Origin: Apteryx mantelli
Lineage: Eukaryota; Chordata; Aves; Apterygiformes; Apterygidae
Assembly (NCBI RefSeq): GCF_036417845.1
Contig: NC_089978.1
Location: forward strand, 126,820,183-126,884,182
Length of the DNA: 64,000 nt
Direction of reading: 5' to 3'
Below the pieces are notes generated by a model. The model worked only from the letters and a program-made list of their open reading frames with translations, had not been told where the DNA came from and made no database searches. Positions 1 to 64,000 of the stretch are shown here, piece by piece (position 1 is the stretch's first letter; each line of letters begins with the position of its first letter). The translations under genes were made by a program, and so were the position numbers.

Positions 1-428
1 AACTGGTCAGCCTCACGGCAGCAGGCACAGCACAGCTACCGTCACAGTCTACTGACAACAAAAAGTAGTGGCAATTGGAGTTGAAATGGTTGCTGTCCTT
101 CGATTTCAGGGAAGATGTGTATGCAGCAGCTTTTGATCTTGATGTCCACAAAGGCATGGCTCAAGATTCATTACATTCTGAATTTTAAAAAACAAAACAA
201 ATGAAAAATTCTCAAACGCCAAAGGCTTTCTGGACATGTTACACATATATAAGCATTAATCTATAAGTAAGATCATCCAGCTCATTTGATATGTACATTT
301 CTTGCACCATAGTATGACACCAGTATGCATAAAAAACAACATGTAATTGTTTATATTGGCTGAGAATTTTTTTTTAGACAATATTCATTCAAAATCTTCC
401 CAGGTCCAGTTTTCAGTAAAGAATTTAC
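1..428 (-). other. ADGRG7 intronic DNA at the window edge
   Basis: AT-rich sequence downstream of the last visible ADGRG7 exon. I see no further exon, and no motif of the GPS or seven-helix region. Confidence 0.6.
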
Positions 429-542
429 TGTTATTTATAATGTTGAGCAGTATCTGAACTTCTGTACTGAGATCTCCAATAAGTCCAGGGACATTTTCCT
501 GTACTTCTAGTTTTGTTGACTGAAAATATCCCAATCCCGTAT
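429..542 (-). CDS. ADGRG7: ADGRG7 exon of the GAIN-like region (TEVQILLN)
   Basis: The acceptor is ATTCCTGTAG, phase 1, 114 nt. It encodes [15 protein letters not shown] and then [12 protein letters not shown], against human VDGLNPDAQTELQVLLNMTK. The donor I chose (A|GTAAAT at 428) keeps phase 1 and ends where the human similarity fades, but it is weaker than the other donors, so this 3' edge may be off by some bases. Confidence 0.7.
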
Positions 543-3500
543 CTACAGGAATTATCACTGGATACATTAGAATTTATGGTATGTACCACTTTGTCCACAG
601 AAATCCAGCAAGATACATGGGCTTACCTCTCTGTGCAGAAAACAGAATTGTAGATGACTTTAATTTCAGTGGGACTGACTGAATTGCAGTGTTGGACTGG
701 GTGATGTTGCTGGTCAAAGAAAATTTTTCCATTGTTCTTGTGAGGCTGCATTGAAATAATGAGTAAGATAAAACTTTCTTTACCACTTTCTGTTAATATA
801 TAGCTACAGGTTCAGTTTCTGTGCTTCCTCTCTGATTTTGCTCTCCAGCATGTGAGGCAGAGTGCAGAAACTGTGTGAGCTTGCTCTAGCTGCACATGAG
901 GTCACCAGAAATCTTATTTCTGGTGTCACTTCTGAGGTCACCAGAAATCTTATTTTTGGCCTCAGGAGGCACAGGATTTGGCCTAAACTGCAGCTAGGGC
1001 AGGAGTACGGTGAAATCTAGCATATTGTCAAATTGTAATAGCTCACTAGGTAAGTGGGAAATTTCTTCTAACAAATACATGTAAATATACAGGATTCTTC
1101 ATGGAGAGAGTATGTTATAGCTTTCTCCTTCCACACACTGGATCCTGTAAAATTACTTCTGACTCATCTGAAAAGAAATGAAAATGCTGTAAGTGTTTAT
1201 AAATACTGCAGTGTGTTCTCCTAGCATCTCAGCTGGCAGGTAGGACCACTCTGTAAACTATAACATGTCCACAGGCAGTGGCATGCTACTTAAATGATTT
1301 CACCAAACTGTTGGAGCCAGCTGATGACCAAATAGGGACCTAACTCCAGAAGCCCCTACTCCTCATTCCCTATCCTCCTCTTTTTTCCAAAGCAGAAAAG
1401 TCCAGCCAAAATTTTTTCCCTGGATGTATTTCTACTGAATCAACCAAACTGCATGCTGGAGATGGATACCAAAAACATTTTGGCTCATTTGTGAACCACC
1501 TCTATATTGAAATGGAAGGTCAAATGCAGTTTACTACGTTTAATAAAAAGAGCAAAATCTAATGTCACCTTGCTGTATCATCGACAAGATTATTGTGGTT
1601 AAATTCTGTTTCATTGGCGTCCAAGAGTTGACTGACTGTAGCCATTACTGCCACAGATGCCTGAGACAAGCAGAAAATAAGGTAATATTCAATAACAATT
1701 GAAATAAATGAGCTCATGTTCTACACTGTGAATTGGCATGGTAAGACCACTTAATCAGCATTGTTTCAAGCTACACACTGGAATAAACAAAGTAGAGGAT
1801 GTCATTTGAGAGAATACAAACTTTGAGCCAATGGGTTCATAAATACCCTGATTTTATTAATTTAGACAGTAAAGATTAAATGTTGAACCTAAACATGAAA
1901 TGATGATAGCATTAGAATTTCAGATATATGCAAGTTAAAATAGCTGGTAACAAATTTCCACTCTGCTCTGAGAATGGAAATGGCAGTGATTCCACAAATA
2001 TGCACTCAGGTCCATTACTGAATAACTCAGCTTATCACCAAATGAGTGCATTTTGCTGTGTTATTATGTAAAGGTGACAGGAACCGCTCTGAAGAGTGTT
2101 CCTTCTGCTTCTGGAGGGAGGACAGAATCAATAGCGAATCACAAAGCCACAAAAATCTTACTTTAGTCTTACTAAGTCTCACCTGAGAGTCTTCTGAAAT
2201 ATTTGGCTTTTTCAAGATCTTCAGAGCACAGCTAACAGAGGCAGCGAACAGACGCAGCAGTTTGCGTAGCAGTGTTTGGGCTCTGACTAGAACTTGAGGA
2301 TCCTGGTGGAAGTTGTGGGCTTTCTGAGGACCCCCGAGGAACTAGCAGGTGATTGCTGTGAACAGGAAAGGGGAAGCTAGGCAAGGACAACTGCAGGAGG
2401 CCTTGACTTCTCCTGGGAAAAGCTCGTGGGAAAAGCTCCAGCTAGGAGTGGCTGCTGCTAACGAGCTCTCTGGGTTGCCCCTGACCAGAGGGGGTTGGGG
2501 CCTTTGATCCCAGTGGCCCTTGATGAGGGTGGGTCAAGCACCCTGTGAGTCAGTGCTAGGGAGAGGCCTATATAAGAGCCAGGCCTAGAGTGCAGTGAAC
2601 AGAGGCAGCAGTTTGTGCAGAAGGGTGTGTGAGGGGACCTTTGTTTCTGTTCCCTGTGGTGTACGCTTCCTCAAGTATGGTTGTGACACGCTGCAGAGCG
2701 CGTTCCCCAGTGGCTGTTGGAGTTGCTGTGTCAGAGGCTGGGACCCAGACCGACCCTCTGACAGTAGCTGCAGCCCTACAGGTCTCAGGCTGCAGGGAGT
2801 GCTTGGGGCCTCTCCGGGAGGCCTGGGCTGGCAGCCAGCTCTCCTGCAGGAGGTGTGCTGCTGTTGACGAGTTGTGTCGTCAGGTAAGGGAGTTACGGGA
2901 GGAGGTCAGTAGGCTGCGCAGCATCCGAGAAGCGGAGCAAGAGGTAGACAGGGTATTCTCGGAGACTGCAGCTTTGGGAGTCCCAACCCCCCACAGAGTG
3001 GAGCTGCCAGAGGGCTCTGTGCCATGTGAAACGGTACATCATAACATTGTAGAAGAAGACTGGAAACTGGTCACTCCTCGTGGGAGGAGAAGGGCTCCTA
3101 CTCCTCCTGAAGACCTGAAGCTGAAGAACAGGTTTAGTGCCCTCCAGGATGAGGAGGAGATGGGCATGGCTGCCAGGGAAGTACCTGGGACAACAGACCC
3201 TGTGCCCTGCCGGAACGCCCGGAAGAAGTGGCGGGTGACTGTTGTGGGGGACTTCCTGCTTCAGGGGATGGAGGCATCTATCTGCCGACCTGACCTCTTG
3301 TCTAGAGAGGTTTGTGGCCTGCCGGGGGCTCGTGTGAGAGATGTCATGCAAAGACTGCCAAGGCTCGTCCATTCTTCGGACTATTACCCACTGCTGCTCT
3401 TCCATGTGGGCGCCAATGACACCAAGGGCAAACTGGAGACCATCAAGCAGGATTTCAGAGCTCTGGGGATGGTGGTCAAGGGTCTGGGAGCCCAGGTCAT

Positions 3501-6500
3501 CTTCTCCTCAATCCTGCCAGTGAGGGGGATGGATGAGAGGAGGAGGAGACAGACTTTCCAAGTTAACGACTGGCTGCGCCGCTGGTGTTGGCAACAGGGT
3601 TTTGGTTTCTACGACCATGGGACCCTGTTTGAAGATCGACAACTGATGGCAAGAGATGGGATCCACCTCACGAGGCGGGGCACGTGGGTCTTTGCCAACA
3701 GGTTGGCCAACCTGGTAAGGAGGGCTTTAAACTAGGAAAGATGGGGGAAGGGGAGAGTTATAGTGACAGGGTAGCTGGCAAAAGACAGCTCAAGTCAGGA
3801 TGCCTCCAGCAGGTGAATGCAGCCAGGGAAGTGCGCATGGGATGTGGCTATGGAGGACCCTCTTTTACCCCTCCTGGGAAACCTGCATGCTCAATCACCT
3901 CCCTGAAATGCCTGTACACCAATGCACGCAGCTTGGGGAACAAACAGGAAGAACTAGAGATACGTGTGCGGTCGCAGGGCCATGATCTCATTGCCATTAC
4001 AGAGACATGGTGGGATAGCTCGCATGACTGGAGTGCTGTCATGGATGGCTACATGCTTTTTAGGAAAGACAGGCCAGGAAAGCGAGGTGGTGGAGTTGCT
4101 CTTTATGTGAGAGAGCAACTGGAATGTATTGAGCTGTGCCTAGGGGTGGATGAAGAGCGAGTCGAGAGCTTATGGGCAAGGATCAAAGGGCAGGCTAGCA
4201 TGGGTGACACTGTTGTGGGTGTTTACTACAGGCCACCTGATCAGGATGAGGAAGTCGATGAGGCCTTCTACAGACAGCTGGAAGTAGCCTCACGATCCCA
4301 GGCCCTGGTTCTCATGGGGGACTTCAACCACCCCGATATCTGCTGGAAAGACAACACAGCTAGGCACAAACAGTCCTGGAGGTTCCTGCAGAGCATTGGT
4401 GACAACTTCTTGGCACAGGTGGTGGAGGAGCCAACAAGGAGAGGTGTGCTGCTGGACCTCGTACTAACAAACAAAGAAGGACTGGTGGAAGATGTGAAGG
4501 TCGGGGGCTGCCTTGGCTGCAGTGACCATGAGATCATGGAGTTCAGGATCCTGCGAGGAGGCAGCAGGGCACCAAGTAGGATCGCAACCCTGGAGTTTAG
4601 GAGAGCAAACTTTGGCCTCTTCAGGGACCTACTTGGAGGAATCCCATGGGTGAGGGCCCTAGAAGGAAGGGGCGTTCAAGAGAGCTGGTTAATATTCAAA
4701 CATCACTTCCTCCAGGCTCAAGAGCGGTGCATCCCTATGAGTAGGAAGTCAAGCAAAGGAGGCAGGAGACCTGCATGGATGAGCAAGGAGCTCCTGGCAA
4801 AACTCAACCAGAAGAAGGAAGTATACAGAAAGTGGAAAGGGGGACAGGCCACTTGGGAGGAATATAGGAATGTTGTCAGAGTATGCAGGGATGCAACGAG
4901 GAAGGCTAAGGCCCGTTTGGAATTAAATCTGGCGAGAGATGTCAAGGACAGCAAGAAGGGCTTCTTCAAATACATCAGCAGTAAGAGGAAGACTAGGGAA
5001 AATGTGGGCCCTTTGCTGAATGGGGTGGGTGCCCTGGTGACGAAGGATGCAGAGAAGGCAGAGTTACTGAATGCCTTCTTTGCTTCAGTCTTTCCTGCTC
5101 AGGCCAGCCCTCAGGAACCCCAGATCCTGGAGGCAAGAGAGAAAGTCTGGAGAGAGGAAGACTTTCCCTTGGTGGAGGAGGAGTGGGTTAGAGATCATTT
5201 AAGCAAACTTGACACCCACAAGTCCATGGGCCCTGATGGGATGCACCCACGAGTGCTGAGGGAGCTGGCGGACATTATTGCTAAGCCACTCTCCATCATC
5301 TTTGAAAGGTCATGGAGAACAGGAGAGGTGCCCGAGGACTGGAAGAAAGCCAATGTCACCCCAGTCTTCAAAAAGGGCAAGAAGGAGGACCCAGGGAACT
5401 ACAGGCCAGTCAGCCTCACCTCCATCCCTGGAAAGGTGATGGAGCAGCTCATCCTGGAGGCCATCTCCACGCATGTGGAGGACAAGAAGGTGATCAGGAG
5501 TAGTCAGCATGGCTTCACCAAGGGGAAATCATGCCTAACCAATCTGATAGCCTTCTATGATGGAATGACTGGCTGGGTAGATGAGGGGAGAGCAGTGGAC
5601 GTTGTCTACCTAGACTTCAGCAAGTCTTTTGACACTGTCTCCCATAGCATTCTCATAGACAAGCTCAGGAAGTGTGGGTTAGATGAGTGGACAGTGAGGT
5701 GGATTGAGAACTGGCTGAATGGCAGAGCTCAGAGGGCTGTGATCAGTGGCACAGAGTCTAGTTGGAGGCCTGTAGCTAGCGGTGTCCCCCAGGGGTCAGT
5801 ACTGGGTCCAGTCTTGTTCAACTTCTTCATCAATGACCTGGATGAAGGCACAGAGTGCACCCTCAGCAAGTTTGCTGATGATACAAAACTGGGAGGAGTG
5901 GCTGATACGCCAGAGGGCTGTGCTGCCATTCAGAGAGACTTGGACAGGCTGGAGAGGTGGGCAGAGAGGAACCTCATGAAGTTCAACAAAGGGAAGTGCA
6001 GGGTCCTGCACCTGGGGAGGAATAACCCCAGGCACCAGTACAGGTTGGGGGTTGACCTGCTGGAAAGCAGCTCTGTGGGGAAGGACCTGGGAGTGCTGGT
6101 GGACACCAAGTTAAGCATGAGGCAGCAATGTGCCCTTGTGGCCAAGAAGGCCAGTGGTATCCTGGGGTGCATCAGGAAGAGTGTTGCCAGCAGGTCGAGG
6201 GAGGTGATTCTCCCCCTCTACTCAGCCCTGGTGAGGCCACATCTGGAGTACTGTGTCCAGTTCTGGGCTCCCCAGTACAAGAGGGATGTGGCACTACTGG
6301 AGCAAGTCCAGCAAAGGGCCACAAAGATGATTAGGGGACTGGAGCATCTCTCTTATGAGGAAAGGCTGAAAGAGCTGGGCCTGTTCAGCCTGGAGAAGAG
6401 AAGGCTGAGAGGAGATCTTATCAACGTGTACAAGTATCTGAAGGGAGGGTGTCGAGAGGATGGGACCAGACTCTTTTCAGTGGTGCCGAGCGACAGGACG

Positions 6501-9500
6501 CGAGGCAATGGGCACAAACTGAAACACAGACACTTCCATCTTAACGTGAGGAAAAACTTCTTCACTGTGAGGGTGACAGAGCACTGGAACAGGTTGCCCC
6601 GAGAGGTGGTGGAATCTCCTTCTCTGGAGATATTCAAAACGCGCCTGGATGCAATCCTGTGCAATGTGCTCTAGGTGACCCTGCTTGAGCAGGGGGGTTG
6701 GACTAGATGATCTCCAGAGGTCCCTTCCAACCTCAGCGATTCTGTGATTCACTGCAATATTAGCAGCAGTGGAAATACTCTGTGTGGTCAGTTGGTCTGG
6801 CATGGAAGTAAGGATCTGGGTGTTACTTGCAATAGCTGAAACATTACTGAAGTTCCCAGTTTCAACCTGTTAGAAAATTGCCATTCAGCAGAAGGAAAAC
6901 AAGAAAAGGAAAAGCAGTCAATGATTTTATAACATTCTCACATAAAATCAAATTAGACAAGTAATTGGTGGTCTAAACTGTTTCAGTCCATGTCAAGCAA
7001 ACAGTTTACACTGGAGGGCTATTTATTTTATTGGAGGGACCTTTGGAGGGAGATGAGAAACTTTTCCTGATCTAATTGAAATTTCCCATGTTGCAACTCA
7101 TGTCCATTACCTCTCATCCTAAACCTGTGCACCTCAGAGAAGACCCTGCCCTTGCCTTTCTCCAAGGCAGCAGTAAGATGTCCCCTCCACCTGCTTGTCT
7201 TCAGTTGTTTGAACTTCTGGATCTATAAGCTTCAGTAGACCATTCACTATCCCTTAAGGAAGCAGAACTGCCTGTGTTGAAAAGCTGTGAGAGGAACTTA
7301 AGAAGTATCATACGGAATAAATTAGTTCTTCTCAATATGGTGCTCATAAACTGCACCGGGAACATCAGCCTCACTTCCGTACACTGCATATAGTGTCAAA
7401 TTGGAATAAATGTAGAAAACAGAAATAAAACATTCAGTGCTGGAGACACTGATGAGAATTGGTAGAAGCTCTAGGTGGGTCCAGTTACCACTTAATGGGT
7501 AGAGCATAAATGTCTGTAATATTTTAAGAATGCAAACACAAAAATTGATGAGGAATTATCTCTATGTGAAGAATAGCTAGGTAACATGAACACTTAAAGA
7601 CAAGGAAAATTTGCTAATTATGAGGACAATTTTCTTATTATGTTATGGAGACCAATAACAAGTTATCTTTTTTCTAATCCAGTGATAAACTCAATGGATA
7701 GCTTAAATAACTGAATTATTCTCAAATTGTTAATATTGGGAAAATATCAAAATCAAGATTAATTCAGCCATTAACATATGAAGTGTTTTCAAATCTCTGA
7801 GTAGCAGGAAAGAAAGCTGAACATGTTGCATAGAAAGAAAAGAATTTTGCACTTATAATAACTGGAGATATATGGTTTGACTGGAAAACATCTGCATGTG
7901 CACCATGAACATGCAGTACATTGTGAACACCTATGTTCACTAGTCTTACTTCTGACTTGTGGCATCACCTTGTTTTCTAAGTAAATATTTGTACTTACAG
8001 GAACAAAATCCTTTTAAACCGATGCATTCTTGATTACTAACATATAGACATCTTCCTCAGATGTCCTAATATTCACCTTTGTAAGAACAGGAGTTGTCTT
8101 AGAGTTCACTAGATGGCAGTACAACGTTAAAAATCATAACAAAAAACCCAAATAACTAATGGCAGCAGAATAACCTGAAGTTGCAACTAAATACTTTTAA
8201 TCTTTTAGTGAGGGCTAGATACTGGGAAAGGATAGCCTTGATCTTGATTTGTCATATCAAAAGATAAAGACAGGTGAAGTGTTGGGTTGGAAATATAATA
8301 TTCATGCAAAAAAAGCATGGGGAGGAATTGACTGTTTCTTACTTAAAGGGGCTGCGGCAGGTTTTTTTTTTTTTTTTTTTTTAATTGGGACTAGTGCTAA
8401 GGAGCAGAAGAGCAGAACTGGGAGAAGAGGAACAGTCCCTGTCTGTCATGGGTTCAATCATGCTCAGCACACCAGGTTTCACAGGTATTGCAGAGCTAAG
8501 CCTTAAAGCAAGGCTGAGTGACTTCTGGATTTTATCAGGAAGAGCTTGTCATTCATACGGGAGATTTTGCCTTTGAATTGCAGGGGGACAAAAGTGTCTC
8601 ATCCTTGGTCAACTAATCACAGGCCTGAATGGAAAGGCTTTGCTCTTAATCCTTCCTGACATGTCGGTGTTACCATTGCTTTCTTCCCTCATGCCGGTCT
8701 TGTCCAAATGCCTTTCAGTTGCTCACTAATTTGGTGTCCCGGGTCATCCTCGCTGCTGTTCTGCAGTGTTTGCTGTGACCTGGGCGCTGAAGAATTCCCA
8801 GTCCGATTAACAGATGTAAAATGGGATGCTGTGTTCAGGCAAAACTGAGCAAAATAGAAGAGTCACCATTCGAAATTCAAGTCATTTGCAAAGCAGGCAC
8901 ATGCCAGGAATGCTGCTGAAAAGGCTTTGGTGGTTAATTTTTCTTGATGCAAAGTTTTAAGAAATGTGGATAGCTTACAAACACAAAATATGTGCTGCCT
9001 CAGTTACCTGTTGAGTTTTGGGGGATTTTTTGGGGGGATGATGCTGTAGGATCTTAGCCACTTTTTAAATAGTACATCAAGATATAACTTAAGATTACCT
9101 GTGATGCTAGGGAGTCCAGATTTTCATTGCAATTCAGAATTTGGGGGGGTTGTAAAGTAGGAGTTTTTCCCACTCTGGAGCACATCCGGATTGCTATTGA
9201 ACTGTTACCTCTAATTTCATAAAAGCAGAAAGATCTGGATTTAGTACAGAAGCACTTGCTCACATGCACATGGCCTCACTGGGACATGACACTCCATCCA
9301 GTGTTATCCGCATGTGTGTCAGCATTACAAGTGACCATCAGTTATTTAACTAACTAATTGTTGTTCTTCTTAGAACATGTATTTTATATATGTATATATA
9401 TATATGCTGTTCTGTCTTTAAACAGGGAACTTGCATCTCCTGGTCTAATAATCTGACGTCTTTCACAAACCTTACATTTACTTTGGGGAAGGAGAAGAGA

Positions 9501-12500
9501 ACAGAAAGAAACACATACCATTCACAGTGTCAGGTTCACATTTTTCTGCAGAATTGTCGTATTTGCCCACTATAATCTGTTGAAAGGTAAGGTTTTTTAA
9601 AATGTCTTCAGAAATGTTCGCTGTGTAAACACTGACTTCACAGAAATTAACTGCACAGAAGGAAAAAGCATATATCCGGATCAAATGTTTTTAATACGTG
9701 GAGCAATTTTCAAAAATAAAATATAGTTGAGACCATAGAAACTCATTAAGTCTTTTGCCAAAGTGACTGGAAAGCAGTTAGGTAAATCTTGCCTAAAACA
9801 AAACTGTTGAGATGCTGCAAGGGATTTTTATGTCATTGCCAAAGCCCTTGCTTTTTGCTCTCCGTACTATTTTCACTGCTTTGGTCTTAGAAAATTTAAA
9901 AAAGATTATTATTTTTCACTTCCAGAATCTTGTTTCACCATGAGTAATTAGATTTGGTAGTCTAATGCCACAGGCTACAGCAGAGGGCAAAAATATAAAT
10001 TTGCTCCAAACGAGGTTAGAGCAGGTCATGGGAGAGACTGTGCTGGCGGCTCTGAAACGTGATGGTTCGGACGCAGCTCATGGCTTGGGCAGTGGCTGCC
10101 CTGCTGCCTGCTGGCATCTGAACCAGGGGGCAGGGGAGGCTCCCCCTGAGCTCGCCCATACACTATACGCTTTCTAAGTGCCTGATGCCAGCTACTACTA
10201 AAGGCAGGATGATGAGCTAAATCGATCTGTGGCCTGACCCACCATCCTGTGATAACTTAACACCAACTTCACTTGCCATGCTGCAAATGCTGGAAAAAAA
10301 TGTTAGTCTGTTGAAGTTCTGTCAAAAGGCTACAAAGCACAGGCAGAAAATTTTTGCTTGGTCTTAGGGTTGGTAATATCCTGCTTTTGCTAACTTTTGC
10401 TAATTTGGACCACATTTCAGCAGGCAGGAATGAGTCAAAGAAGCATATTTATGGGTGGGTCCTGAGGGGGCTGAAGAGCCCTGGCCTGGTCTCCACGTTC
10501 TGGGACAGGCTTCCTGGCCAAGTCACATAACTTTCTTCACGTCTCATTTTCTGTAGGGTCTCCGTTTCCCATGACATGACAATACTTGTACTCTCCCTGG
10601 CACAGACAATCTGCCTTGTTTGCCATCAACACGCCCTGTCAGCTCACATTCAGCTTGGTGTCCCCTGTCATTCCCAGGTCCTTTCCAGCAGGGTTGCTCC
10701 TCAGCCAGTCAGTTCCTCATCTGTACCAATGCCCCAAGCGCAGAGATTTGCGCTTGGCCTTGCTGGGTGCTGTGAGGTTTCTCTTGGCCCAGTTCTCAAG
10801 GTCACTCTGAATGGAAGCTCTGCCATTAAGTGTGTCAACCATATCTCCCCCCCCACCGCCAAGTACAGCATTGTCCTCAGCTTTACTGAGAGTTCATACT
10901 GTGTCATCATTCAGATCATCGATGAAGACATTGATGAAGACAACACCGGCAACTTTCACAGGTGACAGACAGCAGCCCTAAAGCAACATCAGCCAAGTCT
11001 TTCAGCACTCTTGGAATAATCCCATCTAGGCCCATGGATGTGAATACTTTTGTGGTGCTGCTGGCTTCCTTCTGATAGATGAAAGCCAGGAATGAATTGC
11101 TGCATGCATGCATGAACATGTATGCATTCAGACATGAGCACATATTCAAGAGCTATCTTTTATCTTTCCCATTACTCAAGCTTTCGACGCCCTTCTGAGC
11201 AAACATGCGAGTTCATCTGCCAAAGGTGCCACTGTGCAGGGAGACACATGACAGGGGGTATTCACATGCCAAGTGACATGACAAACTTCATAAGCACTGG
11301 CCACAGAGCCGGTTGTTGCCTGGAAAGTGTGAGTTGGGCATCGTTACCAGCTCCTGTGACAACAAGCCAGCACCCTTCTAGCTGATGTGGAGCCCCCCCT
11401 CCAGTTGCAGGAGTGAAAAGATGCAGCACTGGGGCAGTGGAGCCTGAAACGGGAGTTAAACAGGCCAGTGCTGTGCCAGGCACAAGACATTTGACTCATC
11501 TGAAACCAGCACCAGGGGCAGCAGGAGCTGAGGACGAGCATTATCCTGCAGGATCCTCTGCTGGATAGTGTCCCTTTAACTCTGGCCAATCCTGATGTAG
11601 CCACTGAGGTCTTGATCAGATTTTCAAGATGTTCAAACAGAGGAATTCAAGCAAAGGCCAAATTGGCTAGAAACAGGCCATGGTCAGTTGAAACTCATAA
11701 TATCTTTCCCAGATATACTACTCATTTAAGAGAATGACAGAAGTGGATGAAACGTCTTGCCTAGAAAGTAGAAGCATGTCAGTGCTTGCACGGCAGACCC
11801 TCCAGAGCAGGTCTCAGGAGAGGGGAGACACATGAGAGCCCCCCCAAAGCAGGGGCTGGATTCACAGAAATGACACCAGCTGCTTATGGTATGGTGCTTA
11901 TACTAACCTAGCTCACAAAGCAAGCCCACCCACTCTTCTGGGCAAACGCAGGCCCCATCTTGGCAGACTCCCTCGTTGAGGCAAAAGCATGGAGGTAAAA
12001 TGGATTCTGTAGTTTCTGTGTAAATAAAGAAACAAATATATATATATATGTGTGTGTGTGTATATGTATATAACTATGTATTTAGTAAAATATATATGTA
12101 TATATTAATTTGCTGAAGGAAAGGAGCAAATGTGATGCTGATTTACCTGGAAGTTCAGTTAAAAAATATTCCATTCTGCGATCCACAGTCTAGCCCATGT
12201 GCTGAATCACTAGCTCCTTCCTACCCTCCCCCCAAAATGGCATGAATGTGGGGTTAAAGCTTTCAGAAATTACTTCGCGTTGCAGGAATGGTGTCATGAG
12301 CCTCCGTTCTGCAAAAGGCTCATGCTATTAAACTCATAAAAAGTCCAGATTGCTTCTGCAAGATTTCACAGGGAGCTACAAGGCAAAAGAGGGCTGCAGA
12401 TTGCCCAGCGCTGAGAGAGCCAGACTGGTAACAGAGAGGGGGATAATCGCACCTCCAAGAATTGCACAGAGATATTCTGGTTTAAGCCAGTCATTTGAGG

Positions 12501-15488
12501 ATAAAGCAGATAAAAATCCATGCCCCAGTCCCAGCCATAGCTTCTATTCGCACTCCAGGATAGGTGCTAATTTTTATTTTGTCTTTTGGCAGGAATGAGC
12601 AGACTTTGAAGCAGTTGTTACACAGGCTGCCGCAGCTTCAGGAAACAACTGACTATATTTTCTATTTACAAACTCAAAAAATGCATGATAGAAGCAATAA
12701 TGGAAAAATCACAGTTCTTGGAAATTTCTGAGTATCCCATGGTATTTGCTGTGCTTAGAAGCTCTGAAAATGTTAAGGTTTCTTAAAAAAGAGGCTGGCA
12801 AATCTTGAATGGAGAAGGGGTATTCTGCAGCAGGAATTACGGTGGAGAATGAGCTAGTGGACCTCAAGCTTTGGGAGATGGGACCGAGACTTGGAGGATC
12901 CCTAGGGCCTAAGGCTTTCTCTCGGTTTATCTAACCCTTTCCCTAGCTGGAGGCATGGAGTCTGGAATCCCTCACCATAAGATTCATGGTGGAAATTGTG
13001 TATCTGCGCATTGGATGTAATTTATGCCTTGAAATGATACAGCAAACTAAAGTTGAAGGCTGCCATTAGATCTGACATTTCAGTGTTTGTGTTTTCAGAC
13101 TCTGACAAAAGAGGAAAGCCAGAAGATTAAAAAGTAAACAGTGCTGTCAGGAACACATGTGCTAATGTTGATTGCCTAACTTCTTACTGCTTAATGGGAT
13201 TCATATAATTGGAAGTCTATCACAAACTGTAAGGGATGTGCCATGTGGCTGGGGTAATTCTGCTCTTGGCAGGCGCTGCTGGACTTTTGCTCATGTTGTT
13301 GCTATTTAGCATTTGTATTTCGGTCTTCCTCAGCTACATGACGGCCAGATATCTATGAGGACTGTGGAATAACATCTATGCGCAGCTAGGTGATGTCTCC
13401 ATTAGCTATCAGCTTTTCCAAACACGTTGTCTCTCCACTGGAAATCTTACAAAAAGGGAAGAAACATTCATGAAGCAGTTGAGATCTGGGTGGCCCAACC
13501 TAGGCAGCTGCAGGGAATGGATATAACAGGGGAACAGGGATATATGTTTGGACAGCTGTTCCTCCCTGGCCCCGCTTTGCTACTTGCTTTGTGCTGGGAG
13601 CCCTGTAGGGCCCCACGAAATAATACTCCTGAGCCTGCAGCACAGCTCCCGGCCTCTGCCTCACTCGGCAGTCACGTGCCAGCAGCAGTGTGTGAGCAGA
13701 TCACACCGCAGGGCCATCGAGCACATCCGGCACCCGGGATGGCCGGAGCAGAGCCAGGGGCTGGTGCGGCACATGCACTGGACCCTGCCTGACTGGCGGA
13801 GGAGTGGGAGAAGGGAGCGCCCACGGCAGCCTGACGCTGAAGACGTCAGAGGTGGCACTTCTAAAACCAGGCCGAGATGCGCTGTCCCCATCTGACTCTG
13901 TCTGTATTAGTTATGAGCTGCAAAAAGGAGTATAAGAAAATGGAAAGGTTAAAGAAAAAAAAAAAAAGGATAGAGCTGACATTCCAGCCATGAATCATCC
14001 CATTTTAAAGCAGAAAAGCAGAAAAGCACAAAGTTGTGAAGTAGAAACTCCAGCACTTGTAGTGGGAGGTACAGACTCAGCTTCCATAGCAGGCGCCCAC
14101 ACACAGCCTCTGCCTTACCTCTGCGTTTATTACTTAAGTGTATGCATTTTTAAATGGAAACTGTGATTCTTGCATAAACCTAAGCCATCATGAACTCATC
14201 AAAAAAAATCAAGCACCGCTGTTATTAACAAACTGTTAATACTAACACTTACAGTTAAAGTTTGAAAAAAGAGGAAACCTTACAACTGTGCCCAGCAAGC
14301 ACTACATCAGATGGGCGTGAAGGTATTCTCCACACTTGAAGTGGTTTCAGATCAACTCCAAGTCCTAGCAGCTAGTGGTCCTGCACTTGTAGAAACCTTA
14401 GGCATAAGCAAAAGCTACATTGAGAGTTAACTCCCATTTTGGGGGATTTAAGATCATCAAGGAAAACAAAGCCCTAGGCACATTCTTATGTTCACAGAGG
14501 TAGGCTATTACTGACATAAGTTAAACAATTAGTGTTTACTTATGTGCCGTTTCTTGTGCTTAGTTATGTTCCCTCCCCACAAACTTCTGATAAATCAAGT
14601 AAATATATCCCCATGTAGCCTCAGGTAGGCATTTCCCTGGGCTTCCAAGTCTCTGATCATATTTGACCTCCTGCTGGAAGAGCACCAAGAAATATCTGAT
14701 TCTTTCTATGTATTTTGAATTTGAGTTCCTACATGATTTTTGTATCATGTCAATACAGTAAGTATTTTGCTGAGAAGAAACACTAACAAGTTTTCTGCTC
14801 CAAGTTTATGCACATAAGTCTGCACTGAACTGATTTTCAGGTATATAATATGCAAACCACATACATCTATCTCCTATAGTCCTTCAAAAGAGTTTTCCAT
14901 AATGTAATAAAAATTTGAACAGGTGCAGCATATGTTTTGTTTACATGCAGTGAGTATAAGGCATATACTAAATACTTACCTGTAGAGCTAAATATTTACC
15001 CTTTAAAACATAATTTATCCAACTAGCTTGACATTTATTTCTTTCTTTTGATAAGTAAATCAGATCTCAACAAGAATAGTGATAGACTTTCAAGACATTT
15101 CTCAAAGTTGTATCAGAGGAATCATGTATACTGTAAATACATTACAAGGAAAAAACTCCAGAGACTGAGTGCCAGATTATTCTGTTTTCCAAAAAAATAC
15201 AAAGTTTGAAGGACTTAAAACATTGGTGTGAGAAGAAGGACATTTCCACTGAAGAAGCCTTGGGCACTGATGGTTCTATCAGTAATCTTGTTTAAAAAAT
15301 AGAAGAAAAGGAAAGAAAAGACAAAAACACATAGAGTTCAAATAGAGCTCAAACAGAACAGAATTATATTTATTACCTGTTTTGAACCTGATAACAAGCT
15401 GCCAAATACACAACGTCCAAAGGGTCACAGTCACTGCACAACAGATGATCCCAACCAGTACCCTTCTGTCCCAGCGGAGCAAAGGCAT
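429..15488 (-). CDS. ADGRG7: ADGRG7 (GPR128), N-terminal exons, one exon split by CR1
   Basis: Adhesion G-protein-coupled receptor G7, an orphan receptor of the plasma membrane that is mainly intestinal in mammals. Seven minus-strand exons are recognisable here: 15488-15377, 9650-9519, 9208-9099, 6866-6748 joined to 2223-2183, 1660-1569, 745-627 and 542-429. They cover the N-terminal membrane anchor and most of the extracellular region up to about the middle of the GAIN-like part. The GPS site and seven-helix domain must lie left of base 1. Adjacent exons have matching splice phases and similarity to the human protein, for example [12 protein letters not shown] against human NCNENLETLEKQ. The EGF-like exon expected between 15377 and 9650 was not found. 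All recognised exons are open except the one interrupted by the CR1. Position next to TMEM45A and LNP1 matches known synteny. Whether a functional product is still made cannot be told from the sequence. Confidence 0.88.
627..745 (-). CDS. ADGRG7: ADGRG7 exon of the GAIN-like region (MEKFSLTSN)
   Basis: The acceptor is ATTTCAATGCAG and the donor G|GTAAGC; phase 2 in, phase 1 out, 119 nt. It encodes [20 protein letters not shown] at its start and ends ILFSAQRG, matching human QMETYSLSLGN, NIAIQSANF and VRFSVQKG. The exon is open. Confidence 0.85.
746..1568 (-). other. ADGRG7 intron with a 36-bp tandem duplication
   Basis: Intron between the exons at 1660-1569 and 745-627. A unit starting GAGGTCACCAGAAATCTTAT occurs at 898-923 and again at 934-959, period 36 bases. 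Nothing else recognisable. Confidence 0.7.
1569..1660 (-). CDS. ADGRG7: ADGRG7 extracellular exon (TVSQLLDAN)
   Basis: The acceptor is CTTGTCTCAG and the donor AG|GTGACA; phase 0 in, phase 2 out, 92 nt. It encodes [20 protein letters not shown] at its start and ends NNLVDDTA. Human ADGRG7 has [18 protein letters not shown] here. The exon is open with no lesion. Confidence 0.85.
1661..2182 (-). other. ADGRG7 intron
   Basis: Intron between the CR1-split exon and the exon at 1660-1569, bounded by GTGAGA and CTTGTCTCAG. No repeat or other element recognised. Confidence 0.65.
2183..2223 (-). pseudogene. ADGRG7: ADGRG7 split exon, downstream half
   Basis: This is the second half of the CR1-interrupted exon. 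It encodes [13 protein letters not shown] and ends CAG|GTGAGA, phase 0. It aligns to human GQIFNTSRNASPEAKK at the same distance from the next exon. Reading upstream on the minus strand, the sequence leaves ADGRG7 homology at 2223 and enters the reversed 5' leader of the CR1. Lengths 119 + 41, minus the 4-bp duplicated site, give exactly 156 nt, the multiple of three expected from the neighbouring phases. Confidence 0.82.
2220..2223 (+). repeat. Left copy of the 4-bp target-site duplication (TTCA)
   Basis: TTCA at 2220-2223 recurs at 6748-6751 directly at the other end of the CR1. Removing the element and one TTCA restores an open ADGRG7 exon with the right length. Four bases alone could be chance microhomology; the exon reconstruction is the stronger argument. 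Confidence 0.7.
2224..2676 (+). promoter_or_regulatory. CR1 5' leader with TATA-like box and partial tandem unit
   Basis: A 453-base leader upstream of the probable ORF1 start. TATATAAG lies at 2569-2576. A segment of about 40 bases at 2241-2280 (GCAGCGAACAGACGCAGCAG and on) recurs in slightly diverged form at 2592-2631, a spacing of 351 bases. The element's left end therefore falls at about the same point of the unit as the sequence just after the TATA box. This fits a repeated promoter unit in which transcription starts a little downstream of each TATA, but that is inference. Confidence 0.55.
2629..3735 (+). CDS. CR1 ORF1 protein: zinc-finger-like, coiled coil, SGNH esterase-like domain
   Basis: First protein of the CR1 element, thought to bind the RNA and support retrotransposition. 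The open frame gives 368 aa from 2629; the second Met (residue 17, at 2677, [10 protein letters not shown]) is the more likely start because family-like sequence (EAGTQTDP) begins after it. Residues 55-76 hold C-x2-C and C-x2-C pairs (C55, C58, C73, C76), followed by a heptad-like coiled coil at about 78-110. Residues 201-366 form an SGNH/GDSL esterase-like domain: block I VVGDFLL (205-211), block III GAND (G261, N263, D264) and block V DGIH (D343, H346). Block I has Phe209 where the catalytic Ser of GDS is expected. The stop at 3733-3735 lies five bases before a Met codon of ORF2. Confidence 0.9.
3684..6674 (+). CDS. CR1 ORF2: APE-type endonuclease and reverse transcriptase
   Basis: The replicase of the element: it nicks target DNA and reverse-transcribes the element RNA from that nick. 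The frame is 996 aa from 3684, but the Met at 3741 (residue 20), just after the ORF1 stop, is an equally or more likely start (977 aa). Endonuclease motifs: N80 in YTNARSL, E108 in ITETWW, D213 and N215 in GDFNH, D281-H282 in CSDH. Reverse transcriptase motifs: [18 protein letters not shown], then D644 and D650 in [21 protein letters not shown], and the catalytic FADD at 730-733. The C-terminus ends [13 protein letters not shown] and a short tail, as usual for CR1. All the residues needed for both activities are visible and there is no premature stop, so the protein could be active. Confidence 0.95.
6675..6747 (+). other. CR1 3' UTR with hairpin and tail
   Basis: A short 3' UTR. CCCTGCT (6679-6685) and AGCAGGG (6688-6694) form a perfect 7-bp stem with a 2-base loop. 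The conserved CR1 end TTGGACTAGATGATCTCC follows, then CCTTCCAACC and a single GATTCTGTGA. In the family the 3' end is what the reverse transcriptase recognises; only about one unit of the usual 8-bp tail repeat is present. Confidence 0.75.
6748..6751 (+). repeat. Right copy of the 4-bp target-site duplication (TTCA)
   Basis: Partner of 2220-2223. Because the CR1 tail itself contains GATTC, the exact end of the element within these bases is ambiguous. Confidence 0.65.
6748..6866 (-). pseudogene. ADGRG7: ADGRG7 split exon, upstream half
   Basis: The acceptor (TTTTCTAACAG) precedes GTT GAA ACT at 6866. The half-exon encodes [20 protein letters not shown] and then [19 protein letters not shown], matching human ISSEVQILTSDANKLT. 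Reading then runs straight into the reversed CR1 3' tail at about 6748. It continues open to 6477 inside reversed CR1 sequence, so an unspliced read-through would add foreign residues and then stop. Together with 2183-2223 it forms one original exon of 156 nt. Confidence 0.85.
6867..9098 (-). other. ADGRG7 intron
   Basis: Intron upstream of the CR1-split exon. It holds an old antisense CR1 piece (about 7022-7200) and a run of about 20 T at 8361-8382. No exon is recognised in it. Confidence 0.65.
7022..7200 (-). mobile_element. Old CR1 fragment, antisense (end of ORF2)
   Basis: Read on the minus strand, the segment runs GGATGAGAGGTAATGGACAT, then GAGTTGCAACATGGGAAATT and AGGAAAAGTTTCTCATC. 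This is the same CR1 ORF2 stretch as 6494-6560 of the full-length copy (GGACGCGAGGCAATGGGCAC) but heavily diverged. It is 5'- and 3'-truncated and far older than the full-length copy 300 bases away. Confidence 0.75.
9099..9208 (-). CDS. ADGRG7: ADGRG7 extracellular exon ([12 protein letters not shown])
   Basis: The exon enters in phase 1 after an acceptor ending TTAGAG and leaves in phase 0 at CAG|GTAATC. It encodes [15 protein letters not shown] at its start and ends [12 protein letters not shown], corresponding to human MAVRLCSL and NCNENLETLEKQ. It is the best-conserved short block of the gene in this window. Confidence 0.85.
9384..9405. repeat. (TA)n microsatellite
   Basis: An interrupted run of TA dinucleotides in the ADGRG7 intron. 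Confidence 0.85.
9519..9650 (-). CDS. ADGRG7: ADGRG7 extracellular exon (NFCE...)
   Basis: The acceptor is CTTCTGTGCAG and the donor G|GTATGT; the exon has phase 1 at both ends and 43 complete codons. It encodes [10 protein letters not shown] at the start and CEPDTVN at the end, with the IIVGKYD segment between, matching human ANFCENSTYMGFTF and IPVGRYG. Its entry phase equals the exit phase of exon 1, so exon 1 could splice to it in frame even without the EGF-like exon that I could not locate. Confidence 0.82.
9986..10255 (+). mobile_element. Possible ancient amniote interspersed repeat
   Basis: The end of this segment (GTGGCCTGACCCACCATCCT) resembles the ending GGTCTGACCCAGTATGG common in old reptile and bird interspersed repeats. 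The rest is too diverged for me to place. Low confidence. Confidence 0.3.
10570..11090 (-). mobile_element. Diverged CR1 fragment, antisense (reverse transcriptase region)
   Basis: On the minus strand one frame reads [20 protein letters not shown], equivalent to [18 protein letters not shown] of the full-length CR1 ORF2. Further along, the antisense DNA matches the FADD/TKLGG neighbourhood (around ATCATCGATGAAGACATTGA and CTCAGCTTTACTGAGAG). Stops and gaps show it is dead. It belongs to an older CR1 subfamily. Confidence 0.8.
12037..12110. repeat. (TA)n/(TG)n compound microsatellite
   Basis: TATATATATATG followed by TGTGTGTGTG and further TA-rich sequence. Confidence 0.85.
15377..15488 (-). 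CDS. ADGRG7: ADGRG7 exon 1: start codon and N-terminal membrane anchor
   Basis: The exon starts at the ATG at 15488 and encodes 37 residues plus one base, ending at a GTAATA donor (phase 1). The protein begins [13 protein letters not shown], followed by a hydrophobic stretch of about 20 residues (roughly 10-33) and then IRFKTG. This matches the start of mammalian ADGRG7, where RVLV, a hydrophobic segment and IVIRIQRGK occur at the same places. The segment acts as signal peptide or signal anchor. No upstream in-frame extension looks coding. Confidence 0.85.
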
Positions 15489-18400
15489 GTTGTGGTGCAG
15501 GCTGAGTCTGCTCTGTCATAAAATGGTTTTATACCTTGATATCCTTGTGGTGGATAAGCCATTAACTACCTGTCTACTGGTAGAACTTTAACCTTTTCAG
15601 TTCCTTTTAAAAAAAATTTTACTAGAGAAGTAATTCACAATAATTTCCATCTTTTTCCACCTGATAAAACGTTCCACTTTTCAAAGCATTAAATCTCACA
15701 TCTCCCACTTGTTATAGGGAAATGCTGCAGAGCAGAGCCATGGCTACATTAATACTTATAACCTGACCAGGGCCTGAGCCCGTTCTCTGAGTGTGCAGCA
15801 CGGCTCACAGCCATGCCATCTAGCCCGTCTTCCCTCCAAGCAGGACGCCCTCGTATATATTGTATATATTGCATATATTCTCTATATTGCATATATTCTC
15901 TATATTGTATATATTCTCTATATTGTGTATATTGCCTCCTGGAAACTGCTGCTGGCCCCCAAACTGTACCTGCATGCTGTCTGGGGGAGTGCTAGCTGGT
16001 GCAGGCCAAAACCATGCTAAGTGATGTGCTACCAGCTGAGGAATTTGGCCCTGTTGTGTAGCGTTATTTCATTTACTGACATAGTCACAACCACTGGGTG
16101 CTGCAGCAGTGAGGACAGAAAGGAAAAAAAGGAGGCTGTGGAAGGGTGAGAGCTAAGTCTCCTATGCAGTAAGAGGTAGGTAATATTCCTGTTGCGTTGA
16201 CAGTAGATGGAAAAAATGACTTCATTAGGACTGGCCTAGACTAGGCTCTTGACACTTACTTTCAGAAGAGGATTTGGCATTTCCATGCTACATAATATGG
16301 GCAGGCAGAGCAAAGGGGGAAGCAGGGGGAAACAAAGGTTTGGAGGAAAGCCACAGTGCTTATATGCACAGTGGAAGAGCCTTATTGCACCCCCTCTGTG
16401 CATCTCCACCGTGAAGTTTGGTCACTCAGCAGAACACTGGTACAATTGAGGATAAAATCTATGTCTTCAGATTTCCGAGCCATCTGCTTCATCCAGAAGG
16501 AAGCGGGAAACAGAATGATTGGAAGAAAAGGAAAACAGATAAAAGACACCAGTAAAATATGAAGCAGAAAGAAAAGTTGTAACACTAGTATTCTTCAAAA
16601 CAGTATATTCTTCCACATGCTACCATGTGTCCTGCTGACAAATTGAAAACTAAGAAATTAATCTTGCATTCAAGATCAAGAGAGACAAACAGAGATATTT
16701 AAAGAACTAGCTGGAATAAAGAGCATTTTTTTGTCATCACAGATCTGTGGTTGAACTTTCTGCATGTTAGCAGGGCCAATATCTTGCTCTTATGTAGTGT
16801 TCTTCATTGGTGGCTCTTAGTGAGGAAAGGAGGTGTATCTGGCTTTTTCAATTACAGAAGCACTTCTATCTCCAGTGTAGAAACGGGGTCGAAAAAACTG
16901 AAGTGATTTGTGAAGGACATACAGAAACCCAGTGGCCCACAGTGAAAAAAAGGACTCAGGTCTCTTGGGCTGTAACGCCCAGCTAGGTGCTACTGTTTCT
17001 TTAATGCATTACAGTACATTAAGATATTTTTTCCTCTTCTCAAGAAAATAATGAGCAAGATAAAGCATGCCGTTAATGTCCTTGGTGGCAATCTGGGAAA
17101 CAGACTTAGACCTCATCATCAAAAAATCAATACTGAAAATACTGCGGATCTAATTAATAGCAAGCAAGATACTCTGTACTAAGGAAAGCTTCTGAAAGGC
17201 AAAAGAAGTGTCCCAGAACAAGACACAGGGAAGTCTGAGGAAATGCAGAAATAATTAAGATCTAAGCATTTACAAATGGGACCTCTGAAACTGTTAATAT
17301 GCTTCTTCAGACACCCAAATGTCTTAAAATTTGGCTTGCAGAGGTTTTAGTTAATGAAAGGCTGTGCCGCTACCCTGGTGACGGTTATGGGACAAACCTG
17401 CAGCTCCGTCGGAGGATCTGCTAGCCCGAAAGAAAGAGCAACAGAAAGAAGCCCCCTGGTATGGTGGAGCAGTTTGAGGCTTTTATCTCCAGAAAAGGCA
17501 CGACCCCAGAAACCCCCCACTGGGTGGACGGCCACAGGCGCTGGCACCCTTTCTCTTTCCGAGGGGTGGGAATGTGTCCCCAGGGGTCACCCAACAGCAG
17601 TGGAGCAGCCGCAACATCCAGCTGGAGAGAAGCACTGCCTCCTTATCCTGGTTACCACAGAGGTTTAGTGCCCTTGTGCGTTTTAATTACTTTCCAGCCT
17701 GTTGAGATAAGTGGTTAAATATTTGATGTTCCTGGATTAGAAGCGGTAAGAGTTTAAAACTGGATCTATGAGACACTCAGGAAGATGGCAACCAGGAAGA
17801 TGGACACTCAGGAAGATGGCAATGCATGCACAGGACTTGGTCTTACAGATGAGGAAACTGAGTCACAGACCAGTTAAGCAACATAAAGTTAAGCTATGCC
17901 CAATATTGCACCAAGTCTGAAGATCGTGGTGTAGTTAAAGCTTAACCAGGTTCTGAATCACAGGTCTAATTTTCTAGTGTCCTCTCCTAGTAGAAAGGCT
18001 ACTAGATGGTAGCAGTGATTTTCCATATACTTGCAGAGGTGTTAAATAAATATACAGGGTAGGAAAGAGACAGGAGTTCAAGCTTACATGCTTCTTTCTG
18101 CTCAAAGGAAATAGGATCCCTGAATCCTTCCTAATATCAGGCACATCTTTGAGCAGAATGTTGTGTTTTGAATGTGTTTTTGCATTACTGTTTATATATA
18201 AAATACTGTGATTCCCAAACCTTGGGTTATGGTACCAGGACTGCAAATGGAAGAGGGTTTGTAACCTGGGAAATGGCAAAGGAAATAGGACTGTGAGTGA
18301 AAAAGATTAGAAACTTCTAACTTCACATGAATATTTTACATAAACCTTAAAAAAGCATATAGAAACATATGGCAAAACCCAAACAAATCAATTAGTATAT

Positions 18401-21400
18401 TCTAAAGAACAGTACATTTTTATTTATGAAAATATTAAACCATGTTTGCATGATAAAGTTATCAGACTGAAAGCAAATCTCATTACTTGTAAAACTGTAT
18501 GTGCAATGCAGCTGTCAGGAAGCGAAACTGCTCTTTAAGTGACTAAATATGTTTCTTCAGCTTTCCTCCATTTCTTTTAAGCCATAATTGGAGCCAGATG
18601 TTTCTTATTTCCTTTCTGTTTTGTTTTCAAGCCTGAATAAAATGCAGTGCCAGCAGTAAACACCATCTCTGAGATTTTTTCATGCGTCAACTGCATCTGG
18701 CTGAGTTGGAGTTACAAACAAGTAAAATTCCAGCAAAGCAGTGCAAGCTGTCACTCGAGCTGCCATTCATTTCTGGAACAGGGAATCAGCATTATGGTTT
18801 CTGGGACTGCCACGCAGGACCCAGAAAAATCCCAGAGAGTATATTTGACAACCTTGTATCTATTAAATAATGCTATAGGCAGACTGGAATGTTTTATATA
18901 GTAAATACTGCTTCTCCTCCCTTCAATCTTTGAGACTTAGGAGGGATTTCTAGTTGCTTAATTGCTATTCAGTTGTATAGATTGTCTTTATAAAAGTAGC
19001 CTCTTTCCCATTTCTTTCTTCTGCTCGGAGATAACCACAATGTGTAGACACAACCGTTTCTGCTCCAATTACATGCCCTCACTGTGACCTTGACCTCTTT
19101 GGTACTATTCCTTGCAGAATATTTTGAGGTGAAAAAGCTGTAGTCCTTACACAAAAGCTCTTTTTCTGAATCAAATTCCAAAGTATGCTGTAGCACTTGA
19201 TATTATGTTTTCCAACTAGTTTTTTTATGCATTTTCATTCTGAGAAGTATATCCAATATCTTATAGAGATCCATGAACTGTAACAATTACATAATAAGGT
19301 GTTAAAAATTATTGCTCTGAAAAAAATTCGGAGTTTGGTTATGCCTTCTTGTAAAAATATTAGACTTCTTTACTAACACATATTTTGAGCAAGCACATAT
19401 TTGACCCAGAATAGATTTAAAAGGCAAATGCCCAGCAGTTTTCCAGTCATCTCTTTTTCCCTTTTAACAGATGTGCTGCTGTTGCACAGTCCTTGGGAGT
19501 CCTTGGAATTCAGGCTTCCTTCCACTATTACACATGCTAAAGAACTTTTTTCTGGATTAAAAAAAGCTACTGTTTCCTTCCACTGACTTTTGTACTAGTG
19601 ACTCCTAACCCAAGTGTTGTAGCTCAAAGGTATTGAACCCTGCTATATTTCAAAGCATTCATGGAGGACTGCATTAAGGTACCAGACAAAAGTTGTCTAG
19701 TTGCCTCAGTTTTAAGGATGAATGAACCTGCAGGATCAAAATGCCTTGAACCGCCAAATTTACTCTTAATTCAAGCTAGATTTAGATAAAAGTAAATAAA
19801 AGTTTTTATTTATAGAATTTAGAACAATGACAGAGCTTTGAAGAAATACGGATAACAGAAATGAGAGAAAGCCACATTTAATCTATTTATCTTTGTGATC
19901 AGGGGTTCTCCCCCTCCTTCCAGTATCAGACAAGCCGTTTGCCTTACCTATAGCCACATGTAGATCTGTGGTGCTCTAGGAGCAGACCTGTGGAGCGCAA
20001 CAATTATGCATTACATAACAGCTATATTTTGGGACTCTATTTTCATTCCATGGACTTGAATGCCCATTAGTACTTGGAGCACATCAGGCACACCGCTGCA
20101 GTGCATCTTTCGATTTAGTTTCATTTCAAAGGACTCCAGTTCCCATGTCCTGATACCTCTCCACGAGGCAAACCAAAGCTCTTGAAGTTAGGACGATCTG
20201 GTGATTTGCTCCCAGAGTGCTCTCTTGATCCGAACTCAAATGTTTCCTGCATGCCTCACCCCAACATTGAAGTGACCGTGAAGCCCCTGGTCTTCCCTGC
20301 AAGGAGAATCACACCCCAGCTCTGAGCTGAGCTCCTGCCACACACTGGATCTGCTATGTTTTGTATAGAGCATGGCTGCCAAAATGTGCATTTTACATGA
20401 TTACCTAAATGGGATCAGGCATGTAGTGTGTCACTGGCTCTTCCTTGTCATCAAACATGAGAGTAAACAGTTTCCCTGGTGACATGTTTGGGAGTAACCA
20501 GCCCTAGCCCCAACCCCAGGGGATACAAAGACATTGGTACATTTGGTTTTCTAATGCAAACTAGTTGATTCCCCAAATGATTTATTTAAAGCTATTTCTA
20601 GCTCTTTAAAATTTCTTACTGATTATTTTAAGTCTTCTGCAATTCTTTCAAATTTTGTGAACATAAAGATGATATAGGAAAGCAGTAAATCCTGACTTTT
20701 TCTTCCTTACCCAGTCCTGGAGAAATTTAAAAGTTTTCTTATGTACACCGAAGTACACGCCACTCAAAGTTCTCTATAACTGAAAAAACACCACCTGTAA
20801 AATATGTAGCAAAGTGGTATCAAATCCATGGAATGATGAAAGAAAGCCATGGGACTATAATCTTTAATGAATAATAAATTTATCCACCAAAGCACAGTTT
20901 GAGAGAAGCCAAAATTGCTTGCAAATTTTTGCCAAATACAGTCCCCTAGCATTAATTTCAAAAAGTGGTCCAAAATATGGAGAGGAAAAAAACTGCAATT
21001 ATAAATATTTTTCCAAATACTTCAGTTTTTCGGTTTCAGAATGCATTTTCATCTTACAGCTGAAAAAGTTTTTTTTTTTCTTTAAAGGGAAAAGAGAGCA
21101 AAGTTAACTAGGTCAAAACAATCCTAAATATTTTTATTATCAAGCTTGCCAAAACAGAAAAATCCACAGTTCACACAGTTCTGTTCACATGCCTTACTGG
21201 CTGCTCCATGGTGTATGGAACACGAGAACAAACCCAAATTTGGGATCCTCTTTACCCCTAGAATTTGACTTTTGTGACTCTGTGAAGATCTACTGTCCGA
21301 GTCTCAAGAACAGCTATTTTCATCTGTATTGTAAGTGACAGCAAAATGATAGAAGTGAAGAAATTTGTCAAGACAGAACTGGTCTTTCCTAAATTCCTGT

Positions 21401-24400
21401 CCCAACTAGTTCAATTGTCCAGATGGGCCATAAGGGTAACATGTCCACCCCACTTCACCCTGTCCCATAAATGATTGCATTTTTCCCCTGAAAACATGAC
21501 AGACATCTTAGATGAATAAATCATTTTTATTTAAATAAAATTACAGGCATATCTTTTCTATTATTAGCTACCATATAGTTTTTTAAAAGGCACCGATATT
21601 TAACAATAATTTAAATTTTCTTGAGAGTAGCTACCTTTTTCTGAGTGGCATTTGTAAACTCATCAGAATTCCATTCACTCATGAAATTCAAGCAAAATCT
21701 GTTGCTAGTGGAACGAAAAAGGTCATACCTTTTTAAGCGTAATAGCTACCTTAGTGTTCTAGACACCTCTTTTGAACAATGCTTGAAAAGAATAGGTCAA
21801 ACGTTCTGCTTAACAAATGACCACTCCTTAAATGGATTGTTTCTTTCTTTCTTACCAAAAATATATTAGGCTGAGAAACTCACTTTAACTTTCACTCTAC
21901 ATGTAGTGTAAACATTAAAAATTAAATCCACGAGACTACTGTTTCTGTAAGACTTCAGGATCCATTTTGACCTGCATTTCTTCAAGCTTAAGAATACAAT
22001 AACACCTGCTCTTATATAAAGAGTTACTTCTTTTAAGAAGTATATCCTAGAGTTCTTTGCCACAGACTGTATTAGCTTCGTCACTGGAGTTCTTTATAAG
22101 TGTCTTTGCTGTGCATGGTTGCACCTCAGCCACCTGATAGGCTTATTTTTCCAGTTCTTTGACAATCTGGAGGAGATTCACTGGAAGGGGACATAGGGAG
22201 GTGCAGATGATACCTCTCAGCAGGCTGAACCCTAATCAAGTTCTCTCACAACAAAACACAGACCTACAACCACTGCTGGAATACACTGCCCAGGTGAGAG
22301 TCAGAATCGCAAGGCTGAGGTCACAGGAGAAACACCGGCAGGTAACCTCTTTTCTGGCCATCGAGTTCTAGTACTGGCACTCTTTGTTTCTAAAAAAGCA
22401 GGTTTTTCAAAAGGAGAATTTGCTAAACACCCTCCAAATTCACAGCTCACTCAAGTTATTAAAATATTTAACTCATCCATGGGGCTCACTCCGTCAACTG
22501 ATTTTGGCTTGTCAAGACAAACTTTTGTAATAATCCCCAAGTTCTACTAGACATATAACTATCTTCTTCACTTCATAGCACAGCAAAATCTCTACATCTC
22601 AAGTATACTAATGGGTAAAAAATTCTGCCCTTTAAAAAAAGCTTACAGACAATAGTGATGTAGAACAATGAATTATACCCAAATATAAGATTGTAATTGG
22701 GTGTAATGATACATTGCATTTGGCCAATATATCCCTGCTACCATTAACAGGCAAGCTCCTCAGAAAACCAGTGGATATTCCTTCTGACTTATGCCAACAG
22801 AAAATTTGATTTTAATTTAACTGCACCAGTGAAACTCAAGTCTTAGATTTGCCAAGTGAAGTAGGTATCATTTATTTCAGAGCTTACACTAAGACCACTG
22901 TAAAGCCGAGATGCAAAACTGCAAAAATACCCATACTGATACCTAGCTCACAAGGCTGCCCTGAGACAGATTTTGTTTAAGTTTGCCAAAATCTCCAAGA
23001 CCTTTCAGAGAAAGGCACTAAAGAAGAGCAAACAATTATTGAGAGAAATGGTGATCTTTCCTTGGCTATGCATCTGCCGTTCCCCATTACACATTTCTAA
23101 ACAAAGAAACATCTGGGAGTCAACAATTCTCACCTTCAAAATTAGGCTCATCTAGATAATCTCACATCTAGTTCCAAGTGTCACTTCATGACACTTAGCA
23201 AAAATCTAAAGTATTTTCAAAAACGACCAACTGAAGTCTTCTAAGAAGACATCAAAGCTCAGCCACTTAAACATATTTTTCTCCTGCTTCAGTTATCCCT
23301 TTAGTTTAGAGATAGAGTACCTTAATACTTGTACAGTATTAAATATATTTATTCAGAAAAGCAGTGAAGAAACTTGCATTGTTTCTGCCTATGAGGAGCA
23401 AAGTACTTTCTTAAGATCTACTTCAGAATAAACAACCTCACTTACTTTAGAAAGGCAGTGATAAACCTGACATTCTAAAACTTAAGCATTAACAGCACAT
23501 ACAACTAAGGAAGGCTCTCTTTAAAAAAGAGAAGAAAAGTATGTGGATCCTAGAAATGAGGTGAATGCTTATGTTCCTTTCAAGGTGAAACAGCCTTGAT
23601 TTTTTTTCTAAGTCTTGGGATCCCTTTGAGCTATAAATTATTTTCTGTGCTTATCTTCTTAAGCAATAGGCCTACTGCAATCAGTAATTTTATGCTACTC
23701 ATTTCTCTGGTTTACACTGAAAAAATACAGAAGAAGCTCAAAAGTGAAGGGGCCAGATCCTGCAACTCTTACTCATCCACCAGAGTCCAGTTCTGCATTC
23801 CTTTAGGAGCTTATGTAGATATTAGAATAGTGAGAGAAATATACTTCTGTAGCACCAAACCTGATGAACTGGTAGTGTTTGTACAGAATTTATTGTCCTG
23901 TACCAGCATATTTCCAAAAGTAATTAGAAGAAGACAAGATTTTTACAAGAGGTGTTCTGAAGGGAGGGAGCTACTTTTCCAGAATAACCACCTCACTACT
24001 GATGGATATACAAAGTGGCCCACTGCCATCAGCATTCCTTCTGTGCTCCATCCTCTGGAAAATAGAGCATACGCGCTGCTGAACACCAAACGCTCTCTCC
24101 TGTCCACATGCTAATCCATGTCTTTCAAAAGAGGCATTTAGAGTTAGAGCTATACTTCAGATGTCCACCCCATGGGGGCAGTGTGCTTATGTACAACATA
24201 ACTTTCTAACGTCTTTTGCCACGTATCACTAACTTCCTTTTTTTGTACTGTTCAGATTGGAGCACATTCTAGTGACACTGAACGCTGGGAAGGAGGGCAC
24301 CCTGTTTTTCACAGGATCAGGACTTCGGTTTGTCCATTTGAAAAAAAGAAATACAATTAAAAAACAATCTTTTTTTTAAATTCAGACCCTGCTGCGATTA

Positions 24401-25423
24401 GCTGGGCATGGAGTTACGATGAATGAAACATCTGCCCTCACACAGCTCACTATGCACGCTGCTTAAAACTTGCTAGGGAGGGACTGGGAAAAGGGTGCAA
24501 ATCCATCTCATCCACCATTAAATCCAGTTCAGCATTACCTGCTCCTGATTATGTGCTGTGTCTGGTCATGTGTCTCTCCCTGAACCCTGCTGAAATTCCA
24601 CTAAATTCCACTGAAGGAAAGGAAACAACGTTGGTAAAGAAACTGCCTTTGTGGTCAGATGCTGCCCCCCTAGACACACATCAGCCTTTCTAGAAAAGTC
24701 AATTGGTATGCCTGGGAGAAGTAGAGCCAATTCACTGCCTTTCAAAGCCAAATGATAGGAAAGAGGCAGGAACATCTAGGCACGAGATGAATACTTCCAG
24801 TCATTTTTAATTATTATACATCTCTTTGGTCCTCCTATAGAAGTCTGGTAGTGTCTATATGAGCATGACCAACTACATATTCTTCAAAGAAATGCTGAAC
24901 AGATTTGCAGTGAGTAGTTCTTTCCATTTAACATAAAGCTACAAGCAAAGACACAAACATGTTGGGCAAGGTAACTATCACTTTCTATGTTGTTCTACTG
25001 TTTTCAAGGTCTGCACAGTTATTTATGCACAGTGACTTGCAGTTCAGCAAAAGCACTTATTTGGACATCTTAATTAGTTCATCCTATCAGTTCCTTAAAA
25101 AGCAGAAGAAAAACATTTTGCCTAGCTGTTAATGAGTCTGACTCACAGACTTGGTAATGTTACCTCATCCAGTCCAAGTTTGTCTAATATTAATCTGTTT
25201 TTCCACTGATGTACAAGATAAGCAAGGTATTATTGGAATCACCACACATCAAGCTTACCCTCTGCAAATAAAAATCTAGCTGTGCAGATATATACAGTAC
25301 TCCAGAGGATGATATTTGCATAGCAAGTTGTATAAAGGATGAATAAGATGGTAAACAAGTCTAGAAATGAGGTAACAATTAGCCTAATAGTAGAGTGGGC
25401 AAACTAGTAAAGCCCCATTCTTA
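15489..25423. other. Intergenic region between ADGRG7 and TMEM45A (includes TMEM45A 3' UTR)
   Basis: About 10 kb upstream of ADGRG7 exon 1 and downstream of the TMEM45A stop. It should contain the ADGRG7 promoter and the TMEM45A 3' UTR. Reverse-strand AATAAA sites exist (for example near 21525-21540 and 23345), but I cannot tell which, if any, is used. Apart from the 15853-15935 minisatellite I recognise nothing. Confidence 0.55.
15853..15935. repeat. 18-bp AT-rich minisatellite
   Basis: The unit GCATATATTCTCTATATT is repeated about 3.5 times with small changes (GTATATATT..., GTGTATATT), preceded by TATATTG runs. It lies about 365 bases upstream of ADGRG7 exon 1. Confidence 0.85.
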
Positions 25424-32497
<7,074 letters not shown>

Positions 32498-35400
32498 CTG
32501 AAGGTAAATAAAAATGCAGACTGATTATTGGAATGGTGGGAGAATCCCATTGGACATAATTTGAAAGTCTCACCCTGCATAGATCAAAAGAACATCACTG
32601 AATTAAGCCCTCACACTTTATTTAAAATTAAATAGAGTTTGAGTACTTATTTTCTGTTCAAATGCTGTTCAAAACACCCAGCTGCTCTCCCAAGTTTCTT
32701 AGATTTGCAGAACATGAATGTCACCCAACTGTAAAACAGCTGACCTGAAATGCAAAGCTTGCAGTTGGCAAGTTAAGAGAAAAAAGGCATAGCACACTAT
32801 GTCATGCTGTTGAAATTGTACTAGCAGAAGAGAGAACACTAATACTCAAAATCAAGTTCTTCCGCCTTGAGAGTGTTACATGTTTCTTTACGTGGCAAAC
32901 AGATATCAGGACAATAGCTGATTGAACAAAAAATTAATTGTGCATACATACAACAGGTAACTATTCACTAATAAACTATACTTTGCCTATCAATCCAGAT
33001 CTCTCAGTGTGATTTATGAACATCTAGTAATTCTCAGTATTTGAGAGGTGAATTATGAACCTGCGACTAGAGGCCTATTATCCCCATTTTATACTTAAGT
33101 ATGCTAATATGATTATTACTTGGCCAGTGTTATACAGTCATTTAATAGCAGTGCCTGATCATGTGGTTATCAGCCTGGAATTCCCAGCTTCTAGGAGAGT
33201 TAAGTTAGCTCCAATAGCTTCTTCATTAAAATTACAGTTCTAATATTTGATTGCAGTTTTTCTTTAAGCTAGTGTAAACTGAGGTATTATGCATCATGAC
33301 CCAAAGCATATAAAATTTCTGCACAGACAACACATAATCAAGGATAACTGCTTTCAAAGCATTAACAGTCTGTACTTTCTGTTATTACTGTTGCTGACTT
33401 AAAAATCTAATCACCACAGTATACTGGAGCCATCTGGTTATTAACAGAATATGGAGGCTCCAGTATATTTTCCTTTTAAGTAAGTATTTCCCATGGTCAG
33501 CTCTGCACAAGAAGTTTTGAACTGTGGTTTGTGGGCCTTGGAGTACTTGCAGATGGTTCACGTAGTGCTGGCTGGTCATATAGCATTAGCCCTCTCCTGT
33601 TCCTGTAGGCTAAACGCCACTGAAAGCTGTTTCTTTTTTTTTCTTTAAAGAGAAACTTTTCCACATACACAGGATCTAAAGTTGCCATAAGTCTATTAAC
33701 CAATTGCATGAGGAGAGGTGACCTACATAGCCACAAAGGAGAAAAAAAAATAAAAAATGACTGTTCACAATTGAAAAAAGGAAGGATTTAAGGGCTCAGG
33801 CTGATGTAGGTCCAGCCGTTGAAGCGGTTCCTGCCCCCAGTTGTCTGTACCGCCCTCTTCCAGAGCTGCTTTCTCCCTGTATAAACCCTGGGTCGTGCAC
33901 GCATTCCTGCGTATTTGTTTAAACTCCCATGCTGGGCTGCGGACTCTGCACACAGCATGCCCACTGTAGCCTCAAAGCCTCCAGCAGGGCTGGTAGCTAC
34001 TGGGGGGCATCAGATCACTTCAGCTGGCTCTGCCACATCCCTAAGAGCCCTGCGCTATGATAAGCTTTAAAAGCTGCTCCCCCAGATAAAACACCTCTTA
34101 GCTCATTTCTAGGGAATTATTACTGAATTACAAGAAACAGAACACGTGACATGGGTTGCCAAAGCAAGCCCATTTCTTCATCTGTCTTAACTGATATTGC
34201 CAATGCTTGTATCTACATATTCAAGTCTGAAAAAGGACTGTAAGCCTGATGGCACGCAGCCTGAGGAAGGGTGGCAACCCCTGGCTGAGAGCTTGCACTA
34301 GAGCCCCGGAGAAATAGTGCTCTGTTGGCCTCAGGGGCCACCAGGTCTACCTCCCCACCTTCATTTGCACACGTATTTCTGTTGAAAATGGCTTAGCTAA
34401 AAACTTGAAGCACAGGCAACATGTTAAGAGTACGCTGGGCAAGGCATAGGTAACCAGCTGTGCACAACATGGCCTGAATAAGGCATTGTAGTTGCCAAGC
34501 GCAACATCTGAAAACATCCAGGGTGCAGGAACCCCACACGAATGGGTAACGAGGGGCGTGCAGTTATTTATTTTTGTGAAACAGAAAGGACTCCATTTGG
34601 GGTTTCTGTCTTTTAGGGGAAGGCTCCTGCATGTCAGTTTACTCTTTGCAACAAAAAAAGCAAAGAGGTTGAGAAAAAAGCAAATCCAGCTGAGTTTATA
34701 CCTGAATGTTTTGTTTGCTGCTTGCAAGCGGGGAGAGCGCTGCTCATTCCAGAGCAGCCTACAGAGCAATCTGGTTCCCAGCAGTGTGGTTTGGGGACTC
34801 AGACCCACACATTAAGCCTGGCCTCAGCTGTATCTTGAAAGGGTTGCATCATTTTAGCACACCTTTATTTCAAGGATTTTGATTAGTTTGTGCATCATTG
34901 CCAGTAATCACTAGGCCCTCATTTGCCTCAAAAAAGGGCAATACTGTTAGGAGCAGAAGTCTGAGTCTCCTGAAGGTGCTTGGGCTTCAAACTTTGAAAT
35001 ACTTCATTTGTTTCGAAAGCCTTAATTTCTGTTTCTTCTAAAAACTGCTGGCCTGACTGGCACAGCTGTCTGTTTAGAGACATGTTAATTTTGTCTTCCT
35101 TTGAATTAAAGAAAGAAGAGGGGAGTAGAAAGTGGCCTTTCCTCACCCTACATTTGATCTCCCTGAACACCATTCATTAGAAAGACTTTATTCATTATAT
35201 ATTTTGCTATTCACCACAGGTACGTGGCACTCCAGCTGAAAAGACTTACCCTGTACCACACATCAAAGCAAGATACTGATTAAAAAGGTAAATCAAAGCC
35301 ATGCAAAGCCCACCTCAAGAAGGAGATTAGAACTGCAGTTAGATTCAGATGAAGATCAGGGTGTTACCGCAATTTGTAGTATACAACATATGAGACTTCC

Positions 35401-35929
35401 AAAGTAAATCTCAGTCTGTAAGCTCACATATGGGTTATTTAGATCTCCTATACTGCAAAACTTTTTTGCCTTAAAACATCAGGGCGATCCATCAAGATAT
35501 TCTGTTTAAAACTATTGTTCCTCTTTCAAAATATGGGGAAAAAAAGAAAAATAAGGAATGCTACAACTACTGTTGCATATACAACATAAACAGAGAAGCA
35601 GAAAAAAATGGATGCTCTTTCACTATAAGCAATGCAATCAAGTGCTACTAGTTTGACGTAGTGTAAACTTCGCTTTGAGCCCATCTAAAAATGCTGGAGT
35701 TTATTTGCATGCTTTCCCTAGAAACACCATCAGTTCAATCACTGACACGTTGCGGCAGACCTGTGAGACATCAAAGCTCAGCACGCTTAGATTGGGATAG
35801 GAATTAGGCCAATTAGATGTTAAGCCCTGAGCAAACGTGCCGAAGGCTTGTGACACGGCTGCCCTCAAAACTGCCTAAAATTCCCCAAATTTGCAAAATT
35901 TCCCTTAATCAAAATGGCTGCGGTCTCCT

Positions 35930-36550
35930 GCTGCTGCCCATGGAGCTGAAGCGAGGGAGATGGCTATCGGGCCAGGGGTTTATTTCTGTGAGGCCGGAGG
36001 CGGGCTGCTGCCACCCGCCGTTTTCCATTAGATCCATTAGATCCGGTTGAGCCTGATTTCTGCCTTGCCCGGGGCCCAGGGCCCCTCCCAGGGCTGGAGG
36101 CGCCATTTTAGCTCAGGTGCCCTAGCCATGGCTGGCCCCGAGTGGTGCCACGGGGGTGCCCATCCCTGGGCCCCGCTGCCCCCGCTGGGCTCCCCAGGAG
36201 CCTCCTTGCCACGCTGGGGGCCGCCGCCCGCTGCCACCGCCCCGGCTGTCACCCGGCCCTCGGGGAGGTGTGGGGCACGGCAGGAGGGCAGGTGGCCATC
36301 ATGGCACTCACGGGCCTCAACCGTCATGACCGCCCTCCCTGCGGGCCCCTTCCCGCCCTAAGCAATGCCGCAGGGTGGCCCATGCCCCCTTCCTGAACTG
36401 CCATTTGGCTTTCCCCCACTATCCTACCTTTCTTTTGCCCTGCAGATGGGCCCAGCTGCCCTCCACGCCCAGCTCAGGCACCAGGGGGCTGCGTCTCATG
36501 TGACAGGGCGAGCTGGAAAAGTACTGCCCAGGGAAGAGGACAAAAAGGTA
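35930..36550. promoter_or_regulatory. GC-rich block, possible CpG island
   Basis: About 600 bases rich in G+C and moderately rich in CpG. A good plus-strand donor, AAAAAG|GTAAGTAAG, lies at its right end (intron side begins at about 36547). It could be a promoter or first exon of a plus-strand noncoding RNA, an alternative TMEM45A promoter, or simply a GC-rich repeat. No conserved protein is recognised in any frame. Confidence 0.35.
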
Positions 36551-36798
36551 AGTAAGATTAATAATGACAACAGTATACATGGTCTAGATAGGTTACAAAT
36601 TTTAAGCACTAGGTAACGTTTCTGCACCTGACTGGAATAAGGAATGGACATAATTTACAGCTACTTGCAAATGCGAGGCTACTTTTCTCATATGTATGAG
36701 CTGAGGGTAATTTTTATTGGAATAATCACAGAAAACATTGCAGGGTTTTAGCTTTTTCCAGCAATTAGCAAGCTTGATGGTATCGTAAAGGCGTTTTT

Positions 36799-36822
36799 AC
36801 ACACACACACACACACACACAC
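36799..36822. repeat. (AC)12 microsatellite
   Basis: A perfect AC dinucleotide run. Confidence 0.95.
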
Positions 36823-37640
36823 TTTGCTGACCAAGTATAAGTTGCTGACAGCAGCCCCCAAATTCCATGTGTCCATGCGGTCCTTCCTCCCAGCGGGCTG
36901 CGCCTTATGCATCGGCATCAGGCGGCAGTATGGGGAGAAGCTGGGAGAGGGGACAAGCAAGCGTAGTGTTCAAATGAGCATTCAAGAAAAGGCTTACATT
37001 CTTGGATGCATTAAAAGCTACCTTTTTAGCCTGAAAATGATCTCACTTACCCTGGCAGAAGAATGAAGGGAAGATAAAAAACAGACTCAAATGACTGATT
37101 TAGAAGTCTTGTGGGTTCTTTGCGAGGGTGACTTCATAACTTTTACTGGTCTGATTCACCATGTCTTGAGGCTGTCAAGGTGGGGACTAAGGCAGGATGG
37201 GCAAGCTGTGGGGAGAAACTCGTTATACCACCTGGTTATTCAGACAGCTTATCAATCACTTTTCAAAGAACTCAATTAGTTTCCTTTTCTCACTTCAGAA
37301 GGAAGTTAGAGGCTAAGGCAACTCCCCCTAAACTGGCTCAGGATGCAAACAGTTGTTCAGTCAGAACTAGCGTTATAGCACATAGTTCCCCTTCCAGGCA
37401 CGTACTTCTGTCACATCAGTAATGCCTGGTAATTTCCTGTGTTTATCAAGCCCTGGAGCACGTTAAAGAGGACAGTCAACCAGAAACTTTTTTTTTCCCA
37501 AAAATGATACAAATTATGAGGCCACAAACTCACTCTTCTGCAATGCATTAGTTTCTGCTGCAAAACTGCATAACAGAAGTTAAAACTGAAGAGTAAGCAT
37601 TTGCAAAGTTCCTGCAATGGTAAAAATAAAGTGGCATTTT

Positions 37641-37697
37641 TCTCCTATATAATTAGATTTCTCCTATATAATTAGATTTTTCCTATATAATTAGATT
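37641..37697. repeat. Tandem repeat, three units of about 19-20 bp
   Basis: TCTCCTATATAATTAGATTT and two near-identical copies in tandem. Confidence 0.92.
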
Positions 37698-40600
37698 AGG
37701 AAATAGCAGTGTGGAGTGTGTAGTATTTGCTACAAAATGTTTATTTATCCGTAACACCCACAGTAATCCATCATCATGCCAGTAAGAATAATGCACACAG
37801 TTAAGAGGAGGAAATAACACATTTGTACATGCTTTCTTATCAGTGCACAAATTGTGATCATACAGCTTCTACTGAAAATTTAAATCCAGTAAAGCCCAAA
37901 GCATCTCAGATGAAGAAAGTCACGGACAATTTTACTTAAATACCGAAGTTTCCTGTTTGCACTTAAAGATATATTCACAATTGAAGTGCCTTTTACCCTG
38001 CAGTCATGGAATTGTAAACATCATGGAGAACCATGCTGAACAGGTCTGAAAAACAATGTTTTGTGTAACTGCTTTGTTCACAAAATGCAATACTTATCTC
38101 ATGTCAAGACTGAAAGGCAACTACAACCCCATGTTACTAGAAGAGATCACTGCTTTGGTGTTAAGGAAATACCCAGCTGGCATCTATAGCTACTCCTGAA
38201 TTAAACTGAAACCAGGTATTGTGCATGCTAATGAAAACAGGACTCAAGACTTCCTGAAATGCTAAAAAATTACAGTACAGCCTTGATATTCTTGCTTAAG
38301 GGTGTGGGAAATAAAGAATTTTTTATCAGAAAAAGCTGTCGTGAATAAGCATCTCCCAAGCCTGTAAGAGAGGAATTCACTCCTTGCAGAAATCTTCAGG
38401 CCTACAAGACACGGATGAAAAACAAAAATCCCAGAGGGCTAATGACTAGAAGTCTATATACTGATCTGAGAAAGGAGGAAATCCAAGATATCATCCCTCA
38501 TACTGCTGAGTTCAGGCCCACAACCTTAGCTACTTTTTTTACTTTTTTCAGTACCTTCCATTTGTCAACAACTCCTTCTGAGATACTCATGCTTCCAAGT
38601 GCTTCTCATCCCTTAGAGAGCTCTTTGCTGTGTTTTTTCACCTCTAGTGACCCTCAGTTTTCTGGATTTCTTTTCCCTTTCTCTGTGCATCTGCTGACTC
38701 TGTTTCTGCTCCCATATTACAGCAGGCTATCTTCAGGGGTTATCCAGGGACAACAAACACTGCATAACAATCTTACTATTGGCTGTCAATATCAGAGCAG
38801 CTGCTGCTCCGTGGATATGAAATTTTTAGTCTCCAGGGCTGCCAATTTGGAACCTTTTATTTGCATCACCAGAAGTTTAAAAAAAAAAGGCAAAAAAATA
38901 GATTCAACTTTGTAATTGCATGGGATACATAGGAGTTATTTTTCCTGTGTTTTCCTATGAAAGAAGCTCAGCTTGTTTATTGGCCATACAACTTGCTATT
39001 TCCTAGCACTGCTTGAAATAACGGGAAAAATAGCAAGGGGGATGTAACTAAATTATTGCAGGTATAAGAATGCTACCTCCTACAGGAGTATGTTTGACCG
39101 TAGCCACTGCAGCCACTTCCCTGCGTGCGGGAACTCAGCAGTAGCCCCTGCCTCCCTTAGGGTGACCTTCCAACTGTCCCTGGTGCAAAGCAGCAGTTTC
39201 CTTGCCCATGGAGGACACAGCAGGAACTGCTGCTCTCAAAGTGAGATGCTGCCAGCGAGCAGTTCCTGGCAACACGGCAGATGCTAGCTCTTGCTGAATG
39301 CTGCAGAGGACATTTGTGATTGTGTGTGGCAGCAGCTGAGTACAGCCAGACAAATGGCATGGTGGAAGGATATGCTGCTACACTATACTGCAGTGCCCTG
39401 GAAGCCCTTCACTCACATTGGAGGTCAACTCCTCTTTCCAGTCTACCAAGTGCTGGACTCAGGTAGCGTACTTATTGTCTCCTGATTTTAACCTGAATTG
39501 TGCCAGGTGCTGAAATTCTCGTATTCTCCCTCCCTGATAAGAAGTCAGTTCTTCTTATCATCTTTATCATCTCTAAAACATACCAAGTCACTTTGCTGAA
39601 CAGCCTCTGCAGGATCCTAGGCATCCCTGAAGAAGCACGGCCAAGCAGAAGTCACAGCGCCTGTGGGGAGCATGCTCCCTGAGTGGCCTAAGCCAGTTTG
39701 TAAGGTACAGTCCCTCCCTGTAGTTCCAAGTGTGCTTACATGCATGTTCGTTCTCTGCTTACTGATAGAGAGGCTAGGAAAATGTTAAGAGAGAAAAAGA
39801 TTGTTAGCTGACAATTTAGAACTCAAAGCACAGCTCTGGAGAGGTGATGAAAGAAAACATGATTTGGTTTCCATTAGCATCCCCTTTATGGAATTCCTCT
39901 TCCAACTGCTTAACAATACAATCAGCATCTAATACACTCTAATAAGACAGTGAAGCTGACAGGACTGCTCCTATAAAAAAGGGTATGACAAATATTTGTA
40001 ATGAGAACTAATGACCACTGTGAAAAATCCTGCATTAGCCCTTAGCCCTTTACAGGCTGTTAAAAGTTGCTGCAATTGTTATTTATGTTTCCAAATACTT
40101 CAAGAAGACAAGAAGACAAAAAGACACAACGAAAAAAAGGAAACTAAGGAAACTTTAAGTAGTCTAAAATGGTATTTTCCACCTGCAAAGTAGTCAGGTC
40201 TGAAAGATAATACTGAGAAGCTCTATTCTGGGAGAAGGATGGGTTTTCAGGTACTGCTGAAGCACAGGGCTTGCTGATCTTAATATGAACAATAATTCTT
40301 CTTTTGCAAGGGTTGTTCCTTTACTGTAATAATCAGTTGCCCTACAGAAAAGGCTTTAAGATTTCATTTCATTTTTTAGAATGCTGGATGTTAAGGTGCC
40401 TTTGGACAAAAAACAGGATATTACAAAGAAGATCCTATTTTAAAGAATCACCAGGCACTAACAAAATCTGATAAGCAGAAGTGTCATGCTCTGCCATGGA
40501 TCTGAAGTTTGCATCTTAAGGATAGCATCAAGTCAACAAAATGGGAAGGGAGCTAGTTTCAACATATACAAATACATTAATATATTTGTTTTTGACAGTA

Positions 40601-42265
40601 TTCATAGAAAGAACTGTTTTCTTACAACAGAATTACAAACCAGCTCAGTTACACCAGGTGATGCTCATAACTGGACAACAAGCAGGTGACACTTGTAAGA
40701 GCTGAACTTCTACTGTCACCTGGTAGGAAGGACACTGGAGACGAGAAAGAGAGTAGGCACACAAGCTCCGCATATTGTGGGAGCCTGTGCTGCATTTTGC
40801 TGACCCCTATGAGATCCAGCCTCTTTTTCTGGAATCTCTGTTTTCTGAAGTTATTTGACTAAGTGATACTCTACTTTCGGCCAAGCCGTCTATCTATGGA
40901 GTACAGTTAGGTTGCACGAGCCCTAAGGGCTCTAAATGAAAAGGCAAATAAAGTGACTCAAAATACATGTTTACATCTCATGGATTTGGATGCTGCAACC
41001 AATGATATTTGAGTGCTTGGGTCGTGCAATGTTGTGTTGTGATAAAAAGAAAAACGAAAGATAGAAGGCTTTCTTGTAAGAAGCTGCTGTACATCCATGC
41101 AACAGAGTAGAAATTAGGTCAAAGCACTTACCTAGTGGCGGATACAGTTGCAGGATTTGTACCTAGAGCTTTGCCTTGACACACTCGCCTTTTTACTTGG
41201 AAATCTTTTCTACAAGATGCGTTTGTCAAAGTCAGGATGCTCAATGTACTGCTTGTCACAGGGGCTCCCAAATGCACTGCATCTACCAGATATTGCTTGG
41301 GGGAAACATATTTTTAACAACAGAAAGATGAGTGGGCCGGGAGATAAAGAGAAATGAATAAATGAGAAGGTGTTGGAAAGGCAATCAATAACATTGATAA
41401 TAGATGAAGTTAGCCCAGCTAGAAAAATCAAAATGCACCTGAGAAACAGGTATAGTTCCTCTTTATAGTTCCCCTTTAGTTCACCTTGTACTCATTAGAT
41501 GGGAATCAGCTAGAGCTAATGTAACATTAGCTGAAAATGAAGAGTCCTGCATAACGGAGGGCTACAGTACCAGCAGCATCCGTTCAGCTGCCCCTCTGTA
41601 GACAGGGCTCCTAATGAAATGAGCAAGAATATTGCTATGGAATAGGAGCTTTTTAATTCAATCAGACGAGTGTCTGCAAGCAAGAGGCTGTATTCTCTTC
41701 TAAAGCCATTGACATTACAGATGCTACACTGTATTACAGAAATGTCTCATGTGCAAGGTCATGTAGAGAAATAGTTTTAGGAATTCTACTAGGATAGCAT
41801 AAAAATGTTATAGAAGGCCCTGATTTAGGCATAAGTTGATTAAGAGGGACTTACTCTTTTTTTATCTTCTGGTGGAAAAAGCAGTGCCAGAACTCAAGGT
41901 CTAGCTTGTGAGGCGCAATAATACAGGAGTGCCACTCTAGTGTGCCACTCACTTTAAAACTAAGATCTTTCAAAAATAATGTTTAATTATTTATAATAGC
42001 TAGTCTTAGGAACTTGCCTTGCTCAGTAAGTACCTGGGAAGAGAAGATCCAAATGACTACTGCTGCCTGATGCAAGTGAACCTGAGAGTGTTTTGGTTGC
42101 ATCTAAGAAACAGAGTATAAGCCAGTTGAAATGACAGGAGTTTTGACAGTGAAAAGTCTTGACTGGTTTATTCCTTAAGCCTGAAAAACCAGGGATGCAT
42201 TTCTGAGCTATTGCACTGGCCATTTGTGGTACTGAGTAAGGAGATACGTACAGGCAGATTTAATG

Positions 42266-42286
42266 TACAAAAAAAAAAAAAAAAAA
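42266..42286. repeat. Poly(A) run
   Basis: About 19 A in a row; no retrotransposon body is recognised beside it. Confidence 0.8.
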
Positions 42287-43677
42287 AGAGTAAACAGAGA
42301 GGACTGTACCTAAATACCAGCATAATTGTTTTAGCCACTCCTAAAGAGTGGCTTCACTTCATTTTACTTTTTCTACCCCAGCAGTTATTTCTGCCCACAT
42401 TCTCCACAACTGAGAGAAATCTGTTTGTTTTACCCAACTCCATTTGTAAAGAAAAAAATTTGGGAAAAGCCTACATAAGTAACACTGAAAAGTGGTGAAA
42501 AGCCATTTGAGTGAGCTTCAGAAAAGGTAACTCTAGAGTCAATGATCAATTTTTCATCTAAAATAGATATTGGATATATTCCTTTTACAAATGACAAACT
42601 ACTTATGGTTACAAATGGTGCAAGGTATGTCCTAATTTAAGAGATCTTCAAAACCAGTAATATAGTTAACACAAACAAAGTTATATGTAGTGAGAAATCA
42701 CAAGTTCTAGGTGTGTAAATGCAAACTAGTCATCAGATCTTTGGTTTAGAAATGAGGCAATATAAACACTTTGTTCTTAAGTACTTGTATGTTTTAGTTC
42801 CTAAGCTCTGAAATTTCAAAAAGTCAGCTACCAAAAAGATAATGAAATGTTTGGTACCATGTCAAGTATTGAGCATTATCAGGAGAGCAGAATATAATTT
42901 AGGGCTGAAAATTGAAACAAAATGGAACATATGCAGAGGCTTTAAATGTTTTTCCAAGGATTATTCTATTTTGAAATAGAGAGACTGAGATAATCTAATT
43001 TTAGGGTTTCTGTTATTTAGTAAGTAGACATGACTACATTTGAATTCTGTTGATTTTACCTCGACATTTAAGATTGGACGAACATCTCAGTTTGAAGCAT
43101 CCAAAGATGAGGAAGGAAAAAGGAGTGCAAGAAATTTACAACTCAAGTGAATGTTTTAGTCACGTCCCTAACATTAGAAAACCCCATTTAATGATTCAGA
43201 ATCACTGCTGCAAAAGCCCTCGTACCTGGGGGAAAAGTAATCTGGATGTACAAAAGGGAGACAGTGGTATTTTAATGCTAGCAGCCTTTTCAAAAGCTAT
43301 TTCTGATTTCAAGGTCCGTGCCCATGGAGTTTATCTCAAAAACCCTGCAAATGGAGCAAGTTAGGACCAACGTGGAGTAAGCTGAGGATCAAGCATCTGA
43401 GGATCTTAAAACTGTTTCCACCACGAATTCACGGTCACGGCGAGGTTACGTTCAGTGCTACACGTATTTATGGGCACTTGCCTTTGCCGCGGTCAGGCAA
43501 GTTACCCAGAGCCAGCGCTAGCAGCAGCACCTCTGTGAAGCAGGCGTGCCCGCCGCCTGCCGGAGGCGCCTTTGCGGGGGCCGCGGAGGTGGGCTGACAC
43601 TGCGCAGCCCTGCAGCTGCCGGGGAGATGGTCCCCCTTCCTCACACCCAGGGTTAAAAAGAGCCAAAGCCCCCTTAC

Positions 43678-44126
43678 CTGCCCCGGCCTGCTTCCCTGCA
43701 GCCTCCTGCCTCCTCGCAGCCCCTTCCTCCTGCTGTCCCCCTTGAGGCTTGCACTGAGGCTGGCTGAGCTGCTAGCGCCGCTGCCCCGGGCGAGCCCCGG
43801 GGACCTGGGTCCCTCTCGGCTGCGGCCGCCGCGGGATGCACCGCCGCCACCGCTGCCACCCAGATGTTGCGCCACCGCCGCCCAGATGTTCCCCCGGCGG
43901 CCCCTGGCTTCGGCGGGCGGTTCCTCCCCCCGGCTGGCCTCGCCCTGTCGGCGGGAGCCAGGGCAAAGCGAAGTAAAAGGGGCTTCGGGAAAATCAGCTG
44001 CCGGCTGGAGTTAGTGCCTGCTGCCTGCTCTCTGTCCCCTCCCCGCTTCGCTGAGCTTTCCAGGAAAAGCAAAGTTGTGCTGCCAGTGATGCTGTCGTGG
44101 CGGTCCAGCGACAGACACGGAGGCAT
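43678..44126 (-). promoter_or_regulatory. TMEM45A: CpG island with probable noncoding first exon of TMEM45A
   Basis: The region from about 43520 to 44060 is much richer in G+C and CpG than its surroundings. On the minus strand a strong donor GGGGCAG|GTAAGG has its exon edge at 43678, and no coding match is seen next to it. TMEM45A needs an upstream noncoding exon, because an acceptor at 32498 precedes its ATG by 21 bases, and this is the nearest island with a fitting donor. The link is inferred from position and strand. The transcription start is not determined. Confidence 0.5.
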
Positions 44127-47100
44127 TCACAGGCAGAGGTAATAGCTTTCCTCAGACCAGCCATTCTAGTAAAAGGCTGAGATTTGGAAAAAAGTAGAGC
44201 AACTTTCCAGCACACAAACCCTCCTTTGATCGCTGCTGTATAACAGAGGCTTTTTTTTTTTTTTCTGAAGATCGTGATATTCTGTCCAAAAATAAGCACT
44301 CGTCACTGCAGTTCCTGTAATTTCACAGGAGTGTATGGCAGAGTCCTGAACCCAAAAGAAGAATGTCTACAAATAAAATTGAAAGGATGAAGCCACAGTT
44401 TTATTTGCAAATGTCATACTGTAGTAGATGGTGTCAGTAACGTTACTGAATCATTCACAGTATGGTCAAAAGCATCTTATACTGCTCTGCCTTTATTGTG
44501 TGACCCCCCAGAGAACACCAACCTAATGCTCAGATCTTAACTACAGAAAAATCCTCCTTCAAAGTATTTGCCAGGAAGTTGTGATCAACAGGTTTTGGAG
44601 CTCTGTTTAAACTTCATCAGAAGTCTCCCTCGCCCTTTCCTCCCTTGTTAACCTCAAGCTCTTGTGGTGCCTCTCTCTGCCTGTAGCTCATGGGATAGCC
44701 TTTGATGCCAAGCTTACCTCCTCACCCCACCAGTTAGCCATTACTTGGACTAAATTCGGGGAACCCTCCTAGTCCCCTAATTTAAATCCTCTGCTTCTCA
44801 GGAGCCAAAGCTTTTTTGCTTTAAGAAACTTGTGGGAGAAATTAACTCCACATAGGATTAAAACTTGGATATAGGGTGCCTGTTTGACCTGTTTTACCTT
44901 TGGTTATCTCCTCAGACAGCTCTGTCCATACCTCTCTCTTTACTATACAGTTACACTTTCACTGTCAGACAGATAGTACTATAGCAAATGTGCTTTGTAT
45001 CTGGCAAGCAGATGCCTTTGCAGGTTGGGAGATTGAATGAGTACAGAGAAAAAGCGAATTAATATTTTCCAGAGGGACCATCTCTCTCTCTAAATAGAGC
45101 TTCAGAATCCAGCTTCTGTGGCAGCCGCTCCTCTTTCCTGGCCTGAAATGGCTTCTTTTGTAATTTTTTTTAGACAACAGAATGCATCTCATGTAATGGC
45201 ATTATTTCTACCTGATGGATATCCTTCTGTTCCAGAAGAGTTTTCAGTTAGACTAAGCTAAATGGGTCAATCACGTTGATAATTGAGCTTACCTCATCTG
45301 TTTACCCCTGGTTTGATGCGTTTGTGTTGGCAAGGGAGCAGAAATCACTTCCTGGAGTGCTTCACCTCCATCCATACCTAAAATGACTTAAAAGCGATTC
45401 TAAGTAACGATTAGTGTCTCCAATGTCAAAACCCCTGATCCAGCATACTGGAAACTGGCAAGGGTTCTGCAATTCCTTGGGGATCTTTGTGCTATGCATT
45501 AAAGTAACCACAGAGAAGCAAGTGCATAGAATATTCTGTAATATAGTTAGGGACTACAGAAATAATAAAAAAGCATCCTTCACAATTTTTTAGCAAAGGC
45601 CAACAAGAGGCCAAAAGCACTGCTGTGTTCAGGCAAGTTAAGACCTTCCTTAGTTTTCATCTTATTCCTTTTACGTGATTCCAAGGTTAGGAAATTAATT
45701 CACCATATCTGCTTCAAACTTATGATGCATGCCTGCTGCATAGGCAGGCAAACCATCCTTCCTCTAGCTGGAGGAATAGGATATCTACCCACCTGTGAAA
45801 GGGCTGTGTGTGCTTCCCAAACTCTAGCTGGTCAAATGAGACAAGAAATTATTTAAACTTGTCTTGCTTATCGGAGGATTCTAGGGCAACGTATTCTGAG
45901 AACTAATACAAACAATGGCAACTTCCTTAAAGAAAATTTAAATATGTAAATATGAAATAAAATAGGTGAAAAAAACTTGTTCAGATCATAATCTGGTTTT
46001 CTGCCTGTTCGGGATTCGTTTTTACAATCCAATTATAAAAAAACAATTAAAATTATTATAAGATCCAGTTTATTAGTTTGTAATTAAAAATACAGTGGAT
46101 CAAGTACACTTTTCCTCCTGCTCAGCACGTACACAAGCAAGAGAACAATTGTTTCCATATGTTTAATATTGTAGTGAATGTTAAGTCTGTGCTGTGAGTG
46201 ATTCTGGACGACCACTCAATACTTGAATGGCATGGGTTTGATGTGATTAACATTGCTTTTGCTGTCTGATAAAATGATCATGTAATCATACGTCTCCAAC
46301 ATGGTAAATCCTTAAGAACAAGCTACCAAGTAACTGCAGATAAAAACTATGGTTTCTAAAACGGAAAAGCAAGATTCTCTGACCAGTACAGCTCAGATGC
46401 ATCATGTATGTCTGCCCACCTGACAAACAAACACATTACCTTACTATGTCCTTGTGTCCTCCTGTTTTTGCCTGGAAAATTCTTTCATGATTGGGAATCC
46501 CTCCTTTCTCGCTTTAGTCAAAAGAAATAGCATTCACAAAGATCATTAAGGATCATACTTAAAATAAATATCCATTGGGCTTGAGTCCCTCAGATGCTTG
46601 CAAAGTAGACTTTTCATAGTCACTTCAGTTTATCTGTTCAGTGCTGATTTTGAGGACTGTGCCAGAAGCAAGTCAAAATAAATTTCTTCATGGTTAAGCC
46701 TAGATGCTGTGAGATGAAGTTGCAGTTATTGCTTGAACCAGTTTTCACAGCAGTTACCTCAGTGACACATTACCAGACCAAATGTCTGTGGCTCTCAATC
46801 CCATAGGGCTGTTACATTCCATTTAATACTGTGCCCAGTTCTTTACTTCGTCAGAGTTATCACAGATATCAGACGCTTATATCAACCATAGCTTACTTAA
46901 GAGCTCAGGAGTGTCTGGCCAGCACTCATCTCTGTACTTCACCATTTGCCCACAGTCACACATCTATGCCTCAATCCAAATGCTCATGAGTTCTTATACA
47001 AAAAATTAATTATAGGTATTTTAGGATTGCTTTAACATCCACAGTTTGACCGGGAAGGCTAATGGTATCATTTGTAGGCATGTGAGCTAGTTTTAGTCTA

Positions 47101-50100
47101 GTCGCTTGAGGTAACTGTAAATGTAGTAAAAGGTGGATCACTGTAGCCTTGCTCGCTGAGCTGGTTCCTGCAGGGCTCTTGCAGCTCACCCCGTGCCTTT
47201 GGCCTTTGCTGCTGTAACCTTGGCTGGTTGCATTCGTACCAGCCTGCCTCATGAGAAGGCAACCTTGCCTCCTGCATAGTTATAATACAGGCATTTGCAA
47301 GATCATGTCCCTACATAATAGCAGAATAAAGCTAATAATGCGTCTCCTGAGCCTGGTCCAATGGGACACATTTATGAAATATTTCTATGTAAAAACAAAA
47401 GTGAAATGTAGATCGATTACCCTGGATACTTCCAGGTTTTGCTGCTTGTAGGAATCTCCATAATGCCACATCTAATCTATAGCTGAGGCAATGCAGCATA
47501 GAAGTATAACTGACACTGATAAAATAATCCATCTCCAGACAGAGAGTCCAGAAAGTTAAATGAATAATTCTGGCCTCGCAAAGTTTATGCAATAGTCAAA
47601 GTAATAAAGAGCAAATACATGCATTGGGTATGACCTGAGGAAAAGCAAACATTGACATTCTTTTTTCATTATAACTTGTACCAAACAAAATGAATAAAAA
47701 GTGAATTTCAATACAAAGACCCATTTTATGACAGTCCAATTTTTGGAGGGCTACTAGGGATATTTGCTCATGTATGGATTTAGGAAAAGATATATGTTTA
47801 AATCTGTAAAATTTAAAAACACTTCTAGGCCTAATTCTGCCATCAGTAAAATATGCAGTTATATTGTACACCACATGCATTTTTAGAAGTGCTGTGTTTT
47901 ATATTACGTTGTTGTCTGAAGTGCTTTTCCTTTTTTAGCAAGTAACCTATAGGACTTCTGTAAGAAACATTTCAGAAGATTTTTTTCAAGTTTGTATCAT
48001 CTGTAGGCAATAATCAGCAATTTGTCAAGTTTACTCCTGGTATATACAAATGTATTCCCCATTATGAAAGGCTTTCATATAGAAGAGCATGCAAAAGCAA
48101 CTACCAAAAAAAAATTAGAGAGGAAATGTCATCTTATCACAGTATGGATTAACAGAAGAACTGGAGAAACAATACCCGAAACAATTTGTAACTCATAGGT
48201 AATTGCCTGTGTTTCAAGTTGATTATAGTCCTTTGAACTAATCTAGCAATTTGGCATGTTGAATCTAACGCAATAAAGCCACAAATGCTGAGTGTATTAA
48301 TGGGTGTATTAGGAAGAACTTTCTTCACAGATTTCTCCATTTCTGTATATTGAAATTTCAGAACAGAGAAGTCTGTGAAATGTAGAAGTACTGTAAAAAA
48401 TAGCTGGAAGATCCTGAATATTTTTCTTTTGTTAATATCAGTATTTGAAATCAATATTTGCCTTGGCACTGAGAGCTCTGCAGGTGAGGTCTTCCACAGT
48501 ACAAACTTGCGTAAAAATGATGAACCCTATCCCAACATTGCAGGTCAAGAATTTTTGCTTTTTCTCCTTTTGTAGCATATCTGCTGAATGAGAGCAAAGA
48601 TGAGTTTTAAGGCTGAAAAATGCCAATACAGAAGCCTGAAAGTCAGCTTTAAGAAGAATATTTCTGATAGGATGTGACCTGGCCAAATACCTGTACACAA
48701 CTAGCAAACAGAAAACCTGTGTATAAAATTACCATGGTAATTCCAGTGTAAATGCTGCAAACTAATGAAGGCAAGTGGAATGCTCTTTCTTTGCCTGATA
48801 AGCAAGCAAGTTAATTAGAAGGTAAGAGATTATATACACCAGTGAAAATGTTGAGTGCTAACTTTTCATTTTCAGTGGAGGTTTGCCAGCAACTATTAGC
48901 TACACAATGTCTACCATAGCATAACTTTTAAATAGTATCAGACAGTGAAAATCTCATCTCTTGGACTCGCACAGGGTCAAACAGAAAGTGAAGCCGTTGT
49001 TTATCGACTGTTGCAGAAGTTGGGACATGAAAATGTAAGGCAGAGGGCTGCAGGAAAATGGTCTGCCAGTTAAGGAAATAAACTACCACGAGAAGGAACT
49101 AGGATCTATCCCAGCGTCTGTCAGATTCCTTTGTTGTTCTAGGCGAGTTACCTACATGTCTGCCTTTGGCTGAGACCTGGTTGTTTTTTATTTTGGGGTG
49201 TCTGATAGGAGACGTATAGGGTTAGATTTGTAGAAGTGCTAAGCACTCATAGCAGCAAACAAAGTCTACTAGAACAGTTATTAAAAACATAAAGTATTCT
49301 GCAAAAATGTCAGGGCCAATTGTGTATTCAAAAAGGTGTAGACAATCATAGTAATTTTGAAGTTCTCTGTTCCCCAGAAATAGTATTTCCTCACCTTTAA
49401 TGCATACTGTGATGACAGTCATGTTTGCAAAATATTCAGATGCTGCAGTAAAGCTACTCCAGAAAATCTTGTGAGGAAGCTGATTGTTCTGAATTCTGTT
49501 CATTGTTTGGGTTGTACAATGATAAGTAGGACTTATAGTCACATCTTCAGTCTAGAGAATATAGAGACCAGCCTCATTCCCGGATACCGTCCATCGTTTA
49601 TACTAAATGAGACACTAGTCCTGTGGGAAAAATAGCATGCAGTCAAACGATTAAATCACATCACATAATACACATGGGTGGGGGAAGGGGAGAGGCGGTT
49701 GAACTAAGCTTTCAAAGACAGCTGTAAGCCTGTATTTTTCCAGCTTTTGAAATTTAACTTTGTAAACGTAATGCTGTTCTTTTGACTTTTTTATGATGCA
49801 ATTTCATCTTGCTCTTTGTTTTGTAGGCCTCTGTTCTCTCTTTCTCTGACTCATTTGCTGTATTCTGCATGTATCTTGGGTGAGTCAGGGTAGAAGGCTA
49901 GCCAGAAGGGGATATCAGGGTGAATAACTCTCTGGATAGAGACACTAGGCAGAAATAACCGGATGAGAAAATTGGCACGGTTGAACAGTGGTATGAAAAG
50001 CATCAGCTGTAGTCCAGGCTTGGGGGAAAGAGAGAAAAATGCTTTTGCGGGGAAGGGGGAAAAGTTAGAACAGGAGCAGAGCTATGGCAGGTAAGTCTGG

Positions 50101-53100
50101 AGAGAGTATAGTCTAGGAGGCAGGAAGGTCTGTGTCACTGTACAGCTATTACCTTCCTGCTATCTCTTTCCCCTGGCTTTCCAGCAAAAGTGCAGGTAAC
50201 CTTCCTAGTGTTACTGTTACAGAGCAGTGGCATGTGGCTTTGTGGTACCAGGCTCCATCTCACAGGACATCAGGGCCAGAAAAGTTCCCTCTCTGTAGGT
50301 GCAAAATAGCTCCTCCCACCACTTCGTATCAAGCACATGGAAGACACAAAGCTCTAATAATGAAGGAGCTATTTAAATGTCATGGAAGTCTCTGTGTTAA
50401 GGCATAATATTCCCTGGAGGCAAACATTTTCCTTTTCCCCAACAAGCTCCATTCAAGCAGGGCCAAATGTCCCACCCCACTTAGCCCAGAAATCCAGGAA
50501 CATCAGTCTCCTGCCTGGCTATCCCTTACTGAATCTTTCCCCCTCAAAAGCACCTCATTTTCTGGCACATCCACCTCTGTCCCGGGTTCTGGCCTGTCAA
50601 CCCAAAACAATTCTCACAAACAAATTCTCTCCTACAGACATTTCCGGCCTTGTTGCATCAAGCTCCCCTCAAGGAATCTCCTAATCATGCAGTCCCATTC
50701 TAAACACCAGCCTGATCTCCTTATTCCTGGCCTCATTGACTGTGCTTTCCAATGAGCTACAAAGCCACAGCTGCAGCAGTGATTCAGTATTAACTCAGTT
50801 AGCTCTTTCTTACCTTTGTTTTAATTCAGAAGTGAAGTCAGTGCTGACAAGGTATGCAGGCCCACTTTCAGAACATGAATTCCCACCCAGCCCCTTCTCT
50901 CTGCCACATTTCCCACAGTATCAAAATTTCCATCTGTCTCTGTGTTAGTATATATTGGCACAGATGCAATATAAACACAGGCACATTAGAATGTGAATTT
51001 GAACTCGTAGGGAAATGTTAGGTAATCTGATCACAGGCAGTTAATTAAGCAGATTTTTAGGATCAGAATGTGGTAGGGAAGTAGGGGAGTGACAATGAGA
51101 AGACTGTTTTAGAGCAAAAAAGTTGAGGGGATGCGGAAGAACACAGGGACAGCTTGAAATATAATAGTTTGTGACAAGGCTGGGGGAAAGGTGGACAGGA
51201 ACCTGCAATACATAGTGTTTCTCCCAGGAGATGCAGCAGGACAAATATCTAATTGTCAGCATGTGTAGAAACTTATGTATATAATGTCACTCACTTTGTA
51301 CCTTGGTGAACAAGCACATAGAAATGAAATGACCAGGTAATTTAGCAAGTTAGTGAACAGTGTAAAGAGAAAGGGGATGATTTCTGCTACCGGGCCTTCT
51401 GTTAGAATTCCCAGGCAGAACTTCCACGTTCAACTGAAAAGAAAGAAAAAAGTGTCTACAATCAATTTTGCTTTCTTCTGATATCCCTGTGACTTATTTC
51501 TTTCTGCTATTTTAAGAAACCCAACTGTTTTACCTACTTTTTGTTTCTGAGAAAGTGTATTACTTAACTTGACAGAGAGTAGGAACTGATCCTGCCAGCA
51601 TGTACATTTGTGCTTCATTTTGCAGCCATGAGTAATTCCTCTGCAATTAGGCATATTCATTAGTTTGAAGGATGAAGCTCAGTATGGCTTTATGTCTCCA
51701 GAATTTCTCTGAAGTAATAGTGAGAGATTCAAGATTGTAACTCACACTAACTGTCCAAACAGAGTGGTTCAAGACTCCTGCTGTTCCCCAGCTGCTTATT
51801 TCTGTCCCTTTGCTAGAGGTACCCTCACAGCAAAGATGACTGATGTGAATGTGTGCCTGTGTTTCAACTGTTGCAGTTCACAGTCCAGTAACAGCAGAAA
51901 AAAACTACTTGCATCAGCTGGACTCTGGCTGAAATGCAGGCATATGTGCCACTCTACTGACTTTGCTAAGAGCTGTTGTAGAGTAGAGGTTACATTTTAT
52001 GAATGCAGTTTTTTTTAAAAAAAAAAAACTTTCTTGTTTTCAATTATGTTGTATTTTGAAAGAACTAAAAAGTGCCCATAATGCTTATCTTTCCTGGGTG
52101 ACACTGGAGAACGGGAGCAATGAAGTTTTTTCACTAGCGAAGGTAGTGTGAGATCTGAGTTTGAAATGTCTATCTACACACTTGACAAGTAAAGAAGAGT
52201 CAAGAACCTATTCATGCAAACCTGCATAGACTTGCTAAATGTAACTTAGACCCTCTAGAAGGAAAATGCTCCTTTTTAAAAAAAAAGATGTTGTTAAAAG
52301 AAATAGTTTTGATTGATTAATCTTTCTACATTTGCATTTATAGAACAGAACATGCTGCTTGTAAGAAAAAATACTATTGGCTTTTTCTCAGTGAGAAGCT
52401 TTGGCATCACATATAATTATTCTATCAAAAGAAAGACCAAACTGGCAGTGCTCTGGGGAAAGAAGTATATTATCTTTCCCATAGTGAGGATTAGGGGAGA
52501 AAGTCCCCAAAGGTTTTGTGCATTTAACCTTGCAAATTTGGAAAGCAAGACTGATTCCTGGGAGAGGCAGATCCCTTCAGGATAATACAGACATTTTGGC
52601 CTACCGGAGCAGTTTACCAGCTGTGGGCGAGTACCGGAGGAGGGTTTCAGAGGCACCCCCTCCAAGCAGCCTGCCAGAAGTCAGCTGATCCCTAGGGAAG
52701 CAGCAATTTGGGGACTGCTGTCTCTGCAGGGGCTGCTCCTCATCCCTTCCCTGCGGCCTGGGTGTTTGGTGTGTGAGTCAGTGTGGGCACATGCGGCTAA
52801 AGCAGCAGCGCTCTAACCAGTAAAGGAGAGGAATGTGGATTGAGTGCTGGAACGGGAGGGTGGTTCAAGAAAACAGCTTGGAAACTGCTGGCAGAGAGGA
52901 GCCAGCACTGGGTTAGGAGTGCTGCTAGCTAGTGATTCACCAATGAGGGCCTCAGGCGCCAGATTGTGGTCTTCTGCTGACCAGTGGGTAAATACTGCAA
53001 TTCCTAATACCAGATCAAGCTCTGCTTTGGTGTATATTGCTTTTATTCACATCAGCAAAAATCATATGTGAGGAACACACGGCAAAATCTGACCATATGG

Positions 53101-53592
53101 TCCTGTACCCTTTGCTATGTTCCTTTGCTATTGTCTCCCACTGGCACTGTAATTAATTTTAAACTTAAACTTGTGCATGGTGTGGATTGTACCATGTATG
53201 TTCTCAGTTGGTATCTATGGGCTCCCTCTGCTGGAAAATGACCATATATATTATCCAGCCATTTAATGACAATAAGTGAAGTTAACTTTTAAATAATTTA
53301 CAGCTGTCTGTAGAATTGTAAAAATGTTTTTGACCTCTTCACCCAAAACTGCCATGTTTCCATAACATGCATAGGCAGAAGAAGTAAGGAGTATTTTCAG
53401 AGCTGAACTCTTAATTGCATAAAAAGCTACAACACTTAGAGTAAGCTTGTAATGCATTAGTCCACTGAGTAAAATTTTGTTTTCTTTTCTCTTCTGTAAC
53501 TGGAATCAAACCTTGAATATTTCATCTCCGTAGTCCTACACATAAGCACTCTCTTCTTATTTTTTTCATCACGGATGATAAGTGTCTACAAC
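44127..53592. other. Region without recognised gene
   Basis: About 9.5 kb between the CpG island and the RING exons. Open frames here are short, have no family motifs and lack convincing splice-site pairs. No repeat family recognised by eye. Confidence 0.5.
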
Positions 53593-53664
53593 TCACTTTG
53601 ACATAAGCACCCGAACACTACACATTGGACAGGATGGTTTCTGTAGCAGCCACTTTTGAACACA
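53593..53664 (-). CDS. Terminal exon of an unidentified RING-H2 gene (second half of RING)
   Basis: The acceptor is a long pyrimidine tract ending CTTTAACAG. The exon has 23 codons plus TGA: CVQKWLLQKPSCPMC, then SVRVLMSK. The first Cys, the Trp and the CPMC pair are the last part of a RING finger; TTC3- and DZIP3-type E3 ligases have similar C-terminal RINGs (CPTCRLHVL-like endings). It pairs in phase with the exon at 54657-54829. The gene is on the same strand as its neighbours LNP1 and TMEM45A. I do not know a RING gene at this place in other genomes, so identity and function (presumably ubiquitin ligase) remain open. Confidence 0.6.
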   Translation of the reverse strand, partial: CVQKWLLQKPSCPMCSVRVLMSK

Positions 53665-54656
53665 CTGTTAAAGAAAAGAAAAATGGAAAAGAAAAGAAAA
53701 TGGAAAAGAATGCTAGCAAACAGGATTTTAACATAGGAAAGTTATTTTCCAGGAATTTTGAGAGGCTTGACTGATATATTTCCATAAGAGATTAAGAGCC
53801 CTGCTCTGAAGCATTTATTAAATTAATGATATAAAGGAAACTGGAATGCTACTAATTAGGTGAAGTCCTGCTGTCATCAAAATAGCTTCAGCAGGATCCA
53901 GACCAGATCCAGATCAAAAATTTTAATTTTTTTCAGAAGAATACCATCTCTAGCTCTTTCTTCTTTAGTTTATTTGATACTAGACTGACAAGTCTTGAAA
54001 TTAGGGTTCTATATTTGAAAGTACAGCTAAGGTAGCAATTATGGCTGCTTCTCTCATTTTGCTCAACCAGTATGTCTCAGAAGTCATCTACAGAAACAAC
54101 CTCCAAGAACAGAAGTATTTAGTCCTTGGTCACTTTGCTGAGGCTTTCAATAAAAGCACCAACTATACTACAGAATTTTACTGCATGGAAAGGAGTGAGC
54201 CAAACTAACCAAACTCTTTTATATTGATTAGCCAGGAATTAGAAGAACTCTTTCATCCTTCTCTCCAGTGCCGGCTCTGATCCTTAGGCATTCAAACACT
54301 CAGCTGCTCACAGCTCTTTTGAACCAGTGATGTTGCCCTTTACTCCTATCCCAGTCATATAAAGAACAAAACACACTGGCTGCAGCAGCTTCAGTGTGGC
54401 CCATAATCTTCACCTTTTATCGTTCCATCGGTGCAAAACTTCACTAAAAACAATAAAAAATGATACTGAGGATTCTTCCACCTTCTAGGTAGCATCTGAA
54501 AACATAGGATTACTGCAACAGCTCCAACACACCAACATCTCTTTCAGTCACAACCATTCGAGTAAGGGTCTGAAGCAGTTTGTATAAAAAGATTCTTCCT
54601 CTTCTCTTTACATTGCCAGTGATAGAAAATAAGGCCCTGGGAATTAGTCACAATAT

Positions 54657-54829
54657 CTCTTTGTGAAAGCTGTGCATGCAGTGAAGTTCTGTGCTGCTCC
54701 CAGTCCTCAGGTCATCATGACAAATAACACACAGATCCATATCTTCCTTCTTTAAACGAAGAGAAACTTTTATCAATGACCTCAACTCAGAATTGCTTAT
54801 GGTGAGGTAGTTGGCTCGCAATAAGTAAC
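54657..54829 (-). CDS. Exon of an unidentified RING-H2 gene (first half of RING), abnormal donor
   Basis: The acceptor CATTTGCTCATTCAG is followed by 2 + 171 nt: YLLRANYLTISNSELRSLIK, then LKKEDMDLCVICHDDL and SSTELHCMHSFHKE. Joined to the next exon, the spacing is C-x2-C-x13-C-x1-H-x2-H-x2-C-x10-C-x2-C, a complete RING-H2 pattern. The base after the GAG that must join TGT is A, so the intron would begin ATATTG where GTATTG would be normal. Reading through without splicing adds Ile-Leu and then stops. Either a mutated splice donor has broken the gene, or a rare AT-AG intron is used. Upstream exons were not found. An alternative start at the Met at 54923 is open but looks noncoding before the acceptor. 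Confidence 0.55.
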
Positions 54830-57800
54830 CTGAATGAGCAAATGAAACATCTTTATGAAATATGTTTGCTGACCATGTAGTTGAAACCTGAATTATGCTA
54901 CTGTGGGATGAATTTTTTTCCATGCAAAAAAGTTAAAGGAATGGATAATCTGTCAGATGAGGTAGCCTAATTTCCAGATGTGGGTAGGTAAACTTGGCAC
55001 AATGGAGAAGTGTTTTCTGCACATTTTATTTTGCACCCCAAATTCAGGACAAACTTCAGGGCAATTGCCCCTCCTGCACAAGTGAAAGCAGCCCAAAGTT
55101 ACTTTGTTCTCCACATACCCCAGAGGAGCTATTATAGCTGCTGGGATTTTGCTGATGTAAAGGAACCCCCTAAATCTTCCTCTCTCCCAGTCACAAACTT
55201 GTGCTAGGTGTGGGAAGGCTAATCTAAAATCACTCAAGCTGCTTTGACAGCCAAAAATCTCTATAGAGTCTTCAGGGAGTGGATCCACTAGATTTAGGAT
55301 GATTATGGGAGACTTTTAACTGTTGTTTTGTGCTTATAGAAAGAGAATAATATCAGCCAAGTTCCATTACATAAAGGTCCATGAATGGATGTTTTTCCAA
55401 AGGACCAAAACCTTAACATCCACCATACATAATGTGATACAGTTGCAGGGAAGCCTAGGGGAAAGATCCATGAATTCCTCCCTTCAAGCTCTGGAGTAAG
55501 AAGAGAGCTACTTTTTGATACCTCGGTGTCAGGAATAGAATTACTTCACCAGCCTGTGGATTCTGTGTAAGAACTCCACAGACTTTTTTGATGAAAATGC
55601 ATGTATGACTGTCACAAGTTTCAGTGAGTCTTGTCACCAATGCCATATCTATACAGCCTAACTCTATCAGTATAGAAATTGTGTGAACTAAAGCATTTTG
55701 AGAAACATACTATTAAGAAGGACAAGAATGTACCATATGTGAAAGAATATGAGGTGTCTGGCTGAGTCTTTGATACGCTCCATATCACTTCTTTCCGGCT
55801 ATTTTCCGTCTGGCCTCAGAGACATGACACAGTTGAGAGAAGTTATGTTTTTCTGAAGTACAGTGGAGATTGGACTAGGATTCAGAGAGATCTTCCTAAT
55901 AGGAGGAATATCATCTGTCAGTCCCATCAGAAACACAGAGTAAATAAAAATCAAAACCTTAGAAACATAGTTTTCTAGTGCCATAGTGACTGGGTTCATT
56001 CTAACATCTTCTACCATCACAGTTACCTAAAACCCTGGCAGAGCAATTGCAGGTGGGACATTATCTGTGAAGTCTGCTTGATTTCAATATTCACTACTCT
56101 GTTTTATTTACTAGATTTTGGCTACAGTATCCTTCTGGACTTATTTCAAGAGCTGTTTGCTTTCAAGGGTTTTGGCAGATGGCTGTATAAATTCAAGGTC
56201 CCATAATTATGGTTCATTTCTTTATTAATAATTTTGGATATCATGTTTGATAACTTCTCTGTGTGATTGTATATATTTATGTGTACACTGAATGCATTCA
56301 GAACGAGGGATGTGTATACCCATATATTTCCTTTCATGCTAAAGACCAAAAAAAATAGGTGAACATTTTCATTTTTTCATATTTAATATTAGGTTTCTTT
56401 TGCTATGTCTATTATATATTCTTGTCTTGTTATATATAATGGTTGGGTTTTATTTGTGCTTTAAAATATTTCCCATTTTTCCTAGAATGCATATTTTGCA
56501 AGCATATAGATATCGTCTCATTCAACCTTTGTCAAGTCGGTCATCTTATATACAAATATGTGATATATTAACAGGTACCTAAGCTTTGATCTATCCTCAA
56601 AACCATTCTGCAATTAAACAATGTCTCAGAAGTACTGAAGCACAAATATTTTGCTTTGAGTCTGCCGGCCTTATCAAGCAGGTGACCACACTAGAGGTTC
56701 TGTTCTTAGCTTTCTTAGAAAATACTGCTATAACTGATCTTGCTTGAAATGTTTGTGTGTATCCATGCCCTGCCTTCCCACAGGAGCACTTCCTAGTTAA
56801 CGTGAAGTGGTGGGAAGGCTCCACAGAGAAAAGTATTTTTCCAGGTCATGGCCTGCTGCCTGTGAGCCAGGACATGTTTATAATGTGCATGGGCCTCTGA
56901 GTAATATGTCAGCTAGCCCACAGAGGAAGCAAGCGACCTAATTCTGCAGCTTGCTAGTTGCCCACTGTTGTAAAACTCATTCAGTTTTTCAACATTAGTT
57001 GTTAATGAGCATTTTGGAAAACATATTTCTCAGTTTCCTTTTCATTGCTGCCCACTGATGGATCTCCTGCGTGCCTAAGGTTTGGGTTCTGACACAATTT
57101 GTAGCGATCCCACTCTCGGATCAGAAAGAGCAAATAGTGTTTGCATAGGAATGGGTGTAGGTATAGAAAATTCCCACTGCAACCCCAGCTGCTTTGTGAA
57201 CTGGGAATGAGAGTAAAGTCAGTGACTATTTCTTATGTCAGTCATGACTGAACTAGTGACCTACTGGGAAAATGAAGATCCTCTAGAGTCTCTCTGGCTA
57301 CTTGTACGTCCCGTTCCACTTTTTGTGAAAACAGAAGTATATCAGCCATGCCAGCCCAGTCAAATTCCTCTTTGGATGATTACCTTCCTTCCCTAATCCC
57401 TGTTTAGTTATGGAATTATTTTTAATTTCTGTGGAGAATGTTTTCATTTATATTGTGCAAGTTTCAGTCTTTCTAAGCAATACTGTTCTACTGGACTACA
57501 TGGGATTAAATTGGAAAGGGTTGTTTGTCTGATCAAGTGTGATATGAAATGGGGGAAAACACTTCTGAGTAAACAGTTCTTAAATACCTGTACTAAACAG
57601 GTTAGTGATTTAAGGAGAACAGCATCTGGGCCACAGTTTGAAAGATTCTGTTTCTGGAGTCACACCACAGATCTGGCAGGGCTGACAAGCCAATGCAAAA
57701 AGAACATAAACACTTAGAAATACTTCCATTTGAGAGAAGAGCATTCAGTGCTATGAGTGCTGTTTGTAGAGAGCACATAGCCTGAGTGGCAGAGCTGCTC

Positions 57801-59510
57801 AGTGGCCTTGGAGGCAGCAAGGCTTGCCTGTGCTTTGCTGGAGATCGTAAACTATAAGTGGGATCCACGCACACAGGGGGATCTGTCTCAGCTCTTTCTG
57901 GTGTTTTTTTTTCATTGAGTGTGGTGAACAACGAGTGTGTTTCATCTGCATCTGTTGCTCCTCAGAGCCTCATGAATACAAGCTTTTTGCAGCTGGGCCT
58001 GTTGAGTTAAGGTGGCTGGAGAACAGGAAAGGGTGCTGATACTCCGAGCTCCAGCCAAACCCTGGTGGAGCCACAGCATTCAACTCTTGTGAGATGGGAG
58101 AGCAAGCTGCTACATGAAAGGATGTAAGCTGGCGAGCGGTTTTATTTGAGGGACTCAGGCTTAGCTGGCTGTGTCCCTTTCTGTCCAGGTCTATTGTAAT
58201 GCAGTCTTCAAAGGAGAGTTATAAAAGGCACCTCACCTGCATGGAAGTTTTGGCTGGAAGGAGAACTTCATGAAAATCCAGTCTGGATTTTCTTCTGGAT
58301 TGGGAAGTACAGAACCCATGCATAGGAATAACATTTTTCAGTCATATTTATTAGTTTATAATATATGTTACTAGGCAAAAAGCAGTTCACAAGCATCAAC
58401 AAGGGATTGATGACTTTCTTATATAACCTTAAAAACCCCACCCAAAACAGAAAAATCCCGAAATGGAGATAAGTGTTACAAAGTTTTGAAGATGCCCTAA
58501 CTATTTAAAGGGTTGAACATTCAAAATTAAGGCTCTAAAATACAATAGTAATATTTTTGTTAATTACAGAAAGTCACACGAAGAACACCCTGCAAACTTT
58601 GACTCTTGCTCATAATGTCACCAGTCTTCACTCTTCTCTAACTGTATTATCCAAACCAGGCTTTCTCAAGACAAGGCCTGGGAAAATTATTCCCAAAGCG
58701 GGCAGGGTGTTTTTCCGCAGGGAAGACTCGGATGTTGAGGAGCTGTGCGTGTGTGTGGGGGGATTCCTCTGCATAGAAGGAATCTTACTTACAGTTGGTG
58801 GGATTTATACCTGAGTTCAGGAGATCTTCAGCCAGAGGGGATAGAGTTTTCCTAAGCCCTGCTTACCATAGGCAGAGTTGATTCCAATTCCCTTGGTTTG
58901 GCCCTCATTATAGGAAAGTGAACAAATAAAGAGAGTTGCAATCCCTCCCCCTGAATCTGTGGCAACTAACAGAAACCCCTTAAAGAAAGTATAAAGTGTG
59001 AGAGACAGCAAATCTGTTTGTTTTTACTGGACAGATTTGAGTAAAGCTCAGATTTTGATGAGGCAAAACTAGAGATGTAGAGCTATGACTCAGGGTTATA
59101 AAGTAGTAACTGTAGAGGGGGAAGGCCACAAAAGAGGCTAAGTCATTTGGTAGGCATCGCAGTGAGGTTAAAGTTGCACAGCTCTGTGGTACATACATGT
59201 TCTCCTCTTAAATGAACACATCCACTATTGTCCTGCTGAAATGTTAAACTTGCCTGAAATCCTCTTAAGGTGATTTAGTGCTAACCTGGATCTTGCTCCA
59301 GACACCCACCTCTATGACAAGGATCACATTCTAGTGGCAAAAATAAAAACAGGAAGGTAGTAACATGGTGTCAATGATGTGGCTGAATTTTAATTTTATT
59401 TTACAGTGTAGGGTTTTTTCTAGCTAATAGGCTTCTTCTAGTCAAAACAAAACAAGAATGCTCACTCTGCTCTTCAGTGAGAGTATTAACATTCATTATC
59501 CCAACACATT
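54830..59510. other. Region between the RING exons and LNP1
   Basis: Upstream exons of the RING gene, if any, should lie here or beyond, and the LNP1 3' UTR begins at its right end. Open minus-strand stretches at 55455-55646 and 55799-56020 were considered, but no motif or splice pair supports them. Confidence 0.45.
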
Positions 59511-59714
59511 CTAGCTGCCTGCACAAAAATATCCTTTTTCAATGCTTGCTTGTGATGGAAACTGTTCGTTGTGATTTGCAAGTGCAAGTTCTGGACCTTC
59601 ATCTTCTTTCTGCTCTCTCCTTGGCTCTGATTTCCCTCTCATTTTCTTGTGAGAACTGCTCTTTGGTGAAAGCAATCTCTCTCTTTCACTTCTCTCCTTC
59701 ATGCCTTCAGGTTG
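59511..59714 (-). CDS. LNP1: LNP1 last exon
   Basis: The acceptor TTCTCCTGCCTTTCAG precedes QPEGMKERSERERLLSPKSS, and the exon runs to TAG-side stop at 59511. It is highly charged and low in complexity (KMRGKSEPRREQKEDEG). Similarity to human is clear only near its start. Confidence 0.8.
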   Translation of the reverse strand, partial: QPEGMKERSERERLLSPKSSSHKKMRGKSEPRREQKEDEGPELALANHNEQFPSQASIEKGYFCAGS

Positions 59715-62036
59715 CTGAAAGGCAGGAGAAAAATAACAGGGAATTAAAAGTGACTCCCACATGAACAAAATTTCATAATTTTATTTCCATAATAATGTAT
59801 ATTAAAATATTCCAGTCACCTACCTCTGCCAGATCATCTTTAACATGACGGGCTCAAATTCAAGGCCCCAGCCAGTCACCCTAAAGCTCAGCAAGGGATA
59901 ACATGCTTTTGATTATACTGGATGTGTGGTAGGTGGGATCATGCACCTGGAAGGCTTGAGGGGGAGGGGAGACAGGAGGGGAAGAAGGAGGGGGGGTCTG
60001 AAATTTCAGCCCAAACTCCATATTTCTATCCTTTCACATGATCCATCTTCATGTGCCTGAAGGCTGTTCAGTGCTGGCTGCAAAGACCTCGCTGAAAGCA
60101 GGTGTTTAAGTGTCCTCAAAGCCACTTAAGCAATGTACAAGGAAAGAGATGAGATGGAATTATCTTCCTACCCCGCTTTTTTTAACCTATGCAGTCATAT
60201 AAAGGGTGGTTTGAACTACACCCGCTGAAGTCTGAACATAAAAGTAGGGAATTTTCAACACCTAATTTAGAGGTCCAGGTTTAAGCCCACTCCCAAACTC
60301 CCTTTGGGATCTCTAATGGCTATTGTTCAGTTCTTCGAGGTCCTGAAGTCCTTCACACCTCACAAGCTTCAGTGGTAATTGAGGGAATGGCAGCAATTTG
60401 GTCTACTTGAAAGATAAATTAAAATATAGCCCAGCACACCTCACTGGGGATCACAGAAGGGTGCCAGAATCCATGTTTTTACCTGGAACCAAAATCATAT
60501 GTAGTACATTATAGTCAGTATACCTATCATGCAATTCTTACACATTCACAGACTTTCTAGCTGCGGGCACTTTTGAGAAATGATAAATAAACCAGACAAC
60601 TACTGGTGAGGGATGGCAAATGAGGCAATGTGAAGGTCCAAATGAAATAAATTCTGAGTAGTTCCTAAAGGGTAAAAAGAAGATGAAAGAACACACATAA
60701 AATTGTGACAGTTGCCTAGTAAGATTGTCATCACTGTGACTCTGCATATTCTTAGAGGACTGGGCATGCAAGGACTGTAATTGTGGGACTGATCATGCAA
60801 AGATGCTGCTATTGAAAAGAGATTGTTTTCTGTCTTGTTGCTACATGGAGAATCTGCAAAGAGAGCTGAAAATTGCTTCTCTGTATGAAACTGTCAGAGT
60901 CGATAAACTGAAAAGAGAAGATACTTCCCTCTGTGGTTGTTTGGTGCTAACAATGCTAGGTGTTATTCAAGTGCAGCATTTCCAACAGGGTGACTGAATT
61001 TGGCAGTGTTCTTCTGATACTTAGAAAGGAGTTAGGGTTTATTACCCTTCCTTCCATTTATGATACACCGGGTAGAGTGTATCATAGTAATAAAAATATT
61101 TTAAATTGTGATAGACAAAAACTTGTTACTGGCTACTTCATCGATGCAAACCATACAGAAAATGCTCATGCTTCAGGAAAGAACGACAGGGGGGAGAAGA
61201 GATGTAATGGGCAGCGAATCCATGCTGCATGCCCTTCCAGTGAAAATGTGTTCAGCCACTTGCAGCAACTACTGCTGCTGCAGGTGTGTGGTGACATGAC
61301 AATCAAGAAACAGATGGACGGAGATCCAAGGAGTAAAGGAGAAGCTGGTCAGACACAATGTCTGGCAGTCCTACTTATAACACCGTATATGGTTAAACCA
61401 GTCAGCAGCAGTGGGAAAGAAAGCTGGGTCTCATAGCAAAAGTGAAGAAACACTGTTTTTATATTGTCACATTTTATAGGCACAGCTGAAGAAGCCTCCA
61501 AAAACATCTTACTGCCATAGCCAGTGCAGTGTCTCATTTTGGAGATAAGCATTTTGGAATAAGTATAGAGGGCAACGCTACATCAAGAATGCCCATTTAA
61601 ATGATATGGCCATTTTAAGCTTGTTTGCTCTACTGTACAGACTGCATCATTTAAGAAATTCTAATTCAATTTTATTTCTGCTCTGCCTCCAGCAAAGCAA
61701 CAGGGTTACACTAGGGATGAACTCAGCCTGTGTTTTTTTGGTTTGTTTGTTTGTTTTTTAATCTTAAGGCTTCTATTGATTGCTACCTACCAAAGAAACT
61801 GAACGTTTGCTTCTGAAGTGCAATTGCTTCTCAAAGCTCTCTGCAAATTCCTGGATGGAGTTTGATCTTGTCTCTGGGCATGAACTGTCGGTTAAAGGTG
61901 TTCTGCTTGCCCTCTTGTGGCAGTGGCATTTGACATCTTGGTCTTCTCGAAACCCCTTGCAGCCCTTGAGATGCCCTGAAGAAGAGACTTTGGTAGAAGC
62001 ATGAAGTCTTTTTGTACGGAGGGAGGAAAGCTTGGC
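59511..62036 (-). CDS. LNP1: LNP1, last two coding exons (3' part of gene)
   Basis: Leukemia NUP98 fusion partner 1, a small charged protein of unknown normal function, known from a NUP98 fusion in human leukaemia. Two exons join in phase 0: 62036-61791 (82 codons) and 59714-59511 (67 codons plus stop). The diagnostic block is SIQEFAESFEKQLHFRSKRS, against human KIEKFSESFERQLCFRTKRS, directly followed across the intron by a Lys/Glu/Arg-rich tail (MKERSERERLL against RKERNERECLR). The tail is longer than in human and ends FCAGS. The N-terminal exon with the conserved FAKWMSSFWGH motif was not found up to 64000, so it probably lies outside the window. Same strand and order as TMEM45A, as in mammals. 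Confidence 0.88.
59715..61790 (-). other. LNP1 intron
   Basis: A 2.1 kb intron with a (GTTT)n run at 61739-61760. The open frame at 60960-61436 on the plus strand shows no family features. Confidence 0.7.
61791..62036 (-). CDS. LNP1: LNP1 penultimate coding exon
   Basis: The acceptor CTTTTGTTGCAG and donor TTG|GTAGGT give 246 nt, phase 0-0. It encodes AKLSSLRTKRLHAST at the start, EDQDVKCHCHKRASRT in the middle (human EDQEFRCRSHVRDYR) and the conserved FAESFEKQLHFRSKRSVSL at the end. Confidence 0.9.
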
Positions 62037-64000
62037 CTGCAACAAAAGATGTCTTTGTTGAGTATTGAATATGCAAGTAGAGCACACAGGGCAGATTCTC
62101 TCTGCTACAGAGCGCTCTCTGAACAGTGGTGTACAGTGAAGGACCTTGCCCAAACTCCCGTACCTTTCCTCACATGTGTAGGAGAATCACACTGCCAAGA
62201 GCTTGTTTTCCAAAGGCAGCAGCAGAATTTGCTTTTATTCCAGTTTTTGAGTATCTAAGCTTTGGCACCAAGTAAGCATTTCAAACATAAAGCATACTGG
62301 TTCCTCTTAATGCCCTCTAACACTAAAAGGAACTGGGACACTTAAGAACCTCAAAAAATCAAGCGTCCCATATGATGACTGATTCTAGGCAGGACTCTCG
62401 AAAAGCAAGAACCCAGCCTTTTGTGGCCAGATTAGCCAGATGCTGAGTTTGACCCATGTAGGGTAAGGTCTTATCAGATGTCTGAGTTCACTGGAGTGCA
62501 ACAGGGACCATTTCTAGCCCAGTTATGTCTAATTTGCAACATGGCTTGCATACAGATAAGATGCTCTACTGTTTGGCTCTGAATTTTATGCTGATACCTT
62601 GGGCACTTTTGTCCTGAACTGATGAGGGAGCACTTTCAGGGTGCTGAGGGATGCATCCCTCAGAGAACTGGTAGGAAACAGGCTTCCAACAGTAACATTT
62701 GCAGGGCTAAATTGGGAAGGGAGTAAACAGTTGTTTAGTTTCTGTGCGGTTCAATTTTCCCAGGCCTGGCATGTCAATAAAAGCTATTGAGCTGCATCAG
62801 CTGTGTTTCATGCTTGTAAAGGAAATTAAGGTGATACAGAATTGCTCTGTACTGTGGAGTCATGATGGTTTTAGAAGTAGACAGATCTGTAGCAAGAGAT
62901 GAGTGAAAGGGTCATCACATAGAGCCAGATGTGCCCCAAACCCTGCCAGCCTTTGCTGCCTCTCCGGAAAGGGGCTGAACACTGGTGAGCAGCAGATGGT
63001 GAAAGCTGTGAGGGACAGATAGGATCTGTCCTAGTACCTGAAAATGAGATCCCTAGGTGTCAGATTAGGACACTTCAGGCATTCAACTGTTGTGTAGATG
63101 TTTTGGATAGATGCACCCTTTTTATAAGCCTGGCGCTAAGCCTTCAGCTACTGAGTAACCCTGAGTAGCTCTTCTGACTTCAGGGGAGCTATGATTGTTT
63201 ATCACAACTGAAGGGCTATCCCACACATCCAGAAAAGCTTTCTAAGAAAAGTCTGGAGAAAACCTTACCCCCAGAGTGCGGGGTTGTACATTAGACAAGA
63301 AACGGGATGAGCGTACTCCCCTTCCCATCCAGTGAGACTGTTTTGTAGCCAGCAAGGAAGAAGACACTTGATGCTGCCTGAACTTTCTGCTTCAGAGGTG
63401 GCATGGCTAGACCCTAGGCCATGCGCTGGTCCTTTCTCTCCTCTGTATCCTAGAAAACAGCTGTAGAGCTATGCAGGAGCCACCACAATGCTCACTTTCC
63501 TCAGGTCCCCACACTGGAGGTTTTGGGGTCTTAGCTTTCCCAGCCTGCAGCCACTTACTCAGGCCCTACATCAGATGACTGCCTCATGCTAACACAATTC
63601 AGGCAATGCAAAACCTCTTCTTTCTCCAAAATGGCTCTTGCTCTTGGAGCCTGAGCAGGTTTGATGTGCCACACCTGTGAATCTCCTCACAGCAGCAGGG
63701 CTTTTGAAATGTATTAATATTCTGGCTATTAGGGGTGCTGTTACTGCAAACATTTATTTATTTATTTATTTATTTATTTATTTTATTTATTTTTACAAGC
63801 AGCAGTGGGAAGCTAAACCATCTTGGTATAGTGGCCACATGAATCTACAACCCTAGGACTGTAAGGGACCCAAAATATTCTCCCATATACTTTTGCTTTT
63901 ACTCTAGTCCAGATGCTATTATAAATGTATCAGCACAGCAAGGATTTGTGCAGCCCTTCTCTGAATAGTGGGGTTGTGCACCCACATGGTTGTGACTACA
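62037..64000 (-). other. Upstream LNP1 intron or flank
   Basis: Searched by eye on the minus strand for the LNP1 N-terminal motif without success. It contains a (TTTA)n microsatellite near its end and nothing else recognised. Confidence 0.5.
63752..63794. repeat. (TTTA)n microsatellite
   Basis: About ten TTTA units, one slightly interrupted. Confidence 0.93.

Follow-up and report, generated by a model that had tools for sequence, protein, structure and literature searches.

Absence of the adhesion receptor gene ADGRG7 (GPR128) from some birds has already been published (PMC8584163), so the loss of this gene in a further bird is unsurprising. Recent activity of CR1 retrotransposons is likewise known from several bird orders (Galbraith et al. 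2021, PMC8665684). Here we describe a bird locus in which ADGRG7 is still present, carries several disabling lesions and has a full-length CR1 inserted in one of its coding exons. Titles and abstract openings on ADGRG7/GPR128, bird pseudogenes, chicken and CR1 exon insertions with loss of function were searched, and no publication on this event was found among them. The window, the whole stretch of 64,000 nucleotides that was analysed (G000:C1:126820183-126884182), belongs to an assembly of 1.504 Gb in 408 contigs, which is large for a bird genome.

ADGRG7 and its genomic context

The first eight exons of ADGRG7 lie on the minus strand of the window (Table 1). The remaining exons were read in the 20 kb to its left, using a human ADGRG7 protein as a guide to the frame. 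All 16 exons could be placed with GT and AG at their junctions, although exon ends were picked to fit both the frame and these dinucleotides (for exons 4 and 9 the frame-keeping AG was one of several), such that the intact splice sites are partly a product of construction.

Table 1. Features of the ADGRG7 locus and of the inserted CR1 element (positions in the window)
Feature	Position	Strand	Remarks
ADGRG7 exon 1	15377..15488	-	112 nt; start codon; hydrophobic N-terminal stretch, by eye
ADGRG7 exon 2	11908..12015	-	108 nt; EGF-like by eye
ADGRG7 exon 3	9519..9650	-	132 nt; GPR128_N (PF22257) covers exons 2-4
ADGRG7 exon 4	9099..9208	-	110 nt
ADGRG7 exon 5, 5' piece	6752..6866	-	115 nt
CR1 insertion	2224..6751 (element 2224-6750)	+	4,528 bp net; antisense to ADGRG7
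CR1 3' octamer-repeat tail	6738..6750	+	GATTCTGTGATTC
CR1 ORF2	3741..6674	+	open, 977 aa; endonuclease and reverse transcriptase domains
CR1 ORF1	2677..3735	+	open; GDSL-like domain PF13472
TTCA at left junction	2220..2223	+	also at 6748-6751; target duplication or tail overlap
ADGRG7 exon 5, 3' piece	2183..2223	-	41 nt, then donor GTGAGA
ADGRG7 exon 6	1569..1660	-	92 nt
ADGRG7 exon 7	627..745	-	119 nt
ADGRG7 exon 8	429..542	-	114 nt; exons 9-16 further left, outside the window

When the two pieces of exon 5 are joined, the 5' product of the gene matches PF22257 (72.8 bits), PF22259 (104.2 bits, positions 1-101 of 101) and PF22261 (GAIN_subdom_B, 61 bits), all above their cut-offs. The GPS and the secretin/adhesion-type 7TM region, read with X at the lesions described below, match PF01825 (44.7 bits) and PF00002 (139.9 bits), respectively. 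For the EGF-like exon 2, the sole Pfam EGF match was PF25024, which scored under its cut-off. A PDB search returned 41 sequences, comprising other adhesion receptors, class B receptors and, at the bottom, two galanin receptor chains; none of these is named ADGRG7.

TFG, located using a human TFG sequence as a guide, adjoins ADGRG7 on the same strand and was found as six matching stretches from position -24618 leftwards. The TFG exons contain no internal stop: the stop in the first matching row sits past the donor of that exon, and the same residues appear in the next exon. In line with the human gene order, we take the place beside TFG to be the ancestral position of ADGRG7.

A genome search with the ADGRG7 protein (382 residues; all 43 candidates scored) gave 18 matches, 10 of them at this locus with 51-97% identity. 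The other eight are taken as paralogs (26-42% identity); the top-scoring of these is 26% identical and the most identical 42%. No working second ADGRG7 was found in the assembly. Lacking a functional second copy, the gene can be classified as a unitary pseudogene within this assembly.

Exon 5 is split by a CR1 element

An earlier note, made from the letters of the window, had placed a CR1 inside an ADGRG7 exon, with breaks at 2223 and 6748, and had stated that the halves rejoin in frame as 156 nt with phase 0 at both ends and that every other recognised exon in the window is open. These observations were confirmed. The exon pieces (6866-6752 and 2223-2183) sum to 156 nt, with phase 0 on entering exon 5 and phase 0 on entering exon 6; the acceptor before 6866 is TCTAACAG and the donor after 2183 is GTGAGACT. 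Exons 1-4 and 6-8, seven in all, are open.

The continuity of the exon was confirmed both by the running phase and by PF22259, the GPR128 GAIN subdomain A model of Pfam. With the right half alone, translated onward into the CR1, this profile matches at residues 1-40 (37.8 bits), with residue 40 being the last before the junction. If exon 5 is joined and followed by the next exon and part of the one after it, the match spans profile positions 14-101 of 101 (99.8 bits). Because PF22259 crosses the joined halves to the end of the profile, the two pieces constitute a single exon rather than a chance match, and because Pfam has models specific to GPR128, this identification is independent of the human guide sequence.

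The ends of the element were mapped by comparison with other copies. When positions 2200-3000 were used as a query against the genome (best 40 of 2161 candidates scored), 37 of 41 non-window matches began at query 22-30, corresponding to window 2221-2229; with the window itself counted, 38 of 42 began at query 30 or earlier, that is, at or before window 2229. For positions 6600-7000 (best 40 of 669 candidates scored), all 39 non-window matches stopped at query 148-160 (window 6747-6759), and among the 40 matches scored the window copy alone continued into exon 5. TTCA is found on both flanks, where a target duplication of 1-4 bp is indistinguishable from overlap of the flank with the tail of the element. 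Either way, the empty site comes out the same and in frame.

A rival reading is that exon 5 represents two ancestral exons with the CR1 in the intron between them, or that the inserted CR1 has itself become an intron. By eye, a minus-strand GT at 6752-6751 and AG at 2220-2219 are available, and excision between them would preserve the frame. However, the putative donor is off consensus at four of nine positions (-3, -2, -1 and +5; by eye), the ends of the element are shared by other CR1 copies, which leaves no intron sequence outside the CR1, and PF22259 continues unbroken across the joined exon up to the end of the profile, which argues against a natural boundary. We regard this reading as barely credible.

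No empty exon 5 allele was found on another contig in a search with the flank at 6752-7300 (best 40 of 92 candidates scored). The 40 other matches to this query all fall within query 294-413. This interval, window 7045-7164, is a short dispersed repeat in intron 4 that is 75-90% identical to at least 40 other matches.

Content and age of the inserted CR1

Both open reading frames of the element are intact. The ORF1 match to PF13472 scores 35.6 bits against a cut-off of 32.9, and an esterase-like domain of this kind is typical of CR1 ORF1. ORF2 matches PF03372 (53.3 bits) and PF00078 (113.5 bits). In some other CR1 copies, the octamer-repeat tail has more units than here. By eye, the 5' leader contains an internal repeat, with similar stretches at 2224-2262 and 2597-2620 of the type GAACAGA..GCAGCAGTTTG.

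Sites private to the inserted copy make up 24 of 4,527 columns (0.53%), the 15th lowest value among 40 copies compared; it indicates age only roughly, as the 39 other copies were chosen by similarity searches and each covers part of the element. Because so few columns are private and both ORFs are open, the inserted CR1 is judged to be young, in keeping with the recent insertion proposed in the earlier note. A dating based on the reverse transcriptase segment (1 private site in 800 columns against 11 copies) was set aside since those copies had been selected by their similarity in the segment itself.

The family to which the element belongs is well represented in the genome. A search with the reverse transcriptase segment gave at least 39 other matches, all at 99% identity. 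In a search with ORF2, 44 of 47 scored copies, the inserted copy included, had no internal stop; these 47 are the top scorers of 69,291 first-look candidates and are unrepresentative of all copies. The number of stop-free copies suggests recent CR1 activity in this genome.

Two further observations were made on related copies. Relatives of the first 800 bp of the element are at most 96% identical, while many relatives of the reverse transcriptase segment and 3' end are at 97-99% (best 40 candidates per search); this contrast may mean that the element is a mosaic, or that its subfamily has few other full-length members. Separately, copies at G000:C1:1512480 and 1555913, 43 kb apart, are identical in the 65 bases of upstream flank shown, which are CR1-like by eye and perhaps derive from a nested insertion that was later duplicated.

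Lesions in exons 9-16

Eight ADGRG7 exons lie beyond the left end of the window; lesions interrupt four of them and probably one more. Exon 9 contains an in-frame TAG, and a genome search with PF22261 likewise counts one TAG within its match. Exon 10 is 154 nt long, one nucleotide out of step with the phases of its neighbours, and its two ends lie in different frames, indicating a frameshift. Exon 12 has both an in-frame TGA, with one TGA likewise counted within the match of a 7tm_2 genome search, and a frameshift: its length of 363 nt breaks the phase of its neighbours and its last part is in another frame. Exon 13 contains an in-frame TGA. Exon 16 is probably frameshifted, as the part resembling the human C-terminus is in a different frame from the start of the exon; this is the weaker lesion because the resemblance to the human sequence was judged by eye and conservation of the tail is poor. 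Exons 11, 14 and 15 have open frames. The tally is therefore five firm lesions and one weaker one, three of them nonsense codons, and a reading frame for the whole receptor is interrupted by the stops in exons 9, 12 and 13, the frameshifts in exons 10, 12 and probably 16, and the CR1 in exon 5.

Any single lesion may reflect an assembly error at the base level. It might further be proposed that all of the 3' lesions, or the placement of the CR1, are such errors and that ADGRG7 is intact, given that the CR1 family is numerous and that numerous repeat families are a known source of misassembly. However, five lesions including three nonsense codons would be hard to obtain by error, the nearby TFG exons lack internal stops, the flank search described above showed no second copy among the best 40 of 92 candidates, and the junction has the form of an ordinary CR1 insertion. 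This explanation is thus considered very improbable.

The lesions in exons 9-16 would abolish a 7TM receptor with or without the CR1. The suggestion of the earlier note that the insertion knocked out a working receptor, or forced skipping of the exon, is therefore not upheld: lesions in exons 9, 10, 12, 13 and probably 16 would disable the receptor regardless. The decisive lesions lie within about 15 kb outside the stretch that was first read, which is a caution for the interpretation of any such window.

Exons 1-8 are free of these lesions, every one of which falls in exons 9-16; uniform placement gives P = 0.046 for this pattern with six lesions and P = 0.077 with five. This clustering is a mild hint that the 5' half of the gene may have been kept for longer. 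One could suppose that this half persisted after the receptor was lost, encoding a short protein anchored in the membrane and terminated by the exon 9 stop, until the CR1 disrupted it. Apart from the CR1, exons 1-8 are open with GT/AG ends, but the P values are weak and the exon 16 lesion is uncertain, and we consider such a remnant improbable. Slightly less probable still is the more specific form, in which, once the 7TM part was lost, this lineage kept under selection a shortened ectodomain (GPR128_N and GAIN subdomain A) anchored in the membrane, which has just been broken by a very recent, possibly still segregating CR1.

Order of events

The relative age of the insertion and the lesions was assessed from their distribution. 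At equal exposure, the probability of finding zero lesions in 4,002 nt of CR1 coding sequence, given those in 2,350 nt of ADGRG7, is P = 0.0026 for six lesions, 0.0069 for five and 0.0187 for four. This calculation assumes that all sites are equally prone, that each lesion is one event and that the CR1 has been unselected since insertion; the figure of 4,002 nt takes ORF1 from 2668, nine bases ahead of its ATG. Because about 4.0 kb of CR1 coding sequence is free of stops and frameshifts, the CR1 most likely postdates the majority of the lesions and would have entered a gene that was already decaying.

The converse order, in which the CR1 came first and killed a working ADGRG7 that then acquired its 3' lesions, has some points in its favour: exon 5 is the sole broken exon among exons 1-8, and its disruption alone could suffice to kill the receptor. 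However, the neutral evolution of the CR1 would then go back at least as far as that of the gene, yet the roughly 4.0 kb of CR1 coding sequence is undamaged (P = 0.0026-0.0187 for six to four lesions), and its private sites amount to only 0.53%. We therefore consider this order unlikely, if less so than the other alternatives.

Based on these results, we predict with a probability of roughly 0.85 that ADGRG7 at this locus is a unitary pseudogene beside TFG that died through its 3' lesions and later received an antisense CR1 insertion in exon 5. The insertion and its boundaries, the lesions as read, the lack of a second copy in the searches made and the low private divergence of the CR1 are direct observations; we infer the death of the gene before the insertion, and the mechanism of insertion. 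Several point and small indel lesions in the 3' half (the GAIN subdomain B, GPS and 7TM exons) would have ended its function. Exon 5 would later have received an antisense copy from a CR1 family that has been highly active here; target-primed reverse transcription is the presumed mechanism, and TTCA the probable target site. The insertion thus looks like an ordinary passenger rather than a knockout event.

Comparison with described systems

The locus provides one bird's record of the decay of a gut-expressed adhesion GPCR, together with a likely order of events, and it illustrates that a gene may have been lost for other reasons even where a young CR1 sits in one of its exons. The inserted element is like the intact, expanding avian CR1s described in PMC8665684 in that it carries the endonuclease and reverse transcriptase in one ORF, has an octamer-type 3' tail and has many close copies; no new feature was seen in it. 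The gene itself agrees with PMC8584163 in its identity, its pattern of loss and its synteny with TFG. It differs from the absence described there in that the gene remains with its lesions visible, and one exon carries a CR1 that probably arrived later. The case is an ordinary unitary pseudogene that adds one instance with visible lesions.
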